Shown: piece after piece, positions 1 through 64,000 of the stretch
Layout: each line of letters starts with the position of its first letter
Numbering within the stretch: the first letter of the stretch is position 1
Assembly (NCBI RefSeq): GCF_014695375.1
Contig: NZ_JACJOG010000046.1
Location: 186,001-250,000, forward strand
Direction of reading: 5' to 3'
Length of the DNA stretch: 64,000 nucleotides
From: Coleofasciculus sp. FACHB-T130
GTDB taxonomy: Bacteria; Cyanobacteriota; Cyanobacteriia; Cyanobacteriales; FACHB-T130
Translations under genes and position numbers: made by a program
The notes under the pieces: model-generated
What the model was told of the DNA's origin: nothing
What the model saw: the letters and a program-made list of their open reading frames with translations, nothing else
Database searches by the model: none

Positions 1-1
1 A

Positions 2-460
2 TCTTGGTCAAGTATTTCTGAATTACTAGGGGAGAATACACCTAAAGAAAGCGAATCAATCGTTGTACAACCTCTCTCAGAACAGAGGACGTGGGAGACA
101 CCGCAAAAGCCGATAATTTCCAAAGCATCCGACTTTAACAGCTCCCAATCAAATATTTCCCAGTCCCTGATGAATTCCCCGCAAAACAATAGTTTGGGCA
201 ATGTCATTCAAACATATTCCATGCCCTCGCGTCGCACATCAGCTTCTGGAATGGAAGCGCTTATACAGTTAATGGGGGACGCTGATAGCCAAGTAGGAGC
301 AATCGATCAAAGCGTATCTACCGTTGATGACTCCTCTAGTGAAGAAGCCACCGACAACTTAGAGCTTCTAGCTCGTGAAGTCTATAGTTTTATCCGGCAA
401 CGGTTGGAAATAGAGCGAGAACGTCGAGGAAATAACTATTCAGGACGTCTGCCCTGGTAA
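2..460 (+). CDS. eCIS-locus protein of unknown function, C-terminal part
   Basis: The frame is open from the first bases of the window, so the true start lies upstream and at least 152 residues are visible. An internal ATG at 170 is only a fallback start. The visible part is Ser/Asn/Gln-rich and looks disordered, then ends in a predicted helix (LAREVYSFIRQRLEIERERR) with a short Gly/Pro tail. A charged C-terminal helix of this kind is, from memory, seen on several proteins encoded beside contractile injection system tube genes, but I cannot name the family. It ends 28 bases before the tube-cap gene on the same strand, so it is probably part of the same operon. Its product is therefore inferred to be a structural or assembly component of the injection system. 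Confidence 0.6.
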   Translation, partial: SWSSISELLGENTPKESESIVVQPLSEQRTWETPQKPIISKASDFNSSQSNISQSLMNSPQNNSLGNVIQTYSMPSRRTSASGMEALIQLMGDADSQVGAIDQSVSTVDDSSSEEATDNLELLAREVYSFIRQRLEIERERRGNNYSGRLPW

Positions 461-488
461 AGTTACTGCCATTATTAAGGAGAATAAT

Positions 489-1019
489 ATGTCAACTACT
501 CGTCTGGTCAAAGCAAAACTTATTCCAAAGGTTCCAGCGCAGGGTGTGGACACCATTGAGTTCATGTTCAACCCCACCAAGCTTTCCTTCAGCCGGAGTG
601 TTCAAATCAATTCTCCTCAAGGCGCACGTACTGCTAAAGGACTGCCGAAAGTCAGCTTCCAAAGTATAGATCCTTACAAACTCACTATCTCAGAGATTTT
701 GTTTGATACCTATGAAGAAGGCACAAGTGTGCTTTGGTACATCAACAAATTGAAAAAAGCTGTTGAGTTTCCCGATGGTCAAGATGTCCCACCCGTCTAT
801 GTATTTACCTGGGGTGCCCAAGAATACCTCCGTTGCTTTGTGCAATCACTCAGCTACGAACTCACTATGTTTCTACCTGATGGCACTCCAGTGCGTGCTT
901 CAGCTAGCCTGACCCTCCACGAAGTCGATATACTCATCCCCCCAGGCTCTCCAGAAGCTCCTTCTAGTGTGAATCGTACTGGAGAAAGCCGAAACAGCAG
1001 GACTCGAAGAGCTACATAA
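489..1019 (+). CDS. Contractile injection system tube (tail-cap/Afp7-like) protein
   Basis: This 176-residue protein has the opening typical of the CIS tube family (Afp7/Pvc7, phage gp53-like N-terminal domain): a beta-rich start followed by IEFMFNPTKLSFSRS at about residues 23-37 and later LTISEILFDTYEEGTSVLWY. Members of the family sit between the inner tube and the baseplate, and many carry a C-terminal LysM domain. Here the protein stops after the first domain with a short Ser/Arg tail, so no LysM is present. The ATG is preceded by AAGGAGAATAAT, a good ribosome-binding site. It lies between an unidentified eCIS protein and the spike gene, the expected place in the locus. Family assignment is confident; its exact position in the particle is inferred from homologues. 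Confidence 0.85.
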   Translation: MSTTRLVKAKLIPKVPAQGVDTIEFMFNPTKLSFSRSVQINSPQGARTAKGLPKVSFQSIDPYKLTISEILFDTYEEGTSVLWYINKLKKAVEFPDGQDVPPVYVFTWGAQEYLRCFVQSLSYELTMFLPDGTPVRASASLTLHEVDILIPPGSPEAPSSVNRTGESRNSRTRRAT

Positions 1020-1073
1020 AGTAATCATTTGTTGGGTGGCGCGGAAGCAGAACGGTTAGAAAAAGAATTGTAG

Positions 1074-1097
1074 TTCGACCTTTGGAGAATGGTCGAG
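1074..1097. repeat. Stem-loop, copy 1 of a covarying pair
   Basis: TCGACC (1075-1080) pairs with GGTCGA (1091-1096) around the ten-base loop TTTGGAGAAT. A stem-loop with an almost identical loop but different stem bases lies at 6145-6168, before the gp25-like gene. Both copies are in gaps between eCIS genes. A dispersed small repeat or an RNA processing/regulatory hairpin is possible. Confidence 0.55.
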
Positions 1098-1213
1098 AGC
1101 GTAGAGTTTCTTCTAAACTAGCTGAAACTTGCGTTCTGAATTTTAAATTTGAATTACAAAATGTCTCAAGAGTTTAAATACCAAATTCTAAAAAAGTTGC
1201 CAGCCAGCCTTTA

Positions 1214-1236
1214 ATTCTAAATCTAAAATTTAGAAT
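1214..1236. repeat. AT-rich hairpin upstream of the spike gene
   Basis: ATTCTAAAT (1214-1222) pairs with ATTTAGAAT (1228-1236) around CTAAA. It sits in a 244-base AT-rich gap that also holds the stem-loop at 1074-1097. No promoter could be identified with confidence. Confidence 0.5.
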
Positions 1237-1263
1237 CTAAAATCATTTACATGTCGCCTACAA

Positions 1264-3369
1264 ATGCCACAAAAAACAGTTCCGTACATATCCTATCCTC
1301 AAATAAAAATTGATGGAGATGATGCTCCTGCGAGTTTGATGGAAGATATTCTTCAAATCTCCGTGGAAGAAAGCCTCCATCTCCCAGCCATGTTTACCCT
1401 AGTCATTCGGAACGACTACTTTCCGGGGCGCGAAGGAGATGAACTTTGGCGCTACGAAAACTTATTAACAATTGGTAAACCCGTTCAAATAGGTTTTAAA
1501 TCCAGCACTACAGAAGATGCTGATTTTGACGATCCACAGCAGGGTAACATTCTGAATGGCGAAATTACAGCAATTGAAACCCACTTTACCAGTGGTTCTC
1601 AAGCTCCGGTCGTGATTCGCGGGTATGACGTTTCCCACCGCCTACATCGGGGACGCTACAACCGCTCTTTCCAAAATATGACCGACACTGACATTGTTCG
1701 GCAGATTATTGGTGAATTGGGGATTACAGCGGGCACCATTGACGCAAGTGGTGGGCCTTATGGCTTTGGCGATCCTGTTGGCTATATTTTCCAAGAAAAT
1801 CAAACCAACATGGAATTCTTGCGAGAAAGGGCAGCCCGGAACGGTTTTGAGTTGTTTGTGCAAGATGGGAAACTGCACTTCCGCAAGCCGGTGGCGGGTG
1901 CTTCTTTGGCTCTCAAGTGGTTGCAAGAAATACATAGTTTCCAAGTTCGGGTAACAAGTGCCGAACAGGTAGATTCTGTTGAGGTAAGAGCTTGGGATTA
2001 TCGAAGTAAACAGGTGATTTCCTCTACTAAAAGCAGTCAAACAACACAAGTCATTACCGATACCAAACAAGGCAAGGGCAAAGCAACTAGCACTAGCTTT
2101 AGTAGTACTCCTAAGATGATTGTTGTCGATCAGCCAGTCTCTTCTCAGGCAGAATCAGATGCGATCGCCCAAGCTTTGTATAACGAGTTATCGGGGGAAT
2201 TTGTCTACGCTGATGCCAAAGCTGAAGGCGATCCGCGAATTCGACCGGGACGGGTCGTGGACTTGGCAAGTATGGGCAAATACAGCGGCAAGTATTACGT
2301 CACGACAACTCGTCACGTTTATCAGGAACGTTTCTACACCACCGAATTTAGCGTGCGGGGATTGCGGGGAGACGATCTTCTGGCAACCCTGTCTCCCCGA
2401 ACCCATCTCCAAGCAGGACAAACGTTGTTAGTGGGGATTGTCACCAATAACAAAGACCCCAAAAAATGGGGTCGAGTGAGAGTGAAACTTCCCACTTTAA
2501 CAGAGGCACACGAAAGTAACTGGGCAAGAGTGGTGGGAGCCGGAGCTGGTGTAAATCGCGGGTTTGACTGTCTGCCGGAGGTCAATGACGAGGTATTGGT
2601 TGCCTTTGAACACGGCGATATTCATCGCCCCTACGTCATTGGCGGTGTCTGGAACGGTACAGATGCACCGCCGGAAGATGTGGATAATACAATTTCAGGT
2701 GAAGGTAAAGTCCGGTTGCGGACATTTAAAACCCGTACCGGGCATAAATTACAGTTTGTGGAAGAGGATAAAGATACTAGCAAAGCTGGCGTCTACATTG
2801 AGACAATAGGCGCTCATAAATGTCACATGAATGACAGCGAAAAGTTTGTGGAAATTAAAACCACTGACGGTCATTATGTGCGCCTAGACGATCAAAATAA
2901 GAAGATCGAAATTAAAACCAAAGGCGGTCATAAGATCCTCATCGACGATCTCAATAAGAAGCTGGATATCACAACAACTGGTGGTCAGAAGTTGCTGATG
3001 AATGACATGACCAACACCATCACGATGCAGGCAGTGCAAAAAGTGAGTATTTCAGCACCAATGGAAATTCTGCTGCAATCAGGCCCTAGTAGTATAAAAC
3101 TGGCACCTGCTGGCATAGAACTTCAAACCGCAGCCAAGTTAAGCGCTCAAGCAGGCGGAGTTTTAGATTTGAAGTCTGGGGGTGCTGCCACTATGAAAGC
3201 TGGTGCGGCATTGTCACTGCAATCTGGCGGTGCTTTGTCGGCGCAGTCGGCTGCTACTGTGAGCGTACAGTCTGCCGGAGCGTTGAACCTGCAAGCAGGT
3301 GCTGCGGTGGCGATTATGGCAGCTGCCACAGCGAGTATGACCGCACCGCTGATTCGGCTGAATTGCTAA
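1264..3369 (+). CDS. VgrG-like baseplate spike protein (Afp8/Pvc8 type)
   Basis: This 701-residue protein combines the two domains of VgrG-type spikes. The N-terminal half (about 1-375) resembles phage late control protein D/gp27. From about 385 to 470 is a gp5-type OB fold, with GQTLLVGIVTNNKDPKKWGR and later FEHGDIHRPYVIGGVWNGTD. The last third is a repetitive beta stretch: KKIEIKTKGG-like units, then many Gly-Ala-rich LSAQAGG/LSLQSGG units that would form a triple-stranded beta-helix needle. Trimers of this family make the spike at the centre of the baseplate, which pierces the target membrane and carries the PAAR tip encoded next. The needle repeats are rich in Ala/Gly/Ser/Gln. The start ATG has only a weak upstream ribosome-binding site. 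Confidence 0.92.
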   Translation: MPQKTVPYISYPQIKIDGDDAPASLMEDILQISVEESLHLPAMFTLVIRNDYFPGREGDELWRYENLLTIGKPVQIGFKSSTTEDADFDDPQQGNILNGEITAIETHFTSGSQAPVVIRGYDVSHRLHRGRYNRSFQNMTDTDIVRQIIGELGITAGTIDASGGPYGFGDPVGYIFQENQTNMEFLRERAARNGFELFVQDGKLHFRKPVAGASLALKWLQEIHSFQVRVTSAEQVDSVEVRAWDYRSKQVISSTKSSQTTQVITDTKQGKGKATSTSFSSTPKMIVVDQPVSSQAESDAIAQALYNELSGEFVYADAKAEGDPRIRPGRVVDLASMGKYSGKYYVTTTRHVYQERFYTTEFSVRGLRGDDLLATLSPRTHLQAGQTLLVGIVTNNKDPKKWGRVRVKLPTLTEAHESNWARVVGAGAGVNRGFDCLPEVNDEVLVAFEHGDIHRPYVIGGVWNGTDAPPEDVDNTISGEGKVRLRTFKTRTGHKLQFVEEDKDTSKAGVYIETIGAHKCHMNDSEKFVEIKTTDGHYVRLDDQNKKIEIKTKGGHKILIDDLNKKLDITTTGGQKLLMNDMTNTITMQAVQKVSISAPMEILLQSGPSSIKLAPAGIELQTAAKLSAQAGGVLDLKSGGAATMKAGAALSLQSGGALSAQSAATVSVQSAGALNLQAGAAVAIMAAATASMTAPLIRLNC

Positions 3370-3482
3370 CAATTAAAAGGAGCAAGAAAGAAGAAATTGC
3401 GATCGCGACCAATGGCTAATGCCTAACCATAGAAACGTGGTACACAATTAGCCATTCTCGATTAACGATTAAGGAAGGTTTT

Positions 3483-3773
3483 ATGTTACCAGTAGCCGTA
3501 TTGGGCGATGTCGCTAGTGGTAGTCCCATTATCGGACCGGGGGCACCAACCGTTTTAGTTATGGGGCGACCTATCGCTTGTCTGGGAGATGCTGTCACGG
3601 GTCCGTCAATTGCTGGCGCTCTCGCGATGCCTTGTTCTGTCACCGTTCTGGCTTGCGGGCGTCCAGTGGCGCATATGGGCACAATGACAGTGGGAGCAAC
3701 TCCTACTGTGCCTCCAGTTCCCATTTCTTTACCTGTGATTGCCACAGGAGTCACTGTATTAGTTGCTCCTTAA
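3483..3773 (+). CDS. PAAR-domain spike tip protein
   Basis: The 96-residue product is built of short Gly/Pro/Val-rich strands (VLGDVASGSP, VMGRPIACLGD, VLACGRPVAHMGT) typical of PAAR-like proteins, which form a small conical tip on the VgrG trimer and may bind a metal. It contains two Cys-associated G-x-P-[IV]-A motifs and two Asp/His positions that could serve as ligands. The start ATG follows AAGGAAGG at good spacing. It lies 113 bases after the spike gene, consistent with one transcript. It has no extension, so no effector domain is attached to the tip. Confidence 0.85.
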   Translation: MLPVAVLGDVASGSPIIGPGAPTVLVMGRPIACLGDAVTGPSIAGALAMPCSVTVLACGRPVAHMGTMTVGATPTVPPVPISLPVIATGVTVLVAP

Positions 3774-3841
3774 TGAGCAACTATAAGAGGTAGAATTCGT
3801 TATTTCTAGTTTGGGTTAGCGATCGCTTATTCTTTAAGGTG

Positions 3842-3859
3842 CGTCGGCAAATCCCGACG
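3842..3859. terminator. Hairpin between convergent PAAR and WD40 genes
   Basis: CGTCGG (3842-3847) pairs with CCGACG (3854-3859) around CAAATC, with partly complementary GC flanks. It lies between the ends of two convergent genes, so it may terminate transcription in both directions. No long T-run follows on either strand, so confidence is limited. Confidence 0.4.
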
Positions 3860-3913
3860 AACGCATCCCTGAATTGCCCAAATCATCCTCAACAGGGAAT
3901 ACTTTAAACTTCC

Positions 3914-5590
3914 TTATCGAATTCCCCAGACTTTGATGGTGTTGTCGTAACTGCCACTAACAATCGTCCTTCCATCTGGGGTTATTGCTACGGAACTCAC
4001 TGCGTTTGAATGCCCCTCTAGCGTACCTCTGCACTCGCACGTCTCAAGATCCCACACTTTGATGGTGTTGTCTTTACTGCCACTGACAATAGTTTTACCA
4101 TCCGTCGCTATTGCTATGCAAAGAACATAGTCTGAATGTCCCTCTAGTGTGCCCTTACACTCGCACGTCACGAGATCCCACACTTTAATAGTATTGTCCT
4201 TACTGCCACTAACAATCGTCCTTCCATCCAGGGCTATTGCTAAGGAATAAACTCGGCGTGAATGCCCCTGTAGCGAACCCTTCCACTTACCTGCTTCGAT
4301 ATCCCACACTTTGAGGATGTTGTCATCATTGCTACTAACAATCGTTTGATCGTTCGGGGCTATTGCTACGAAATAAACATCCCATAAAAACTTATTTACC
4401 ATGCGGAGGCACTCCCTCGTCTCTTTATCTAACGCTTTGATGGTTTTATACTGACGACCATGAATCAAAGTTTTACCATCTGGGAATATTCCTAGTATTT
4501 GTAGGCTGCGCTGACACTTGCCCGTCAGAATATCCCATACGTTGATACTCGTTAAGCCCCCTCTACCACAGAAGTTGTTGTCCCTACTAGCACTGACAAA
4601 AGTCTTACCATCTGGCGCTATTGCTACAGAATCAACCCAGCCTAAATGCCCCTCGAAGGTGCCCCTGCACTTACCCGTCAGAATATTCCACACTTTGATA
4701 TTCATATCGCCACTGCCACTAACAATGGTTTTACCATCCGGCACGATCGCTACCGAACTAACATAGTCAGAATGCCCCTCAAAGGTACAAAGACATTCAA
4801 AAAATTGATAAGGATTGAATTCTTGCAAGGCAATTTTGACTTTCGTTTCTGTCCTTGTCCGCAGTAGCGAGTACGTAGCCCACATTACCTGTGCCGATTC
4901 ATCCAGCAAAGCAGGAATCACCAAATCTAAGCCTGACTCGCCATAATAGAGGGCACCGCTTAATGCAAGAATTCTTTGCGCTGACACTGCACTAGCCAAG
5001 CGTCTCTTAACAGCTTCTAACCCGCCAAAGATAACAGCAAGACTAATGGAAATGTCTAATGAAAGGTCTTGAATCGCAACTAATTTGCCTTGATAAAATG
5101 TCATCCCCAAAAGAGGTTTTAAGAAGATTCCATCAATGAAGTCTTTACCTAAGGTGATTGTCCCAGTAAAACGGGTAAAAATTTTAAGATTCCGATAACA
5201 AAAACCACTATGGTTATCGTAGGTTGGCATAACTCCTTCTATAGGTTTATGACCACCAGTAACACTACCGACAGTCATTTCCTTCAAAAACAATTCTTCA
5301 TTAACAATTTCATAGGTTGAATAAAATCCTCTCCGGCAAGCTGTAGAAAATAGAATCTCTTTCATCCCATAGTCGTGCGGTCTAATTAAGACTCCTACTT
5401 TTATTACGTTTGAAGGAACTGATTCCTCATTTAAAAAATCAAACATTTTATCTTCTATCCCATCAAAATCTACCGATTCTTCGGCTGTAGAATTAATTCC
5501 ATCAACTGGATATTTTAACGAAGGTTCTAAGCCAGCTAAATAGTAAATTCCTCCGTTATAGATGAATTTTTCCCTTATTTGTTCTGTCAT
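3914..5590 (-). CDS. WD40-repeat protein with uncharacterised N-terminal domain
   Basis: This 558-residue protein has a C-terminal beta-propeller (about 270-558). WD40 blades such as GHSDYVSSVAIVPDGKTIVSGS and endings like DNTIKVWDLVTCECKGTLEG recur about seven times, with one degenerate blade (residues 360-400). The N-terminal ~190 residues show no motif I recognise. Residues about 190-265 (KRRLASAVSAQRILALSGALYYGESGLDLVIPALLDESAQVMWATYSLLRTR) look helical and HEAT/PBS-lyase-like, a common partner of cyanobacterial WD40 domains. It is transcribed against the surrounding injection-system genes and separates the PAAR from the gp25-like gene. Near-identical adjacent blades indicate recent internal duplication. 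The role is unknown: it could be a late insertion or an accessory protein that interacts with the particle. Confidence 0.85.
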   Translation of the reverse strand: MTEQIREKFIYNGGIYYLAGLEPSLKYPVDGINSTAEESVDFDGIEDKMFDFLNEESVPSNVIKVGVLIRPHDYGMKEILFSTACRRGFYSTYEIVNEELFLKEMTVGSVTGGHKPIEGVMPTYDNHSGFCYRNLKIFTRFTGTITLGKDFIDGIFLKPLLGMTFYQGKLVAIQDLSLDISISLAVIFGGLEAVKRRLASAVSAQRILALSGALYYGESGLDLVIPALLDESAQVMWATYSLLRTRTETKVKIALQEFNPYQFFECLCTFEGHSDYVSSVAIVPDGKTIVSGSGDMNIKVWNILTGKCRGTFEGHLGWVDSVAIAPDGKTFVSASRDNNFCGRGGLTSINVWDILTGKCQRSLQILGIFPDGKTLIHGRQYKTIKALDKETRECLRMVNKFLWDVYFVAIAPNDQTIVSSNDDNILKVWDIEAGKWKGSLQGHSRRVYSLAIALDGRTIVSGSKDNTIKVWDLVTCECKGTLEGHSDYVLCIAIATDGKTIVSGSKDNTIKVWDLETCECRGTLEGHSNAVSSVAITPDGRTIVSGSYDNTIKVWGIR

Positions 5591-5676
5591 AACAATAAAA
5601 GAATCTTAAATTCGGTGTCTAAATCATATCTGTAAGAAAACCACAGATTTGAGCTTGCACTTTCGTAAAGAATAAT

Positions 5677-5871
5677 GTTACTTTTCAGCAGAATCTCTTC
5701 TAAGCACCCTTCAAAAGTCTCGTTCAGGCGCTAAAGTTTCTCGTCCTAAACCTTAAACGCTCCGCAAGCGAAAGCATCCCGCTCCACAATAACCTCTGTC
5801 TTCAACTGCTGACCAATTCGCTCCAACCACTTGCGCTGGGGTACTGTCCAAGCGCGACTTTTTACATTACT
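5677..5871 (-). pseudogene. Remnant of type I restriction subunit HsdR (C-terminal end)
   Basis: Read on the minus strand, this segment gives TVPQRKWLERIGQQLKTEVI followed by VERDAFACGAF, which closely resembles the C-terminal domain of EcoEI-type HsdR proteins (QRxWLERIxxQLxxEVIVDREALDxGxF). The frame then passes two stops (at the KV-stop and KL-stop codons) but continues with RLNETFEGCLEEIL, matching the family's RLNxxFxGxLEEIL ending in the same frame. The rest of the gene, and hsdM/hsdS, are absent. It is a non-functional trace of a restriction-modification locus that once occupied this position. Recognition rests on motif memory, not on an alignment. Confidence 0.7.
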
Positions 5872-6144
5872 AATTCTTGGAGTATGCCTCGCATACAAGG
5901 AGCATCCCGGTTTTGTAAAACCTCCATTTCCATCAAAAACAGGATACTGGGTAGAGAGTCAACGATTAGTTAGCCACTAAACACGGGGTAGCTCCCGCAG
6001 TGTCAAACTGATTCAGGTTATTTAAGCAATGTTGTATGTGCTGGTGACTGGCTGCGCTTGGCGACTGTTGCCTTCGGCTACAACCCGCTTTGAGGTGGAA
6101 GGGCACCGCCCCTAGAACCTAGGGCTACAGCCAGCTTGGGATAA

Positions 6145-6168
6145 CTCGACTTTTGGCGAATAGTCGGG
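6145..6168. repeat. Stem-loop, copy 2 of a covarying pair
   Basis: CTCGACT (6145-6151) pairs with AGTCGGG (6162-6168, one G-T pair) around the loop TTTGGCGAAT. Compared with the copy at 1074-1097, the loop differs by one base and a stem pair changes from C-G to T-A, so pairing is kept. It lies 51 bases before the gp25-like gene. Confidence 0.55.
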
Positions 6169-6219
6169 GACTTTCAGCTTTAGTAAAGTAGCTGCGATAC
6201 TAGGCACAGAGTCACTTTT

Positions 6220-6633
6220 ATGCCAGAAGGATCGGATAAGCAGCGCAGCCACTTGGGTACGGGATGGTCTTTCCCACTACGGGTGAACGTACAGGGAGGG
6301 CTTCAACTCAGTTCGGCAGAACGGAATATTGAAGAATCTATTCGGATTATCCTGCGGACTGAAATCGGAGAAAGGGTGTATCGGCCCAATTTTGGGTCGC
6401 GCTTATCGGAGATGGTCTTTGCCCCCATGAATACTCAAACCCTTCTCCTGTTGCGCTTGCACGTCCAAGAAGCTCTAGAAATGTGGGAGCCGCGCATTGT
6501 CATCGATTTGGTGCGGACTGACCCCGATCCCATCCGAGGTCGAGTGGATATTATTGTGGAATACCATCCTAAGGGCACTTATGATGCTCGGAGCTTGGTC
6601 TATCCTTTCTATCTGAACGGCAAAGAGGAGTGA
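6220..6633 (+). CDS. gp25-like baseplate wedge protein (GPW/gp25 family)
   Basis: The 137-residue protein matches the GPW/gp25 family, small lysozyme-related baseplate wedge subunits shared by phages, T6SS (TssE) and eCIS. It shows the characteristic core: ESIRIILRTEIGERVYRPNFGSRL at about residues 40-63 and later EPRIVIDLV and VDIIVEYH. The EIGER/RP-x-FG motif is the family signature that helps link sheath and baseplate. Length is usual for the family. It is followed 126 bases later by the gpJ-like wedge gene, the usual order. Start ATG chosen because it gives the common N-terminus with a charged lead before the LGTGWSFPL strand. Confidence 0.92.
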   Translation: MPEGSDKQRSHLGTGWSFPLRVNVQGGLQLSSAERNIEESIRIILRTEIGERVYRPNFGSRLSEMVFAPMNTQTLLLLRLHVQEALEMWEPRIVIDLVRTDPDPIRGRVDIIVEYHPKGTYDARSLVYPFYLNGKEE

Positions 6634-6759
6634 TGGTTCATGAGGGTTTTGAGTAATAAGAGAATTCTTTAATTCAAAATCCCTACTCATTTATCGCATT
6701 TCTATAACTTTTGCCCAATTACTAATTACCAATTCCTAGTTACCGATTATTTATTAATA

Positions 6760-8967
6760 ATGGACTTTGATTTTTTACCCAAGTTACCGAAGTCTGATTT
6801 AGATGATCGGACATTCAAAGATTTAGTAGATGAGTGCATTCTACGGATTCCTCGCTATTGTCCGGAGTGGACGAATTATAACCCTAGCGATCCTGGCATC
6901 ACGCTGATTGAGCTATTTGCGTGGCTGACCGATCAAATGTTGCTGCGGTTCAATCAAGTTCCCCGTCGCAACTACGTTGCTTTTTTAGAGTTGCTAGGGG
7001 TTCGCCTACAAGCTCCGGTTCCCGCTCAGACAGACCTGACTTTTTATCTAAGTGCTGCTTTGCCCGAACCGTATACGATTCCATCTGGGGTGGAAATTGC
7101 GACCGTCAGGACAGAAACTGAGCAAGCGATTGTCTTCAGTACCAACCAGCCCCTGGTGATTGGCAAGCCCAGTATCCGACATTTTCTAACCGCTCAGACG
7201 GTTGAAGATACTCCCCAAATGTTGCGCGATCGCTTCACGAACCTTTGGACTCTGCGCCCAGACGGTGAGTGGATGGGCAGAGAATTAGCCTTTTTTGATG
7301 AGCAACCCCAGTCGGGAAATTGCTTTTATCTGGTATTCGACCCGGAGGACGAATGCGAAGGGAATGTTCTGGCAGTCAAGTTTAAAGGAGAAGTTGCGAC
7401 ATCTACTGGGATTAATCCCGACGCGCCTCCTCGCCGCTGGGAAGCTTGGAATGGCGCGTACTGGCAGCCGGTTTTGTTGCAGGAAGCCGATGATGGCACT
7501 AAAGGATTTAGTTTCAGCGAATTCGCCCGGACTGGGAGCAATCCCCTCCAAAGTGGGGACGTCGTGCTACATCTGCCCCAACGTTGGCCTGTGAGCCACT
7601 TTCTCACCTACCAGGGTCGTTGGCTGCGCTGCGTTTACAGTCACATCGATCCTACGCAACCGGGTTACAGTAGTTCCCCGCGGATTGTGAGTTTGTCGGC
7701 GAGAGCGATTGGCGGTACCGTCCTCGCTTCTCAATGCGAACAGATTAGAAATGAACTTTTGGGAGAAAGCGAGGGTACGCCCGGTCAAACTTTCCAATTG
7801 CAAGGCGTTCCTGTCTTGACACGGCGGGAAGATGAATACATTTTGGTAAGTCCGCCTGGAGCCTTGCCTCAAATCTGGACAGAAGTCAATGACTTTGCTG
7901 ATTCTGGCCCTCAGGATCTTCACTACACGATTGACTCGCGGACTGGGATGGTTCAGTTTGGCCCCCTGATTCGAGAACCCGCCCAACTCCAGCAGCAGAC
8001 CCAGTTGCGCGCGAGAACGCAGATGCAGCACCTTGTAAGCGATCGCCTGTTGAATGCCAGTTCCCGTCCTGAAGAAGTGCGATCGCTAGAGCGTCAATAT
8101 GGTGCAGTGCCGCCCAAAGGCTCCGCGATTCGCATGGTCGCTTACCGCACGGGAGGAGGTCGAAAAGGCAATGTTCAACGGGGAACCATTACTATCCCCA
8201 AGTCAGCCGTTCCCTACGTTGCCAGAGTCATTAACCATACCCCCGCCCGCAACGGTGCCGACGCCGAATCTTTGGAAGATGCCGTCGTCCGAGTGCCAGC
8301 AATGCTCCGCACCCGCGATCGCGCTGTTACCCCCGAAGATTTTGAGGTACTGGCACTACAGGCAGCAGGCGGTGGCGTTGCTCGTGCGCGTTGTCTGACC
8401 CCTACCGATAGTAGCGAAGCCGGAACCGTTCGACTGATGCTGGTGCCCCAGGCGAATACGGATGCGATCGCGCGAGGCGAAGGCATTCACCCAGACCTAT
8501 TTTCCCTCAGCCCTCAACTGAGCGAGCAAATCCATGCTTACCTGAACGAGCGACGACTGCTGGGAGTGCAAGTGCGTCTGCAAGCACCTGAATATGTCGG
8601 AGTGTCTGTTCAAACTGAAGTGGCACTGGAGCCAGAGTACAATAACCCCCGCGCCCAAGAAGAAATTCTGCTGAAATTACGGGTAGCGTTGTACCGCTTC
8701 CTCAACCCACTTACTGGCGGAATGGATGGGAAAGGCTGGCCTTTTGGACGCCCCGTTTATCCTTCAGACATTGTCACCTTATTCCAGCAAATTCCAGGCG
8801 TTCGCTATTTAGGTGTGGTGCAGCTGTTTGAGTTGCGTCAGCAGGAACAAACCTGGGTTCGTACACTGCCTCAAAATCCGGTCATCGATCCCGGCCCTTT
8901 AGGGCTAGTCTGTTCCTGGCTGAACACTCGCCTGCGCTCCGGTCATGTCGTCAACCTCATTCAATAA
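6760..8967 (+). CDS. Baseplate J-like wedge protein (Afp11 type)
   Basis: This 735-residue protein belongs to the putative baseplate assembly/gpJ family found in phages and eCIS. The start, LPKLPKSDLDDRTFKDLVDE, and the early NPSDPGITLIELFAWLTDQM motif are diagnostic. The central part is beta-rich. The C-terminal third has the gpJ core: NPARNGADAESLEDAVVRVP-type sequence, then RDRAVTPEDFEVLALQA (about 525-540), which is highly conserved. Together with gp25 and tail protein I it builds the wedges of the baseplate around the spike. The following gene starts 185 bases later on the same strand. The length and order match known eCIS loci, so the assignment is firm. Confidence 0.93.
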   Translation: MDFDFLPKLPKSDLDDRTFKDLVDECILRIPRYCPEWTNYNPSDPGITLIELFAWLTDQMLLRFNQVPRRNYVAFLELLGVRLQAPVPAQTDLTFYLSAALPEPYTIPSGVEIATVRTETEQAIVFSTNQPLVIGKPSIRHFLTAQTVEDTPQMLRDRFTNLWTLRPDGEWMGRELAFFDEQPQSGNCFYLVFDPEDECEGNVLAVKFKGEVATSTGINPDAPPRRWEAWNGAYWQPVLLQEADDGTKGFSFSEFARTGSNPLQSGDVVLHLPQRWPVSHFLTYQGRWLRCVYSHIDPTQPGYSSSPRIVSLSARAIGGTVLASQCEQIRNELLGESEGTPGQTFQLQGVPVLTRREDEYILVSPPGALPQIWTEVNDFADSGPQDLHYTIDSRTGMVQFGPLIREPAQLQQQTQLRARTQMQHLVSDRLLNASSRPEEVRSLERQYGAVPPKGSAIRMVAYRTGGGRKGNVQRGTITIPKSAVPYVARVINHTPARNGADAESLEDAVVRVPAMLRTRDRAVTPEDFEVLALQAAGGGVARARCLTPTDSSEAGTVRLMLVPQANTDAIARGEGIHPDLFSLSPQLSEQIHAYLNERRLLGVQVRLQAPEYVGVSVQTEVALEPEYNNPRAQEEILLKLRVALYRFLNPLTGGMDGKGWPFGRPVYPSDIVTLFQQIPGVRYLGVVQLFELRQQEQTWVRTLPQNPVIDPGPLGLVCSWLNTRLRSGHVVNLIQ

Positions 8968-9152
8968 AGGACTGAGGGATGAGGACTGTTAGCGAAGCGG
9001 TGCGAAGCACGGACTCAGTGCAAGTGTGAACAGAATGAGAAAGTAGTATCAGTTCTTCTCAATTTTTAACTGCTGGCTTCTGGCTTTCCACTGTCTGATT
9101 TTTCACTGAGTTTTCCGCCCTCACCCCTGATTTTCAGCACTCACCACAGACC

Positions 9153-10232
9153 ATGACTCAAAGCACGTCGCACGGTAAAATCTTACACCTGACACTCACC
9201 CCCATGCAGCTTGCCGAGGCAGTTCAGCCAATGGGGGCGAGTAGCACGGCTAATGCCCTGGCACTCACTGGCAGTGTCAGTACCGAAGGCATGACGAGCA
9301 ATCAATTGCTCGTGTATCCAGGCGAACCCAGTGAAATGGTGGTGCAGCTAAAAAACCTGGGAACCCGAATTCTACAGGTGAACCTGCAACTTGAGGGCAA
9401 CTTCCCAAGCCAGTGGTATCGCATTGGGATGGAGGGTCATGAAATTGCTCCAGGTCAGCAGATGGATGCGGTGTTATATTTCCAAATTCCAGCCAACTTC
9501 TTTGAAAATAACCAGTCTTTAGAGTCGGGTGGAACCCTAGTCGTCGATTATCATAGCCGCCTTCATGTGTACTATACAGAGCAAGGAGGCACGGGCGGGC
9601 TTGTCACACCAGCCAGACAACTGATCGAATCCGCAGCCTTCAACCTCTATATCCGTCCTCGCAGTCTCTACCTGGATTTTTTGCCCAGTCTCTATCGGGA
9701 AGTAGACTTTATTGGTCGCTTTTTGAAGATTTTTGAGGAGACTTTTGAACCCGCAGTGCAGTCGATGGATCTCCTGTGGGCTTATTTAGATCCGTTAACT
9801 GCGCCAGCGACGCTGTTACCCTTTCTTGCCCACTGGGTAGCATGGCCGATGGACGCCCGTTGGAGTCTAAATCGGCAGCGATATCTGATTCGTCAGGCGG
9901 TAGAACTTTATCGCTGGCGAGGAACGCGACGGGGGTTGCGGCTCTATCTACATCTCTATACAGACTTGCCACTCGATGAGCATCTCCCTGAAGAAGCTGA
10001 TAAGCACATTAGTATTGAAGAAATCTTTGGTAAAGGTTTCCTTTTAGGGGAAACCCGCCTTGGCGAAGACTCCATGTTGGGTGGTGGGCGTCCTTATCAC
10101 TTCATTGTACGCCTGCGACCTGAGCGACCTGGTCAAGTCGATGAAGGATTGGTGCGGCACATCATCGACCAAGAAAAACCGGCTTTCTGCACTTACGATC
10201 TGGATATCGCAGAGGTAATCGGTAGTGGGTAA
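9153..10232 (+). CDS. Phage tail protein I-like baseplate component (Afp12 type)
   Basis: The 359-residue product has two parts. Residues about 40-175 form a beta-sandwich (LLVYPGEPSEMVVQLKNLGT, WYRIGMEGHEIAPGQQMDAV). The C-terminal half has the tail protein I/TIGR02242-type motif SLYLDFLPSLYREVDFIGRF, then LLPFLAHWVAWPMDARWSLN and RGTRRGLRLYLHLY. In eCIS this protein joins the outer baseplate wedge. The N-terminal sandwich resembles those of the two membrane proteins encoded further on, suggesting a shared docking fold. It lies between the gpJ-like gene and a DUF4159-like gene in the same orientation, consistent with one operon. Confidence 0.88.
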   Translation: MTQSTSHGKILHLTLTPMQLAEAVQPMGASSTANALALTGSVSTEGMTSNQLLVYPGEPSEMVVQLKNLGTRILQVNLQLEGNFPSQWYRIGMEGHEIAPGQQMDAVLYFQIPANFFENNQSLESGGTLVVDYHSRLHVYYTEQGGTGGLVTPARQLIESAAFNLYIRPRSLYLDFLPSLYREVDFIGRFLKIFEETFEPAVQSMDLLWAYLDPLTAPATLLPFLAHWVAWPMDARWSLNRQRYLIRQAVELYRWRGTRRGLRLYLHLYTDLPLDEHLPEEADKHISIEEIFGKGFLLGETRLGEDSMLGGGRPYHFIVRLRPERPGQVDEGLVRHIIDQEKPAFCTYDLDIAEVIGSG

Positions 10233-10293
10233 TCTGAGTAAAAAAACCATGAGTCATTAATAATTAGCAATCATTAATTAGCCATTAATCATT

Positions 10294-11553
10294 ATGTTTC
10301 CACCACCCCCAACGAATCCTTTAGAACGTCTCCAAGTTACTGATGGTCTGTTGATGAATGCCGACCGTTGGCGTCGGGCGCATGAGTACCATCGACAGCG
10401 GCAGAATATCCATTATCAGTCTCTTAACCAGCCAGGAATTGTCTGCGGTTTGGGCGTGCGCTTGATTGCAGCACCTGCGGAAGTCGCGCCGCAATTCCGG
10501 GATGGGCGTTGGGTACAAATTCAGCCGGGAATTGCAATTGATTTAGCGGGGAATCCGATTGTTGTTTCCGAACCGATTGAATTTCGGGTGTCGGGTGAGA
10601 CGCTGACAGAAAATCCGCAGATGGTTTATCTAGCGATTAGTTACGTAGATCCGGAAAAATTGCGCCGGAAAGAGTCTCGTGAATTTGAAAAAGAAACCTT
10701 CCGGCTTGATGAAAAGACCACTCCACCGAGTGAAATGGAAGTGGAATTGTGCCGAATTTTTCTGCAATCTGAGTCAGAGGAATTAGAGAATCCCAAGGAT
10801 GTATTTTTTCCGGCAGTTAATAGCTTAGATTTACGTTATCGAGCGATCGCGCGATCGCGTCCTCAAGCAGTTGTCCGCGTTGCCCAAGTGACGCAGCAGC
10901 AACCTGCCGATGGGCGCAGTTTTTCCAATCTTTCGTACTTACTCAATTCGGTTCCTGCACTTTACCCAAGCTTGCAGGGAGCGGATCTGATAGGACAAGT
11001 TCCCTTTTTGGGTGCCGAAAAGTCTTTGCCGCTTGCCGCTTTAGGCTATGACCTGCTTTACTTTACAGGTCGTCAAGCACTCTCTCTCAACGATCGAGAA
11101 TTTGAAGCCCTCAAAAATTATTTAGAGACAGGGGGTGTTCTGCTAGTTGATGCTGCTACCGATGCCATAGAACTGATTGAGAGCATCATGGCGATCGCTC
11201 AACAACTCGGAACTCCTTTAGAGGATATCAAACGCTTGAGCCGAAATCATCCCTTGCGGACACAGCCTTTCTTGTTTGCAGCCTTACCTAGTTTAAATCA
11301 ACAGCCCATTCAACTCGGCTATGGAGGAGGAATTATCTTAGTCGTTGGCAATCTCTCAGCAGCATGGGGATTAGATGACAAGCTTTTACTACCGCGAGAA
11401 ACGATTCGTACCGCCCAAGAATTAGGAATAAACCTTCTGCATTTCGCATGGCGCAAGCGGCAACTCACCCAATTATTAAGGGCAGACAATCCTGTGTCAA
11501 CCGTTGCTAAACCGTCTGTCAAACAAGCGATTTTTGACAAATTACAATTTTAA
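10294..11553 (+). CDS. eCIS-associated protein with DUF4159-like domain
   Basis: This protein has 419 residues. The N-terminal part (about 1-165) begins NPLERLQVTDGLLMNADRWR, which resembles tail-fibre or baseplate-attached domains found in eCIS loci and is beta-rich with a conserved HEYHRQRQN segment. Residues about 215-400 resemble DUF4159, a glutamine-amidotransferase-like fold: LGYDLLYFTGRQALSLNDRE, then LKNYLETGGVLLVDAATDA. The nucleophile position of true amidotransferases is not apparent, so a binding rather than catalytic role is more likely. It is in line with the baseplate genes, 61 bases after the tail-protein-I gene. An AT-rich run of ATTAAT-type repeats fills the short gap before it. 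Confidence 0.75.
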   Translation: MFPPPPTNPLERLQVTDGLLMNADRWRRAHEYHRQRQNIHYQSLNQPGIVCGLGVRLIAAPAEVAPQFRDGRWVQIQPGIAIDLAGNPIVVSEPIEFRVSGETLTENPQMVYLAISYVDPEKLRRKESREFEKETFRLDEKTTPPSEMEVELCRIFLQSESEELENPKDVFFPAVNSLDLRYRAIARSRPQAVVRVAQVTQQQPADGRSFSNLSYLLNSVPALYPSLQGADLIGQVPFLGAEKSLPLAALGYDLLYFTGRQALSLNDREFEALKNYLETGGVLLVDAATDAIELIESIMAIAQQLGTPLEDIKRLSRNHPLRTQPFLFAALPSLNQQPIQLGYGGGIILVVGNLSAAWGLDDKLLLPRETIRTAQELGINLLHFAWRKRQLTQLLRADNPVSTVAKPSVKQAIFDKLQF

Positions 11554-11783
11554 AAAATTCTCTGTCCCAAACAAAAACCAGGCATTTTTCCGGTATTCTT
11601 ATTTGTTGCGAGTAACGAGTAACAGTTATTTAGATATCTAGATACTAGAGTAATTCTAATGAACTAATAAAATTTTCGCTTCTTTCCTTCTTTCTTAGCG
11701 CCCTCTGCGTCTTCGCAGTTCATAAAAAAAGGTAGCTTTCCTCAATTAAATAAGACTGCTATCGCTAAAAAGGTATATTTTCG

Positions 11784-13949
11784 ATGGTAAATAAAAGTTT
11801 AATCTACGCTAAATTATCCACCCAGCTACTTCGATACAAACCGGGAGGTATACAAGCTGCCTTTGAAGTAACAGTTACAAATGAAAGCAATCAATTTGCA
11901 ACTTTTCAAGTAGAACTACTAGCCGCTGGTGCTGACTCTAGTTTAGCTAATTCCTGGTATAAACTATCTCCAGGAATTAGCGCCAAAACACCCCCTGGAG
12001 ATAGTACAAAGTTTTATGTAGCGATTACTGACACGCCCGTTCCTGGGTTTGTCGGCAAAATGAATATCACCGTCCGCATCTTCTCAATGGAACTGCGGGA
12101 AGAAGAAAGACAACTTCTGAGGATATCCATTGAGCAGGGAACTGGCTCTATCCCCATGCAGGTTGAGCTGCCAGTCCGAGAATTTGTTGTTCATCCGACA
12201 GATTTGATCGAAATACCAGTCTGGGTATACAATCCCAGCCAACTGTCCACCAACGTCGTGCTACATTTTGCGGGCATAGAGCCGACTTGGCTAGCCGAGA
12301 GTGCCGAACGACGGCTGCAAGTTGCACCCGGTAGCAAGGTAGAAACAAGTTTCTTATGCCAAATACCCATTGCCACCCTTGCTCCCAGCCAGTTATACCC
12401 TTTTTCCGTTGAATGTACTCAGCACAATGGTCCTCCATCAAAGAATGCAGGAGCCATTAAGGTTGTTGCTGCGGGATTTATAGATTTCAGTTGCACCCCA
12501 GCCTTACAGCAAATCCCTCCATCGCGAAATTGGCTGCCGAGATGGAAGTCTAACTCCGCAACTTACAAACTCAATTTTGAGAATGCCAGCAATTTAACTC
12601 AGCAAGTAAGTTGCGAAGTCAATGCGGAAGATCGGCGGAGATTCCATTTGCAGATCATCCCTGAAGTGGCAGACCTGAAGCCAGGTGAGACGACTCAATT
12701 ACAGCTAGTCTGTACGAGGAAACGCCGGTGGTTGGGTTCAGTTCAAAGATTTCTTTTGGAAGTTAAGGCGATTGTGTCGGATGAGCGCTTAGATGTCCGA
12801 AATGACACCCAAATCTTGAAACTGCTTGTCCGGCCAGTTCTCCCTATCTGGATGCAGTTAACTGGATTAATCCTGCTGCTTTTCTTGCTCTGGGCGCTGT
12901 CGTGGTTAAACCCTTACAACCCATTTTGGGGACACAAAGCTTCTGTCACGTCGGTGCAATTTAATGGACTCGGAGAGCAACTCATTACTGGCTCGAATGA
13001 CCAAACCGCAATTAGATGGCGCACTTCAGGCTTTCTGAATCCCTTGCTTAATCAACAAATGGGAGTTGTGGGAAAGGCGGGTAAAGCTGTGCGGGTCATC
13101 CGCTATAAACCAGTAGACAATGATGTGGTTGCCGCAGGCTTGGAGAATGGAGAGATCCAGCTATGGAATGTATCGGGAGAAAGAAAGCAACCGATAAATT
13201 CTTTCTCGTTCCAAAAGGACGATCGGGTTTTAGCTCTAGAATTCACCAAAGACTCGCGTTATCTATTAAGCGGTCACGGGAGTGGTTTAGTTGCAGTGTG
13301 GGATGTGGAACGCGACCTCGACAATCCTAACGCTACCAATCAACCGCTGCGAGGGAAGAAATTTGATTTTGTCGTGAATGCTCTGGCATTGGTGGGAAAA
13401 GCGGATAAAAACCTAGCGATCGCAGGACGCTTCAACCAATTTGTCGTCTGGAATTTGGCAAAAGACAAGTGGGGGCGCGTATCCTATCCTCGCCAAGGAG
13501 GTCAGGAAGATTACATCGTCAGCTTGGATAGTGCTGAATACAAGCCGAATCTTTTAGTCACTGCTGATAACCAGGGGTACATTACCTTATGGAATATGCA
13601 AAAATGTCTTGCCGAGCAGGGACCTTGTGAAGTTTTGGATGAATGGTCGGATGGTCATGGCGGCAAGTCAGTTCGCTCGGTAGCATTGAGCGCAAATGGT
13701 TGCTACTTGGTGAGTGGAGGGGATGACGGACGAGTGATGCTTTGGCCTCTGACTGCTGAAGGTAAGCGGGATTCTCAGTTAAAAGGCAGAAAAATCGATG
13801 GCTCGTTTGGTCAGTCTTGGCATATTAATAGTGTAGATATTAAGACGGTCGGAAACTCTATCTTTGTGCTGAGTGGTAGTGACGATACTGAAGTGAGGTT
13901 AAAACGTGCGGATCGGCTACCCCAACTACAGTGCGACCAACAAAACTGA
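11784..13949 (+). CDS. Membrane protein: beta-sandwich domains, one TM helix, WD40 propeller
   Basis: This 721-residue protein has three parts. Residues 1-345 contain repeated Ig/NEW3-like beta-sandwich domains (FEVTVTNESNQFATFQVELL, KLNFENASNLTQQVSCEV). One strongly hydrophobic helix follows at about 353-377 (WMQLTGLILLLFLLWALSWL). Residues about 385-715 are WD40 blades (GHKASVTSVQFNGLGEQLIT, GHGGKSVRSVALSANG). There is no signal peptide, so the membrane segment is internal. In the eCIS context such a protein could tether the baseplate to a membrane. Thylakoid anchoring has been described for a cyanobacterial system, but which protein anchors it is not shown here. It is encoded 231 bases after the DUF4159-like gene. 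Confidence 0.85.
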   Translation: MVNKSLIYAKLSTQLLRYKPGGIQAAFEVTVTNESNQFATFQVELLAAGADSSLANSWYKLSPGISAKTPPGDSTKFYVAITDTPVPGFVGKMNITVRIFSMELREEERQLLRISIEQGTGSIPMQVELPVREFVVHPTDLIEIPVWVYNPSQLSTNVVLHFAGIEPTWLAESAERRLQVAPGSKVETSFLCQIPIATLAPSQLYPFSVECTQHNGPPSKNAGAIKVVAAGFIDFSCTPALQQIPPSRNWLPRWKSNSATYKLNFENASNLTQQVSCEVNAEDRRRFHLQIIPEVADLKPGETTQLQLVCTRKRRWLGSVQRFLLEVKAIVSDERLDVRNDTQILKLLVRPVLPIWMQLTGLILLLFLLWALSWLNPYNPFWGHKASVTSVQFNGLGEQLITGSNDQTAIRWRTSGFLNPLLNQQMGVVGKAGKAVRVIRYKPVDNDVVAAGLENGEIQLWNVSGERKQPINSFSFQKDDRVLALEFTKDSRYLLSGHGSGLVAVWDVERDLDNPNATNQPLRGKKFDFVVNALALVGKADKNLAIAGRFNQFVVWNLAKDKWGRVSYPRQGGQEDYIVSLDSAEYKPNLLVTADNQGYITLWNMQKCLAEQGPCEVLDEWSDGHGGKSVRSVALSANGCYLVSGGDDGRVMLWPLTAEGKRDSQLKGRKIDGSFGQSWHINSVDIKTVGNSIFVLSGSDDTEVRLKRADRLPQLQCDQQN

Positions 13950-14002
13950 GGTGAAAAAACGGAGAACTGAGCGAGAAGCCTCACTGAGTTTTCAGCCGTG
14001 TA

Positions 14003-14025
14003 GAGACGCCGATTTATCGCGTCTC
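14003..14025. repeat. GAGACGC palindromic repeat
   Basis: GAGACGC (14003-14009) pairs with GCGTCTC (14019-14025) in the gap between two eCIS membrane-protein genes. The same stem recurs inside the phnE-like gene (34123-34142). This is a common cyanobacterial intergenic repeat type. Confidence 0.6.
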
Positions 14026-14054
14026 CTCAGTCCTTATTTCTGGGGAGGGAAACA

Positions 14055-16895
14055 ATGACAACGAGACAACCGTTCGATGCTGGTTCCTTAGAGAGACAGG
14101 ATGAAAAAGCCGGTGGTCTCACAATGGTCGATGTCCTGACGCTGCCTGAGTCCCAGCGACAGATCGTGCAATGGATGATGCGTAAAAAATCCGAAGTTAG
14201 TCTGGCTGAGGTGGCAGATCGTACAGGCTCAGGGGAAGACGTAGCGATCGCGCTGTTGGACGATCTGGTTGCTCAAGGCTTTGTACAGGAGACGGAAGTA
14301 GCAGGCGAATTACGCTATCGGATGCGTCTTGCTGCCAAACGAGGCGCTCAGCAGTTGCCTAAAACCATCCACCAAGCGCTGGCTCCCGGTAATCCCCTCG
14401 CGGTGATCCTCAATCCTTCCGGAGACTACGCCCTCGTCGCCGGAGCGACCTTCGATCTCTGCATCACGGTCAGCAACAAGGGCAATCAAAGCGCCTTAAT
14501 TGATATTTTTATCGATGAAGTATCCCAACCGCTCCGTCAGTGGTGTACTTCTCCCCATCAGCGACTGGCGTTAGGTTCCAACTCTACCAGCGAGGTCATC
14601 TTTCAGTTTCAGGTGCCAGTCGAGACGAAACCGGGCACCTACCCCTACCTGTTGGTCGTCGATGCGCCGCAGCACTACCCGGAAGATACCCCGATCCGCC
14701 ATCAAGCGCGACTTCAGGTTTTACCGCCGATTGAGACTGCCATTCGGGTTAGCGATCCTACCTTTAGTCTTCAGCCAATCACCAGTTCTGCGGTTCCGGC
14801 TCGTCTCCAACCCGGTTCGCTGTTGCAAGTTGTGGTGAACGTACACAACCGCTCTGCCAGAGTCGATCGGTTTCGGCTGATGTGCCCGGATTTGGACGAG
14901 AAATGGTTTAGCGTGCGTTATCCGGAAGGGCTAGAGTCGCCGGGACTGGTGACAACGACGACAGGATTAGACCTCAACCCCGGAGATACTGGGCAAATTC
15001 TGCTGGTGTTAAACCCGCCAATGGACGCGCTGGCAGGAACTTACTATCCTACCGTTCGCTTATATTCTGTTAACAATCCAGACTTGGTATTGCTGGATGT
15101 CATTTACCTAGAAATTCTCCCGACTTACCTTCTGACCGTAGAATTCCGCACCCTGGTCGGTAAGGTGAGACGCCTATCCGGATTGTACGAACTCAGATTA
15201 AACAATGGGGGCAACACCTCGCGCGAGGTTATCCTGCGAGCCAAAAGTTTGGATGAGGAGGATGTGTGTTCTTACACGGTGTCGCCTTCCTTGATACGGA
15301 TAGCGCCTTTTTCCTTAGCCATCGCCGAAGTTCAGGTAAAACCGCTTAAGTGGTGGCGTCGCCCTCTGTATGGGGGAGGGAGGTTGATCGGCTTCGGCGT
15401 TGAAGTTGAAGATACGCAGCAGTTGCCCTTAATTAATGATGCCCCACAAGGGACGTTGTATTGGGAACCCCGTCCTTGGTGGCAGTTCCTGTTGGTACTA
15501 CTGCTTTCTTTAGGAATTCTGGTAGCGATCGCTTTCCTGATTTGGTTGATCTTCTTTAAGCCAAAGCCGTCGCCAAAAATTCTTCAATTTAGCTCTTCAG
15601 ATGCTCTCTATCAAGCCTCTGAAGATGACTTAATTCGTCTGAGTTGGCAAATTCGCCACCCAAATCAGATCCAGTCGCTCTTGCTCACCGGGCAATCGCC
15701 CGATGGTACAGCTACCGTTGAACCCATTTCTTACGATTTCCGCCAGGGTGTTCCAGAGCAACTCAAGTCATTTTGCGCGATTCGTCAGGTTTTAATCTGC
15801 AAAAATGTGCGGACAGATGCCCGCAAAGCCGGTGACTATGTTTTTGAACTGAAAGTCTTCTCCAAAAAAGGAAAAGATGTCGCATCGGATACGCTGAAGA
15901 CCAGTCCGATCAAAATTGAACCGGAGCCTCCCCCAAAAATTATCGAGTTTTCCTCTACAAGACCGATTTATGCAGAAGTCCCTGGTAAGCCCACCAATGC
16001 CAATAAAATTCACCTCAATTGGAGAGTCGTGAATCCAGAGCAGATCAAAGAGTTGCAGTTGATCGGGCGATCGCCTGACGGTACGGTAAATAGTGTATTG
16101 AAGCGGTTTGACTTCAGCAAAGGTGTTGCAAAGGGTTTGGCAAAATACTGTACTGCCGAAGCAGCGCTAATCTGTAAAAATGTGCCTACAGATGCCCGCA
16201 AACCAGGAGACTACATCTTTGAAATGATGGTCGTTCCCAATACAGGACAACAGGAACCATCAGATTCCAAGAAGACGGATGCGATTAAAATTACAGCCCA
16301 ACCTTCGAGAATTGTTAATTTTAAAATCAACAATCAAGAAGCTTTACCCAAATATATTGTTCCAGTCAATCAGGTAAAACCTGGTGAAATTATTAAAATA
16401 TCTTGGAAAGTAGAAGGCGGCAGCAATATTAAAGTTGAGCTGCTTCCGGCACCCGGTACGGTTCCCGCTCAGGGCAGTATCCCCTACACTCTCAGTCAGA
16501 AACCGGGTAGTGAAACGATTACGCTGCAAGTCACCAATGGAGCTGGCGAACAAATTAGCAGAGCAGTTACCATTGAAACTTTTGAACCGCCACCCCCACC
16601 GCCACCTGCTGCCTTAGCCCCGGCTCTACCTACCTTAGTCCCCGCTCCACCTACCTTAGCCCCGGCTCCAATCGTCCCACCGCCGCTGCCCCCAGCGCCC
16701 CCTCCCGGAGCAGCGGGTGCCCCCGCCGCAACCTCTGCCCCTGGTACCCCAGAGGCTTCTGGCACGGGTGCCCCTGCTGCCGGTACTGCCACTGCTACTC
16801 CTGCCGCTGGTACTCCTGCCAATCCTGCTACCGTACCAACCCCCAGCGAACCAGGTTCGCTCTCGCCCTCTGAATTACCCCCCCGTCCTGACTGA
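14055..16895 (+). CDS. Membrane protein: winged-helix-like N-terminus, beta-sandwiches, TM helix, duplicated domain, Pro-rich tail
   Basis: The 946-residue product starts with a winged-helix-like segment (about 22-95: SQRQIVQWMMRKKSEVSLAE, then VADRTGSGEDVAIALLDDLV). Beta-sandwich domains follow to about 470, then one TM helix (about 475-497, LLVLLLSLGILVAIAFLIWL). After the helix come two tandem domains of about 120 residues that share the motif ICKNVxTDARKxGDYxFE and a preceding Cys. A third beta domain follows, then about 100 residues rich in Pro/Ala/Thr. It is the last gene of the injection-system run and has GGGGAGGG before its ATG. The topology suits a membrane anchor or cell-envelope linker. 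No enzymatic motif is visible. Confidence 0.85.
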   Translation: MTTRQPFDAGSLERQDEKAGGLTMVDVLTLPESQRQIVQWMMRKKSEVSLAEVADRTGSGEDVAIALLDDLVAQGFVQETEVAGELRYRMRLAAKRGAQQLPKTIHQALAPGNPLAVILNPSGDYALVAGATFDLCITVSNKGNQSALIDIFIDEVSQPLRQWCTSPHQRLALGSNSTSEVIFQFQVPVETKPGTYPYLLVVDAPQHYPEDTPIRHQARLQVLPPIETAIRVSDPTFSLQPITSSAVPARLQPGSLLQVVVNVHNRSARVDRFRLMCPDLDEKWFSVRYPEGLESPGLVTTTTGLDLNPGDTGQILLVLNPPMDALAGTYYPTVRLYSVNNPDLVLLDVIYLEILPTYLLTVEFRTLVGKVRRLSGLYELRLNNGGNTSREVILRAKSLDEEDVCSYTVSPSLIRIAPFSLAIAEVQVKPLKWWRRPLYGGGRLIGFGVEVEDTQQLPLINDAPQGTLYWEPRPWWQFLLVLLLSLGILVAIAFLIWLIFFKPKPSPKILQFSSSDALYQASEDDLIRLSWQIRHPNQIQSLLLTGQSPDGTATVEPISYDFRQGVPEQLKSFCAIRQVLICKNVRTDARKAGDYVFELKVFSKKGKDVASDTLKTSPIKIEPEPPPKIIEFSSTRPIYAEVPGKPTNANKIHLNWRVVNPEQIKELQLIGRSPDGTVNSVLKRFDFSKGVAKGLAKYCTAEAALICKNVPTDARKPGDYIFEMMVVPNTGQQEPSDSKKTDAIKITAQPSRIVNFKINNQEALPKYIVPVNQVKPGEIIKISWKVEGGSNIKVELLPAPGTVPAQGSIPYTLSQKPGSETITLQVTNGAGEQISRAVTIETFEPPPPPPPAALAPALPTLVPAPPTLAPAPIVPPPLPPAPPPGAAGAPAATSAPGTPEASGTGAPAAGTATATPAAGTPANPATVPTPSEPGSLSPSELPPRPD

Positions 16896-17358
16896 CTGAA
16901 TTAACTGCTGGGTAAGTAAGCGAAGCAATTCAATTGAAGATTTTTGGAGGTGGGATTGACCTAGCAAGCCCAACACTTACAGGGGTGACGCGATCGCTTA
17001 ACCCATCCCACAAATAATTAATCCTACTTACTGACTAGGTCTTGGGGTTGGGGGTAATGCATCTAATTAGCTTTTTCCCCCTACAGCTCTGTCACTCTTA
17101 ATTGAGGAAGTAGGGAATTTTCGACTAAAAAGTTTCTAAAAACCGTCAAAATTTTATTGAATCAGCACTACTTAATACCTGATGTCAACAAAAATGTAAA
17201 GGAAAGTTAACAATTCAGGATTTTAGAAATGTCAGCATTTTTAAATAAAAATCCACTGCTAGAACGCCCATTCTATATATAGAAAGTAAAAACAGCGTGG
17301 AGCAGTGGAAGTGTCAATCTGCTGGAGACTAGACTTGTTAATGTTTTTGTCTTAAAAC
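16896..17358. other. Intergenic region between eCIS locus and RRM gene
   Basis: This stretch of about 460 bases lies between two convergent genes. It holds G-rich and C-rich runs around 17040-17090 (TTGGGGTTGGGGG and TTTTTCCCCC) that could pair, and the nested hairpin at 17253-17308. I see no credible ORF. Confidence 0.5.
17253..17308 (-). terminator. Nested hairpin downstream of the RRM gene
   Basis: CCACTGCT (17253-17260) pairs with AGCAGTGG (17301-17308). Inside the loop lies the palindrome TTCTATATATAGAA (17271-17284). On the minus strand the stem is followed by ATTTTTATTTAAAAA, so it may terminate the RRM gene that ends at 17359. Confidence 0.45.
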
Positions 17359-17673
17359 TTAGTAGCGCCGAGAAAAGCCACCGCTACTGGGTCTGCGATT
17401 ACCACCGCCGCCGCCAGAGGGTCCTCTATCTTCACGAGGTTTGGCTTTGTTAACTTTCAAATCTCGACCCATCCACTCCGCTCCATCTAGAGCTTCAATG
17501 GCAGCCGTTTCTTCAGCTTCAGTTTCCATTTCTACAAAACCGAAACCCCGTGGGCGGCCTGTCTCGCGGTCAGTGGGTAGCTGAACCCGCTTAACAGTTC
17601 CGTATTCGGCAAAAACTTGGCTGAGGTCTTCTTGGGTGACGTCGTAGGATAGGTTGCCTACATAGATTGACAT
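17359..17673 (-). CDS. Single-RRM RNA-binding protein (cyanobacterial Rbp family)
   Basis: The 104-residue protein starts MSIYVGNLSYDVTQEDLSQV and contains one RNA-recognition motif. RNP2 is IYVGNL (residues 3-8) and RNP1 is RGFGFVEM (around 43-50). The tail is Gly/Ser/Arg-rich and ends in RRPSSGGFSRRY. Cyanobacterial Rbps of this kind bind RNA, are often induced by cold, and help localise mRNA near thylakoids. The frame stays open for another 26 codons upstream, but homologues begin at MSIYVGNL, so I place the start at 17673. The long untranslated stretch upstream fits the long 5' leaders known for cold-induced rbp genes. That regulation is inferred. Confidence 0.92.
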   Translation of the reverse strand: MSIYVGNLSYDVTQEDLSQVFAEYGTVKRVQLPTDRETGRPRGFGFVEMETEAEETAAIEALDGAEWMGRDLKVNKAKPREDRGPSGGGGGNRRPSSGGFSRRY

Positions 17674-18130
17674 GGAAGTATCTCGCTTTCTGCAGATGGT
17701 GTAGAGACTTAGATTCGGAGAGACGCCTGTCAACGTAGACAACCAACTCACTTAGCCGAATTAAATTCTCAGTGATTAACTTAGCACAGGATCGGGCTTC
17801 AGGCATTCGCCATCAAGGAAAACAATATGAAATTTGTCAAGGGAATGATTTCGTAATTTAAAGAGTGACAATTTTCTGCGAAGCATTGCGGTTTATACAC
17901 AAGGTAAAAACAACAGCTATACAGGGGTTCTAACCGCTACGGATGCGGGAAAAGTCATGGGTTTTGGAATCTTTACGAGACTGGATGCTTCTTAGCATAT
18001 AGAGTGGGATAGCGATTATGGCAGATGTGGCTTTTAAGAACTTTGACAAAAAGTGGCTACTCGACTGGCACAAGTGACTCTCGCCAGCGCACACTTAAAG
18101 ATGTACTCAAGAGGCTCCTGAACTCTTCTT
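17674..18130. other. Divergent upstream region of RRM and MFS genes
   Basis: About 460 bases separate the starts of two divergent genes. It should hold the promoter and leader of the RRM gene and the promoter of the MFS gene. I cannot pick clear -35/-10 boxes by eye. No ORF is credible. Confidence 0.4.
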
Positions 18131-19387
18131 ATGTTTCCAGCTGAACCTCCGGCTTCTGGTAGTGGCTTTCGCGCTCTGATGAAGAATCGGCCTTTTCTCA
18201 TTCTTTGGGTAGGGCAGATCGTGTCTCAGGTAGCAGACAAGGTCTTCTTCATTTTGTTGATTGCATTGCTGGAAAACTATCAGACGTCGCTGATGGGGGC
18301 AAATTCTATGCGTTCCGCCATCATGGTAGCTTTCACACTACCTGCAATCTTCTTTGGCTCAGCTGCCGGTATTTTTGTAGATCGCTTTCCAAAGAAGCAA
18401 ATTATGGTGGCTTCTGATTGGATTCGCGCTTTATTGATACTATTGCTTCCGATATTGCCAAAGCAGTTTTTAGTTCTCTTAGTAATTACGTTTTTGCTCT
18501 CGACAGTTACGCAATTTTTTGCTCCAGCAGAGCAGGCGGCGATTCCCCTATTGGTGAAGCGCGAAAATTTGATGACAGCAAATGCGCTGTTTACAACCAC
18601 CATGATGGGGTCTCTGATTGTCGGTTTCTCTGTGGGAGAGCCGCTGTTGAGTCTAGCCAGAACTTGGGGGGGAACGTATAGTCAAGAACTTATGGTGGCG
18701 CTTTTGTACCTATTGGCTGCTGGTCTCAGCCAGTTAGTGAAAATCGTTGAAACTCCAATTCCGATTGGCTCGGTGGCAGTTCATCCTTGGAATGACCTTA
18801 AGGAAGGCTTCCGTTATTTATGGAAAAAACGCCTAGTTCGGACTGCGATGGTGCAGCTGACGATTCTATATTCGGTATTTGCGGCTTTAACTGTACTGGC
18901 AATTGAGCTGGCGAAGGAAATCGGTCTCAATGAGCCGGGTCAATTTAGCTTTTTGTTATCCGCTGCTGGGGTGGGTATGGTTTTTGGTGCGGGGGTATTG
19001 GGGCATTGGGGCGATCGCTTCCACCACAAGCCTTTGCCTCTGGTGGGTTTTTTGAGTATGGGCTTTGTGTTGGCTGTGTTTACGTTGACGACAAATCTCT
19101 GGATGGGCTTAGGATTAAGCGCCCTGTTGGGTCTGGGTGCCTCGCTCATTGGCGTACCCATGCAAACTCTGATTCAAGCCTCAACCCCAGAAAATATGCG
19201 CGGCAAAGTCTTTGGGTTTCAGAATAATGCTGTCAATATTGCACTGAGTGCGCCACTAGCGATCGCTGGCCCACTTACGGATCAATTTGGTTTGCGAGGC
19301 GTTCTTTTGGGAATGAGCATTATTGTGAATATCGTTGGGGTCTGGGCGTGGCTCAGTACCCGTAATGTTTTAGAAGATGTCATCTAG
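18131..19387 (+). CDS. Major facilitator superfamily exporter (MFS_3/EntS-like)
   Basis: The 418-residue protein has about 12 hydrophobic segments and the MFS loop 2-3 signature FVDRFPKKQIMVASDWIRAL (about residues 83-102). A central hydrophilic loop (about 210-235, WNDLKEGFRYLWKKRLVR) is typical of the MFS_3 group, which includes enterobactin exporter-like and drug-efflux proteins. The second half has GHWGDRFHHKPLPLVG as the counterpart loop. It starts at ATG 18131 with no strong Shine-Dalgarno. It stands alone between the RRM gene and ilvB, so the substrate cannot be inferred. Confidence 0.88.
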   Translation: MFPAEPPASGSGFRALMKNRPFLILWVGQIVSQVADKVFFILLIALLENYQTSLMGANSMRSAIMVAFTLPAIFFGSAAGIFVDRFPKKQIMVASDWIRALLILLLPILPKQFLVLLVITFLLSTVTQFFAPAEQAAIPLLVKRENLMTANALFTTTMMGSLIVGFSVGEPLLSLARTWGGTYSQELMVALLYLLAAGLSQLVKIVETPIPIGSVAVHPWNDLKEGFRYLWKKRLVRTAMVQLTILYSVFAALTVLAIELAKEIGLNEPGQFSFLLSAAGVGMVFGAGVLGHWGDRFHHKPLPLVGFLSMGFVLAVFTLTTNLWMGLGLSALLGLGASLIGVPMQTLIQASTPENMRGKVFGFQNNAVNIALSAPLAIAGPLTDQFGLRGVLLGMSIIVNIVGVWAWLSTRNVLEDVI

Positions 19388-19730
19388 CTTGAAAGGAGGA
19401 CTGAGGAGTAACATCTTGTAGCCAGTCCTTCCTAGAAACGCCTTTGCCTTTTGCTGGGTAAGGGGACGCGCTCAGCGTTACAACCCAATTGAAGGCGCGT
19501 TCATTAAGTCAGCCGCCCTTAGCCAGTATCCTTGGCGCACCTCCTTCTTGGTGGCGTGAACCGAAACAATAAACCTTAAAGTCACAGAAAATAAACACTC
19601 GCGAGTTTTTGGGGGGTTAATCCCTCGACAGGAATTGATATCAGGATTAGACTTAAGAATTAAACCCCTATTTCTAATGCTGAATTAGATAGAAATCTTA
19701 AAAAAGAACGTAGCTATAGTGAGAGGTTTC
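19388..19730. other. Leader region upstream of ilvB
   Basis: This gap of about 340 bases includes a GGCGCACC/GGTGGCG-type imperfect hairpin near 19535-19557 and an AT-rich run just before ilvB. It probably contains the ilvB promoter. I saw no leader peptide rich in branched-chain residues. Confidence 0.4.
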
Positions 19731-21593
19731 ATGGTGCGATCGCAAAGCGTCTCGGAAAAAGAATCAATACGTCAAATGAGCAGCCGCAGAACAGGTGCCT
19801 TTGCCCTGATTGACAGTCTGAAGCGTCACGGTGTTGAGCATATTTTTGGCTATCCGGGTGGTGCAATTCTGCCGATATACGATGAACTGTATCGGGCACA
19901 AACGGATGGCGGGATTCATCACATTCTGGCAAGACACGAGCAAGGCGCGGCTCACGCGGCGGATGGTTATGCTCGTGCCACTGGCAAGGTAGGTGTCTGT
20001 TTTGCCACGTCTGGCCCTGGGGCAACGAACTTAGTGACAGGCATTGCAACAGCTCACATGGACTCGATTCCAATGGTGGTAGTCACGGGGCAGGTGGCTC
20101 TTAACGCGATTGGCAGCGATGCGTTTCAGGAAACCGATATTTTCGGAATTACGCTGCCGATTGTGAAACACTCCTATGTTGTGCGCGATCCCGAAGACAT
20201 GGCGCGGATTGTGGCAGAAGCGTTCCACATCGCCAGTACGGGACGTCCGGGACCCGTGTTGATTGATGTGCCCAAAGACGTGGCATTAGCGGAATTTGAC
20301 TATGTGCCGGTGGAGCCGGATACGGTGAGATTGCCGGGATATCGTCCTACAGTGAAGGGCAATCCTCGTCAGATCAATGCAGCGTGTACCTTACTTCGGC
20401 AAGCACGGCAGCCGTTGCTGTATGTGGGGGGAGGCGCGATTACATCTGGTGCCCATGCAGAAATTCAGGAACTGGCGGAACTCTTCCAAATCCCCGTAAC
20501 AACGACGTTGATGGGCATTGGTGCATTTGACGAGAACCATCCCCTCTCACTGGGAATGTTGGGGATGCACGGCACCGCCTACGCTAACTTTTCAGTGAGC
20601 GAGTGCGACTTGCTGATTGCGGTGGGAGCTAGATTTGATGACCGAGTGGCGGGTAAGTTGGATGAATTTGCTTCTCACGCCAAGGTCATTCATATTGACA
20701 TCGACCCCGCAGAAGTCGGAAAAAATCGCGCTCCGGAAGTTCCCATTGTCGGCGATGTGCGGAACGTGTTGATTGACTTGCTGCGCCGATGTCAGGAAAC
20801 CAACGCGGCTTTTGAGCCAAATCAAACGAAAGCATGGCTGGAACGCATTAATCGCTGGCGGGAAGACTATCCCCTCGTGGTGCCCCAATACCCCGATAGT
20901 CTGGCACCGCAAGAGGTGATTTCAGAACTAGCGAATCAAGCTCCCCAAGCCTACTACACGACAGACGTAGGTCAGCACCAAATGTGGGCGGCGCAATTTC
21001 TCAAAAATGGGCCGCGTCGGTGGATTTCTAGTGCCGGTTTAGGCACGATGGGGTACGGGATGCCAGCGGCGATGGGTGCTAAGGTAGCGCTGCCAAACGA
21101 ACAGGTGATTTGTATTAGCGGCGATGCCAGTTTCCAGATGAATTTACAGGAACTGGGCACACTGGCACAATACGGCATAAATGTCAAGACTGTTATTATC
21201 AATAATGGCTGGCAGGGAATGGTGCGTCAGTGGCAAGAGGCGTTCTACGGAGAGCGTTACTCGTCCTCAAATATGGAAGTGGGGATGCCGGATTTTGTGA
21301 TGCTTGCCAAAGCATACGGTATTAAGGGAATGTCGATCCGCGATCGCTCGGAACTGAAAGATGCGATCGCCGAAATGTTGGCTCACAATGGCCCCGTTTT
21401 GCTGGAAGCCCAAGTTAAACGGGACGAAAACTGTTACCCAATGGTGGCTCCTGGCAAGAGTAACGCTCAAATGATTGGCTTGCCAGAACGCCGCAAGTTG
21501 GAAAAAGCCACAGAGCTAGTCTATTGCAGCGGTTGCGGTGCGAAAAACATTGCTAGCAACAACTTCTGTCCGGATTGCGGCACCAAAATCTAA
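19731..21593 (+). CDS. ilvB: Acetolactate synthase, large catalytic subunit, with C-terminal zinc ribbon
   Basis: This enzyme condenses two pyruvates, or pyruvate and 2-oxobutyrate, in branched-chain amino acid synthesis using ThDP, Mg and FAD. The catalytic Glu lies in [20 protein letters not shown]. The FAD-binding middle has [20 protein letters not shown]. The ThDP motif starts [15 protein letters not shown] and ends in the NN of [10 protein letters not shown]. The final ~25 residues ([20 protein letters not shown]) form a CxxC...CxxC zinc ribbon that classical IlvB enzymes lack. I use ATG 19731, which follows GAGAGG; a GTG 12 bases upstream is an alternative. The regulatory subunit ilvH is not nearby. 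A strong terminator follows at 21685. Confidence 0.95.
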
Positions 21594-21684
21594 GGGTAAT
21601 CAGTGATTGGTGATGAGTTTTTGACCAATTGCTGATGGATTCTAAGCGTTTGGATTACCGATTTTTTCCTTTGGAATATTAAAC

Positions 21685-21720
21685 AGAGACTGGCTATCAA
21701 TCGCCAGTCTCTTTATTTTT
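21685..21720 (+). terminator. Rho-independent terminator of ilvB
   Basis: AGAGACTGGC (21685-21694) pairs perfectly with GCCAGTCTCT (21703-21712) around TATCAATC, followed by TTATTTTT. It lies about 90 bases after the ilvB stop. Confidence 0.85.
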
Positions 21721-21913
21721 AGGGTGAATCTGGAACAATTTAGATGCGATCGCCTTTACCCTTCAAAGGTGCGACAGCACAATCAAAAAATACTCCCAAA
21801 TCACCGTCTTTAAGCCTTTAGTAATCTTTTGATTACTTCTCCTTTACCTTAGGGGGTTACAGTGGCAGTGGCTATCCATCGCCAAATTTTCATAGCTGGA
21901 AATAATTACAGCC

Positions 21914-22543
21914 ATGCCTCCAACTTCCAAAGCAGTTCTAGCAATCGATCAATACGATCCCAATGAAGGGCGTCGTTTGCATTTTTATGCCAAGGGAGAC
22001 CTAATTCCCCTCGTGCCACAGGGCATTTGGCAGATCGATCGAGGTTTGGTGCAGCTGAGTACCCTTTGCCCGAATGGTGAAGAAGTGTTGCTGGGTTGGG
22101 CAGGAACTGCAACATTCTTTGGTCTTTGGATGACCTTGCTGCAAGCCTATCAGGCAACGGCGCTCTGTGATGTCTACTTAAGATGGTTTTCAGTCACAGA
22201 AATTGAAGCTTCCCCACGTCTAGCTCAGATGATTTTGCCGCAAATGGGACGACGGATGCGGCAAGCAGAGGCACTTTTAGCCATTGTCGGACAGCGACGG
22301 GTCGAAGATCGCTTGCAGCGACTGTTGTTGCTGTTAAAAAAAGAAATCGGTCAACCTGTAGCGGGTGGAACTCGTCTGGGGGCACGCCTCACCCATCAAC
22401 ATATCGCCAGTGCCATCGGTACCACCCGCGTGACAATCACGCGATTGCTCAGCAAGTTACAGCAGCAGGGATCGATTAGCCTGGATTGCGATCGCCACAT
22501 TATCCTAAAAGATGAGAGCTTTGCCAGCATCTCTGATTGGTGA
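21914..22543 (+). CDS. CRP/FNR-family transcriptional regulator
   Basis: The 209-residue protein has the CRP/FNR layout: an N-terminal cyclic-nucleotide-binding-like beta-barrel (about 15-105, with LSTLCPNGEEVLLGWAGTAT), a long dimer helix (about 110-140), and a C-terminal winged helix. The recognition helix region reads LTHQHIASAIGTTRVTITRL (about 157-176), close to the LTHQxIAxAxGTTRVTxTR signature. Residues that bind cAMP in CRP are not conserved, so the signal is unknown. FNR cysteines are also absent. It is separated from ilvB by about 320 bases and a terminator, so it has its own promoter. The esterase gene starts 25 bases after its stop and may be co-transcribed. Confidence 0.9.
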   Translation: MPPTSKAVLAIDQYDPNEGRRLHFYAKGDLIPLVPQGIWQIDRGLVQLSTLCPNGEEVLLGWAGTATFFGLWMTLLQAYQATALCDVYLRWFSVTEIEASPRLAQMILPQMGRRMRQAEALLAIVGQRRVEDRLQRLLLLLKKEIGQPVAGGTRLGARLTHQHIASAIGTTRVTITRLLSKLQQQGSISLDCDRHIILKDESFASISDW

Positions 22544-22567
22544 GTCGCATTTGTTAGGAGTAAGCTT

Positions 22568-23188
22568 CTGTCTCTCTCAGTAATTTCGGTTCCATCGGCA
22601 ACGAATCAACAGCCCGCTGGGTTGATTGTCGTATTGCATGGCTTTGGAGGGAATGCCCAACAGTTGGCATCCTTAGCCCCATTTTTGAATTTACCGGAGT
22701 ATCAGTTTTTGGTGCCCGATGCCCCTTTTACAAATCCCTATGTATCGGGGGGGCGAATGTGGTACGAATTTGGAAAGCCAGGAGGTTCGCAGTCTGCGGA
22801 TTTAGTCAAAAGTCAGCAAATGCTAACTGAGTGGCTCAAATCTTTAGAAAGTTCTACCGGAGTCCCTCTTTCACGCACAATTTTGTGTGGATTTTCTCAA
22901 GGCGGAGCAATGACGCTGGATGTAGGATTGAATTTACCTTTAGCGGGTTTAGTCGTGTTGAGCGGCTATTTGCATCCTCTCTCTCCAAAACCTGATGCGA
23001 CTTATCCACCTGTATTAATTTTGCATGGGAGACAAGATTCTGTGGTGCCGCTGAGTGCTGCCCAGAAGGCACGGGACGCTTTAACAGCACTAGGAATATC
23101 GGTACAATACCAGGAATTTGATATGGGGCATGAGGTTCAACCGGCAGCTTTAGAAGTGATGCGGAAGTTTGTCAAGGCAAATATCTGA
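22568..23188 (+). CDS. Alpha/beta-hydrolase, carboxylesterase/phospholipase type, probable CTG start
   Basis: This serine hydrolase has about 206 residues. LIVVLHGFGGNAQQ gives the oxyanion strand. The nucleophile is in GFSQGGAMT. Asp and His of the triad are in LILHGRQDSVVPLS and DMGHEVQP. It resembles the dienelactone hydrolase/acyl-protein-thioesterase group; substrate unknown. The first TTG in frame (22622) lies inside the fold, at the HGFGG strand. The frame is open back to 22544 and holds no ATG, GTG or TTG before that point. CTG at 22568 lies seven bases after AGGAG and would give LSLSVISVPSATNQQPAG, which matches the usual MSLxxIxxPPATN start of relatives. A CTG start, or a point change from ATG, is therefore likely. 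Confidence 0.8.
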   Translation: MSLSVISVPSATNQQPAGLIVVLHGFGGNAQQLASLAPFLNLPEYQFLVPDAPFTNPYVSGGRMWYEFGKPGGSQSADLVKSQQMLTEWLKSLESSTGVPLSRTILCGFSQGGAMTLDVGLNLPLAGLVVLSGYLHPLSPKPDATYPPVLILHGRQDSVVPLSAAQKARDALTALGISVQYQEFDMGHEVQPAALEVMRKFVKANI

Positions 23189-23416
23189 TCGGCGCTAGCC
23201 GCTAATAGCAGTCGTCAGAGTGAAATGGGTAGTGGGTGTCGAGTCTTCCCTTCCATTCCCCATTCCCACTCGGTGAAATCTCCCGTTTAAAGCTAGTAGA
23301 CCCGCTAACTTGACGTTTTTTATATTAAGCGATCGCCAGTAATGGCGTTAAGATAAAATGGTTTGTTGCATCTGTATAATACATGGCACAGATGCAGATT
23401 GAGGGAGGCGCGGTCA

Positions 23417-23629
23417 ATGACAACTGTTAGCATTTCCAACCGGGATATTTCTGCTGTAACGGCAACTGAAGTGGAACATCTGGCTGTACGGCTAGAGCAA
23501 GATAATTACACCAATCCTTTTGAAGGATTGGATGATTGGCATTTGCTCAGAGCGATCGCTTTTCAACGTCCAGATTTAGTTGAACCCTACCTCTACCTAC
23601 TGGATTTTCAACCCTTCGATGAAGCTTAA
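23417..23629 (+). CDS. DUF2555 family protein
   Basis: The 70-residue product (MTTVSISNRDISAVTATEVE, then LAVRLEQDNYTNPFEGLDDW) matches DUF2555, a small conserved family that I know only from cyanobacteria. The core EQDxYxNPFEGLxDWHLLRA is diagnostic. The function is unknown. An upstream in-frame ATG at 23363 would add 18 residues, but GGGAGG at 23403-23408 and family length support 23417. Its stop codon TAA directly abuts the ATG of coaBC (TAAATG), so the two genes are very likely translated from one mRNA. Confidence 0.85.
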   Translation: MTTVSISNRDISAVTATEVEHLAVRLEQDNYTNPFEGLDDWHLLRAIAFQRPDLVEPYLYLLDFQPFDEA

Positions 23630-24844
23630 ATGCAAAGTGGCAGACGAGTTCTCATAGGGATAGGCGGCGGTATCGCCGCCTATAAAGTTTGTGAGGTAAT
23701 TTCGGCGCTTGCGAAAACTGGGGTGGAAGTTCGGGCGATTCTCACGGATTCGGCTCAAGCATTTATCACTCCGCTAACCGTAGCAACGCTGTCCCGTCAT
23801 CCTGCTTATACAGACGAAAATTTCTGGCAGCCGACACGCGGACGCCCTTTGCATATTGAGTTGGGAGAATGGGCAGAGGTTTTTGTTATTGCTCCTCTCA
23901 CTGCGAATACCTTAGGCAAGTTAGCTTATGGTTTCGCTGACAATCTGCTCACGAATACCGTCCTCGCTTCAACTTGTCCAGTGCTGTTAGCACCGGCAAT
24001 GAATACGGATATGTGGGAACAGGTGGCAGTGCAACGCAATTGGCAACAGGTATTCGCAGATAAACGCTATCACGGTGTTGGTCCCGGTGCTGGACTGTTA
24101 GCTTGCGATCGCGTTGGTGCTGGACGTATGGCAGAACCTGCTGAAATTTTGCCGCAAATTACATCTCTATTGCACACTGGCGGTAAGCGAGATTTAGCCG
24201 GGAAACGAGTTTTAATTAGTGCTGGAGGAACGCGAGAACATCTCGATCCGGTGCGTTTCATCGGTAATCCTTCGACTGGCAAAATGGGATTCGCATTAGC
24301 ACAAGCTGCACTGCATCGCGGCGCATCTGTGACGCTGGTGCATGGGCCAATGGAGACACCATTAATCGCCTCTCTACAAAAAGTGCAATTGATTAGTGTG
24401 ATGAGCGCCCAGCAGATGCAGCAGGCGATGTTAGAGTGTTTTCCCGATGCGGATTTGATTGTAATGTCGGCGGCGGTGGCAGATGTGAAACCCGCCGAGT
24501 ATAGTACCCAGAAATTGCCGAAGCGATCGCTTCCTGCTTCATTACCTTTAGAATCTGTACCCGATATCGTGGCAGAATTGGCGAGTCTCAAACAGCCGCA
24601 TCAAAAGTTAATTGGATTTGCCGCCCAGACTGGGGATATTGTTACGCCAGCCTTGGAGAAGTTGCAGAAGAAAAATTTGGATGCCATTGTTGCCAATCCC
24701 ATCGATCAAGCCGATGCTGGTTTTGGCAGCGACAACAACCAAGCCGTATTTCTTGACAATCAAGGGCGCAAAGTAGAGATTGAACCCTGTAGTAAATTGC
24801 AGATGGCTCACGCTTTATTTGACTTTGTTCAAGGTGCTGGCTAA
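23630..24844 (+). CDS. coaBC: Bifunctional phosphopantothenoylcysteine decarboxylase/phosphopantothenate-cysteine ligase
   Basis: The 404-residue protein carries both steps between 4'-phosphopantothenate and 4'-phosphopantetheine in coenzyme A synthesis. The N-terminal FMN-binding CoaC half starts [20 protein letters not shown]. It includes the catalytic His region [20 protein letters not shown] and the PAMN motif ([12 protein letters not shown]). The CoaB half begins around residue 190 with the sequence [20 protein letters not shown]. It contains NPSTGKMG and later FAAQTGD and the [11 protein letters not shown] segment. Length is normal for the family. It directly follows the DUF2555 gene. 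Confidence 0.95.
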
Positions 24845-24855
24845 AAGGACAAGCG

Positions 24856-25215
24856 GTGCTTAGATCCCATCATTTTTCAGCGATTCTCATCGCTTCTCCA
24901 TCTATTTTTGATTGGACAGAAGCCGATTTCTTAGATTCATTAAAAAGTGCGGCTCAAGATGCCCATCTAACTCCCGTTGGTCAGCTTTCTTTTACTTTTC
25001 AACCACAGGGAGTATCAGCAGTTCTCTTACTGGAAGAATCTCACGTCGCCTTGCATTTTTGGCCTGAAGAAGGGAAAGTTACCGTTGATATCCATGTGTG
25101 TGATTATCAGCAAGATAATTACGAAAAAGCAAAAACTCTTGCTGAATTACTTACTTTGGAGATTGGCGACAATTCCAATAATGAGCAGTGGAAATATTTC
25201 TGCGTTACTGGTTAA
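24856..25215 (+). CDS. speD: AdoMet decarboxylase-family protein (SpeD-like, class 1B)
   Basis: The 119-residue protein resembles small prokaryotic S-adenosylmethionine decarboxylases, which self-cleave to a pyruvoyl enzyme and make the aminopropyl donor for polyamines. The cleavage motif is LLEESHVALHFWPE: Ser62 would become the pyruvoyl group, His67 matches the processing His, and Cys82 in DIHVCDY matches the catalytic acid. Residues essential for activity therefore seem kept, although the rest is divergent. The GTG start follows AAAAGGAC. It starts 11 bases after coaBC but is functionally linked to the opposite-strand cluster with a spermidine-synthase-like gene. Its stop lies one base from the end of the convergent DUF350 gene. 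Confidence 0.8.
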   Translation: MLRSHHFSAILIASPSIFDWTEADFLDSLKSAAQDAHLTPVGQLSFTFQPQGVSAVLLLEESHVALHFWPEEGKVTVDIHVCDYQQDNYEKAKTLAELLTLEIGDNSNNEQWKYFCVTG

Positions 25216-25216
25216 T

Positions 25217-26068
25217 TTAAACAGCCCAAGCGATTAAAAATGAAGCCGCAATATAAGCAAAAGCTTCAATTAGTCCAGCACCCAAGTTCGGGATTTGTTG
25301 ACGTGCAATTTCGTCTGATATTTTTACTCCTGGCACTAAAATTAAATCTGCTACCCAGCGAATTACAATCAGTGAGGCTAAGCAAAATAGGAGTGTTAAA
25401 CCATATTGAGTAAAACTAATTACCCAATTTTGAAACTCGGCGGCAAATGCTACGCGCACGATATTACCTGTGGCAATAAGTAAGCCCGCTAACGCCACAC
25501 CAGCAGCAGGATTATTGCGCCTTTCGATCTCTCCAAATACATTGTATTGAGTGACACGAGGATAGAGAACGCTCACCAAAACGAGTACGCCTAAGCCAAC
25601 GATCCAGCAGATAAACCCTACCAGCCAAGTGCCACTTTCCCCGCCGAGTGCGGCGCTGAGAATGAGTCCATTAGCGATGTGATTGCCAAATTATACAGCA
25701 GCAGCGCCTGTGTTCCGTTCTTCAAGAATTTCGCGCTTACAATCAAAGCAACGCAAAATTAAGCGATCGCCTACCCAAGCGCCAGCCAACATGAATAAAA
25801 TGACTGTTGCGCCATAGCTTGCCAAATTGAGTAATTTGTCCTGCCAATTGCCTGAAGGTTGTCCTAAAACACCACCCAGCGCAATGACGATACCGAGGTA
25901 ATATCCGACGAGAGCGATCGCTACGGCTGGATTATCTTTAACAAATAGTTCCAAGTTTAATTCCATGCGACGAAATAGTTTTTGGTAAGCGAGTTGTCCC
26001 AGCCAGAACAACCCAAAGCCTACGACTAGCTCTAGAAGAATAAATCCTAGTTGACTAACTTGTTCCAC
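25217..26068 (-). pseudogene. DUF350 membrane protein gene split by one in-frame TAA
   Basis: Two open segments lie in one frame. The first (26068 down to 25691, GTG start after AAGGAG) encodes about 125 residues with the DUF350 pattern VKDNPAVAIALVGYYLGIVI and ends GAAAV. After one TAA (25691-25693) the frame continues FGNHIANGLILSAALGGESG through more hydrophobic helices to ERRNNPAAGVALAGLLIATG, the second DUF350 repeat. Together they make the usual double-repeat protein of about 283 residues. The stop replaces what is normally an acidic residue (GAA to TAA). It may be a pseudogene, two separately made halves, a readthrough site or a sequencing error. DUF350 proteins are inner-membrane partners of polyamine/ATP-grasp gene clusters. 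The gene is last in the operon after the FemAB-like gene. Confidence 0.85.
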
Positions 26069-26104
26069 TACTTAACTCCTTCTCAATATTTCTTTGATAT
26101 TCAA

Positions 26105-27163
26105 TTAATTCGATATTTTTAAGTGTTGTAATAAGCCAATCATTGTATCTGCTAGTTGGTCATAAAAAAAGTAATCATGAGCACCGATAGTTTTTACTGA
26201 TACGCCACCAAACTGACTTTTAAACCGAGAAAACTTTGCATAGCTATGATTAGGATCGTGAGTAAAACCATAGAAATCATAGAAAGTGCAACCGCGTGAT
26301 TTTGCCCGTTGCATTGCAGCCCAGTGTAAACTGTAAGTTGCCATGACTTCCGGATGTTCAAAACTACGTCCGCCGTAGAGATAAGTTGCGCGATCGCCCC
26401 AATAAACAACTAAGATAGCTGCTAATATTTTTCCTTGCCAGATTGCGAAACCTAGCTCTGCCATATTTGCCTTAAATAAGGTTTGGCAAAGATTAATGAA
26501 AAATTTGTAGGGTTCACCAAAAAACTGCTGGCGTTTTACCGTTTCCCAAAAAATATCGTAAAACACAGGAATTGCCTGTGAGTCTGTTCTAAATTCAGTT
26601 TCTACACCATGACGCCAACTCAAACGCAAATTATATCGTCCTTTTGGCTTCATAGTTGCTAACATTTTAGTTTCTGTTAACTGTAAATCAATTAACAGAG
26701 TTTCCGAGGGCAATAAATCAGCAGGTGCACGCATAAACCCGGAAAGCAAATCTAGTTTTTGCTGCCATAAAGGTTCAATTCGTAGGGCAACCGCTCCTAT
26801 TTTTTTAGCTAAAGATGCCGCTTCTTCCAGCAATATCTGCATTCCTTCTTTTTCCAATTTTTCAGGTAGCAGAGGGGCACCGGGAGCAACTAATAAATTG
26901 GCTTTATTAGGATGGGGATAAAAATAAAAAATGCATCCTCCCACTAATTCTTGCTTGTAAAATAAACCATAACGGAAGGTTTTATATCCTTCCAATTCTT
27001 TGAAGTCTGCCCAAGTCCAAGACTGCATAAAGCATCCTGCGGGAGCAGTTTGCACAAGCAAGTCCCAATGATGGCGTTCTTCTGAATTTAGTAGTCTAAG
27101 GGTTAAAGATAATTCTTCCAATTGAATTTTGTGCCCATTATTTACATCTAAAATGTCAGTCAT
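26105..27163 (-). CDS. FemAB/FemX-like aminoacyltransferase (GNAT fold)
   Basis: The 352-residue protein resembles lipid II:glycine glycyltransferases and related peptide ligases with duplicated GNAT domains. It shows FMQSWTWADFKELEGYKTFR near residue 45, a KPKGRYNLRLSWRHGVE motif around 172 like the KxRxNIRxAxKxGV of FemX proteins, and the C-terminal YGGRSFEHPEVMATYSLHWA and FYDFYGFTHDPNHSYAKFSRFK. Family members transfer amino acids from aminoacyl-tRNA to peptides or lipid-linked precursors. Here it overlaps the end of the spermidine-synthase-like gene by eight bases, so the two are translationally coupled. A role in attaching an amino acid or peptide to a polyamine-related product is inferred from context. 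Peptidoglycan modification is the alternative. Confidence 0.8.
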   Translation of the reverse strand: MTDILDVNNGHKIQLEELSLTLRLLNSEERHHWDLLVQTAPAGCFMQSWTWADFKELEGYKTFRYGLFYKQELVGGCIFYFYPHPNKANLLVAPGAPLLPEKLEKEGMQILLEEAASLAKKIGAVALRIEPLWQQKLDLLSGFMRAPADLLPSETLLIDLQLTETKMLATMKPKGRYNLRLSWRHGVETEFRTDSQAIPVFYDIFWETVKRQQFFGEPYKFFINLCQTLFKANMAELGFAIWQGKILAAILVVYWGDRATYLYGGRSFEHPEVMATYSLHWAAMQRAKSRGCTFYDFYGFTHDPNHSYAKFSRFKSQFGGVSVKTIGAHDYFFYDQLADTMIGLLQHLKISN

Positions 27164-28619
27164 TATTCGAGCGATTTGTTAATAAGTTTATCAACCAAAT
27201 ACCACCAGCCGCCGTCAAAACAAATCCTATAGTTCTATTGAACCAACTCCAGTCTCCTTCGCTATAATAAGTATTTCCTCCCGAATAGCCGCTAGAGCCA
27301 GTAGAATGGCTACTTCCTGAATAGTATCCCTTGGCAAATACAGCATCTGGAGATGCTAAATTGGCCATTAATAAAGTTACTGAGAGCATCATAATAAATT
27401 CTGCTGCTCGTGGTGATAGCGTTAAAATTTGCTGTCCAGTGCGGATTTTATCAGACAATTGTTTTAGTTCAGCGGCAATCTGAGGCGGCAGTTCTTGAGC
27501 ACGTTCTAAAATACTTCCCAATAAACGTGATAAGTCGATTTCTGATAGTAATTTTTGAAGGTGGGCTAACCATTCTGCTGTCATCTTTGGGTTGTGATAA
27601 GGATGTTGTACCGGCAATAGTTTGCTAGTATCTATCTCATTACCCTGAACTTCTTCTAACCACCTTTGGGCGGTTGATTCTAGCTGAAAGAGATCCCGCA
27701 ACCCTATCACTCCAGTTCCAGCTTCTTCAATGTCTAAAAAATTAATGGTTTTTTCATCAATTGCTTCGCTAATTTGAGGCGATTGAATATGAGGATTTAG
27801 TAAGTAGTAAAATAGCTGCGGGCAATCCAGGGTGTGAATATTGACGCTGTGGCGGCTATGCGCGATCGCATTCTCAAACTCAAACACTTTTAGCAGATTT
27901 TTAAGCGCGATCGCCTGTAAATTTTCAGGTAGGGTAATTCCTTCTATTTCAGAACGCTGAATTGCAACTGGAGACGCTAAGAAGAACCCCCAATTGCCAT
28001 AATCATGCCTTTGAAAGGATGGGATTGTTAATTGTAAAGGCTTTGCCATCAATCCAGCAGCTAACAAGGTTTGATATAAACACCAAAAACCTGTTGTCCG
28101 ATTTTCTGGAGAAACACCATTCGTGCTAATAATCCCACCTGGATAAAGAACCCGGCTAATCGTTTTAAACCATTCTTGGCTGTATATCGCCGTATCTTCT
28201 GTACAACTAGGATAAGTGAAATCGCAAATAATAACGTGATAAGATTTTTCCTTGAGTGTCGATAAAAACTCAAAAGCTTCTTGCGTGTAAATTGTTAAGC
28301 GATCGCTTTCTAAGCTTCCCTCGTTAAAATCCTTAAATACCCTTTTCCCTAGTTCTAAAACTTCTGGGTTGTAATCCACTAAATCAACGTGACTAACTTC
28401 AGGAAATCGCAACACATCCCGTGCAGCTAATCCATCTCCGCCGCCACAAATCAAGACTTGCAACTCTGTGTGAGGAAATCGTTTGACTGCCAGCGCTACC
28501 GATGGAATCACTAAATACTCGTGATAAATGGCTTCATCAGCGGTATCAAACTGCAAATCACCATTGATATAAAAAGCCAATCCGTTGTTATGTTGTTCAA
28601 TAAATAAAGATGTAGGCAT
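27156..28619 (-). CDS. Spermidine-synthase-like protein with C-terminal membrane segment
   Basis: This protein has 487 residues. The first ~235 form an aminopropyltransferase fold: DLQFDTADEAIYHEYL (substrate gate), ICGGGDGLAARDVLRF (AdoMet loop), VDLVDYNPEVLELGK, and IICDFTYPS. The Asp in CDFTYPS corresponds to the catalytic Asp of SpeE, but the second Asp of the usual D-[ST]-[ST]-D-P motif is Tyr, so amine specificity may differ. The remaining ~250 residues are unlike SpeE. They include a helical linker, a hydrophobic stretch near 415-435, a Gly/Ser/Tyr-rich segment and a final TM helix (IGFVLTAAGGIWLINLL). It follows the DUF4178 gene by seven bases and overlaps the FemAB-like gene. The enzyme probably acts at a membrane. 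Confidence 0.82.
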   Translation of the reverse strand: MPTSLFIEQHNNGLAFYINGDLQFDTADEAIYHEYLVIPSVALAVKRFPHTELQVLICGGGDGLAARDVLRFPEVSHVDLVDYNPEVLELGKRVFKDFNEGSLESDRLTIYTQEAFEFLSTLKEKSYHVIICDFTYPSCTEDTAIYSQEWFKTISRVLYPGGIISTNGVSPENRTTGFWCLYQTLLAAGLMAKPLQLTIPSFQRHDYGNWGFFLASPVAIQRSEIEGITLPENLQAIALKNLLKVFEFENAIAHSRHSVNIHTLDCPQLFYYLLNPHIQSPQISEAIDEKTINFLDIEEAGTGVIGLRDLFQLESTAQRWLEEVQGNEIDTSKLLPVQHPYHNPKMTAEWLAHLQKLLSEIDLSRLLGSILERAQELPPQIAAELKQLSDKIRTGQQILTLSPRAAEFIMMLSVTLLMANLASPDAVFAKGYYSGSSHSTGSSGYSGGNTYYSEGDWSWFNRTIGFVLTAAGGIWLINLLTNRSNND

Positions 28620-28626
28620 TTTTTTA

Positions 28627-29256
28627 CTATCCGAATACCATCAACAATATTCCGCAAGCCATCATGAAACTGGCTACTAATGCTTGGAAAATCACGCTTT
28701 CCAAAAAACTCTTCTTCGCTCCTCGTTCAATGTGAGAAAAATCTTCTGGTTTTACTATTTTGGTAGAGTAAATATGTCGTTTGCCATCAGGCCAAGCTTC
28801 AATTGCTAAATTCCATTGATGATCCTTGTCCCAATAATCCCACGTAATTCGAGATGTCTCCTCTTCATCTCCTTCATAATTACCCTTGGTTGATGATTCA
28901 AAGTAATAGCGTTTACCCAAGGCTTGTAATTCTGGGTAAGGCATTTTTCCTCCTTGCATATCGTGCCAAAAACGAATAGCCAAATTATTCAGTGATTCTG
29001 GTTCAAATATCTTAGGGTCTGAAATTTCTTCGGCAAGATACCAATTGACTAAGGATTCAGGATTTTGCGGATCAATTTCTCGTAGCAAGTAGTATTCTTT
29101 TCCTGCCTGAGATTTTAGCAACCACTCCGTTGTTTCATATCCATAGGAATCGTCATAAGTGCTGTATTCTTTAATCTGCCACTGAACGCCATAATATTTT
29201 ATGCGATCGCCTGGACGTAAATTTTCAAGTTGAGTTTTCGTAGTAATGGGATACAT
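28627..29256 (-). CDS. DUF4178 protein with C-terminal TM helix
   Basis: The 209-residue protein contains one DUF4178 unit: LENLRPGDRIKYYGVQWQIK at the start, TEWLLKSQAGKEYYLLRE in the middle, and a ITWDYWDKDHQWNLAIEAWP beta-rich segment. A C-terminal TM helix follows (VIFQALVASFMMACGILLMV). DUF4178 is a beta domain of unknown activity that, from memory, co-occurs with polyamine enzymes, DUF350 and PspA-like proteins. Here it is the first gene of a four-gene minus-strand operon (DUF4178, SpeE-like, FemAB-like, DUF350). The HIP1 core GCGATCGC lies within its 5' part. About 200 AT-rich bases separate it from the kinase-GUN4 gene upstream. Confidence 0.82.
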   Translation of the reverse strand: MYPITTKTQLENLRPGDRIKYYGVQWQIKEYSTYDDSYGYETTEWLLKSQAGKEYYLLREIDPQNPESLVNWYLAEEISDPKIFEPESLNNLAIRFWHDMQGGKMPYPELQALGKRYYFESSTKGNYEGDEEETSRITWDYWDKDHQWNLAIEAWPDGKRHIYSTKIVKPEDFSHIERGAKKSFLESVIFQALVASFMMACGILLMVFG

Positions 29257-29454
29257 AAAATTTTGCTCTGCTAAAATTTTGTTTGAATGTAGAAAAAATC
29301 TTAAGTTTAAGTTTATTTTATTAAAATAATATCCGGCATTTTTGCTGGTTAATAGAGCGACTTAGCGTAGGCAGCATTTATTATATTCACACAGCCCTTA
29401 ACTTCATAAAATAATCAATAAGACTTCATAAAAATATTAATTTTTTATAATCAT

Positions 29455-30840
29455 CTACTCAAGGCGATAGAAGAGGTTCAATAACCCGACCCACCAACCA
29501 ACTTCACAAAAAACATATCCGCTAGGAAGATGACCTGCGGGAGCGCGATCGCAATCAAAGATAAATTCTTCATAAGGAACCCAAGCGCCATCAATCCGCC
29601 ATCCGACGCGATCGCCTAAAATACACAAAATCTCATAATTTGCGCTTCTCGTCCCTCCGATCCTTTCCCAGATATATTTTTGGACGCTAAAACCAAAGCG
29701 TCCTTTGCTGTGTTTTATCCAAAGTTGGTTAATGATCCGAAGGTCTGACATTGGAAAATTTTTGATATCTTCCACTCTCAGCCAACCTTCTGTTTCTCGA
29801 CCAGAAATTTTCAGCATAACCGTCGTGGTTTCTTCATCCGCTTCTTGCCACTTTCCTAACGCTAAAAAAGTCTGTAGTTGCCGGTAATCTATCTTTGACG
29901 CTGAACTTTGCCGATTTGTTAAAAAATTCCGATTTGTAGCGATTGAACTAGCATTATAAGTTTTTGAAACCGGGATATTGCTAGATAGTGGCTGCTTAAA
30001 ACTGTAAGTAGAAATCTTATTAAGATTAAGCAATTCTAGCCACTCCTGCACCGACTGAGGGCGTTCCTCCGCTTGAAATTCCATCCCTTTAAGAATCGCC
30101 TGATTGGCTAAATTACTAATACTGGAATTGAGGCGTTGCGGTGAATTTAACCGAATCCCCGCAGCTCTCGCAGGCGCAGGTAGCGGGACTTCTCCAGTCA
30201 GCAAATAGTAGAGCGTCGCCGCGAGTGCATAAACATCCGTATACTCGCCCCGTCTTGCTTGCTGAGCATACTGTTCAATTGGAGCAAAGCCTGGAGTAAA
30301 GGTTTGCGTATGAGTCTGCGTTATATCGGGGATAAATTCCCTAGCAATGCCAAAATCAATCAGTACCGCCTGGAATTTTTCGGCACGCACCATGATATTA
30401 GATGGCTTCACATCCCGATGCAAAAAGCCCCTGTCGTGGATGAAAGTTAGTGCGTCACCAATCTGGCGGATGTAGTGTAATGCTTCGGTTTCCGACAAAA
30501 CACCCAGATTAAGTACGCGCTGCTCTAAGTTTTCTCCCTCAACATACTCCATCGCCATGCAAGGTAACTGTCCTTCAGAGAAGGCATTGTCAATCTGCAC
30601 AATATTAGGGTGTCGGCACACAGCGAGTCGCAGCGCTTCTTTCTGGAAATCTCGATTAAATTTGTCTCGGTACGCTGTAAATTCGCGTTTAGTCAGTACC
30701 CGTTCATTCAGCGTCTTGATGACGACAAAATTCCCTTTTTTGTCCCTAGCTAGAAAAGTGATGCCATAGCCTCCTTCTCCTAGCACCCTTTCAACGATGT
30801 ATCTTCCACCATGCAACATCTGCCCAGCGGCCCAAACCAT
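29455..30840 (-). CDS. Ser/Thr protein kinase fused to a GUN4 domain
   Basis: The 461-residue protein starts with a Hanks-type kinase (about 12-265): glycine loop VLGEGGYGITFLAR, VAIK-type Lys in VVIKTLNE, catalytic loop FLHRDVKPSNIMV, and DFG in LIDFGIARE. After a Ser/Asn-rich linker, residues about 315-461 form a GUN4 domain with LGKWQEADEETTTVMLKISG and VQKYIWERIGG. GUN4 binds Mg-porphyrins and activates Mg-chelatase. As a kinase C-terminus it is a recurrent cyanobacterial architecture and may sense tetrapyrroles. No TM helix is present. A truncated related kinase with a similar upstream sequence lies at 31225-31401, indicating tandem duplication. Confidence 0.92.
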   Translation of the reverse strand: MVWAAGQMLHGGRYIVERVLGEGGYGITFLARDKKGNFVVIKTLNERVLTKREFTAYRDKFNRDFQKEALRLAVCRHPNIVQIDNAFSEGQLPCMAMEYVEGENLEQRVLNLGVLSETEALHYIRQIGDALTFIHDRGFLHRDVKPSNIMVRAEKFQAVLIDFGIAREFIPDITQTHTQTFTPGFAPIEQYAQQARRGEYTDVYALAATLYYLLTGEVPLPAPARAAGIRLNSPQRLNSSISNLANQAILKGMEFQAEERPQSVQEWLELLNLNKISTYSFKQPLSSNIPVSKTYNASSIATNRNFLTNRQSSASKIDYRQLQTFLALGKWQEADEETTTVMLKISGRETEGWLRVEDIKNFPMSDLRIINQLWIKHSKGRFGFSVQKYIWERIGGTRSANYEILCILGDRVGWRIDGAWVPYEEFIFDCDRAPAGHLPSGYVFCEVGWWVGLLNLFYRLE

Positions 30841-31006
30841 TCCTCACACTTTCCCTGACACTTAGGCTAATTTTGCCATACCCTTGGTGCCAGTTTTGTT
30901 AAGTATTTGACCTATTCCAGAAGGCTCCATAACGGAAGGAAACAAAGGTGAGAGAAGAGCGATCGCTCTTGTTTTTGAGTGCTATATTCAGCGTAGAAAC
31001 GCCTAG

Positions 31007-31266
31007 ATGAAGGCAATTGTTATGACTCAGGAACTCATGGATTTACGAAATAGCATCATTGAGGGACGCGATAAAGAAACTTTGACGATTTTAGGTGGGC
31101 TGGATTAGATGAAGAAAAGGTGGATAGAACTCAGATAATCCTGACAGCTCAACAATTACTTGCTTTGCCGTATGCTCATTCAGCAAGTATTTTACTTGAC
31201 ATGATTGATGAGTATTTAACTCAGTTACCGGGTGGGCAAGATTGGTTTGAAGACAGGCGCGAATAG
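31007..31266 (+). pseudogene. Frameshifted small ORF of unknown family
   Basis: An ATG at 31007 opens MKAIVMTQELMDLRNSIIEG and stops after 33 codons at TILGGLD (TAG 31106). The next frame immediately resumes with LDEEKVDRTQIILTAQQLLA and runs to a stop at 31264, so one frameshift would restore a protein of about 85 residues. The N-terminus resembles short cyanobacterial helical proteins (TxELMxLRxSIIEGR), but I cannot name the family. It overlaps the tail of the broken kinase on the other strand. It may never have been a functional gene. Confidence 0.35.
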
Positions 31267-31401
31267 AGAATGCGATCGCTTGCCCTTCTTTTGATTGCAT
31301 TTATTCTCAGCAAGATAGGCGATCCCAAAGCCACCTTTACCCAACTGCTTTTCAATAATGTATCGTCCGCCCTGCAACTTTTGTCCAGGATGCCAAACCA
31401 T
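31225..31401 (-). pseudogene. Truncated 5' end of a Ser/Thr kinase gene
   Basis: From ATG 31401 the frame gives MVWHPGQKLQGGRYIIEKQL followed by GKGGFGIAYLAENK, the start and glycine loop of a Hanks kinase, closely parallel to the intact kinase at 29455-30840 (MVWAAGQMLHGGRYIVERVL). Homology ends after about 34 residues (31300). The remaining codons to the stop at 31225 are unrelated. The sequence before the start also matches that of the intact gene (for example TTAATTTTGGCATA versus CTAATTTTGCCATA in forward orientation), so promoter and 5' end were duplicated and the rest was lost. Confidence 0.7.
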
Positions 31402-31556
31402 TGCTAAAGCTGCCTCGACACTAGGGTTAATTTTGGCATAAGGGTAGCCGTTCGCTTACACTGACTTCTGGCACCCTCGCTACACCCCATTTCCAGCATG
31501 GGTCGCTTCTAGCGTAGGTTTGTATGCCAGTCAAAATGAGGAGAGCCAAGTCAGGG

Positions 31557-32471
31557 ATGAAAAAAATATTGTTGTCCGGTTTGTTGTTGTTGCTACCGCT
31601 AGCAGCATGTTCGCCCAACCCCTCCGGGACTTCAGCGACGAACGGTGGAACTGAGGCAAAACCTCTGACAATCGGTGCCATTCCCGATCAAGATCCGCAA
31701 AAGTTACAGCGTCAGTATGAGAAGCTAGCTGCTTATCTGGAAAAGGAACTGGGTGTGCCAGTTGAGTATAAGCCGGTTACTGACTATACGGCGGCGGTTA
31801 CTGTGTTCAAAGTAGGGGATTTGGATTTGGTTTGGTTTGGGGGATTGACGGGGGTGCAGGCACGGTTGCAGGTGCCCGGTGCAGAAGCGATCGCGCAACG
31901 CGACGTAGACGCCCAATTTCACAGTCTCTTCATCGCCAACAAAAAGGCTGGGCTGAAGCCATTTAAAGATATTTCTGGTTTACAACAACTAAAAAAACAT
32001 AGCTTCACTTTTGGCAGCGAATCTTCAACATCCGGGCGTTTAATGCCTCAATATTTCTTGCAACAAGCTGGACTTAAGCTTGAAGATTTGAAAGGTCAAG
32101 CTGGTTTTTCTGGCGATCACGATAAGACGATTAAATTGGTGGAAGCAGGCACCTACGATGTCGGTGCTGTGAATGAAAGCGTCTGGAAAAAGCGAGTCGA
32201 TGCCAAAGAAGTAGACTTGAACAAAGTAGAAGTCCTTTGGGAGACACCCGCTTACTACGACTATCACTGGGTCATTCATCCCGATGTCAAAGAGTACTAC
32301 GGTGAAGATTTTGTTGAAAAAGTGCAAAACGCCTTTTTAAAACTAGACCCCAAGGTACCAGAGCAAAAAGAAATTCTTGACCTTTTACAAGCAACTAAAT
32401 TTATTCCTACCCAAAACTCCAATTATGCTCAAATTGAGGAAATTGGTCGGGAAATTGGCAAAATAAAGTGA
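31557..32471 (+). CDS. phnD: Phosphonate/phosphite-type ABC transporter substrate-binding lipoprotein
   Basis: The 304-residue protein has a lipoprotein signal peptide (MKKILLSGLLLLLPLAAC, lipid on Cys18). A PhnD-type periplasmic binding domain follows: LTIGAIPDQDPQKLQRQYEK, then LVWFGGLTGVQARLQVPGAE, GSESSTSGRLMPQYFLQQAG and YDVGAVNESVWKK. The ESSTSG stretch is the phosphonate-binding signature. It would capture phosphonate, phosphite or a similar oxyanion and pass it to the permease encoded downstream. An upstream in-frame start (31524) is possible, but 31557 gives a proper signal peptide. The ligand cannot be decided: no phn lyase or ptxD gene is in the window. Confidence 0.9.
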   Translation: MKKILLSGLLLLLPLAACSPNPSGTSATNGGTEAKPLTIGAIPDQDPQKLQRQYEKLAAYLEKELGVPVEYKPVTDYTAAVTVFKVGDLDLVWFGGLTGVQARLQVPGAEAIAQRDVDAQFHSLFIANKKAGLKPFKDISGLQQLKKHSFTFGSESSTSGRLMPQYFLQQAGLKLEDLKGQAGFSGDHDKTIKLVEAGTYDVGAVNESVWKKRVDAKEVDLNKVEVLWETPAYYDYHWVIHPDVKEYYGEDFVEKVQNAFLKLDPKVPEQKEILDLLQATKFIPTQNSNYAQIEEIGREIGKIK

Positions 32472-32476
32472 TGTAA

Positions 32477-32932
32477 ATGACCGAAGCTAACTTTAAAATT
32501 GCAGAAAACTCCGCTAGTGAAACTCTAGTGGAGTTTATCTGGGAATTCTACAAATTTGAACACCTAAAATTTGATAAATCCCTTGTTTGCAAGGGGTTAG
32601 CAAAGATTTTGCAGGATGATTCTCTAGGACGAGTGTGGCCGATCTAGCATGGCAACAAAGCGATTGGCTACATCGTCCTGACCTTTGGCTACAGTTTGGA
32701 ATTTCGAGGACGTGATGCATTTATTGATGAACTTTACATCCGAGAGAGTTATCGGGGGCAAGGGGTAGGCATGAGCGTAATTCAGTTTATAGAAAGTGTT
32801 TGCCCTTCTCCAGAAATTCAAGCACTTTATTTAGAAGTCGAGCGGAAAAAGACAGCAGCACAAAATTTGTATCAGAAGGTTGGTTCTAAAGATCGCGATC
32901 GCTCTCTCATGACTAAATGGATAGCAAACTAA
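32477..32932 (+). pseudogene. GNAT acetyltransferase gene with in-frame TAG
   Basis: From ATG 32477 the frame reads MTEANFKIAENSASETLVEF and continues to GRVWPI, where TAG (32645-32647) interrupts it at codon 57. The same frame resumes HGNKAIGYIVLTFGYSLEFR and contains the acetyl-CoA motif ESYRGQGVGMSVIQF, ending at 32932. Family proteins usually have Gln, Glu or another polar residue where the stop occurs (VWLIxHxxKAIGY), so a CAG-to-TAG change is the simplest explanation. The gene starts five bases after phnD and overlaps phnC by 16 bases, so it was an integral part of the operon. The N-terminal part is shorter than some GNATs but otherwise complete. Confidence 0.8.
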
Positions 32933-33696
32933 GCAGAGAAGTGAACTCATCTGCGCCAATATTTGAACTGAAAAACGTTTCTAAGCAATTTGGACGTTTT
33001 GAATCTCTCGCTGAGATTAACTTACAGATTTCGGCAGGTGATCGCGTGGCGCTGGTTGGTTCTAGCGGCGCGGGAAAAAGTACGCTAATTAATTTACTCA
33101 ACGGTACACTGCTACCCACTCAAGGAGAAGTTTGGGTACTCGGTCGCAACCTCGCCCATCTGCGTCCCAAGTTGCTGCGTCAAGTCCAGCGTCAGATGGG
33201 TACGATTTACCAACAATTCCACTTAGTTGATAATTTGCAGGTGATTCACAATGTCAATGCAGGACATCTAGGGCGCTGGTCGTTTTTCAAAGCAGCAGTT
33301 TCGCTGATTTATCCTTTAGAAGTCGAAACTGCTCATCAAGCTTTGGCACAGGTGGGGATTCCAGAAAAACTTTACGAACGTACCGATAGCCTTTCTGGTG
33401 GTCAACAGCAACGGGTAGCGATCGCTCGCGTCCTCGTGCAAAATCCCACCGCCATCCTTGCCGACGAACCCATTTCCAGCCTCGACCCCGAACGCAGCCG
33501 CGAGATTATGGATTTATTGCGCCAGTTGAGTATAGAAACCGGGAAAACTTTAGTCACCAGTGTCCACGCGATTGAATTTGCTCGCAGTCATTATCAGCGA
33601 ATTATTGGTCTGCGACATGGGCGTATTTTGTTTGATATTCCCGCTGAAGACTTATCCGATGCAATGATTGAAACTCTCTACCAAACCAAGGACTAA
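32917..33696 (+). CDS. phnC: Phosphonate-type ABC transporter ATP-binding protein
   Basis: The 259-residue ATPase has Walker A GSSGAGKST (around residue 48), the Q-loop in GTIYQQFHLV, signature LSGGQQQRVAIARVL, Walker B AILADEP and switch His in VTSVHAIEFA. The sequence FELKNVSKQFGRFESLAEIN at the start and the GHLGRWSFFKAAVSLIYPLE insertion are typical of PhnC. It energises the importer formed with the phnD and phnE products. The start ATG lies inside the 3' end of the GNAT gene, and the permease follows 65 bases later. Confidence 0.93.
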   Translation: MDSKLSREVNSSAPIFELKNVSKQFGRFESLAEINLQISAGDRVALVGSSGAGKSTLINLLNGTLLPTQGEVWVLGRNLAHLRPKLLRQVQRQMGTIYQQFHLVDNLQVIHNVNAGHLGRWSFFKAAVSLIYPLEVETAHQALAQVGIPEKLYERTDSLSGGQQQRVAIARVLVQNPTAILADEPISSLDPERSREIMDLLRQLSIETGKTLVTSVHAIEFARSHYQRIIGLRHGRILFDIPAEDLSDAMIETLYQTKD

Positions 33697-33761
33697 TCCT
33701 AAATATTTCTATTCAAATTCCTCTGCGTTTTTTTCATCTCTAGCGGTTCGATATCTGAAGC

Positions 33762-35564
33762 GTGCCACAAACAAGCGATCGCCATCCAACTACTCTCCCT
33801 CAGCGCCCCTCCCCGCTTAACTGGCGTACTGTATGGGGATTGCTGTTTGTCGCGTCCCTCATTTGGTCGTTGCACGTAGCAGGCGTATTCCAAGGCAATT
33901 TAATCAACTCAGGTGGCTGGAACCTTGTCTGGCGCTTTCTCGTAGCTGCATTTTCACCCGATCTCAGCCCGGAATTTCTCCACCTCACTCTAGATTCCAC
34001 CCTGAAAACCCTCGCTTACGCCGTGTGTGGCACTTTCTTCAGCGTGCTGATTGGTTTGGTGGGGGGTGTTTTTTCTTCTGATATCTGGTGGCAATCTGTT
34101 TCAAATTCAAAACTCAAAACTCAGACGCGATCGCTTGCGTCTCTACAACTCAAAATTCAGTCTCCTTGGGTAGTAATACGAGGAATTTTGGCAATCCCCA
34201 GAGCAATTCACGAGTTAATTTGGGGATTATTTTTTGTCAATATTTTTGGACTCGATCCGCTAGTAGCCGTGTTAGCGATCGCAATTCCTTTTGGTGCGAT
34301 TACTGCCAAAGTCTTCTCCGAGATTCTAGACGAAACCCCCCGCCAGCCACTCATGGCACTGCTCAATAGCGGCGTTCCTCCTCTGAATGCCTTTGCTTAT
34401 AGCTTGATTCCCCAAGCCTTTCTAAATCTGCTATCCTACGCTTTCTATCGGTTTGAGTGTTCGATTCGTTCCGCCGCCGTATTAGGAATTATCGGTGCAG
34501 GTGGACTGGGGTATCAAATTCTCCTCAGCCTCCAATCTCTGCGCTATGAGCAGATGTGGACGTTTTTGATCGCCCTAATTGTATTAAATGGTGCTACGGA
34601 TTTTTGGAGTGCTTTGCTACGCCACCGTTTAGGTGCGCCGAGTCGCCTGGATTTGAACGTCCTAAATCTCCAAGGGCGCAAACAGCGGTTTTATCAAAAA
34701 GATCCAGTCGTGCAGGTGTCCTTTCTCGGCGGCATTGTTTTAGTCATTTTCTCCTTCTGGTACGTCCAAGCTGATTTCTCAAAGCTTTGGGCACCGCGAA
34801 CCGTACAGCTATTGGCAGGAGTGTTTCAGGATATCTTCCCACCGGATGGGAGTCAGGTGAGTCAACTTTTTACCCTTTCGGCTCAAACCCTTGCTATGTC
34901 AATCCTGGCAATGGCTGGGGCTGGATTAGGCGGCATTTTATTATCTTTTCCAGCCGCAAATAATTTCCTGTTGCCAGGAGGGATTTTAGATACTGGCAGA
35001 AGATCCAGCAAACTCCCCTCATCAAAGGGGACAGCGACTCTAATACCCGCCTTTTTAAGGGGGGCTAGGGGGGATCTACGAGCAACTGCTGTACTGATTT
35101 TTACCCGCTTCCTACTACTGTTTGCCCGTGCCGTCCCCGAACCTATTTGGGCGTTAATCTTTCTATTTGTATTGTTTCCAGGTATCTTACCGGGAGCGAT
35201 CGCTCTCGGTTTACACAACTTAGGTATCCTAGGGCGTCTGATGGCGGAAGTAACGGAAAATCTAGATGAACGTCCCTTGCGATCGCTTAAAGCATTGGGC
35301 GCGAGTGGTTCTCAAGTCTTCCTCTACGGCGTCTTACCCCGCACTTTGCCCCGCTTTATCGCTTATATCCTCTACCGTTGGGAAGTCTGCATCCGCGCCA
35401 CCGTCATCGTCGGATTAGTGGGTGCGGGTGGATTAGGTCGCTTGCTCGCGGAACAACTGAGTAGCTTTGACTACAAAGGTCTCCTAACCACTCTAATCGT
35501 GTTTCTCGCCCTCACTTTTATCGTAGATATGATTAGTGCCTCAGTACGACGGACATTAAGGTGA
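33762..35564 (+). CDS. phnE: Fused double PhnE-type permease with repeat-derived inserts
   Basis: This 600-residue protein contains two PhnE-like permease modules in tandem (about 25-300 and 310-600), each with the EAA-type motif (LLNSGVPPLNAFAYSLIPQA and LKALGASGSQVFLYGVLPRT) and the FRFECSIRSAAVLGIIGAGGLG/YRWEVCIRATVIVGLVGAGG end. Both halves carry extra residues in the loop just before the conserved RxxLxxxRAxPE segment: about 112-133 (SNSKLKTQTRSLASLQLKIQ) and 406-443 (containing SSKLPSSKGTATLIPAFLRG). The DNA of both inserts is made of intergenic repeats, in frame. The GTG start at 33762 lies in a weak context. The permease should still assemble if the loops tolerate the inserts. Confidence 0.88.
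   Translation: MPQTSDRHPTTLPQRPSPLNWRTVWGLLFVASLIWSLHVAGVFQGNLINSGGWNLVWRFLVAAFSPDLSPEFLHLTLDSTLKTLAYAVCGTFFSVLIGLVGGVFSSDIWWQSVSNSKLKTQTRSLASLQLKIQSPWVVIRGILAIPRAIHELIWGLFFVNIFGLDPLVAVLAIAIPFGAITAKVFSEILDETPRQPLMALLNSGVPPLNAFAYSLIPQAFLNLLSYAFYRFECSIRSAAVLGIIGAGGLGYQILLSLQSLRYEQMWTFLIALIVLNGATDFWSALLRHRLGAPSRLDLNVLNLQGRKQRFYQKDPVVQVSFLGGIVLVIFSFWYVQADFSKLWAPRTVQLLAGVFQDIFPPDGSQVSQLFTLSAQTLAMSILAMAGAGLGGILLSFPAANNFLLPGGILDTGRRSSKLPSSKGTATLIPAFLRGARGDLRATAVLIFTRFLLLFARAVPEPIWALIFLFVLFPGILPGAIALGLHNLGILGRLMAEVTENLDERPLRSLKALGASGSQVFLYGVLPRTLPRFIAYILYRWEVCIRATVIVGLVGAGGLGRLLAEQLSSFDYKGLLTTLIVFLALTFIVDMISASVRRTLR
34103..34160. repeat. GAGACGC-type repeat inserted in frame in phnE, first half
   Basis: AAATTCAAAACTCAAAACTC is followed by AGACGC (34123-34128) pairing with GCGTCT (34137-34142) and then CTCTACAACTCAAAATTCAG. 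This is the composition of intergenic repeats (compare 14003-14025), yet it is translated in frame. Confidence 0.7.
34990..35088. repeat. GGGGGGCTAGGGGGGATC-type repeat inserted in frame in phnE, second half
   Basis: The segment contains CTCCCC/GGGGAC arms and CCTTTTTAAGGGGGGCTAGG followed by GGGGATC. This G/C-run palindrome is a known dispersed repeat type of cyanobacterial genomes. Here it is read through without frameshift between two TM regions. Confidence 0.7.
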
Positions 35565-35663
35565 TGCTGAGGAAAACTCAACCTTTACACCGTCAGACTG
35601 ATGTAGACACCCGGTAAAAGTTCAACACTGATAATGTAACAAACAAAACATTTCCCAGTTACA

Positions 35664-35683
35664 CCATCAATTCAAATTGATGG
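35664..35683. repeat. Perfect hairpin downstream of phnE
   Basis: CCATCAATT (35664-35672) pairs with AATTGATGG (35675-35683) with only CA between, so the loop will be a little wider in practice. It lies 100 bases after phnE and before the IS element. No T-run follows, so a terminator role is uncertain. Confidence 0.45.
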
Positions 35684-35730
35684 AAGAAATCGTTTTCTTG
35701 CGGAACTTTACATCATTTTTGAATGTATTT

Positions 35731-36698
35731 AACGTGAGTTCGGGTTAAGCAGAAGCAGGCAAAGCCTCATTAATCAGCAGGGAGGGCTTCTTCGGCTGGT
35801 GGCAATAGGCAATCAACCCACAAATCACATTGACGAAAGCATTGACCGGGGAACGGTGACGGGAATGTTCAATCTGAGAAATGTTCTTCAGTTGGTCAAT
35901 GATGGATTCGATAATAGCTCTTCGACGCAGCAGTAACTTGTCGGTTGCACGCATCAGACGGTTCTTCATGTTGCGTTTGAGCTTAGCGATCAGTTGAATA
36001 CCAAAGGACTGCCACAAGTGCAGCATCAATTTTTGTGAGACATACCCTCGATCGCCAAACACCTTGCCGAAGAGGCGTTGGAGGAGTTGAGGGACGGGAC
36101 TACGATCGTCGGTGTTGCCAGGGGTTAGGACTACATTGAGCAACTCCCCCTGCTCATTAACGACTAGGTGTAGCTTGAAGCCGAAGAACCAATCTACCGA
36201 GGTTTTGCCCCGAGCGGCTAAGGGCTGGAACACTTTGTGGGAGGCAATGCGGCGATTGTGGCACACCTTGAGACTGGTGGAGTCGATAAAACTGATGCCG
36301 GTACAGCGTCCAAAGCAATGGCGCAAGTAGGCACACAACGGGATGAACACCGATGGCATCCATTCGACAAAGCGGTTGTAGCTGACCAAGCCCGGGAAGG
36401 CTTGTCCCCAATAACGGCAGACCAACTGGGTGTAAAACCATTTGAAATTGCGGTAAGCCGACTGATGGAACGCAATCAAAATCGTCATGATTTCGCTTAA
36501 GCACAGGCTGCGGGAGCGGCATCGCTGCTGCACTTTGTCTTTGAGCAAGGTTTGCCTCCACCTCGGTTCAAATTCCTGACAGAAGTCATCGACATGGCAG
36601 AACAACGATTCTAGACTAAGCATGGGTGGTCAGATATGTTGAGAATTAAGCACTTTCAACTGTATCTGTTCCACCCCTCCTTATCCCGAACTCACGTT
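35731..36698. mobile_element. IS982-family insertion sequence
   Basis: The element is 968 bp. Its ends are inverted repeats of about 19 bp: AACGTGAGTTCGGGTTAAG at 35731 and the complement of CTTATCCCGAACTCACGTT ending at 36698, with one mismatch. The flanks repeat ATTT (35727-35730 and 36699-36702), a likely target duplication. One full-length transposase lies within on the minus strand. Confidence 0.9.
35745..36623 (-). CDS. IS982-family transposase
   Basis: The 292-residue protein is full length for the family and has the DDE catalytic pattern: the first Asp in GISFIDSTSLKVCHNRRI, the second in KVFGDRGYVSQKL, and the Glu in RRAIIESIIDQLKNISQIEH. The start LESLFCHVDDFCQEFEPRWR is the classic IS982 N-terminus. 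It occupies nearly the whole element between the inverted repeats and has no frameshift, so it may still be active. Confidence 0.95.
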   Translation of the reverse strand: MLSLESLFCHVDDFCQEFEPRWRQTLLKDKVQQRCRSRSLCLSEIMTILIAFHQSAYRNFKWFYTQLVCRYWGQAFPGLVSYNRFVEWMPSVFIPLCAYLRHCFGRCTGISFIDSTSLKVCHNRRIASHKVFQPLAARGKTSVDWFFGFKLHLVVNEQGELLNVVLTPGNTDDRSPVPQLLQRLFGKVFGDRGYVSQKLMLHLWQSFGIQLIAKLKRNMKNRLMRATDKLLLRRRAIIESIIDQLKNISQIEHSRHRSPVNAFVNVICGLIAYCHQPKKPSLLINEALPASA

Positions 36699-36923
36699 AT
36701 TTACAGTGCTTATCTAATCTTAAAGAATCTCTAGAGATGAAAACGGAAATAGCAGCCTGATATCCCTTCTGGAAGCCTTACCCGTCTGGTAAATAACCAA
36801 ACAAACCAAATAGGCAAAAAGTTTTCCTGGAAATTTCAAAATTCACAATTTACCAGACGTTGTCAAGTCCATTTCCTGAAGATTAAATGTGCTGCTGTGA
36901 AAGCTTTTTAATAAGGAGATACC

Positions 36924-37892
36924 ATGAGCCAATCAAGCAATCTACCAAACAATAGTTCGACAACTACCGATGCGTCTACAGGAGAAGAACATAAGACTCA
37001 ACAAGCGGCTGCAAAAGCAACAGCCAAAGTTGCTTTTGAAATGGCACCCGAAAAAATTGTCGTTGACTCTCCACCCCCAAAACCCAATTATCCCCACTAT
37101 CGGGTTCATCCTGGAGAGCAGTTTGTCTTAGCATCTGTCGATCCGAATGCTTCGGAAGACTATAAAAATAAGAAAGATATTGAGCAGGAACTGCAACATC
37201 AGCGCCAACGCCTTCAAAATTTACAAGAACGTCTATATGCCGAACATCAGCGCAGTCTACTGATTGTCCTGCAAGCGATGGATACAGGAGGCAAAGATGG
37301 CACCATTAAACACGTATTTGGTGGTGTAAATCCGCAAGGTTGCCAGGTTTGGTCATTCAAAAAACCTAGTGAAGAAGAAGCAGGTCATGATTTTCTCTGG
37401 CGTTATCACCAGCGGACGCCGTTACGAGGGATGATTACTATCTTCAATCGCTCGCATTACGAAGACGTATTAATCGTCCGGGTGAAACAACTGGTACCAG
37501 AGAATGTATGGCGGGAGCGCTATCACATTATTAATGAGTTTGAGCATATGCTCACGCTTAATAACATTGCGGTAATCAAGTTTTTTCTGCACATTTCTAA
37601 AGACGAGCAAAAACGACGGTTACAAAGTCGTTTAGAAGATCCAGATAAGCATTGGAAATTTTCTAGCAACGACTTGAAGGAGCGTCTGTTTTGGGATGAA
37701 TACCAGAAGGCATTTGAGGATGCAATTATTAATTGCTCGACTGAGTATGCCCCTTGGTATGTGGTGCCTGCTAACAATAAGTGGTACCGCAATTTAGTTA
37801 TTGCTCGTACAATTGCTGACACCCTTGAAGCAATGAATCCACAATATCCAAAACCAGAAATGGGCTTAGAAAGTATTTTGATTTCTGATTAA
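36924..37892 (+). CDS. ppk2: PPK2-family polyphosphate kinase
   Basis: The 322-residue protein transfers phosphate between polyphosphate and nucleotides. The core includes LLIVLQAMDTGGKDGTIKHV (Walker A GGKDGT, about residue 124), FNRSHYEDVLIVRV (Walker B/lid), ERYHIINEFEHMLTLN and KFFLHISKDEQKRRLQSRLE. The C-terminus has APWYVVPANNKWYRN. This fits the PPK2-related subgroup that often phosphorylates AMP or ADP. The first ~75 residues are a Ser/Thr/Ala-rich leader of unusual length. ATG 36924 has AAGGAG at the right distance. The gene begins 226 bases from the IS982 element, and the close hairpin at 37897-37936 may end its transcript. Confidence 0.92.
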   Translation: MSQSSNLPNNSSTTTDASTGEEHKTQQAAAKATAKVAFEMAPEKIVVDSPPPKPNYPHYRVHPGEQFVLASVDPNASEDYKNKKDIEQELQHQRQRLQNLQERLYAEHQRSLLIVLQAMDTGGKDGTIKHVFGGVNPQGCQVWSFKKPSEEEAGHDFLWRYHQRTPLRGMITIFNRSHYEDVLIVRVKQLVPENVWRERYHIINEFEHMLTLNNIAVIKFFLHISKDEQKRRLQSRLEDPDKHWKFSSNDLKERLFWDEYQKAFEDAIINCSTEYAPWYVVPANNKWYRNLVIARTIADTLEAMNPQYPKPEMGLESILISD

Positions 37893-37896
37893 CTTT

Positions 37897-37936
37897 CTTC
37901 TATCACTCTGCTATTATTTTACTAGAGTGATAGAAG
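37897..37936. terminator. Hairpin after the PPK2 gene
   Basis: CTTCTATCACTCT (37897-37909) pairs perfectly with AGAGTGATAGAAG (37924-37936). It starts four bases after the stop codon. No T-run follows, so it may stabilise the mRNA 3' end or act as a weak terminator. Confidence 0.55.
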
Positions 37937-38195
37937 TGCGCGAACAATATTTTGAAACGAACGCAATAAACGAAACAAGCGAAATAGCTCTGGTTTTGGC
38001 TTGGTGTAGCGGTGTTCTCTTGGCTTTAGGCTTCTAGCATCCGGTTGCTACTAATTACTCGTGTTGGGTGGAGCTGATGATTTTTTAAAGAAAGATGCGA
38101 ATAAAAGCGCGATCGCTCCCTCTCAAACACATCTATCTTGAGGGAATCAATGCGATAAATCGCTCAGGCTAAGTTTGACCTAAAAGGAGTACACG

Positions 38196-38681
38196 TTAGC
38201 GAAGCAAGGCGTTAGCGCGATCGCTTGCTGGCACGCCACCTGGCTCAATTGCATCAATCTTAGCCTTAACCAGAGCGATCGCTTCCTGTAACTCTGCTTG
38301 TCGCTTCAGTAAAATCTCGGTTTTCCCAATGACTGGATTAATGGCATAAAGATTCCAGTTGTTGTCAGAATCTTCATAGGATTTAACATGCCACTCTTGA
38401 TAGATAAAGTCGTCGCATTCGACGCAAACTAGCTGTTGCATCATCCCGTCAAAGCGAACGCTGTCCTCGTTGTTAGGAACCCAATGGCTTTCGTGATTAC
38501 TCAAAGCAATTAGAGATTCGACAAATGCTACAGCTTCCTCGTATTGCACAAAAGCCTTTAAGCTGCGATATGGATTGCCTTGCGGGTTCCAAATCTCCAG
38601 ATGATGCCCGTAGCGTCCCGGTACGATTTGGTAAATCCATCCGTCAAGCATTTGTGCAGTGTAGTCTTGTTTGCTGCTCAT
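38196..38681 (-). CDS. Hypothetical protein
   Basis: The 161-residue protein is soluble and acidic, with a beta-rich N-terminal half (LDGWIYQIVPGRYGHHLEIW) and a CVEC motif (VCVECDDFIYQEWHVKSYED). The last third is a coiled-coil-like helix (KTEILLKRQAELQEAIALVK). I do not recognise the family. Codon use is ordinary and the ATG is preceded by GAAGGTG, so it is likely a real gene. The neighbours (PPK2 and a small membrane protein) give no functional hint. Confidence 0.7.
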   Translation of the reverse strand: MSSKQDYTAQMLDGWIYQIVPGRYGHHLEIWNPQGNPYRSLKAFVQYEEAVAFVESLIALSNHESHWVPNNEDSVRFDGMMQQLVCVECDDFIYQEWHVKSYEDSDNNWNLYAINPVIGKTEILLKRQAELQEAIALVKAKIDAIEPGGVPASDRANALLR

Positions 38682-39034
38682 GAATACACCTTCTATCAGA
38701 ACCCAAAAATATCAGGTCTTCTCGTTGGTTAGCGATTCCTAGCCTTGTCGCTTTATCCTGATTTAGCTGTGTTGGGATACCATCTACTCTAGCGACCCTC
38801 GGAGAGAGTTTCACCCCCACTGTTGGCAGTAGCCGCGAAGAACCAGAAAACAAAATCAAGTTTTGGCGTGCATCTCCCGGATTTGCAGGCGGGAGAGGAA
38901 AGCGATAGATAGCGTGAAATCTGGTATATTTCCCGTTTGCTGGACGCGATCGCATTTGTTATACTCGCACCGTTTATTCGGAAACCCGAGTAATTAGCCG
39001 TATTAAATTAACAGGAAATTCTAGAAGTTCACCG
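38682..39034. other. Intergenic region without recognisable gene
   Basis: About 350 bases separate two divergent genes. An overlapping minus-strand frame of about 100 codons here has no recognisable features and low-complexity Arg/Pro content. AT-rich sequence before 39035 may hold the promoter of the small membrane protein. Confidence 0.4.
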
Positions 39035-39319
39035 ATGTCTGAAGAACCAAAATCACAGGGATGGTTTCATACCGTTCCGGGCATTATGACCGCAACTGCT
39101 GCCATTCTCACTGCTGTAACCGGCTTGGTTGTAGCGCTAAAGCCAGCAGAAGTTCCAAAGCCATCACCAGCCGCATCCACTGCGCCATCACCAGCAACGC
39201 CAAGCCCCCAGGCGATAGAGACACCGAGCCAACAGGTATCGACTCCTGAAAACACTGGCACTACACAATTTGATGGCACAGGAAAAGGCAAGAACAAAGA
39301 TAAGGGTAAAAATAAGTAG
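39035..39319 (+). CDS. Small single-pass membrane protein with Pro/Ser/Thr linker and Lys tail
   Basis: The 94-residue protein has one TM helix near its N-terminus (VPGIMTATAAILTAVTGLVV, about residues 14-33). A linker rich in Pro, Ala, Ser and Thr follows, then a strongly basic GKGKNKDKGKNK end. The opening WFHTVPGIMTATAAILTAVTG recurs in small cyanobacterial proteins of unknown role. The tail could contact nucleic acid or acidic lipids. A strong terminator follows at 39367, which supports a real single-gene transcript. Confidence 0.75.
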   Translation: MSEEPKSQGWFHTVPGIMTATAAILTAVTGLVVALKPAEVPKPSPAASTAPSPATPSPQAIETPSQQVSTPENTGTTQFDGTGKGKNKDKGKNK

Positions 39320-39366
39320 TCTTTGTAAACGACTAATGCCGCTACAGATTGCACTCATGATGCAGG

Positions 39367-39397
39367 AGAGACACGATTAATCGTGTCTCTTTTTTTT
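39367..39397 (+). terminator. Rho-independent terminator
   Basis: AGAGACACGATT (39367-39378) is followed directly by its complement AATCGTGTCTCT (39379-39390) and by TTTTTTT. It ends the transcript of the small membrane protein gene. Confidence 0.88.
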
Positions 39398-39479
39398 AAG
39401 TCCGGTGCAACTAAATTAAGATGACAAATCGCTAATTTTTGAATCTAGTTAATCATTAGCAATTTGCCATTCCTCTAAT

Positions 39480-40073
39480 TTAGCGATCGCGCAGTTCCGT
39501 CTCTAACTTGTCTAAATCCTCTCTCAAGAAAATGACCATTTGACCGTTATACGCCTTCCCTTCCTTGGTTTGGGCAATTTCCATCCAGTAGCCAAATCGA
39601 TCTCCTAAGCGCAGTTCACCCTGTTGTGCCGCCAAAAGCGGAAGCCGCTGCCGACGAGCTAAGTCTACAGTTTGTGGTGTGGGATATTCGTAGACAATTC
39701 GGGAACGGTCGTAGTCTTGATAGATATCTGGGCCATAAATTACCCGCAGCGATTCTTTTAGACGTTGTGGCGTTACGCCATTAACCATGTCAAAAAAAGA
39801 AAAGCGTTCGCTGCGAATCGTGCCTCGATCTTTAAGAAAAGTGACTCTACCGGGAGGAAGGACAGTTGCGAGAAAAGTAAATCGCTGGGCGGCTGTATTG
39901 GTCTTTTGCACTAATAGACCATCGCCTGTAGAAGGTCGAAGGGTGGGATTAGAATTAATCCAGGCAATCACTTCTTCTGTTTTCTGTCCGGGTAGGGCGT
40001 CAGCACTTTTAGTGGCTCCTAATGCTAGTAAAATTCCCAGTGACAGAACTGACCAAAATTTAACGCTTTTCAT
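39480..40073 (-). CDS. Secreted hypothetical protein
   Basis: The 197-residue protein has a Sec signal peptide (KFWSVLSLGILLALGATKSADA, cleavage near residue 26). The mature part is mixed alpha/beta, with ERFSFFDMVNGVTPQRLKES, YEYPTPQTVDLARRQRLPLL and RLGDRFGYWMEIAQTKEGKA. I do not recognise the family. It should act in the periplasm. It stands alone between a convergent terminator and a downstream-facing dehydrogenase gene. Confidence 0.75.
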   Translation of the reverse strand: MKSVKFWSVLSLGILLALGATKSADALPGQKTEEVIAWINSNPTLRPSTGDGLLVQKTNTAAQRFTFLATVLPPGRVTFLKDRGTIRSERFSFFDMVNGVTPQRLKESLRVIYGPDIYQDYDRSRIVYEYPTPQTVDLARRQRLPLLAAQQGELRLGDRFGYWMEIAQTKEGKAYNGQMVIFLREDLDKLETELRDR

Positions 40074-40136
40074 TTAAACCTTAAACCTGCAAACACACTT
40101 CACCAATCAGCACCCTGTTCTTAGCTATCCCTATTC

Positions 40137-41174
40137 TTAAGATGCCATGCTGGGGTCGATAGCAACCTTAATTACCTTACGATTCTTCATATCTTGGAAC
40201 ACTTGCTCTAAATGCTTTAAAGGCTGATGTTCGCTGATGAGCAATTCCAAGGGGATGGCGCGACTCGCCAATAGAGATAAAGCATCTCGTACATATTTTG
40301 GGGTGTTGTGAAAAACGCCTTTTAGAGTGAGTTCGCTGTAGTGGAGTTGTTCGGTATTGACGGTGATGGTGGTATCGCGCGGACATCCCCCGAATAGATT
40401 GACGGTAGCACCCGGACGGGCACACGCGATCGCACTCTCCCAAACTGCGGGTACACCCGTCGCTTCTATCACCACATCTGCACCCCAGCCGTCGGTTCGC
40501 TCTTTTACCGCACTCGGTATATCTGTCAGATGATGATAATTAAACGTTTCCACAGCGCCTAGCTTTTTCCCAATTTCCAGCCGTTGGTCATTTCCCCCAA
40601 AGAGCAACACCGACGCCGATTGATGCGCCAGTACCGCCACAAACATCAGCCCAATTGCCCCATCTCCCAACACCACAACGCGATCGCCCGACTTTACATT
40701 AGAACGTGCTACCCCATGCAGCACGCAGGCTAATGGTTCAGTCATCGATGCCAAGGCATCGGGCAAGTCATCTGGGATGGGCAACAGGTTGTGTTGCACA
40801 ATCGGGGCGGGAATTTTTAAATACTGTGCGAACGTGCCGTTATTCCACGTCAAGTTAGGGCAAAGAGAATATTCTTGACGTTGACAAAAGAAACAATTCA
40901 TGCAAGGAGCAGAATTATTAGCAACCACGCGATCGCCCACTTGCCAACCTTGGACTCCGCTTCCTACCGCCACAATCCGCCCCGCTGCTTCATGACCAAA
41001 CAAGGTAGGAGGCTTCAGCATCTTTGCATGACCGCCGCGCCGCCAAACCTTTAGATCGGTGCCGCAAGTCGTTGCCGCAGCCACTTGAATCACCACCTCA
41101 CCAGCAGAGGGTGTAGGGTCAGCGACCTGTTCTAGGCGTAGATCCGTTTGTCCGTAAAGTACCGCTGCCAGCAT
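40137..41174 (-). CDS. Zinc-dependent alcohol dehydrogenase (medium-chain family)
   Basis: The 345-residue enzyme belongs to the zinc MDR superfamily. Catalytic zinc ligands include Cys in AATTCGTDLKVW and the His/Glu of LFGHEAAGRIVAVGSGV. Structural zinc cysteines are in APCMNCFFCQRQEYSLCPNL. The NAD(P) fold begins at VVVLGDGAIGLMFVAVLA. Sequence resembles sorbitol or threonine dehydrogenase-like members; the true substrate is unknown. It would oxidise an alcohol or sugar alcohol with NAD(P). The last six residues (DPSMAS) are unremarkable. The upstream region is shared with a small zinc-ribbon gene in the same direction. Confidence 0.88.
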   Translation of the reverse strand: MLAAVLYGQTDLRLEQVADPTPSAGEVVIQVAAATTCGTDLKVWRRGGHAKMLKPPTLFGHEAAGRIVAVGSGVQGWQVGDRVVANNSAPCMNCFFCQRQEYSLCPNLTWNNGTFAQYLKIPAPIVQHNLLPIPDDLPDALASMTEPLACVLHGVARSNVKSGDRVVVLGDGAIGLMFVAVLAHQSASVLLFGGNDQRLEIGKKLGAVETFNYHHLTDIPSAVKERTDGWGADVVIEATGVPAVWESAIACARPGATVNLFGGCPRDTTITVNTEQLHYSELTLKGVFHNTPKYVRDALSLLASRAIPLELLISEHQPLKHLEQVFQDMKNRKVIKVAIDPSMAS

Positions 41175-41365
41175 GAAACACTGCCCCTAACCGAGTCCAA
41201 GCTGATTTTATCAGGGCAGATGAATTTTGACGCCTGACATGACGGCGAATTGGTTTCCAGGTTCAGCTTGGGAACAGTAGCACCAGGCTGAAAACGGACT
41301 TTTCAGTTTTTCTTTATCTAACAGTTAGGTATTTTTTCCTTCCCAAATAAGGGAAGGGAACTGTT

Positions 41366-41551
41366 TTATGGTTTTACCAGTTTCAGAGAAAGCGATCGCG
41401 CTCCCTGAACCGCTTGATGAAGTGGAAGTGTTTGATCCAGGGCTACAGGCAGCATTTCTTGTCGGCATGAAGTACAAAACCAATAAACCCCATTTTGCCG
41501 CGCATGACGTAGAAGAGGACTGCCGCAACAATGGCAAGTATTCATTCGCAT
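41366..41551 (-). CDS. Small zinc-ribbon protein
   Basis: The 61-residue protein MRMNTCHCCGSPLLRHARQN has CHCC and WFCTSC pairs that form a four-Cys zinc ribbon, followed by a short basic/leucine tail. Similar short proteins (CHCCGSPLLRHxRxxxVYWFC) are common in cyanobacteria and have no known function. The frame is open for 18 codons further upstream, but family members begin near MNTCHCC, so I use 41551. The candidate structured RNA lies about 250 bases upstream of this start, on a strand I cannot determine. Confidence 0.75.
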   Translation of the reverse strand: MRMNTCHCCGSPLLRHARQNGVYWFCTSCRQEMLPVALDQTLPLHQAVQGARSLSLKLVKP

Positions 41552-41769
41552 TTTATTAAACTCCTTATTCACAAAAAGTACACCCCTGAAGCCTTGGTCA
41601 CTCAAGCGAATGTATAGGCGAACACAATCTGAAAAAATAAATTAACTTTGAGCTTCCCGAACCTTAAAAAAAGATGTGGTTAATGAAACTTTTTGGTTGC
41701 GAGATGCTAATGCCCTAAGACCGAATATTAAGCGTGTTGACCGCTCTGATAAATAAAGATAGAACTGAA

Positions 41770-41945
41770 CATAGGTTTTGTTCATCTATCCTGGGGATCA
41801 TCTCCTGGTACGGTATCCGGACTCCGGGGGGCAAAAATTTTTAGCAGGTGTTTAACCTGGGTAAACCAGATTAAGCTCTTGGCAAGAGGTTTCTAAGACA
41901 CCTGCACTCACCCCCCGACAAAGGAAGCTTTAAAGAGTGCGAATC
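41770..41945. ncRNA. Candidate structured RNA with three-way junction
   Basis: Nested perfect helices are visible: P1 CGGGGGG (41825-41831) with CCCCCCG (41911-41917), and P2 GCAGGTGT (41844-41851) with ACACCTGC (41898-41905). Inside P2 are two hairpins: TTAAxCTGG/CCAGxTTAA (41852-41874, loop GTAAA) and CTCTT/AAGAG (41876-41888, loop GGC). Upstream lie CCGG-ACT-CCGG (overlapping P1) and GGGGA-TCA-TCTCC hairpins. The region lies in about 750 gene-free bases. Strand is undecided; on the minus strand it could be a leader of the zinc-ribbon gene. It matches no RNA family that I recognise. Confidence 0.55.
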
Positions 41946-42140
41946 ATCGCCTAAATAAAACAAAAATAGAAGAAAATTTTGATTTTCCCCCTCGTCTTTA
42001 AACCGGCACTTGACACGCCCACGTTCCTAGAAAACCTGTCGCAACAAACTTTACCGACCTCTAATATCCACAATCCGCTGCTACCCTTGTCCAGAAAAAA
42101 GAAAATATATATAGCACTCCTAAATAATTCCTAAAGCTGA

Positions 42141-42172
42141 GATCCCCGACTTCGAGATAGAAGTCGGGGATC
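42141..42172. repeat. Perfect 13-bp hairpin, GATCCCCGACTTC type
   Basis: GATCCCCGACTTC (42141-42153) pairs with GAAGTCGGGGATC (42160-42172) around GAGATA. This ATCCCCGACTT motif is a widespread cyanobacterial intergenic repeat. It lies about 130 bases after the end of the giant hybrid kinase gene on the minus strand and might also act as its 3' end. Apart from this and the candidate RNA, 41552-42303 shows nothing recognisable. Confidence 0.65.
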
Positions 42173-42303
42173 GGAAGGACTGGCTCACAACTTAAATAGG
42201 ATTGCGATAGCAGTCGCTTGAGTGAAATACATTTGAAACTTCACTCCTAATCCCTCACCAAAAAGCCCAGAAGGGGCAGTATTGAACCACTAAGCAAGCA
42301 GTC

Positions 42304-45300
42304 TTAATTTGCATTCTTGATGAGATCGACGATCGCTGCAATTAACGCGGCTGACTCGATCGGCTTAGAAAGGTGCCGCTGGAATCCGGCAGCGATCGCT
42401 TGTTGTTGATTTAGTTCCCCCACATACGCCGTGAGAGCGATCGCCGGAATCTCACCACCTTGCTCTGCGGGCAACCGTCTCACTTGCCGCAACAGCATAT
42501 ACCCATCCATTTCGGGCATCCCAATGTCACTCACCAGCACCGCTGGCTGAAACTGAGCTAACGTGGCAAGAGCTTCCGCTGCTGAACCGACCGCCACAAC
42601 CTCTGCCCCTTCCTGTTCTAAGACAAAGGCGACATACTCGCGCATATCTGTCGTGTCATCTACCACTAACACTTTGATACCTTGCAAGCCTGAGAGAGAT
42701 TTGGACTCGCGAACGATTTGAGGAATGGCTGAGTGCTGCGACATCAACGGGAATTTCACCGTAAAAGTGGCTCCCTGCCCTTCCCCAGGGCTGTCTGCAC
42801 GAACAGTGCCGCCATGTAATTCAACGATTTGACGGACGATCGCTAAGCCCAATCCTAATCCACCAAATTGTCGAGTCGTGGCGCTATCAGCTTGGCGAAA
42901 GTATTCAAAGACATGGGGCAGAAATTGGGGGAGAATCCCTTTACCTGTGTCGCTGACCGTAATTTGAGCTTCAGCCTCAATCTGCTCTAAGCGAATTTCA
43001 ACTCGTCCTCCTGACGGGGTAAACTTGACGGCGTTGGATAACAAGTTCCAAATGACTTGCTGCAAGCGACCTGAATCGCCTAAAACTTGCCCAACCTCTG
43101 GTTCCAAAATTGTTTGAATTTGAATCGATTTGGCGGCGGCGGCTAACTGCACTGTTTCCAGTGCGGCGGTGATGGTGGTTGCTAGATTGACCGGATCGAC
43201 ATTGAGGCTGAGTTTGCCTTGGAGAATTCGAGAAACATCGAGCAAATCATCAATGAGCTGCACTTGCAGTTTGGCATTGCGTTCGATGATCTGTAGGGCA
43301 TAAGTCGTTCGCACTTGATCCATCTTGCGGTTTTGCAGTAGCTGAGACCAGCCCAAGATCGGGTTGAGAGGCGATCGCAACTCGTGAGACAGTACGGCTA
43401 GAAACTCATCTTTAATGCGATTTGCCTGTTCGGCAGCTTCCCGTGCGGCTTGTTCTCGTTGCAGAATTTGTTCTCGTTCGATTTCACTACGCTTGCGATC
43501 GCTAATATCTTTGAACAGTACGGCAACTTTTCGGCTCTCCGGCTGCCCAACGCGGAACGCATAAACATCGAACCAACGGTTCATCACTTGGGAACCATTC
43601 TCGAAGCGAATGGATTCACCTGTTAGGGCGACTTTGCCGTAAATCTCGTACCAGTGCTTTTCAAGATTTGGAATGAGCTGACGCGCCGTTTTGCCCGCTG
43701 CCTGTTCGAGTCCCGTTTGTTTCCCAAACGCCGGATTAGTCTCCAAAAAGCGGTAATCGATCGGCTTGTTATTTGCATCAAACTGCATTTCGATGAGGCA
43801 AAAGCCTTCGTCAATGGACTCAAACAGCGTTCGATAGCGTTCCTCTGATTGGCGCAAGGCCACTTCTGCTTGTTTGCGCTCGGTAATATCGACGAGTGCG
43901 CCAGGAAAAGAAACAGGTTTCCCTGCTGCATCATACTCAACTCGACCCCGTGCCGTTAGCCAACGTTCCTCACCACTGACAGTCCGAACGCGGTACTCAG
44001 CAGCATATTCCTCACCTGTGTGGATCGCCTGCTCAATTGCAACTGAAACGCGAGGACGGTCTTCCTCGTGCATGGAGTTGATAAAGAACTCGATCGGCAA
44101 GCCTTCTGATGTCGCACTCACCGGGTCTACAGCAAACAGGCGAGCAAACGCAGCATTGACCCTGACGCGATCGCCGGGAATACTCCAGCGCCAAGTGTAG
44201 ACGGCTCCCGCTGCCAAAGCAGATTCTAACTGCACATGGGCTTCTCTCAGCGCTAGTTCAGCTTGTTGGCGTTCGGCTTCAATGCGCTTCGCTTCCGTAA
44301 TATCCCGTGAAATAGCAAGTAGTTGCACTACTTGTCCCTTAGCATCTCGCACCGGCGTAATAATGATATCCCACCATTTCGGTGTGCCCTTGGTGGTAGG
44401 GCGATAGCCTTGAAATTGAGCGATGTTGCCGATTTTGGCAGCGGCGATCGCAGCTTGGGCTTTTTCATAATCTTCGCTCTCCCACAAATCAGCCCAGACG
44501 CGATAAAGGATAGATTTCGGCTCGTCGATTTCTAAAAGACACAGCCCACCAGGATTGATGTAGAGAATTTCACCGTTCAACGCTAAGACTTTGATGCAGT
44601 CAGTACTGCTCTCTAGAATGCTTTGCTTTAGCTCCTCACTTTCTCGCAAAGCTTCTTCTGCTTGTTTGCGCTCGGTAATATCCGTGCAGGTACCAAACCA
44701 GCGAATGACTTGACCGTTTTCGTCGCGCATGGGTAGGGCGCGGGTGAGATGCCAACAATAAATTCCATCTGCCCTTCTCAAACGATGTTCGATATCGTAG
44801 TTTGTGCCCATTTCAGTGGCTTGAGTCCACGCTTCAATAGTCCGGAGCCGATCGTCTGGATGGAGTGTGTTTTGCCAACCGCTCCCCTGGATTTGCTCCA
44901 ACTTCAATCCGGTGTAGTCAAACCAGCCGGGGCTGTAATAATCTACCCAACCGCTGGCATCAGCCGTCCAAACCATTTGGGGAATAGATTCAGCCAGGAA
45001 GCGAAAGCGCTGCTGACTAGCTGCTTGGCGCGATCGCCCGAGTTCTAAATTGGCAGCGACGCGGGCAAGCAATTCACCGGAGCTAAAGGGCTTCACCAGA
45101 TAATCATCGGCTCCAGCTTCCAGTCCTGCGATAGCCGATTCTTCTCCGGCGCGAGCAGATAGCAGCAAAAATGGAATTTCGCGAGTTTTGGCATCAGCTC
45201 TTAACCGCCTGAGCAACTCAAAGCCATCCATTCCTGGCATCATCACATCGCTGAGGATCAGGTCAGGCGCACGGTTATATACGGCAGCTAGAGCGGTTTC

Positions 45301-47295
45301 GCCATCTTTCGCCATTTCCACCTGATAAAACTGGCTGAGGAGGCGGTGCAGATAGTCGCGCATATCGGCGTTATCATCGACTAGCAGAATCCGGGCGGTA
45401 GCTGTCGAGATTGGAGCATCTGAGGTTCGTTGAGCGTTTTCTGCGGTCTGCAACCTCGGCGCTGCATTTTCTTCGGGTAGCCAACCTAAAGCTTCTTCAA
45501 CATAAGGAATTGCACCAAAAGCGGTGGAGGCTTGGGCGCGGCTGGCGTGAATGTCATCACTCGGCAAATGAGCCGTTCCCATTGGCAATCGTACCGTGAA
45601 GGTACTGCCCCGACCCAGCGTACTGTCAACAGCGATCGCTCCTCCCTGCAACTGCACGAGTTCCTGCACCAACGATAGCCCGATTCCTGTACCTTCAAAG
45701 GTGCGTCCCCGTGCCCCCTCAACGCGATGAAACCGCTCAAACAGTTTGGGAAGCTCGGCAGATGGGATACCTGTACCCGTGTCGCGCACCATCAGTTCCA
45801 CCTGGTCGCTAACCGGACGCAGAACAACCGCAATTTCTCCTTCAAACGTGAACTTAAAGGCATTCGAGAGCAGATTCAACACAATCTTCTCCCACATATC
45901 CCGATCTACATAAATCGGTTCTGGCAAGGGAGGACAATCAACCGTAAGTTTCAGTCCCGCTTGCTCAACGGTAGAACGAAATAGACTCGTTAATTCAGCC
46001 GTATAGGTTGCCAAATCGGTTGGCTGGTAGTTTGCCTGAGCGCGTCCGGCTTCAATGCGCGAAAAATCGAGCAGGGTATTGACGAGCTTCAGCAAGCGCT
46101 TCCCGTTGCGCTGCACCAGTTCGAGTTGCGATCGCGCTTTGGTCGGAATGCTTCCCTCTAATTCGGCTAGCGTCTGCTCTAGCGGCGATAGCATCAGCGT
46201 CAGGGGAGTACGGAATTCGTGGCTGATATTGTTGAAGAAGGACGTTTTGGCGCGATCCAGTTCTGCCAGTGCTTCGACTCGCTGGCGTTCTTCTTCAAAC
46301 GCGCGGGCATTTGCGATCGCATTCGTGACATTGCCTGCCACTAAATCAAAAAATTCTCGGTACTCATTCTCAAAGGCTCGATGGGGATTGATTCCCAACA
46401 CCAAAAACCCAACAATCTGAGGTTGTCCCGATTGGGTCACTGGCACAACCCAGGCAGCAGCAGGCGACTTGTCCCAGGCTCCCTTCGGTAACGCCCCGAA
46501 GCGAGTTGCTACATCAACAATAACGGCTTGCCCAGTCTGATGAATTCGTCTCAATCCCCATCCGTCATTGCCTTGAGTCAGGTCTACGATTGCTGGCGTT
46601 GCTGAGGTTTCCGCCTCGAATCCAGCCGTTTCAACCAGAGTCGCTTGCTTGCCATCTGCCGCCACTCGATAAAGCAGGGAAAACGGAATATCGTGAGCAT
46701 TGGTGGCTAAAGCCTGAATTGCAGTTTGACAGGCAGCTTCAACCGTCTTGGCTTGAGCTGTTTTGCTCGCCAGTAAGCTTAATGTTTGTAAGCGGCGATC
46801 GCCCAGAACTCGCCCGGTTGTCTCGCTAACGATGCAAAAAACGCCGCCGACTTCCCCGCTCTCGTCCCGCACGGGGTCATAGGATACATCAAAGTAAGTT
46901 TCCTCGCTGTACCCGTAGCGATTGAGAAAGAACAAATAATCTCGTGCCCAGAAGGCTTCTCCAGTCGTGACAACTCCCTCAAGCAAGGGTTTGAGCGCGT
47001 CCCAAACTTCGCTCCACAGCTCACGAGCAGGGCGACCTAGTGCCCAAGGATGCTTCGATGCCAGGGCAGGACGATAGGCATCGTTGTAGATCGCGATTAA
47101 TTCAGATCCCCAGAACAGACAAATCTGAGCTTTTGAAGGCAGCAAAATACTGACAGCGCTTCGCAAACTTTGGGGCCAAAGGTTCACGTCTCCTAAGGGA
47201 GTCTTCGACCAATCGAGCGATCGCATCAAATTCCCCATTTCGCCGCCTGCAACAAAAATGCTGTCAGCAGCCCTTCCTTTGTCTGCAAATGTCAC
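42304..47295 (-). CDS. Giant hybrid histidine kinase with two kinase cores
   Basis: This protein has 1663 residues and no TM helix. In order it has a PAS-like domain (15-165), a GAF domain (175-340), HisKA with FFNNISHEFRTPLTLMLSPL (His near 361), HATPase (about 470-580), a receiver (ILLVDDNADMRDYL, LILSDVMMPGMDG), four PAS domains (about 765-1290), a second HisKA (LAVLSHELRSPLNPILGWSQ), HATPase and a C-terminal receiver (KVLVVDDTTDMREYVAFVLE, VLVSDIGMPEMDG). Two complete kinase/receiver pairs make a complex phosphorelay possible. The GTG start at 47295 lies in a GTGA sequence, which suggests coupling to an upstream HTH reading frame. The input signals are unknown. PAS domains suggest redox, light or small-molecule sensing. 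Confidence 0.93.
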   Translation of the reverse strand: MTFADKGRAADSIFVAGGEMGNLMRSLDWSKTPLGDVNLWPQSLRSAVSILLPSKAQICLFWGSELIAIYNDAYRPALASKHPWALGRPARELWSEVWDALKPLLEGVVTTGEAFWARDYLFFLNRYGYSEETYFDVSYDPVRDESGEVGGVFCIVSETTGRVLGDRRLQTLSLLASKTAQAKTVEAACQTAIQALATNAHDIPFSLLYRVAADGKQATLVETAGFEAETSATPAIVDLTQGNDGWGLRRIHQTGQAVIVDVATRFGALPKGAWDKSPAAAWVVPVTQSGQPQIVGFLVLGINPHRAFENEYREFFDLVAGNVTNAIANARAFEEERQRVEALAELDRAKTSFFNNISHEFRTPLTLMLSPLEQTLAELEGSIPTKARSQLELVQRNGKRLLKLVNTLLDFSRIEAGRAQANYQPTDLATYTAELTSLFRSTVEQAGLKLTVDCPPLPEPIYVDRDMWEKIVLNLLSNAFKFTFEGEIAVVLRPVSDQVELMVRDTGTGIPSAELPKLFERFHRVEGARGRTFEGTGIGLSLVQELVQLQGGAIAVDSTLGRGSTFTVRLPMGTAHLPSDDIHASRAQASTAFGAIPYVEEALGWLPEENAAPRLQTAENAQRTSDAPISTATARILLVDDNADMRDYLHRLLSQFYQVEMAKDGETALAAVYNRAPDLILSDVMMPGMDGFELLRRLRADAKTREIPFLLLSARAGEESAIAGLEAGADDYLVKPFSSGELLARVAANLELGRSRQAASQQRFRFLAESIPQMVWTADASGWVDYYSPGWFDYTGLKLEQIQGSGWQNTLHPDDRLRTIEAWTQATEMGTNYDIEHRLRRADGIYCWHLTRALPMRDENGQVIRWFGTCTDITERKQAEEALRESEELKQSILESSTDCIKVLALNGEILYINPGGLCLLEIDEPKSILYRVWADLWESEDYEKAQAAIAAAKIGNIAQFQGYRPTTKGTPKWWDIIITPVRDAKGQVVQLLAISRDITEAKRIEAERQQAELALREAHVQLESALAAGAVYTWRWSIPGDRVRVNAAFARLFAVDPVSATSEGLPIEFFINSMHEEDRPRVSVAIEQAIHTGEEYAAEYRVRTVSGEERWLTARGRVEYDAAGKPVSFPGALVDITERKQAEVALRQSEERYRTLFESIDEGFCLIEMQFDANNKPIDYRFLETNPAFGKQTGLEQAAGKTARQLIPNLEKHWYEIYGKVALTGESIRFENGSQVMNRWFDVYAFRVGQPESRKVAVLFKDISDRKRSEIEREQILQREQAAREAAEQANRIKDEFLAVLSHELRSPLNPILGWSQLLQNRKMDQVRTTYALQIIERNAKLQVQLIDDLLDVSRILQGKLSLNVDPVNLATTITAALETVQLAAAAKSIQIQTILEPEVGQVLGDSGRLQQVIWNLLSNAVKFTPSGGRVEIRLEQIEAEAQITVSDTGKGILPQFLPHVFEYFRQADSATTRQFGGLGLGLAIVRQIVELHGGTVRADSPGEGQGATFTVKFPLMSQHSAIPQIVRESKSLSGLQGIKVLVVDDTTDMREYVAFVLEQEGAEVVAVGSAAEALATLAQFQPAVLVSDIGMPEMDGYMLLRQVRRLPAEQGGEIPAIALTAYVGELNQQQAIAAGFQRHLSKPIESAALIAAIVDLIKNAN

Positions 47296-47352
47296 TGGCG
47301 CAACTCCTGCTCCTCGAAATACCTGGCTAGTCGTCTTCGACCTGTTCCCCCA

Positions 47353-47550
47353 TTATGATTGCAGCAGTGTTTCAATCTGCTTCCAACCGAGTGGTAAGGG
47401 GCACGTTCGTTTGTTTTCCCATCGATTCACACTATGGAACGATACCCCAAGTAGCGTTGCGAACTTTTCCTGTGAAAGTTCAAGCCGCGGGCGAGTCTCG
47501 CGGACTAACCCCGCCACCTCTAGCTGTTCAAGTGTGGTTCTTGGGCACAA
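47353..47550 (-). CDS. XRE-like helix-turn-helix protein, probably frame-disrupted
   Basis: The frame starts MCPRTTLEQLEVAGLVRETR and includes an XRE-type HTH (LSQEKFATLLGVSFHSVNRWENKR, about 25-48). It stops after 65 codons at ETLLQS. Relatives that I remember continue with about 15 more residues (QMGDRGxxLLAxYF). Here another frame just after the stop reads RRRLARYFEEQELRQ and ends with TGA overlapping the GTG start of the histidine kinase (GTGA). So the gene seems to have lost its 3' frame by an indel. The pair HTH plus hybrid kinase would be a coupled operon in which the HTH protein may regulate transcription. Confidence 0.6.
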   Translation of the reverse strand: MCPRTTLEQLEVAGLVRETRPRLELSQEKFATLLGVSFHSVNRWENKRTCPLPLGWKQIETLLQS

Positions 47551-48386
47551 ATCCCTCTATCTTAATGCGTAAAATTGAACGATAGCCGGTGCGATATCCT
47601 TCCATCTATTAGCCAGAATGGGGCTATTTTCTCTTCATTCTCTTCCCCTCCTAGTCATTGACAGAAAGGATTTTTATCACTAAGTAACTGTCTTTGAACA
47701 GGTCAATTTTCACAGGCGATCTCTCCCCGTACCATCTAATGCAGGCGACCCTGGAGCGGAAGAATGCTGCTTGCACAACCAGCCGCTATCTGCACGCTGC
47801 TTTAACCTCCATTCCACAACCTAAACTGCCATACTCCGAATTTTCGACATTTAAAAATTTTGGGCTTGCGATCGCAAAACATATTTACATTTTTTTGTAT
47901 AAGAAATCACCTTTGTTAGAAAAAAAAACCGAAATAACCGATTGTGACAGTAGGGGGTGCAGAATGTGCGATATATCTGTAAAGCTGGAAAATATAGGTA
48001 TCCTTTCCCAATGCCCTGCCCGAAAAGGGAAAAGATGCGAGCTTAACTTGCGAATCCATTGTTAACCCTAAGCCGCACTGAGCTTGAGTTCCCTCGACAC
48101 GCTCATTGCTCGCGACTTGAGGAAGAATCGAATTTATTCAATTGACCTTTAAACTTGAGACTTTTAACAGGATGAAGATTCAGCAATTGTGCCAATGCTG
48201 GTTCAATTATCCGATGGTAGTATCTAAATTTACAGGTAAAAGAGTTGCGAGAGCAGAACATCTCCATATGATTCTTAGAGAAAACTAGCTGATTGTGGAG
48301 CATAACATTGAACTCTTTCAACTTTTTCAATCTTAAATTCCTTGGAAATCTCCTATTTCTCAAGTCGATAGCAGGTAGCAGTAAGA
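47551..48386. other. Gene-free region between two sensor kinases
   Basis: About 840 bases contain one plus-strand frame of about 120 codons (47694-48065) with a TTG start and low-complexity, poorly biased sequence that I do not accept as a gene. The DNA is AT-rich with a T6 run near 47890. It should contain the divergent promoters of the HTH/kinase operon and the downstream kinase. Confidence 0.4.
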
Positions 48387-50840
48387 GTGTCCATCCTAAA
48401 CAACCAGGCTAACTCAGCTAGCCAAAAAAGTAGCCGGGAAGCATTTCCCAAATTGGGGAAATTCAATTTTTCTAAAGCGTTTTGGTCAAGGCTGCCAAAA
48501 AAGCAGCATCGCTACAAGCAAAGATGGCAACCTCGTGACCTAATTGTTTTATCGATACTGGCAGGGTCAACTTTGGGGGTGAGTGCGATCGCTGTAGTTA
48601 GCTATCAGGTTGTGCGGGGACTGATTCTGGAGAACCTCCAGCAACAAGCCTTACTGAAAGTCCAGCAGGGACGAGATGAGATTGACCAGTGGCTATCTAA
48701 TCGGAAGACTGAGGTAGAGATGCTGGCGAACAGTCCCCTCGTGCGCTCTATAGATTGGTCAGTCGCCCAGCCTTATTTAAAGTGGGAATTGCAACGGTTT
48801 AAAGAAATTCACCAGCTGTCAATTGTCAACTCCGAGGGTTGGGGTGCGAATACCAGCGTCGGTCCTCATCGCAAAAATATTAAAGACCGGGAATGGTTTA
48901 TCAAGGCAATTTCAGGGCAAGTCAGTGCCGCGAATCCCGTAGTCAGTCGCACCACAGGCCTTCTACAAATCAATATCAGCGCTCCAATTATGGGGGATTC
49001 AGGGACTCAAGTGCTGGGAGCAATGGGTGGAGCGATTAAAGTTGACCGAGTGATTCAGGTAGTCAGCAGGCTCCAAGAGGGAGCTGGCAGCTATGCCTTT
49101 GCACTCAACTCCACAGGGGTGGCGATTGCCCATCCTGACCCCAAGATGATTGGCTCCGCAGAGCATGAGGCACCCAGCTTCTTACAATCTTCCAATCCGG
49201 CACTGGCAGCGATCGCTCAGCACATGGTTGCCAAACAAGCGGGGATTGAACTAATACGAGTCAATGACAGATGGAACTACGTTGCCTACGTGCCCCTAAA
49301 GGAAGCGGATTGGTCAATTGCGCTGGTTATTCCTCGCCAGAATATCGAATCTAACTTAGGCGCACTCAACCTCTTGGCGACCGTTTTAGGCGGATTGTTG
49401 CTTATTGCCCTGATTGGTGCATGGCGACAGGTGCAGCTGTTTGAGCAAACCCGCACTCGTGCCGAGCAGGAAGCTCTACTGAATCGTTTGGTGTGTCGTA
49501 TCCGAGAATCTTTAGAGCTACAAACCATTGTTCAGACGACGGTAACAGAACTGGCAACGTTGACACAGCTTGATAGAGTGCTGTTTGGCTGGTACGATCC
49601 CAAATCCCAAACTTTTGAGCTGGTTGGCGATTCTCACGCCCAAATATTAACGATTCAGCCAAGAAAGTTTCAATCCAATTCATCTATAGACATAGCAGCT
49701 TGTCTACAGCAGACAGAGGCACTTCATCTGTTGTTTGTTGATGCTGAGTTAGAGCAAACACCTCTAGAGTTGAAAGCTCACGCCTATCTTGCACTCCCCA
49801 TCCCGCTTCTAGATGGCTGCTGCGGCTATCTCATTGGTTTGCACGCTCATTACCTGAGTCAACTAGATCGGGAATTACTCAAAGCGGTTGTAGATCAGCT
49901 AGCAGTTGCTATTACTCAGGCTCAGCTGTATAACCAAACGCAACAACAGATTACACTGCTCAACCAAACGCTGACCAAACTTAACCACACCCAACTCCAG
50001 CTAGTACAGAGCGAGAAAATGTCTAGTTTAGGTCAGATGGTGGCAGGCATTGCCCACGAAATCAATAATCCAGTCAACTTTATCTACGGCAACCTTACTC
50101 ATGCCAGCTCTTACATCCAAGATTTACTAGAGTTGATTGAGCTGTACCAAGAGCAGTATCCTCAGCCCACGCCCCAGATTCAAGACAAAGCAGAGGACAT
50201 GGAACTGGAATTTCTCAAAGAAGATTTATCCAAACTCCTTGCCTCGATGCAAGTTGGCGCTCAGCGTATTCGTGATATTGTTTACTCGCTGCGTGTGTTT
50301 TCCCGTTTGGATGAATCAGAAGTCAAGGATGTGGATATTCACCAGGGCATTGATAGCACGCTGATGCTTTTGCAAAACCGTCTTAAGGCGAAGCCAGATC
50401 ATCCAGCCATTGAAGTTGTCAAGGAGTATGGTCAGTTACCTAAAATTGAGTGCCATGCCGGACAACTCAACCAGGTATTTATGAACCTCCTCAGCAACGC
50501 GATTGATGCTATAGAGGAGTTTAACTTCAAGCGCAGCTACCAAGACCGGCAAGCCAACCCCGGTCGAATTACAATTCGCACGCAAGTTTTGGCATCAAAA
50601 CAAATTGCGATTCGGATTGCAGATAATGGAGCGGGGATTGCTGAAGATATTCAGCAACGGTTATTTGACCCGTTCTTCACCACCAAGGCGGTTGGAAAGG
50701 GAACCGGGATGGGATTAGCGATTAGCTATCAGATAGTGACAGAGACACATGGGGGACAGTTGCGGTGCATTTCGGCACCGGGACGAGGAGCAGAATTTGC
50801 GATCGAGATTCCCATCCAACAATCACCGCAACCATCGTAG
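48387..50840 (+). CDS. Membrane sensor histidine kinase (dCache-like sensor, GAF, kinase core)
   Basis: The 817-residue protein has a first TM helix at about 53-75 (LIVLSILAGSTLGVSAIAVV), a periplasmic dCache-like sensor (NSEGWGANTSVGPHRKNIKD and DREWFIKAISGQVS), a second TM at about 325-350 (LGALNLLATVLGGLLLIALI), a GAF domain (about 385-515), and a HisKA/HATPase core. The H-box is SLGQMVAGIAHEINNPVNF, and N/G boxes are NLLSNAIDAIEEF, IADNGAGIAEDIQQ and GKGTGMGLAISYQIV. There is no receiver, so a separate response regulator must exist. The start is GTG 48387. The H-box type (HEINNPxNFxxGN) is shared by cyanobacterial kinases of this group. Confidence 0.92.
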   Translation: MSILNNQANSASQKSSREAFPKLGKFNFSKAFWSRLPKKQHRYKQRWQPRDLIVLSILAGSTLGVSAIAVVSYQVVRGLILENLQQQALLKVQQGRDEIDQWLSNRKTEVEMLANSPLVRSIDWSVAQPYLKWELQRFKEIHQLSIVNSEGWGANTSVGPHRKNIKDREWFIKAISGQVSAANPVVSRTTGLLQINISAPIMGDSGTQVLGAMGGAIKVDRVIQVVSRLQEGAGSYAFALNSTGVAIAHPDPKMIGSAEHEAPSFLQSSNPALAAIAQHMVAKQAGIELIRVNDRWNYVAYVPLKEADWSIALVIPRQNIESNLGALNLLATVLGGLLLIALIGAWRQVQLFEQTRTRAEQEALLNRLVCRIRESLELQTIVQTTVTELATLTQLDRVLFGWYDPKSQTFELVGDSHAQILTIQPRKFQSNSSIDIAACLQQTEALHLLFVDAELEQTPLELKAHAYLALPIPLLDGCCGYLIGLHAHYLSQLDRELLKAVVDQLAVAITQAQLYNQTQQQITLLNQTLTKLNHTQLQLVQSEKMSSLGQMVAGIAHEINNPVNFIYGNLTHASSYIQDLLELIELYQEQYPQPTPQIQDKAEDMELEFLKEDLSKLLASMQVGAQRIRDIVYSLRVFSRLDESEVKDVDIHQGIDSTLMLLQNRLKAKPDHPAIEVVKEYGQLPKIECHAGQLNQVFMNLLSNAIDAIEEFNFKRSYQDRQANPGRITIRTQVLASKQIAIRIADNGAGIAEDIQQRLFDPFFTTKAVGKGTGMGLAISYQIVTETHGGQLRCISAPGRGAEFAIEIPIQQSPQPS

Positions 50841-50920
50841 GAATTGATTGAGCAATCAGTTTAGGGGGAAAGTTAGGGCACAATTCCCCACTACCGATCA
50901 ACAAAAAAGTAAGGACAAAA

Positions 50921-50959
50921 TAGATTTGAGAAAAGTTTAGTGAAACTTTCTCAAATCTA
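50921..50959. terminator. Long hairpin between convergent genes
   Basis: TAGATTTGAGA (50921-50931) pairs with TCTCAAATCTA (50949-50959), and AAGTTT (50933-50938) with AAACTT (50943-50948), with one bulged A. On the minus strand it is followed by TTTTGTCC. It probably ends the stress-protein transcript and possibly the kinase transcript from the other side. Confidence 0.7.
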
Positions 50960-51005
50960 GATTCACCTAACTTGGTGAAAATTGGATCTTGGTATTCTTG
51001 GAAAT

Positions 51006-51575
51006 TTAGGACAAGACAGGTGAATCGTTGGGTCGGTTATAAACAGCCCAATCCTGAATTCCCCGCTCGCGAAAAACTCCTTCAACTTTGGCGATTTCCT
51101 CGTCTGTTCCATCCACAATTACCAAATAGTAATTGTAGAACAGGCGATCGCTATAAACTTTAGCGTCATCTTCATGAATGCCGAGATCGGTTAATGCCTC
51201 AATCAGGCGATTCGTTGCCGCTGTTCCAATCCCAACACCAGCAATCGTACCGGCTAGTGTCAAGCCCAGACCACCCGCTGCCATTACAGCCCCCACACCA
51301 GGAACTGCTAAAGTGCTAAGACTGGTGAATATGCCACCAAACAGCCCAACGTTAGTATTTGCGTTGGCTTTTGTGGCAGCAGTGACGCTAGCTTCATCAC
51401 CAATGCGATCGCTCATATTCGCACCGGCAAGTTGATCGTCAGGTTTTGCTTGTGTGGTAATTACCGAAACCCTATCTATTGGGAAGCCAGCTTTGTTAAC
51501 TTCATCGAGTGCAGTTTCTGCATCTTGACGATTAGAAAATACCCCCACAGCACGCTTATTTTCAGCTACAGTCAT
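51006..51575 (-). CDS. GSP17M-domain (YflT-like) stress protein
   Basis: The 189-residue protein starts RAVGVFSNRQDAETALDEVN, the pattern of the general stress protein 17M domain. A Gly/Ala-rich hydrophobic stretch (about 85-125, LFGGIFTSLSTLAVPGVGAV) follows, then a second alpha/beta unit that ends with FYNYYLVIVDGTDEEIAKVE. ATG 51575 follows a perfect GGAGG; a nine-residue longer start exists upstream but lacks one. Members are induced by general stress, with the hydrophobic part possibly associating with membranes. The biochemical role is unknown. It faces the end of the upstream sensor kinase, separated by the hairpin at 50921. Confidence 0.85.
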   Translation of the reverse strand: MTVAENKRAVGVFSNRQDAETALDEVNKAGFPIDRVSVITTQAKPDDQLAGANMSDRIGDEASVTAATKANANTNVGLFGGIFTSLSTLAVPGVGAVMAAGGLGLTLAGTIAGVGIGTAATNRLIEALTDLGIHEDDAKVYSDRLFYNYYLVIVDGTDEEIAKVEGVFRERGIQDWAVYNRPNDSPVLS

Positions 51576-51875
51576 TTTTCCCTCCGATTGCCATATCTGC
51601 ATCGCGAATCCACAAATGCAGAATTGATTTTTTAATCCTTGATGTTGAAATTTTGGTATTTTCTGCTACTAGATCCATCAATCCCTAGATGTAACTCGGA
51701 GGGAGAGTCTCTCCGGGCGTTTTGTTACGGCTGAGTTGAATGATTGAAGACTCATCTCAAATCCGTCTACTTGCCTGTAATATAAAGAACCCCTCCCCGC
51801 AAGCGGGAAAGGGTTGGGGTTCTGGGAAATTAGGGGAATCAACCAGACTTGAAGATTACTGAGTCGCCAGCCGGA
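51576..51875. other. Gap between sir and the stress-protein gene
   Basis: Besides the repeat at 51788-51821 it has a GGAGA-GTC-TCTCC hairpin near 51702. It should contain the stress-protein promoter, which I cannot locate with confidence. Confidence 0.4.
51788..51821 (-). repeat. AACCCCTCCCCGC repeat, possible sir terminator
   Basis: AACCCC (51788-51793) pairs with GGGGTT (51816-51821), and CCCG (51796-51799) with CGGG (51804-51807). It belongs to a dispersed cyanobacterial repeat type. It lies about 55 bases beyond the end of sir, and on the minus strand CTTTATATT follows. Confidence 0.55.
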
Positions 51876-53858
51876 TTACTCGTTAGGCTTTTGATTCGCC
51901 TGCAAGAAAGCTTCGATTATCTCAGTTGCCAATTGAGTCATGGGCTTACCCTGACGGGCTGCTTCTGCTTTCAAGCGGCTGTAAACATCATCCCGGACAT
52001 TGATCCGACGACGGATTTTAGCTGCAACTGCAATTTCTGATTCTTCTGGCAGCACCACCTCATTAATCAACCCGGTATCTGACTGAGGAGAGACTGCTTC
52101 TGACTCATAGTCAACTGTAAATTGACGAATCGCATCAAAACCAACGCGATCGCAGAAATCCCCAAAACCTTCTTGGGGTTGCCGCGACTGCTTGAAGTAA
52201 ACGAAAATCGGCTCTAATTCGGTTTCTAGCTCGTTAATGTGCAGCCGATCCATATAGGCTCTAGAGAGTCGCGTTTGGTCGCGTGAAGCCCCTAGCCAAA
52301 TCTGATAAGATTCAGCCGCACTCCCGACAAATCCTAATTCTGCCAGATAGGGACGAGCGCAACCATTCGGGCAACCCGTCATCCGCACGATAAAGTGTTC
52401 GTTTTCCAATCCCACTTTTTTCAGCAGCGCCCGAACCCGATTCAAGAGATCCGGCATGATCCGTTCCGATTCGGTAATCGCCAAGCCGCAAGTCGGCATG
52501 GCGGGGCAAGCCATCGAATAGCGCACCAACGGGTCAAGTTGATTGGGGTCTGCCTGAACGCCACAGCGGTCAAGAATCTGCTGAATTTCGGTTTTCTGCG
52601 CCGGGTCAATTTCGTAAAACAGCAAGTTTTGGTTGGGTGTCAGGCGAATCGGTAGCGAGAACTTCTGCACGATTTCCCGCAGTGCAGTTCTTAGCTTGAA
52701 GTTACCTTCGTCCTTTACCCGACCATTTTCAATCGGAATTCCCAGAAACAGCTTGCCGTCGCCTTGTTCGTTCCATCCCAAGAAATCTTTGTATTTAAAA
52801 GCCGGTAACTCTTTAAAAGCTGCTAGCGGTTTGCCAAAGTATTCTTCGACTTTGGCGCGGAACTTCTCGACGCCCCAATCTTCAATTAAGTATTTCATCC
52901 GCGCATGACGGCGGTTGGTGCGATCGCCATAATCTCTTTGAGTGGCGACAATCGCTTTGATCAGATCGTAGATATCTTGTTTCTCTACATACCCGATGGG
53001 ATCTGCCATCCGGGGAAACGTCTCTTCTTTGTTGTGAGTGCGTCCTAAACCACCACCCGCAAAGACATTAAATCCCTCTAGTTCTCCCTCGGTGTTGGTA
53101 ATCACCACCAAACTGACATCTTGGGAATAGAGGTCAACCGAATTATCCCCTGGTACCGTTACGGCACACTTAAATTTCCGGGGCATATAGCGATCGCCAT
53201 ATAGCGGTTCTTCTTTCCCGTGGACGACGGTGCCGTTGCCGTTGCGTTGCCGCGCCGCCTTTACCTCTGGGTTTTCTTCCGCGCTAATGGACTTTTCGCC
53301 ATCCAGCCAAATTTCATAATATGCACCTGTTTGCGGTGCCAGTAGGTCAGCAATATTGTTGGCATACTCCCAGGTATATTCGTAGTCCCGGCGATTTTTA
53401 TAAGGCGCTGGGGGCGTCATCACATTGCGGTTGAGGTCGCCGCAGGCTCCCAGGGTTGACCCCATGTTTTTAATGATGGCAGCGATGGATGCTTTGAGAT
53501 TTTTCTTTAAAATTCCATGCAGCTGAAAACCCTGGCGAGTCGTAGCGCGTAGCGTTCCATTGCCATATTCCTCAGCCAGTCGGTCTAAGGTCAGATACAG
53601 TTGCGGTGGAATGAATCCCCCCGGATTACGGGTACGCAGCATGAACTGGTAATCTTTTTCCTGACCCTTCACCCGGTTGTCCCGGTTATCCTGCTGGTAC
53701 GATCCGTGAAATTTGAGAATCTGGGTGGCATCTTCTGTGAAGCTGTTGGTGTCTTCCAGTAGCTCAGTTGCCACAGGTTCGCGTAAAAAGTTGCTGCGTT
53801 CTTTGAGTCCTTCTACTTTAGAAAGCTTTTGGACTGGGGAAATCGGAGATTTAACCAT
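51876..53858 (-). CDS. sir: Ferredoxin-sulfite reductase with RHH-like C-terminal extension
   Basis: The 660-residue protein reduces sulfite to sulfide with ferredoxin, using siroheme and a 4Fe-4S cluster. The cluster cysteines are in [18 protein letters not shown] and [17 protein letters not shown]. The two-domain ferredoxin-like repeat structure is visible ([20 protein letters not shown] and [16 protein letters not shown]). The usual enzyme ends near residue 590. Here about 60 residues follow, ending in [20 protein letters not shown], then [16 protein letters not shown], which looks like a ribbon-helix-helix DNA-binding unit. Plant sulfite reductase is known to bind chloroplast DNA, so a DNA link is worth testing. 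The gene is monocistronic. Confidence 0.95.
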
Positions 53859-54204
53859 CGGAAACTAAGGGGCTGAACGGTTGAACTGGATCACCGGAAA
53901 ATCTATCGGGATTACGGCGTATACATTCATGGTACTATCACCATTCTTAATCTTTAGCGATAGGTGAGAAAATCCCTAGATTTTAACAATTCTTGCAGAA
54001 AGGGATATCCCCAGAGGACGCCCTTCGGTTCGCCACACCTTGATGCAGGGATGCAGTGATGCAAGTAAGAGCGTCGAGTCTTCGCGCCTAACCCGATTTT
54101 TGAGCCTAGCAATCTTAAGCCGTCCATTGAATCAGCTCCATCGGTAGGTTAGCATAGCTACCCTACTGTGCGGTGTATCTAACCCAAGTGAGAACCGCTA
54201 TAAA
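53859..54204. other. Upstream region of sir
   Basis: This AT/GC-mixed region precedes sir on the minus strand and should contain its promoter. I see no gene. The strong hairpin at 54205-54245 marks the end of the transcription unit from the other side. Confidence 0.4.
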
Positions 54205-54245
54205 AACAAAGTGGGACAGGCTTTATTAACCTGTCCCACTTTGTT
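54205..54245 (-). terminator. Rho-independent terminator of the secreted beta-rich protein gene
   Basis: AACAAAGTGGGACAGG (54205-54220) pairs perfectly over 16 bases with CCTGTCCCACTTTGTT (54230-54245) around CTTTATTAA. On the minus strand it is followed by TTTATAG. It lies 66 bases after the end of the gene at 54312. Confidence 0.85.
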
Positions 54246-54311
54246 AGAAGTCAGTTAAGTCAAAATATCTCGAACCAAACACCGCCAAGAACGATAGAGA
54301 GAGCGTTAATC

Positions 54312-54842
54312 TTAGAATCCGTAGCCGACTCCTAGCTGGACGCTAACAGAAGAAGCAGGACTGTTTTCGTAAGGCTTGATTCCCAGTTTGGCATCGCTGA
54401 AGACTACAACGTTCTTGGCAACTTCTGCTTCGACGCCAGCCGTGACTACAGGCGCATTGCGGTTGCCGAAGGTAGATGGTTTGCCTTCCGATTCATGCAA
54501 ACCGTAGCCACCACCAACGTAGAAGTTGGCTTTATTGGTAACAGGCACATCATAAGTAACCATCGGAATGATAGTGCTGGTTTCGTTGGTGAACTGTACG
54601 GAACCTCTAATAGAAACTGGCGTCTTGGGAACCGCATAGCGGCCTTGAATCACACCACCGACTGCGGCAGCATCGCCATCTTGTCCGCCATTTGTAACGC
54701 TAGCAGAACCACCAACTCCGACATAATTTGCTCGTGTTCCAGTGGGTTTTGCAGAAGCATCCAAACTAGACATTAAAACAGGAGCGATCGCTAGTGCAGA
54801 TAGTACGGAAATTTTAGCTACGGATTTGAGAGCGCGATTCAT
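54312..54842 (-). CDS. Small secreted beta-rich outer-membrane-type protein
   Basis: The 176-residue protein has a Sec signal peptide (MNRALKSVAKISVLSALAIA..., cleavage near residue 31). The mature part consists of alternating strands with Gly/aromatic turns (YVGVGGSASVTNGGQDGD, VPVTNKANFYVGGGYGLHE, SVSVQLGVGYGF). Ending in an aromatic Phe after alternating residues is typical of outer-membrane beta-barrels. Eight strands seem possible, so a small barrel of the OmpA/OmpX size is likely. ATG 54842 follows AAGGAAG; the 28 residues upstream in frame are not signal-like. A strong terminator follows. I do not know a function. Confidence 0.8.
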   Translation of the reverse strand: MNRALKSVAKISVLSALAIAPVLMSSLDASAKPTGTRANYVGVGGSASVTNGGQDGDAAAVGGVIQGRYAVPKTPVSIRGSVQFTNETSTIIPMVTYDVPVTNKANFYVGGGYGLHESEGKPSTFGNRNAPVVTAGVEAEVAKNVVVFSDAKLGIKPYENSPASSVSVQLGVGYGF

Positions 54843-55416
54843 AATTACTTCCTTCAATTCTCTGGTTTTCAGTTGCTTTGTTACATTCAAAGTCGTTAGC
54901 CAAAGCAAAAGGTTCCAGAAATCCATAAAAAATTTTTCCGCCCGCTCAAATCAAGGATTGCTAAATCTTTTAAGTCTCAGCATTCCCCTACAGGCAATGG
55001 CTTTAAGATCTTTAAATCCCAAAATAACAGTAAATATTTTAGTGCCTGAATAATGTTTTTACCTCTGGCAATGGGTTGAAGTAGCATTTCCTCAAATAGA
55101 GGCTTACTGCCAGTGGACTGTTTGGAAAGTGGCACAAATCTATGAAAGATTCAAGGAACTATTTTGTTGTCTTAGCAGTCTAAAATTTAAGAGCAATTTT
55201 CATCAAAAAAAAGTAATCGTAAAGTCTCATAACCCTATAAAATTGCTCTATAAAGCTAAGAAGTTGGGAGCTGGCTGGTTAGGGAAAACAACTTTAAAAA
55301 GTTATAATTGTAACGATATTTTTAAAAATAGACTAAACTTCACTCATCACAGGTCATCGGGAAAGTGCCGGATGGTTATAGCTGTTAAGAACCGCAGACA
55401 CTAACCCGAAGAGTGG
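54843..55416. other. Intergenic region between barrel protein and diguanylate cyclase
   Basis: About 570 bases. A plus-strand frame of about 90 codons (55129-55404) is Lys-rich and has no recognisable features, so I do not list it as a gene. The part next to 54842 should hold the barrel-gene promoter. Confidence 0.4.
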
Positions 55417-57255
55417 CTAAGAGCAGCATCGGCTAACGCGATCGCGTCCCAGAGCTTTTGCCTGATAAAGCGCCTCATCCGCTGTCTTTAACAATATTTC
55501 TGGTGAAGTATCGCAGTCGGGAACCGTAGTCGCAACGCCCAAACTCAGCGTCACATACTGACTAACTAAAGAATGGCTATGGACAATCTTTAAGTCTTGC
55601 ACTGCCACTCGAATCTCTTCTGCCACTTGCAATGCCCCATTTTGTGTAGTGTTGGGCAAAATTACGGCAAATTCTTCGCCCCCGTATCGAGCGACTAAAT
55701 CCGCGGGTCGCTTGACAGCTTGAGCGATCGCACTGGCGACGGTAATTAAACAAGTATCCCCGGCTTGATGACCATAGGTGTCATTGTAGAGTTTGAAAAA
55801 ATCAATATCGCACAAGATCAGAGACAGGGGCACTTTTTCTCGTCTCAGACGCCGCCACTCCTGATCTAGGTACTCATCAAACCGGCGTCGGTTCGGCAGA
55901 CCCGTCAGACCGTCCAAAGTCGCAAGGCGCTGCAACTTTTGGTTAGCTGCCTCCAATTGTTCATAGAGTTGCCCTTGTTGAATCGCAATACCCACCTGCA
56001 TCGCCAAAGAAGAGAGCAGATCGATTTCCCACGGTTGCCAATGTCGGGGTTGCGAACAATGATGAGCAATCAGCAACCCCCACAACTGTTGCCCTTGCAG
56101 AATCGGAACGACTAAGTTCGCTTTAACCTGAAACTGCTCCAGCACATCGATATGACACTGACCCAGTCCTGAGTTGTAAATATCTGCGATCGCTTGAACC
56201 CGACTCTGCTGATACAGCTGGGCGTACTTTTCCTTAAAACAGGGATCGTAGACGGGAGTTCCCAGCATCGAAGTCCAATTGGGATCTACAGACTCCACCG
56301 CCACAACCCCGCGCCAGCCAGCCTCGAAACGATAAATAATCACCCGGTCGCACGCTAGAAATTGCCGCACTTCTGCCACCGTCGTGTTCAGAATCTCGCT
56401 GAGATTGAGAGACTGACGGATGCGCTCTAGCATCGCCCCTATCAGTTGCTCCCTGAGAACTTGCAGTCGCAGTGCCTCCTCCGCCTGCTTGCGTTCGGTG
56501 ATATCGGTGAGCGTGCCAATAAAACCAACCGTCGTACCGGCTACTCCTTGTTCCGCCACCGCCTGACCAAACACCCAGGTGACGACTCCATCCGCACGCC
56601 CAAACCGATACTCTGAGGCAAATCGCCGGTTTTCTATTATCGCCTGCTTCCATTCGCTGATGACGCGATCGCGATCGTCGGGATGCAGCGCTTTCGTCCA
56701 ACCTTCTCCGAGTGCTTCCGCCAGGGTCAATCCTGCCAGTTCGCGCCAGCGCTCGTTGACATACAAACAGTTCCCTTCTACATCTGTGTGGAAAATCCCT
56801 ACCGGCGACATTTTAGCTAAGGTGTAATACCGATACTCGCTTTCCTGAAGCGCTTCCTCGGTTCGCTTGCGCTCGGTGATATCAGTGATTGACCCTGCCA
56901 TACGATAAGGTATGCCTTGCTCATCTCGAAATGCAATCCCCCGACAGAGAAACCACCGGATATTGCCATTCTTGTGGATCATCCGATGTTCGATTTCATA
57001 CTGGGGTGTCAACCCTTCGAGATAAATACTTGCAGCCGTCATCACCCATTCCCGCTGATCCGGATGTACCAGATGGAGCCAAGCCTCTATACGGTTGTCA
57101 ATTTCGTCTTCGCGATAGCCCAGCATCGCTTTCCAGCTAGCGGTGAGATACATTTCACCAGTTTGGAGATCCCAGTCCCAAAGTCCTACTTGACCGGCAT
57201 TAACGGCTAGGACATAGCGTTCCTCTGCCTGGTGAGCAGGAGTCATGTCCGTCAT
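55417..57255 (-). CDS. Diguanylate cyclase with PAS, PAC and GAF sensors
   Basis: The 612-residue protein has two PAS/PAC units (about 5-255, with LWDWDLQTGEMYLTASWKAM and MSPVGIFHTDVEGNCLYVNE), a GAF domain (about 270-430, AVESVDPNWTSMLGTPVYDP) and a GGDEF domain (about 445-608). The active site is GGEEF in LVARYGGEEFAVILPN, with the I-site RPAD just upstream. It should make cyclic di-GMP and be subject to product inhibition. The GAF has the DPxF-like (CFKEKYAQ) region but its Cys is not evident by eye, so chromophore binding is uncertain. The ATG at 57255 overlaps the stop of the preceding 116-residue gene in an ATGA. The GGDEF part closely resembles that at 58859. Confidence 0.9.
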   Translation of the reverse strand: MTDMTPAHQAEERYVLAVNAGQVGLWDWDLQTGEMYLTASWKAMLGYREDEIDNRIEAWLHLVHPDQREWVMTAASIYLEGLTPQYEIEHRMIHKNGNIRWFLCRGIAFRDEQGIPYRMAGSITDITERKRTEEALQESEYRYYTLAKMSPVGIFHTDVEGNCLYVNERWRELAGLTLAEALGEGWTKALHPDDRDRVISEWKQAIIENRRFASEYRFGRADGVVTWVFGQAVAEQGVAGTTVGFIGTLTDITERKQAEEALRLQVLREQLIGAMLERIRQSLNLSEILNTTVAEVRQFLACDRVIIYRFEAGWRGVVAVESVDPNWTSMLGTPVYDPCFKEKYAQLYQQSRVQAIADIYNSGLGQCHIDVLEQFQVKANLVVPILQGQQLWGLLIAHHCSQPRHWQPWEIDLLSSLAMQVGIAIQQGQLYEQLEAANQKLQRLATLDGLTGLPNRRRFDEYLDQEWRRLRREKVPLSLILCDIDFFKLYNDTYGHQAGDTCLITVASAIAQAVKRPADLVARYGGEEFAVILPNTTQNGALQVAEEIRVAVQDLKIVHSHSLVSQYVTLSLGVATTVPDCDTSPEILLKTADEALYQAKALGRDRVSRCCS

Positions 57256-57602
57256 AAAGCGATCGCGCCCGTAAATAAATCGGCAAAAACTTTTAAAAAG
57301 TTGTCCCAATACAGCCCGCACGCTTTTTTGGCATCCGTGAAGAATGCTTTATTTTTCCTGCCTTCGGCTGTGAGTGTGGCTGCATTCCAAACTTGCGGTT
57401 GATTTGTCCCAACCTGCACTGGGATGAAGTACATCGAGGCAGGTTGGAAGAGGGTGCTAAAACATTGCTTCAATTTCCCTACCTTTTGACGCAGCGCTTT
57501 CTCTAGTTGGCGACGTTCTAGATGCGATTGGGGTTGCTGGAACGTAAGCACGAAGGCTTCATCCTGGAAATCATGCCAGGAAGCTGGGCAATCAAAGCGC
57601 AT
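57252..57602 (-). CDS. Small hypothetical protein upstream of the diguanylate cyclase
   Basis: The 116-residue protein has basic helices (RRQLEKALRQKVGKLKQCFS) and an aromatic C-terminal part (KKACGLYWDNFLKVFADLF). I do not recognise it. It shares ATGA with the cyclase, so the two are probably translationally coupled. No Cys/His ligand cluster or TM helix is clear. It may be an accessory sensor or regulator of the cyclase. Confidence 0.65.
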   Translation of the reverse strand: MRFDCPASWHDFQDEAFVLTFQQPQSHLERRQLEKALRQKVGKLKQCFSTLFQPASMYFIPVQVGTNQPQVWNAATLTAEGRKNKAFFTDAKKACGLYWDNFLKVFADLFTGAIAL

Positions 57603-57852
57603 TTGAGTTTGTTGTTTAAGAGGGGTGTTTTAAAGAGTCTCAATCTACCGGGGGTTTAAATCAAAACGACACTCCCCGGTCATCCAAAAAAGTCAGTTGA
57701 GATGCCCCAAGGTTCTAAATTCTATTATTGTCGAAAGGTTTAAGCGATCGCGTAATTCGCTTTTGCGAACATAAAATGCGTTGGCAAAAGCGAGGCGATT
57801 TTAGGGAGAAGGGTTGCAGATAAAATGCACTGAGCAAGTCTAACGACCAACC

Positions 57853-58686
57853 TCACGGAACCAGCAGTTCATACGCCTGCCGTTGTCCCAAAGGAGTTAC
57901 CACAACCGCTTGAATTTTCCGTTGCTTAGGCAGTGGTACTGTAATATCAAATTCACCAGTGCGCTCCACATTCTGTAAAGTAGACGCCACGATCAACAGA
58001 TTGAACGGATCGATTAGACCGCGAATGCGTACGCGATCGCCCTCTATCGCCGCCAGAACTCGGATCTCTAATTCACCCTCTTCTTTTAAAGGAATTGGTT
58101 GGGAAGGGGGTTCGCCAGGAATCACTAAAGTCCGAAACCCAGCATTGACTTCTACGGCTTGCCCCTGAGCTTCTTCGACCACGCTCCCTTCTAGGGTGGC
58201 AACGCTCGTCTTGCCATTGGGTTTGACGCTCACACCAAATTGCGTCCCGCGAACGCCACTCAAACCGGCAGGTGTTTTAATTTCAAAGCGCGAATTAGGA
58301 TTGGTAAACGGTCGTACCTCCAGGCGAGCTTGTCCCCCCGTGACTTGAAGCCGCGTAATTTTACCCCCATCAGGCATTGTCTGCAATTGTTGTACTTGCA
58401 GAGTGGTATTTTCTGAGACATTCACGAAGCCAATGCCGGTATCGACGGCTAGGACGGCTTTAGACTCGTCGCCTGTTGTGATAGTATCCCCCACATCCTC
58501 AAGGCGCAAGCCGACCCTAACCGACCCAGCAGCGTCTCTAAGTTTATAGGTGACTTTACCTGCATAGGAAACGACTTCTAACCGTCGGTTGAGTCGAACC
58601 TGCAAAGGTTTTGCCACTGAGTCTGTACCGATGCTTAAGAGAGCCACCAACAGCAGGAGAGACACGAATGCTCTACGACTTTTCAC
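57853..58686 (-). CDS. FecR-domain secreted protein
   Basis: The 277-residue protein has a signal peptide (AFVSLLLLVALLSIGTDSVA, cleavage near residue 25). A FecR-like domain follows, with LRLEDVGDTITTGDESKAVL, the VRPFTNPNSRFEIKTPAGLS segment and the GVRGTQFGVSV signature (about 143-153). The end is a beta-rich IRGLIDPFNLLIVASTLQNV unit. FecR-domain proteins sense or bind at the periplasm; in cyanobacteria they often lie near kinase and cyclase genes. It is convergent to nothing and separated from both GGDEF genes by about 200 bases each. The partner is unknown. Confidence 0.85.
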   Translation of the reverse strand: MKSRRAFVSLLLLVALLSIGTDSVAKPLQVRLNRRLEVVSYAGKVTYKLRDAAGSVRVGLRLEDVGDTITTGDESKAVLAVDTGIGFVNVSENTTLQVQQLQTMPDGGKITRLQVTGGQARLEVRPFTNPNSRFEIKTPAGLSGVRGTQFGVSVKPNGKTSVATLEGSVVEEAQGQAVEVNAGFRTLVIPGEPPSQPIPLKEEGELEIRVLAAIEGDRVRIRGLIDPFNLLIVASTLQNVERTGEFDITVPLPKQRKIQAVVVTPLGQRQAYELLVP

Positions 58687-58858
58687 CGCTCACCTCTTGT
58701 AGAAATTAAAAATTAAAAATTACTAATTTGATTTTGCAGTTTTAATTTTTTCAGATGATTTGTGCATATTAACTTGATTAAGCGATCGCACTTTATATCA
58801 CCTTTTATATCTGCGTGGCTGATTGTATCCACCGATGCATCATCGCCAGAAGCTGCCT

Positions 58859-59791
58859 CTAGGAGCATACGCGATCGCGTCCCCCTGCTTTTGCCCGATA
58901 CAACGCCTCATCGGCTTCCTTAAGTAACGCTTCTGGCGAGGCGTCATGCAAAGGAATCGCGCCAGCGACACCCAAACTCAGCGTTACATACTGGCTAACA
59001 GCAGACTTGGTATGAACAATTTCTAAAGATTTCACAGCCTGTCGAATTTCCGTTGCGACTTGCAACCCACCCGCAGCAGAGGTATTAGGCAAAATCACTG
59101 CAAATTCTTCGCCGCCATAGCGTGCGACTAAATCTGTCGAGCGCTTGACCACCCGAAACAGGGCACTAGCAACAGTTTGTAAACAAATATCTCCAGCTTG
59201 ATGCCCGTAAGTATCGTTGTAGGTTTTGAAAAAATCGATATCGCAGAAGATGAGAGACAGGGGCAGTTGTTCGCGTAACATTCGCCGCCACTCTTGACCA
59301 AGATACTCATCAAATCGACGGCGGTTTGCCAGTCCCGTCAGACTGTCGAAGGTCGCAAGTCGCTGCAAGTCTCGGTTTGCCACCTCCAGTTGTTGATAAA
59401 GTTGAAATTGTTGGATTAAACGCCTCACCCGCTGACGCAGTACGGGCCAGTGAATAGGTTTGGTAACGAAATCAATGGCTCCGACTTCAAAAGCTCGGTC
59501 AACGGATTCTTTGTCGTCAAGACCTGTAATCATCAATACGGGAGTGCGATCGCATGAAGGGATGTCTTGTAGCCTGGAGCAGCAAGTGAAGCCATCCATT
59601 ACCGGCATCATGGCATCGAGCAAGACAATATGCGGCTGAAAGCGAACATAAGCACTCAAGCACTCCTCTCCATTGCTCGCTTCAACAACCTGGTATCCTT
59701 CCTGTTGCATTGCTTGACACAGTAGCTGACGCATGATTCTGTCGTCGTCTACCACGAGGACGATAGAGGGTTCTTGGGGAAGGGAAAGCAT
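58859..59791 (-). CDS. Response regulator with GGDEF output (REC-GGDEF)
   Basis: The 310-residue protein has a receiver domain (5-125: IVLVVDDDRIMRQLLCQAMQ, phospho-Asp in HIVLLDAMMPVMDGF, Lys in VTKPIHWPVL) and a GGDEF domain (about 145-308). The active motif is GGEEF and an I-site RSTD precedes it. Such proteins make cyclic di-GMP when phosphorylated. I chose ATG 59791 because it places MLSLPQEPSIVLVVDDD directly before the receiver; an upstream TTG at 59857 overlapping the kinase stop (TTGA) is possible. It follows the large hybrid kinase so closely that it is probably its output partner. Confidence 0.9.
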   Translation of the reverse strand: MLSLPQEPSIVLVVDDDRIMRQLLCQAMQQEGYQVVEASNGEECLSAYVRFQPHIVLLDAMMPVMDGFTCCSRLQDIPSCDRTPVLMITGLDDKESVDRAFEVGAIDFVTKPIHWPVLRQRVRRLIQQFQLYQQLEVANRDLQRLATFDSLTGLANRRRFDEYLGQEWRRMLREQLPLSLIFCDIDFFKTYNDTYGHQAGDICLQTVASALFRVVKRSTDLVARYGGEEFAVILPNTSAAGGLQVATEIRQAVKSLEIVHTKSAVSQYVTLSLGVAGAIPLHDASPEALLKEADEALYRAKAGGRDRVCS

Positions 59792-59853
59792 TTTTATTAG
59801 ACCTATCCGTAAATTGGTATAGGATGTACTCCGGACGGAGGTTTCAATCTCGA

Positions 59854-62800
59854 TCAAAGATGGAAATCTTGCAACGCACAGCGCACGCGCTCATACTCCG
59901 CCTCCAGATGCGATGCGATTTCCGGTGTTCCTGTTAGAGTATCGTCTTTCGCGATCGCTTCGAGTTGCTTACACAAATTGGATAGGGTCATAGCACCCAG
60001 CGTCGCACTGGTTGACTTAAGCGTGTGAGTCGCCTGTCGCAGCGCCACGGTATCTCCAGCATCTACTGCATTCCGAATGACTTGCAATATTTGGGGTGTA
60101 TCTTCCAAAAAGCTATCAATGACTTCCACCAGAACAGATGAAGCATTCTCTCCAAACATATCGCAAAGCCCTTGGATTGCCTGGAAATCAACGGCAGAGG
60201 TGGAGATGGGGAGGCGGGGAAGCGGCTGCAAAGCAGCGAGTGCCTTCAGCAGCGCCTCCATCTGGATCGGCTTGCTGACGTAATTATCCATCCCCGCGCT
60301 CAAACACTCCTCGCGATCGCTCTGCATCGCATTCGCCGTCATGGCAATAATCCAGGGACGTTGCTCGTAGGGCCATTCCTCACAGATCCGTCGCGTAGCG
60401 CTCAATCCGTCCATTTCCGGCATTTGCACGTCCATCAGAACCACATCATAGGGCTGGCGTTGCAGCGCTTGCAGCACTTCCAAACCGTTGCTGGCGATAT
60501 CCGCTCGATATCCCAGACGCCCCAATAGATGCAGCGCCACCTTTTGGTTGACGACATTGTCTTCGGCTAACAGAATTCGCAGCGGTAGCCGTTGCGCTAG
60601 ATTCGGGTCAATCGGTTCGGGATGGGGACGCGGGCTTGGCAGCGCAGCGGGTTCGCCAAGCAGACTGCTTAAGACATTGTAGAGCTGAGATTGTTTAATC
60701 GGTTTATTCAGAAAGGCGGCAAAATTTGCTTGCTGTGCTTGTAGCTCTATCTCCGACTTGCCCAGAGAAGTTAACATCACCAATGGCAACGTCCGAGTAT
60801 TGGGTAGTTTGCGAATTTCTGCCGCTAAATTCAAGCCATCCATCTGCGGCATTTGCATATCCAGAATCGCAATATCAAAGGTCTCCTGATTGCTCAGCCA
60901 GTTCAGGGCTTCTTCCCCAGAGGTGGCGGCGCGGGAGATCATTCCCCACGCGATCGCCTGCAAAGTCAAAATTTGCCGATTGGTCGCGTTATCATCCACA
61001 ATCAACAACCGTTTTCCAGCTAACAGTTGTTGGGAGTCGCTGCTGTCAGCAAGCGTTGAAGTGGGAACGGAGGTGGCGACAACAGCGAAATAAAATGTGG
61101 AACCCTGACCCCCTTCACTTTCTACCCAAATTCTACCGCCCATCATTTCTGTTAATTGTCGGCTAATCGCTAATCCCAACCCCGTACCGCCATAGTTGCG
61201 AGTTGTAGAGGAGTCAACCTGGCTGAAGGGTTTAAATAGACGGTCTATACGGTCAGAAGGAATCCCAATGCCGGTATCTTTAACGGCAAAACGAATCGCA
61301 TATTTGTGATTTTTTATTTTGGGTTTTCGATGTTGGATTGCAGCTTTTTCTTCTAGTTCTTCAACAGAAATCGGTTTGTTCATCTCATCTGTAAGATGAG
61401 CAATTTCTTGTTCTAAATTCGCTCCCCAGCTCCCCAGCCCCCCTGTCCCTCTGCCTCGTTCTCCCAATTGACGAGCTTTTACCGAAATCACAACTTCCCC
61501 TTGGGGTGTGAATTTAACAGCATTCGCAATTAGATTCACCAGAATTTGGCGGAGTCGCGTTACATCCCCCACAATCATTTTCGGTACAGAAGGATCTATC
61601 AAATACGCTAATTCCAAGTTTTTTTCTGCCGCCTTGTGAGCTAGCAAATCAAGCGATTCTTCGATACAATCTCGCAGATTGAAAGGTTGCTGTTCCAGTT
61701 CCAGCTTACCGGACTCAATTTTAGAGAAGTCAAGGATGTCATTAATAATTGTGAGTAAGCCATCGCCGCTGTTGCGAATGGTTTCTACAAAGTCTCGCTG
61801 TTGTGGCTTGAGTTCGGTATCTAGTAGTAACCCAGTCATGCCAATTACCGCATTCATGGGAGTGCGGATTTCGTGGCTCATGGTCGCTAAAAATTCACTT
61901 TTAGCACGGTTAGCTGCTTCTGCCTCTTGTTTTGCTTTTTCTAAGGCAACATTTTGCTGAGCTAATTGTTCGCGTTGGCGGGTTTCTTGCTCTAATAGGC
62001 AAGCTTGAGCCAGAGCAATACCGACTTGATCTGCCACTGCTTCGAGTAATTCAATTTCCTCTTGAGTCCACTCACGGAAGGTGTTACATTGATGCAAGCC
62101 AATCACACCGTTAGTTTCTCCTTGATAGGAAGTGCGAATCGCCAGCATCGATTTGAGTTGAATTTGCTGACACAGAGAAACAGTTTCTTTGAGCAGCGGA
62201 TCGGCATAGACATTTGAGGAAGCGATCGCGCGATCTTGAGCAATTGTTTGTTCGGCATGGGGATTGCCAACAACGGGGATTTGTACATCCATTATCGAAT
62301 CATACCCAGGCTCCAAATACTCTGCCACTAGGGGAATTTGTGGTTTAGGGGTGGCGATGTATGAGTAAATTAAACAGCGATTCACCGCGAATGTTTCGCC
62401 CAATAACTTACAAGTCGTTTGAAAAATTTCTTGTGTTTCTAGCTTGGCGCGAATCTCTTGGGTAATCCGTTTAAGCAGCAAAGTTCTGGTAACTTGCTGT
62501 TGTAGGGCTTCTTGGGCTTTTGCCCGCTCAACTTCACCTCCTACCCACTGTGCCATGAGCTTCACTAGCTCTTTGTCTACCACCGTGAATGGTTGCGATC
62601 GCACCTTTAAACTGGAGAAACTGAGGGTACCATAAACAATCCCGCCTGCCACTACCCTAGTACCAATATATGCCTCTATTCTGAAAGGGGTATTTGCCGG
62701 ATACTGGTACCATTGCGATCGCTCAACGGACTCAAAGCAAATCGGTTCGTCGCAGCGCAGTGCTTCACCGCAATAAGTCTGCTTAACATCGAAAAGATTT

Positions 62801-64000
62801 CCTTTGGCAAGATGAATGGGTGAGTTTTCGGGCACCTGAGCAGCAATCAGGTAATATTTATCCCCTTCAATCTTCGCTAGCGTCCCGATTTCTAAGCCAA
62901 ATCGCCAGCATCCCATTTTCAGCATCCGCTGGATGCGTTGGTCGAAGTGTAGCGGCGTTCCTTTTCCGCCTTGAGCTGCCGTCACTTCATACAGCGCTCG
63001 TAACCCTGCCTCGCTCTCTCGCAGTTCGTGTTCCGCTTGCTGGCGCTGCGTGATGTCGCTGCCAATTCCGAGAAACCCAGTAATGTTGCCCTCAGTATCC
63101 CGTAACGCCGTCATCGACACCAGCACGGGAAAACGACTACCATCTTTGCGGATAAACGTCCATTCGCGCTCGTCCACTTCTCCACGACGCGCCTTGGCAA
63201 CAAAAACTTCAAACCTTGGATCAATGGGGATTCCCAACTCCTGTGACAATTCTTGGGCACGCCGGAATACTTCGCGTGAATCGTGAAATCGCAGGGGTGT
63301 TGTTTTGCCCACGACTTCAGCAGCAGCGTATCCTAAATATCTCTCGGCGGCGGCATTAAAGGTACAAATTGTGCCATCTGGTGTTGTAGAAACGATCGTG
63401 TAGTTGGCACTATCCAAAATTGCCCGCTGCAAGCTGGTTGTCTTTTGGAGTGCCTCTTCAGTTTGCTTGCGATCCGTAATGTCATTCAAGGTGCCGGAAA
63501 TACCCACGATACTTCCGCTAACATCCAGTGTCGCGCAGGCATAAACGTCAAGCCAGCAAAAGCTGCCATCAGCGGTTAGGATGCGGATCTCCTGTCGGTA
63601 AAATTTTGTTTGGCATTGAATCAGAGCTTGAAACAGTTTTATATTGCGTTGGCGATCTTCAGGATGAACGTAGTTTAGAACATGAGTGCCAAGACTTTGG
63701 GCAATCGAGAATTTGGTGATTTCTGTCCAAGCCGGATTCAGAAAGGTCCACAAACCCGTGACGTCTGTTTGAAAAATTACTTCTTTGACGTTATCGACGA
63801 CAGAGCGATATTTTTTATCGCTTTCTCCTAACGCTTCCACTACCTGTTGATGCTGAGAAACAGTGCGTTCTAATTGATTGAGATGAATTCGGAGTTCCAT
63901 CTGAGCGATCGCTTGCCGCGCCAACGCTTTGAGCGCTTCAATTTGTTGGCTCATGAGCTTTCGAGGAATCTGGTCAATTACGCATAAGGTGCCCAAAACA
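59854..64000 (-). CDS. Hybrid histidine kinase with PAS/GAF sensors, two receivers and HPt (5' end outside window)
   Basis: About 1380 residues are visible and the frame is open to the window edge, where the sequence [20 protein letters not shown] is the end of a GAF domain, so the true start lies beyond. Then follow PAS/PAC (about 50-180 and 190-325), GAF (335-490, 505-690), HisKA with [20 protein letters not shown], HATPase with DTGIGIP and [13 protein letters not shown], receiver one ([32 protein letters not shown]), receiver two ([33 protein letters not shown]) and a C-terminal HPt domain with His in [18 protein letters not shown]. This is a complete BarA/EvgS-like relay. The adjacent REC-GGDEF gene is a likely recipient of the phosphoryl group. 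Confidence 0.93.

Follow-up and report, generated by a model that had tools for sequence, protein, structure and literature searches.

Gene content and layout of the locus

The window analysed here, a 64,000-nucleotide stretch of the Coleofasciculus sp. FACHB-T130 genome, harbors at positions 24856-29256 a compact set of five genes. A Pfam profile search placed every encoded family above its cut-off (AdoMet_dc, DUF350 twice, FemAB, Spermine_synth and DUF4178), in agreement with the gene set named in a preliminary description of this DNA. The features discussed below are:

24856..25215, plus strand: small SpeD (AdoMet decarboxylase-like) protein, 119 aa from a GTG start; Ser62 is the predicted pyruvoyl residue, accompanied by His67 and Cys82 (PF02675, 68.3 bits)
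25217..26068, minus strand: double DUF350 membrane protein gene, two domains in one frame, both matching PF03994
25691..25693, minus strand: in-frame TAA separating the two DUF350 domains, a Glu codon in relatives
26105..27163, minus strand: FemAB-family (double GNAT) aminoacyl-transferase-like protein, 352 aa (PF02388, 110.6 bits; PF13480, 58.6 bits)
27156..28619, minus strand: SpeE-like protein, aminopropyltransferase-like with a middle domain and membrane tail (PF01564, 85.0 bits)
27327..27350, minus strand: PDAVFAKG motif, where the first C-terminal hydrophobic helix of the SpeE-like protein ends, from a motif scan of relatives
28212..28214, minus strand: Tyr136 of the SpeE-like protein, replacing the last Asp of DxxDP (Y14 F8 C3 S1 in 26/26 module proteins)
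28627..29256, minus strand: DUF4178 protein of 209 aa, rich in beta structure, with a hydrophobic helix at its C-terminus (PF13785, 58.2 bits)
29455..30840, minus strand: neighboring Ser/Thr kinase-GUN4 gene (Pkinase and GUN4 matches)

As previously described, two of the minus-strand genes overlap (SpeE-like and FemAB, sharing the 8 bp at 27156-27163), and the SpeD gene converges on them, its end at 25215 facing the DUF350 stop starting at 25217 with one base between. Compared with the sister species (L031), every part of the module presents a dN/dS of 0.05-0.20. The kinase-GUN4 gene is next to the module in L031 and L032 and close to it in L033; it is not a general neighbor and is probably outside the module.

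The DUF350 assignment of the preliminary description stands, with family matches above cut-off (71.9 and 71.3 bits), but the protein is not single-domain: the frame, 284 codons with stops included, encodes two DUF350 domains split by one TAA, and both the second domain and the internal stop had been overlooked. The interrupted codon reads Glu in 20/20 relatives whose frame runs unbroken through the linker, in a comparison made outside the named loci, to which L164, L168 and L173 belong; the 21st compared copy (L090) is broken. Among the seven module genomes the internal stop occurs in this one only, and the sister species carries an unbroken gene of 283 aa. Because dN/dS relative to the sister species is 0.15 for one half of the window's gene and 0.05 for the other, the TAA is either very recent or a draft-assembly error. 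No other part of the module is so often damaged or relocated as DUF350: the gene is shortened or frameshifted in L164, L168 and L173, was not found in genome G340, and its second half is absent beside FemAB in 8 of the 39 named cyanobacterial loci.

Active-site residues and family assignments

The SpeE-like protein comprises an aminopropyltransferase-like domain (residues ~1-230), a middle domain (~230-400), a hydrophobic helix, a Gly/Ser-rich loop and a second hydrophobic helix. Its predicted model, in which the tail has low confidence, matches spermidine synthases (Foldseek, best 1uir, E 9.1e-19). The aminopropyltransferase fold, the catalytic Asp and the dcAdoMet site are present, and the donor and catalytic residues (Q23, Y32, H33, E34, GGGDG, D82 and D133) are kept in 26/26 module proteins. 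Both the acceptor Asp of DxxDP and the diamine-side Gln are changed: D136 is lost in all 26 (Y14, F8, C3, S1) and Q167 is replaced by Asn in the same 26, positions that we presume to face putrescine or the amine of the aminopropyl group. The corresponding Asp is present in 16/16 canonical SpeE proteins (the 16 checked rows, locus L021 having given no row) and in 6/6 classic 7TM proteins, and it is missing in 12/12 further members among those listed. The protein also misses the TIGR00417 speE cut-off (88.5 versus 249.55 bits). The preliminary description had suggested modelling this active site, and its residues argue against plain spermidine synthesis: since the acceptor-side Asp is lost in 26/26, spermidine is an unlikely product.

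The pattern [PR]Dxx[FY][AG]KG, at the start of the tail, was found in 74/74 scanned relatives, a set that includes duplicates, several named loci being the same genomes as other stretches. The L195 row was read by eye, the pattern having caught a second FGKG preceded by PDNAFAKG, and three of 77 loci (L189, L197 and L198) lacked the start motif, with the tail motif visible in L197 and L198. At the DNA level, PDx[VA]F[AG]KG gave a single match in each of the seven module genomes and none in the rest of the 60. Phylogenetic inference recovered the module SpeE-like proteins as a clade of 28 rows with SH-aLRT 100, on a tree that left out L196 and L189. The acceptor Asp loss, the PDxVFAKG tail and the 16 SpeD-less genomes bearing SpeE-like proteins (see below) had escaped the preliminary description. 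PADLOC returned two matches, both to the SpeE-like protein (mad2, 51.3 bits; MTase_II, 14 bits), and they were set aside as reflecting a shared methyltransferase-like fold.

The catalytic residues previously noted in SpeD (Ser62, His67 and Cys82) belong to the 30 columns that are invariant across 19 aligned small SpeDs, and the pyruvoyl Ser, catalytic His and Cys of class 1b AdoMet decarboxylases are thereby present. SpeD aligned to chains 2iii and 1tlu, the latter presumably the T. maritima enzyme, and in the ungapped alignment to 1tlu the three residues correspond to 63, 68 and 83. PMC10407285 uses these numbers for the residues that serve processing and catalysis in the T. maritima enzyme. 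The protein falls below the NCBIfam SAM_DCase_Bsu cut-off (TIGR03330, 65.5 versus 75.65 bits) and, according to the same source, some SpeD homologs use another substrate (PMC10407285); the small SpeD could therefore act on a substrate other than AdoMet, which counts against the explanation favored below.

The FemAB-family protein lies well above the Pfam cut-off (PF02388, 110.6 bits versus 24), and its nearest solved chain is 6snr, a lipid II:glycine glycyltransferase (E 2.9e-18). It belongs to the same family as the FemX/FemAB peptidoglycan cross-bridge ligases (6snr, 1ne9), whose N-terminal-side and C-terminal-side lysines are also kept here: Lys55 and Lys315 are near-invariant in an alignment of relatives. 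Unlike those ligases, it adjoins an aminopropyltransferase and scores far under the cut-offs of both matched NCBIfam models (49.3 versus 260.35 and 44.8 versus 500 bits).

The DUF4178 model is predicted with a mean pLDDT of 90.1, and Foldseek returned no match to it below E 0.035. In VIA-align, the N-terminal domains of EF-P and of IF5A, the latter a carrier of hypusine, occupied ranks 1, 2 and 4 through 12 (Z of at most 5.6, over 62 residues at 2.6 A, where a Z under 8 may mean merely a common arrangement). This likeness was set aside given the low Z and the lack of an invariant Lys in the alignment of DUF4178 relatives.

Distribution of the module and related clusters

The SpeE-like, FemAB and double DUF350 genes occur in the same seven of 60 related genomes, none without the others, which is more than chance. 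Beside the SpeE-like gene, both FemAB and DUF4178 are found in 39/39 named cyanobacterial loci, and in 28/29 and 29/29 short class-wide loci, respectively. FemAB is also present in 10/12 loci outside the photosynthetic cyanobacteria, with its linkage to the SpeE-like gene extending to the Armatimonadota and Chloroflexota; in Geomonas all five genes are consecutive, and the order of the genes is conserved between families and between phyla. No FemAB gene was seen next to the SpeE-like gene in genome G142 (L064, L091) or within the 384 bases 3' of it in L187. The five genes are thus a conserved, real module, and the proposal to seek the same set in other cyanobacteria was answered positively.

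The small SpeD is found in six of the 60 related genomes, all of them module genomes, and in none outside the module genomes. Of the 39-genome set, 21 genomes have it, 17 of them with the gene no more than about 5 kb from the module, and a full-length PF02675 SpeD adjoins the SpeE-like and FemAB genes in Geomonas, Obscuribacterales and Calothrix brevissima. Members of the Pseudanabaena family (f55) keep the SpeE-like protein and DUF4178, and FemAB in most cases; no SpeD match was obtained in 16/16 of its genomes bearing the SpeE-like protein, and donor residues are kept in all four of the SpeE-like proteins examined. The other 23 module genomes of the 39 all have SpeD, linked to the module in 17. 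In the genome studied here, the module genes are the sole SpeD and sole SpeE homologs, whereas in G024 the module protein is accompanied by a second SpeE homolog and a canonical-type SpeD. Two AdoMet_dc pieces in neighboring frames in G034 were taken as a broken canonical SpeD, outside the small-type count, and second AdoMet_dc matches elsewhere in G074, G303 and G139 are very weak (22.5-25.4 bits). A search for class 2 AdoMet decarboxylase, run without a positive control, gave no match, and no NspC-type carboxyspermidine decarboxylase exceeded the cut-off in 17 genomes (weak matches in five, none in the genome studied here).

Clusters of SpeD, SpeE-like, DUF350 and DUF4178 genes are already published, and the FemAB branch, which we did not find in the literature searched, is a variant of them. 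Li et al. in 2019 reportedly described an AdoMet decarboxylase clustered with an MFS-spermidine-synthase fusion and DUF350, with a role outside polyamine synthesis; as reported, that cluster shares SpeD, a SpeE-like membrane protein and DUF350 with the module, which differs in SpeE architecture and has FemAB and the small SpeD subtype in addition. The clusters of classic 7TM SpeE (PRK03612-like) and DUF4178 (L037-L043), a pair present in 5/60 relatives, likewise have these two families in common with the module. Their SpeE proteins, in contrast, keep DxxDP in 6/6, a separate small Gly-rich peptide lies upstream in 5/7 loci where the module protein has a fused tail, and no FemAB match was found at E 1e-30 in the genomes carrying them.

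Ravi et al. (2024, mSystems, PMC11237479) describe CesT/Tir-PspA operons with YjfL/DUF350, DUF4178 and a spermidine-synthase-like protein fused to a 7TM domain; PspA or band-7 genes occur in related clusters, one group has an ATP-grasp ligase, and a polyamine or aminopropylation link to membrane state is proposed. The shared gene set confirms the anticipated membership in such clusters, and FemAB indeed occupies the spot of the ATP-grasp ligase of that one group. The module differs in having a C-terminal hydrophobic tail and no N-terminal 7TM domain on its SpeE-like protein, in FemAB (39/39 named, 28/29 class loci), and in the lost acceptor Asp. None of PspA, CesT/Tir, band-7 or ATP-grasp is among the 25 commonest of the 144 Pfam families in 77 flanking proteins. 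The suggested association with PspA-type membrane stress thus gains no support from these commonest neighbors and has family resemblance as its basis, though single cases may exist among the rarer families.

Candidate functions and significance

The explanation that we favor, at somewhat less than even odds, is a membrane-bound two-step system in which a non-polyamine envelope acceptor is aminopropylated and then aminoacylated by FemAB. SpeD would convert AdoMet to dcAdoMet; the SpeE-like protein, held in the membrane by its C-terminal helices and with a cytoplasmic catalytic domain, would move the aminopropyl group to an acceptor other than putrescine; the probable candidate is a lipid, peptide or protein of the envelope that is retained at the membrane. 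FemAB would acylate the new primary amine using aminoacyl-tRNA, as the counterpart of the glutathionylspermidine-synthetase-like ATP-grasp step in one related cluster group, with DUF350 and DUF4178 as putative membrane scaffold or substrate-handling parts. We infer the topology, the order of steps, the donor in SpeD-less lineages, the acceptor and the product, and the peptide-like product suggested in the preliminary description is likewise putative. Several points count against this explanation: use of aminoacyl-tRNA is assumed from the family, K430 of the SpeE-like protein would lie on the membrane side opposite the catalytic domain if the supposed topology is right, f55 genomes gave no SpeD match although the four SpeE-like proteins examined there keep the donor residues, FemAB was not seen beside the SpeE-like gene in G142 and L187, and several module loci have lost, displaced or truncated their DUF350.

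Spermidine or other polyamine synthesis by SpeD and SpeE, with the remaining genes as bystanders, would fit the families and folds of the two proteins and a genome whose only homologs are those of the module and which has no NspC match, so that a spermidine route could be wanted. Against it stand the changed acceptor-side Asp and Gln in 26/26, the additional SpeD and SpeE homologs of G024, the gene order kept across phyla and the never-separated trio in 60 genomes; on the changed residues and the linkage we set it aside as very unlikely. Enzymes that transfer a 3-amino-3-carboxypropyl group from AdoMet exist, among them nicotianamine-type opine synthases and betaine-lipid synthases, and the SpeE-like protein might likewise use AdoMet itself, SpeD being an optional or regulatory extra. 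The f55 genomes, lacking detectable SpeD, speak for such a donor, which we nonetheless regard as unlikely: the GGGDG Asp, which meets the aminopropyl amine in spermidine synthases, is kept in 26/26, and SpeD is present in all 23 other module genomes.

The membrane tails would also fit a non-catalytic or sensory complex, a membrane stress system in which degenerate SpeE-like and FemAB proteins serve as binding subunits together with DUF350 and DUF4178, for which we know of no established activity; the PspA or band-7 genes of related clusters point the same way. Asp133 in 26/26, the SpeD residues in 19/19 and the near-invariant FemAB lysines speak for catalysis, and we consider such a complex improbable. 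Decay of the module in this genome through the cut DUF350 gene, with activity in most relatives, draws on the single TAA and the recurrence of DUF350 loss (L164, L168, L173, L090 and G340); it is unlikely, considering that the other four genes are intact, that dN/dS is 0.20 or less even past the stop, that the SpeE-like protein and DUF4178 are kept where DUF350 is damaged or distant, and that the TAA may be an assembly error. There is, lastly, a slim chance that the modified molecule is the system's own Gly/Ser-rich polypeptide, a Lys or Lys-like amine of which would be aminopropylated and then aminoacylated: the tail starting at the near-invariant PDxVFAKG in the module proteins, and a separate small peptide (or DUF4247 protein) ending in RGxGPGxGK in the classic branch. 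If true, bacterial membranes would have a protein modification that resembles hypusine and is made by two enzymes.

The module provides a testable gene set for the role of AdoMet decarboxylase and SpeE-like membrane proteins outside polyamine synthesis. Its FemAB partner suggests amide chemistry on the transferred aminopropyl group, narrowing the product to a few masses, and the clade-wide loss of the acceptor Asp offers annotation a sequence marker for aminopropyltransferases that are probably not spermidine synthases.

The gene set and its distribution

All five families placed at 24856-29256 by the preliminary description are present, each with a Pfam match above the cut-off:

28627-29256, minus strand: DUF4178
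27156-28619, minus strand: SpeE*, the spermidine-synthase-like protein with a C-terminal membrane tail
26105-27163, minus strand: FemAB
25217-26068, minus strand: DUF350, two domains in one frame
24856-25215, plus strand: SpeD

The SpeD gene is convergent with DUF350 and lies 11 bp downstream of a dfp-like gene. The assembly is a draft (6.2 Mb, 60 contigs), and the DNA of the window is cyanobacterial, judging by the kinase-GUN4 and IsiD genes nearby. A Ser/Thr kinase-GUN4 fusion adjoins the module (29455-30840, minus strand); the sister species carries a second copy beside the first, where the window has a 34-residue match only (31300-31401, minus strand). Further along, 31524-35564 (plus strand) encodes a phosphonate-type binding protein and an ABC ATPase, together with a permease of 600 aa that matches BPD_transp_1 in two stretches and resembles a fusion of two permeases.

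The preliminary description had called for a search for the same gene set in other cyanobacteria, and there the set recurs. Full-length SpeE* orthologues with at least 59% identity were found in 7 of 60 related genomes, against 37 with any SpeE match. FemAB (at E 1e-30) and the double DUF350 were each detected in exactly these seven; any DUF350 match occurs in 12 genomes, the five outside the module genomes being partial or weak, and DUF4178 in 12, namely the seven module genomes and five in which it adjoins a more distant 7TM-fused SpeE. A class-wide sample yielded SpeE* at E 1e-40 in 33 of 388 genomes, including one in two pieces and one partial, and short class-wide loci around SpeE* contained FemAB in 28 of 29 cases (L064 being the one without) and DUF4178 in all 29. 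Across 39 named cyanobacterial loci, FemAB and DUF4178 were present in every one, the second DUF350 half in 31 and SpeD in 23, with some misses due to short contigs. These counts are not independent, because relatives are shared between the samples and the genomes behind certain named loci also supplied fetched stretches.

A single in-frame TAA (25691-25693, minus strand) splits the DUF350 gene of the window between its two domains. Glu stands at this codon in every one of the 20 relatives whose frame is intact, a count taken apart from the named loci and the broken copy in L090, and the TAA is either recent or an error. Shortened or frameshifted DUF350 genes also occur in the named loci L164, L168 and L173. 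Relative to the sister species, dN/dS is 0.15 before the stop and 0.05 after it, and 0.17-0.20 for SpeD, SpeE*, FemAB and DUF4178; on these values the module genes, both DUF350 parts included, look to be under purifying selection. Whole-genome searches returned a DUF350 match in 37 of 39 module genomes; in several genomes of f55, a family taken as the Pseudanabaena family, it lies far from SpeE*.

SpeE* active site and tail, and FemAB

The structural model of SpeE* (mean pLDDT 70.6, pTM 0.65, tail below 50) matches spermidine synthases. A quick tree of 55 rows has a branch with SH-aLRT 100 that sets the module SpeE* proteins, together with nine rows from Armatimonadota, Chloroflexota and Sericytochromatia, apart from the 7TM and canonical groups; long branches meet at this point, as the tool warned. 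All 26 module proteins examined retain the donor-side residues and the catalytic Asp; in every one the last Asp of DxxDP is replaced (Y in 14, F in 8, C in 3, S in 1), and position 167 has Asn in place of Gln. We take the replaced Asp and Gln to be the residues that contact putrescine; both are kept in canonical enzymes (16/16) and in the classic 7TM-fused SpeE proteins accompanied by DUF4178 (6/6). At the last DxxDP position the residue of twelve further tree members is V, F, L, H or Y and in no case Asp.

A hydrophobic stretch followed by [PR]Dxx[FY][AG]KG occurs in 74 of 74 scanned SpeE* sequences, with a Gly/Ser-rich loop behind it. Most cyanobacteria, and Geomonas, have another hydrophobic stretch after the loop. 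Across the 60 genomes a DNA pattern for the motif matched SpeE* only, once in each of the seven module genomes, and the reversed-pattern control gave 0. Signal-peptidase sites have small residues at -3 and -1, and the tail motif fits such a site; its D, K and G are fixed too, and P is present in nearly all, none of which a signal-peptidase site needs.

The best solved relative of FemAB is 6snr, a lipid II:glycine glycyltransferase, followed by FemX. Lys55 and Lys315 of the module FemAB are near-invariant and, by position, presumably correspond to the FemX lysines.

Related loci in other lineages

Outside photosynthetic cyanobacteria, FemAB lies downstream of SpeE* in 10 of 12 loci, from Armatimonadota (L190, L193, L194, L195, L227), Obscuribacterales (L196), Herpetosiphonaceae (L197), Sericytochromatia (L198), Geomonas (L184) and a bacterium (L189). 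In L191 the contig ends inside SpeE*, and L187 has no FemAB match within the 384 bases after SpeE*. Geomonas sp. Red32 encodes SpeD, DUF4178, SpeE*, FemAB and double DUF350 consecutively on a single strand, its SpeD matching the whole of PF02675 (117.9 bits). SpeD also follows femAB in L196 (positions 1-106 of 107; called frames overlapping by 23 bp) and in Calothrix brevissima (L175; all 107 positions). Upstream in L227 is a DUF2617 gene (36.4 bits), a family that Ravi et al. (PMC11237479) mention in related operons. For the remaining 28 hits in that scan (L199-L226), tblastn at E 1e-5 with the proteins of the window as queries detected no partner gene; five of the 28 were checked for DxxDP, and all five keep it.

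In four loci from Armatimonadota and Obscuribacterales (L195 6944-9436, L196 6998-9730, L227 7001-9487, L193 2339-4627) the SpeE* tail is extended after [FY][AG]KG by a Gly/Ser-rich stretch and an additional region of ~300 aa; Pfam was run on the loci L195 and L196 and gave no match there. Five of the seven classic cyanobacterial 7TM loci (L037-L043) encode, just upstream of the 7TM SpeE, a small Gly-rich peptide with a hydrophobic start, ending in GPG[GS]GK or GTGFGK, and two Actinomycetota loci of the 28 scanned encode, at a distance of some 2 kb from SpeE, DUF4247 proteins ending in RGRGPGAGK; elsewhere, such endings occurred once in 518 kb of other loci.

L037 6582-6845: Gly-rich peptide
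L038 11471-11731: Gly-rich peptide
L039 1321-1620: Gly-rich peptide
L040 8423-8686: Gly-rich peptide
L043 8096-8332: Gly-rich peptide
L225 4004-4984: DUF4247 protein
L226 4527-5000: DUF4247 protein

SpeD and the proposed route

The window's compact SpeD type has 30 invariant columns across 19 sequences, among them Ser62, His67 and Cys82, which bears out the conservation originally noted for these residues. Among the 60 relatives this small SpeD is restricted to module genomes (6/6), the seventh (G024) having a canonical-type SpeD instead. SpeD was found in 23 of the 39 module genomes (21 small, 2 canonical), and 17 of the 21 small SpeDs lie within ~5 kb of the module. Directly upstream of small SpeD in six loci (L074, at 9173-10252, L075, L076, L077, L082 and L084) are members of one cluster, DUF1611 in the five scanned, overlapping SpeD by 4 bp in four.

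The 16 of 39 SpeE* genomes without SpeD are exactly the 16 genomes of f55, in all of which the small-SpeD profile gave no credible match (best E 0.38). That f55 has SpeE* without detectable SpeD is the main result against a simple pathway based on decarboxylated AdoMet (dcAdoMet). The module most likely works through a route in which SpeD would supply dcAdoMet, SpeE* would aminopropylate a membrane-held acceptor other than putrescine, FemAB would acylate the new amine left by SpeE*, and DUF350 and DUF4178 would hold or move the substrate. The chemical rationale is that an amide on a primary amine is the product of glutathionylspermidine-type ATP-grasp enzymes as well as of FemAB, so that one could replace the other.

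Clusters of this general kind, with SpeD, an SpeE-like membrane protein, DUF350 and DUF4178, have been published; in the literature searched, DUF350 and DUF4178 appear together in PMC11237479 alone. A literature search that lay mostly outside subscription journals returned neither FemAB together with spermidine synthase or with aminopropyl, nor the FemAB-linked clade with lost acceptor residues, the PDxVFAKG tail or the spread to other phyla.
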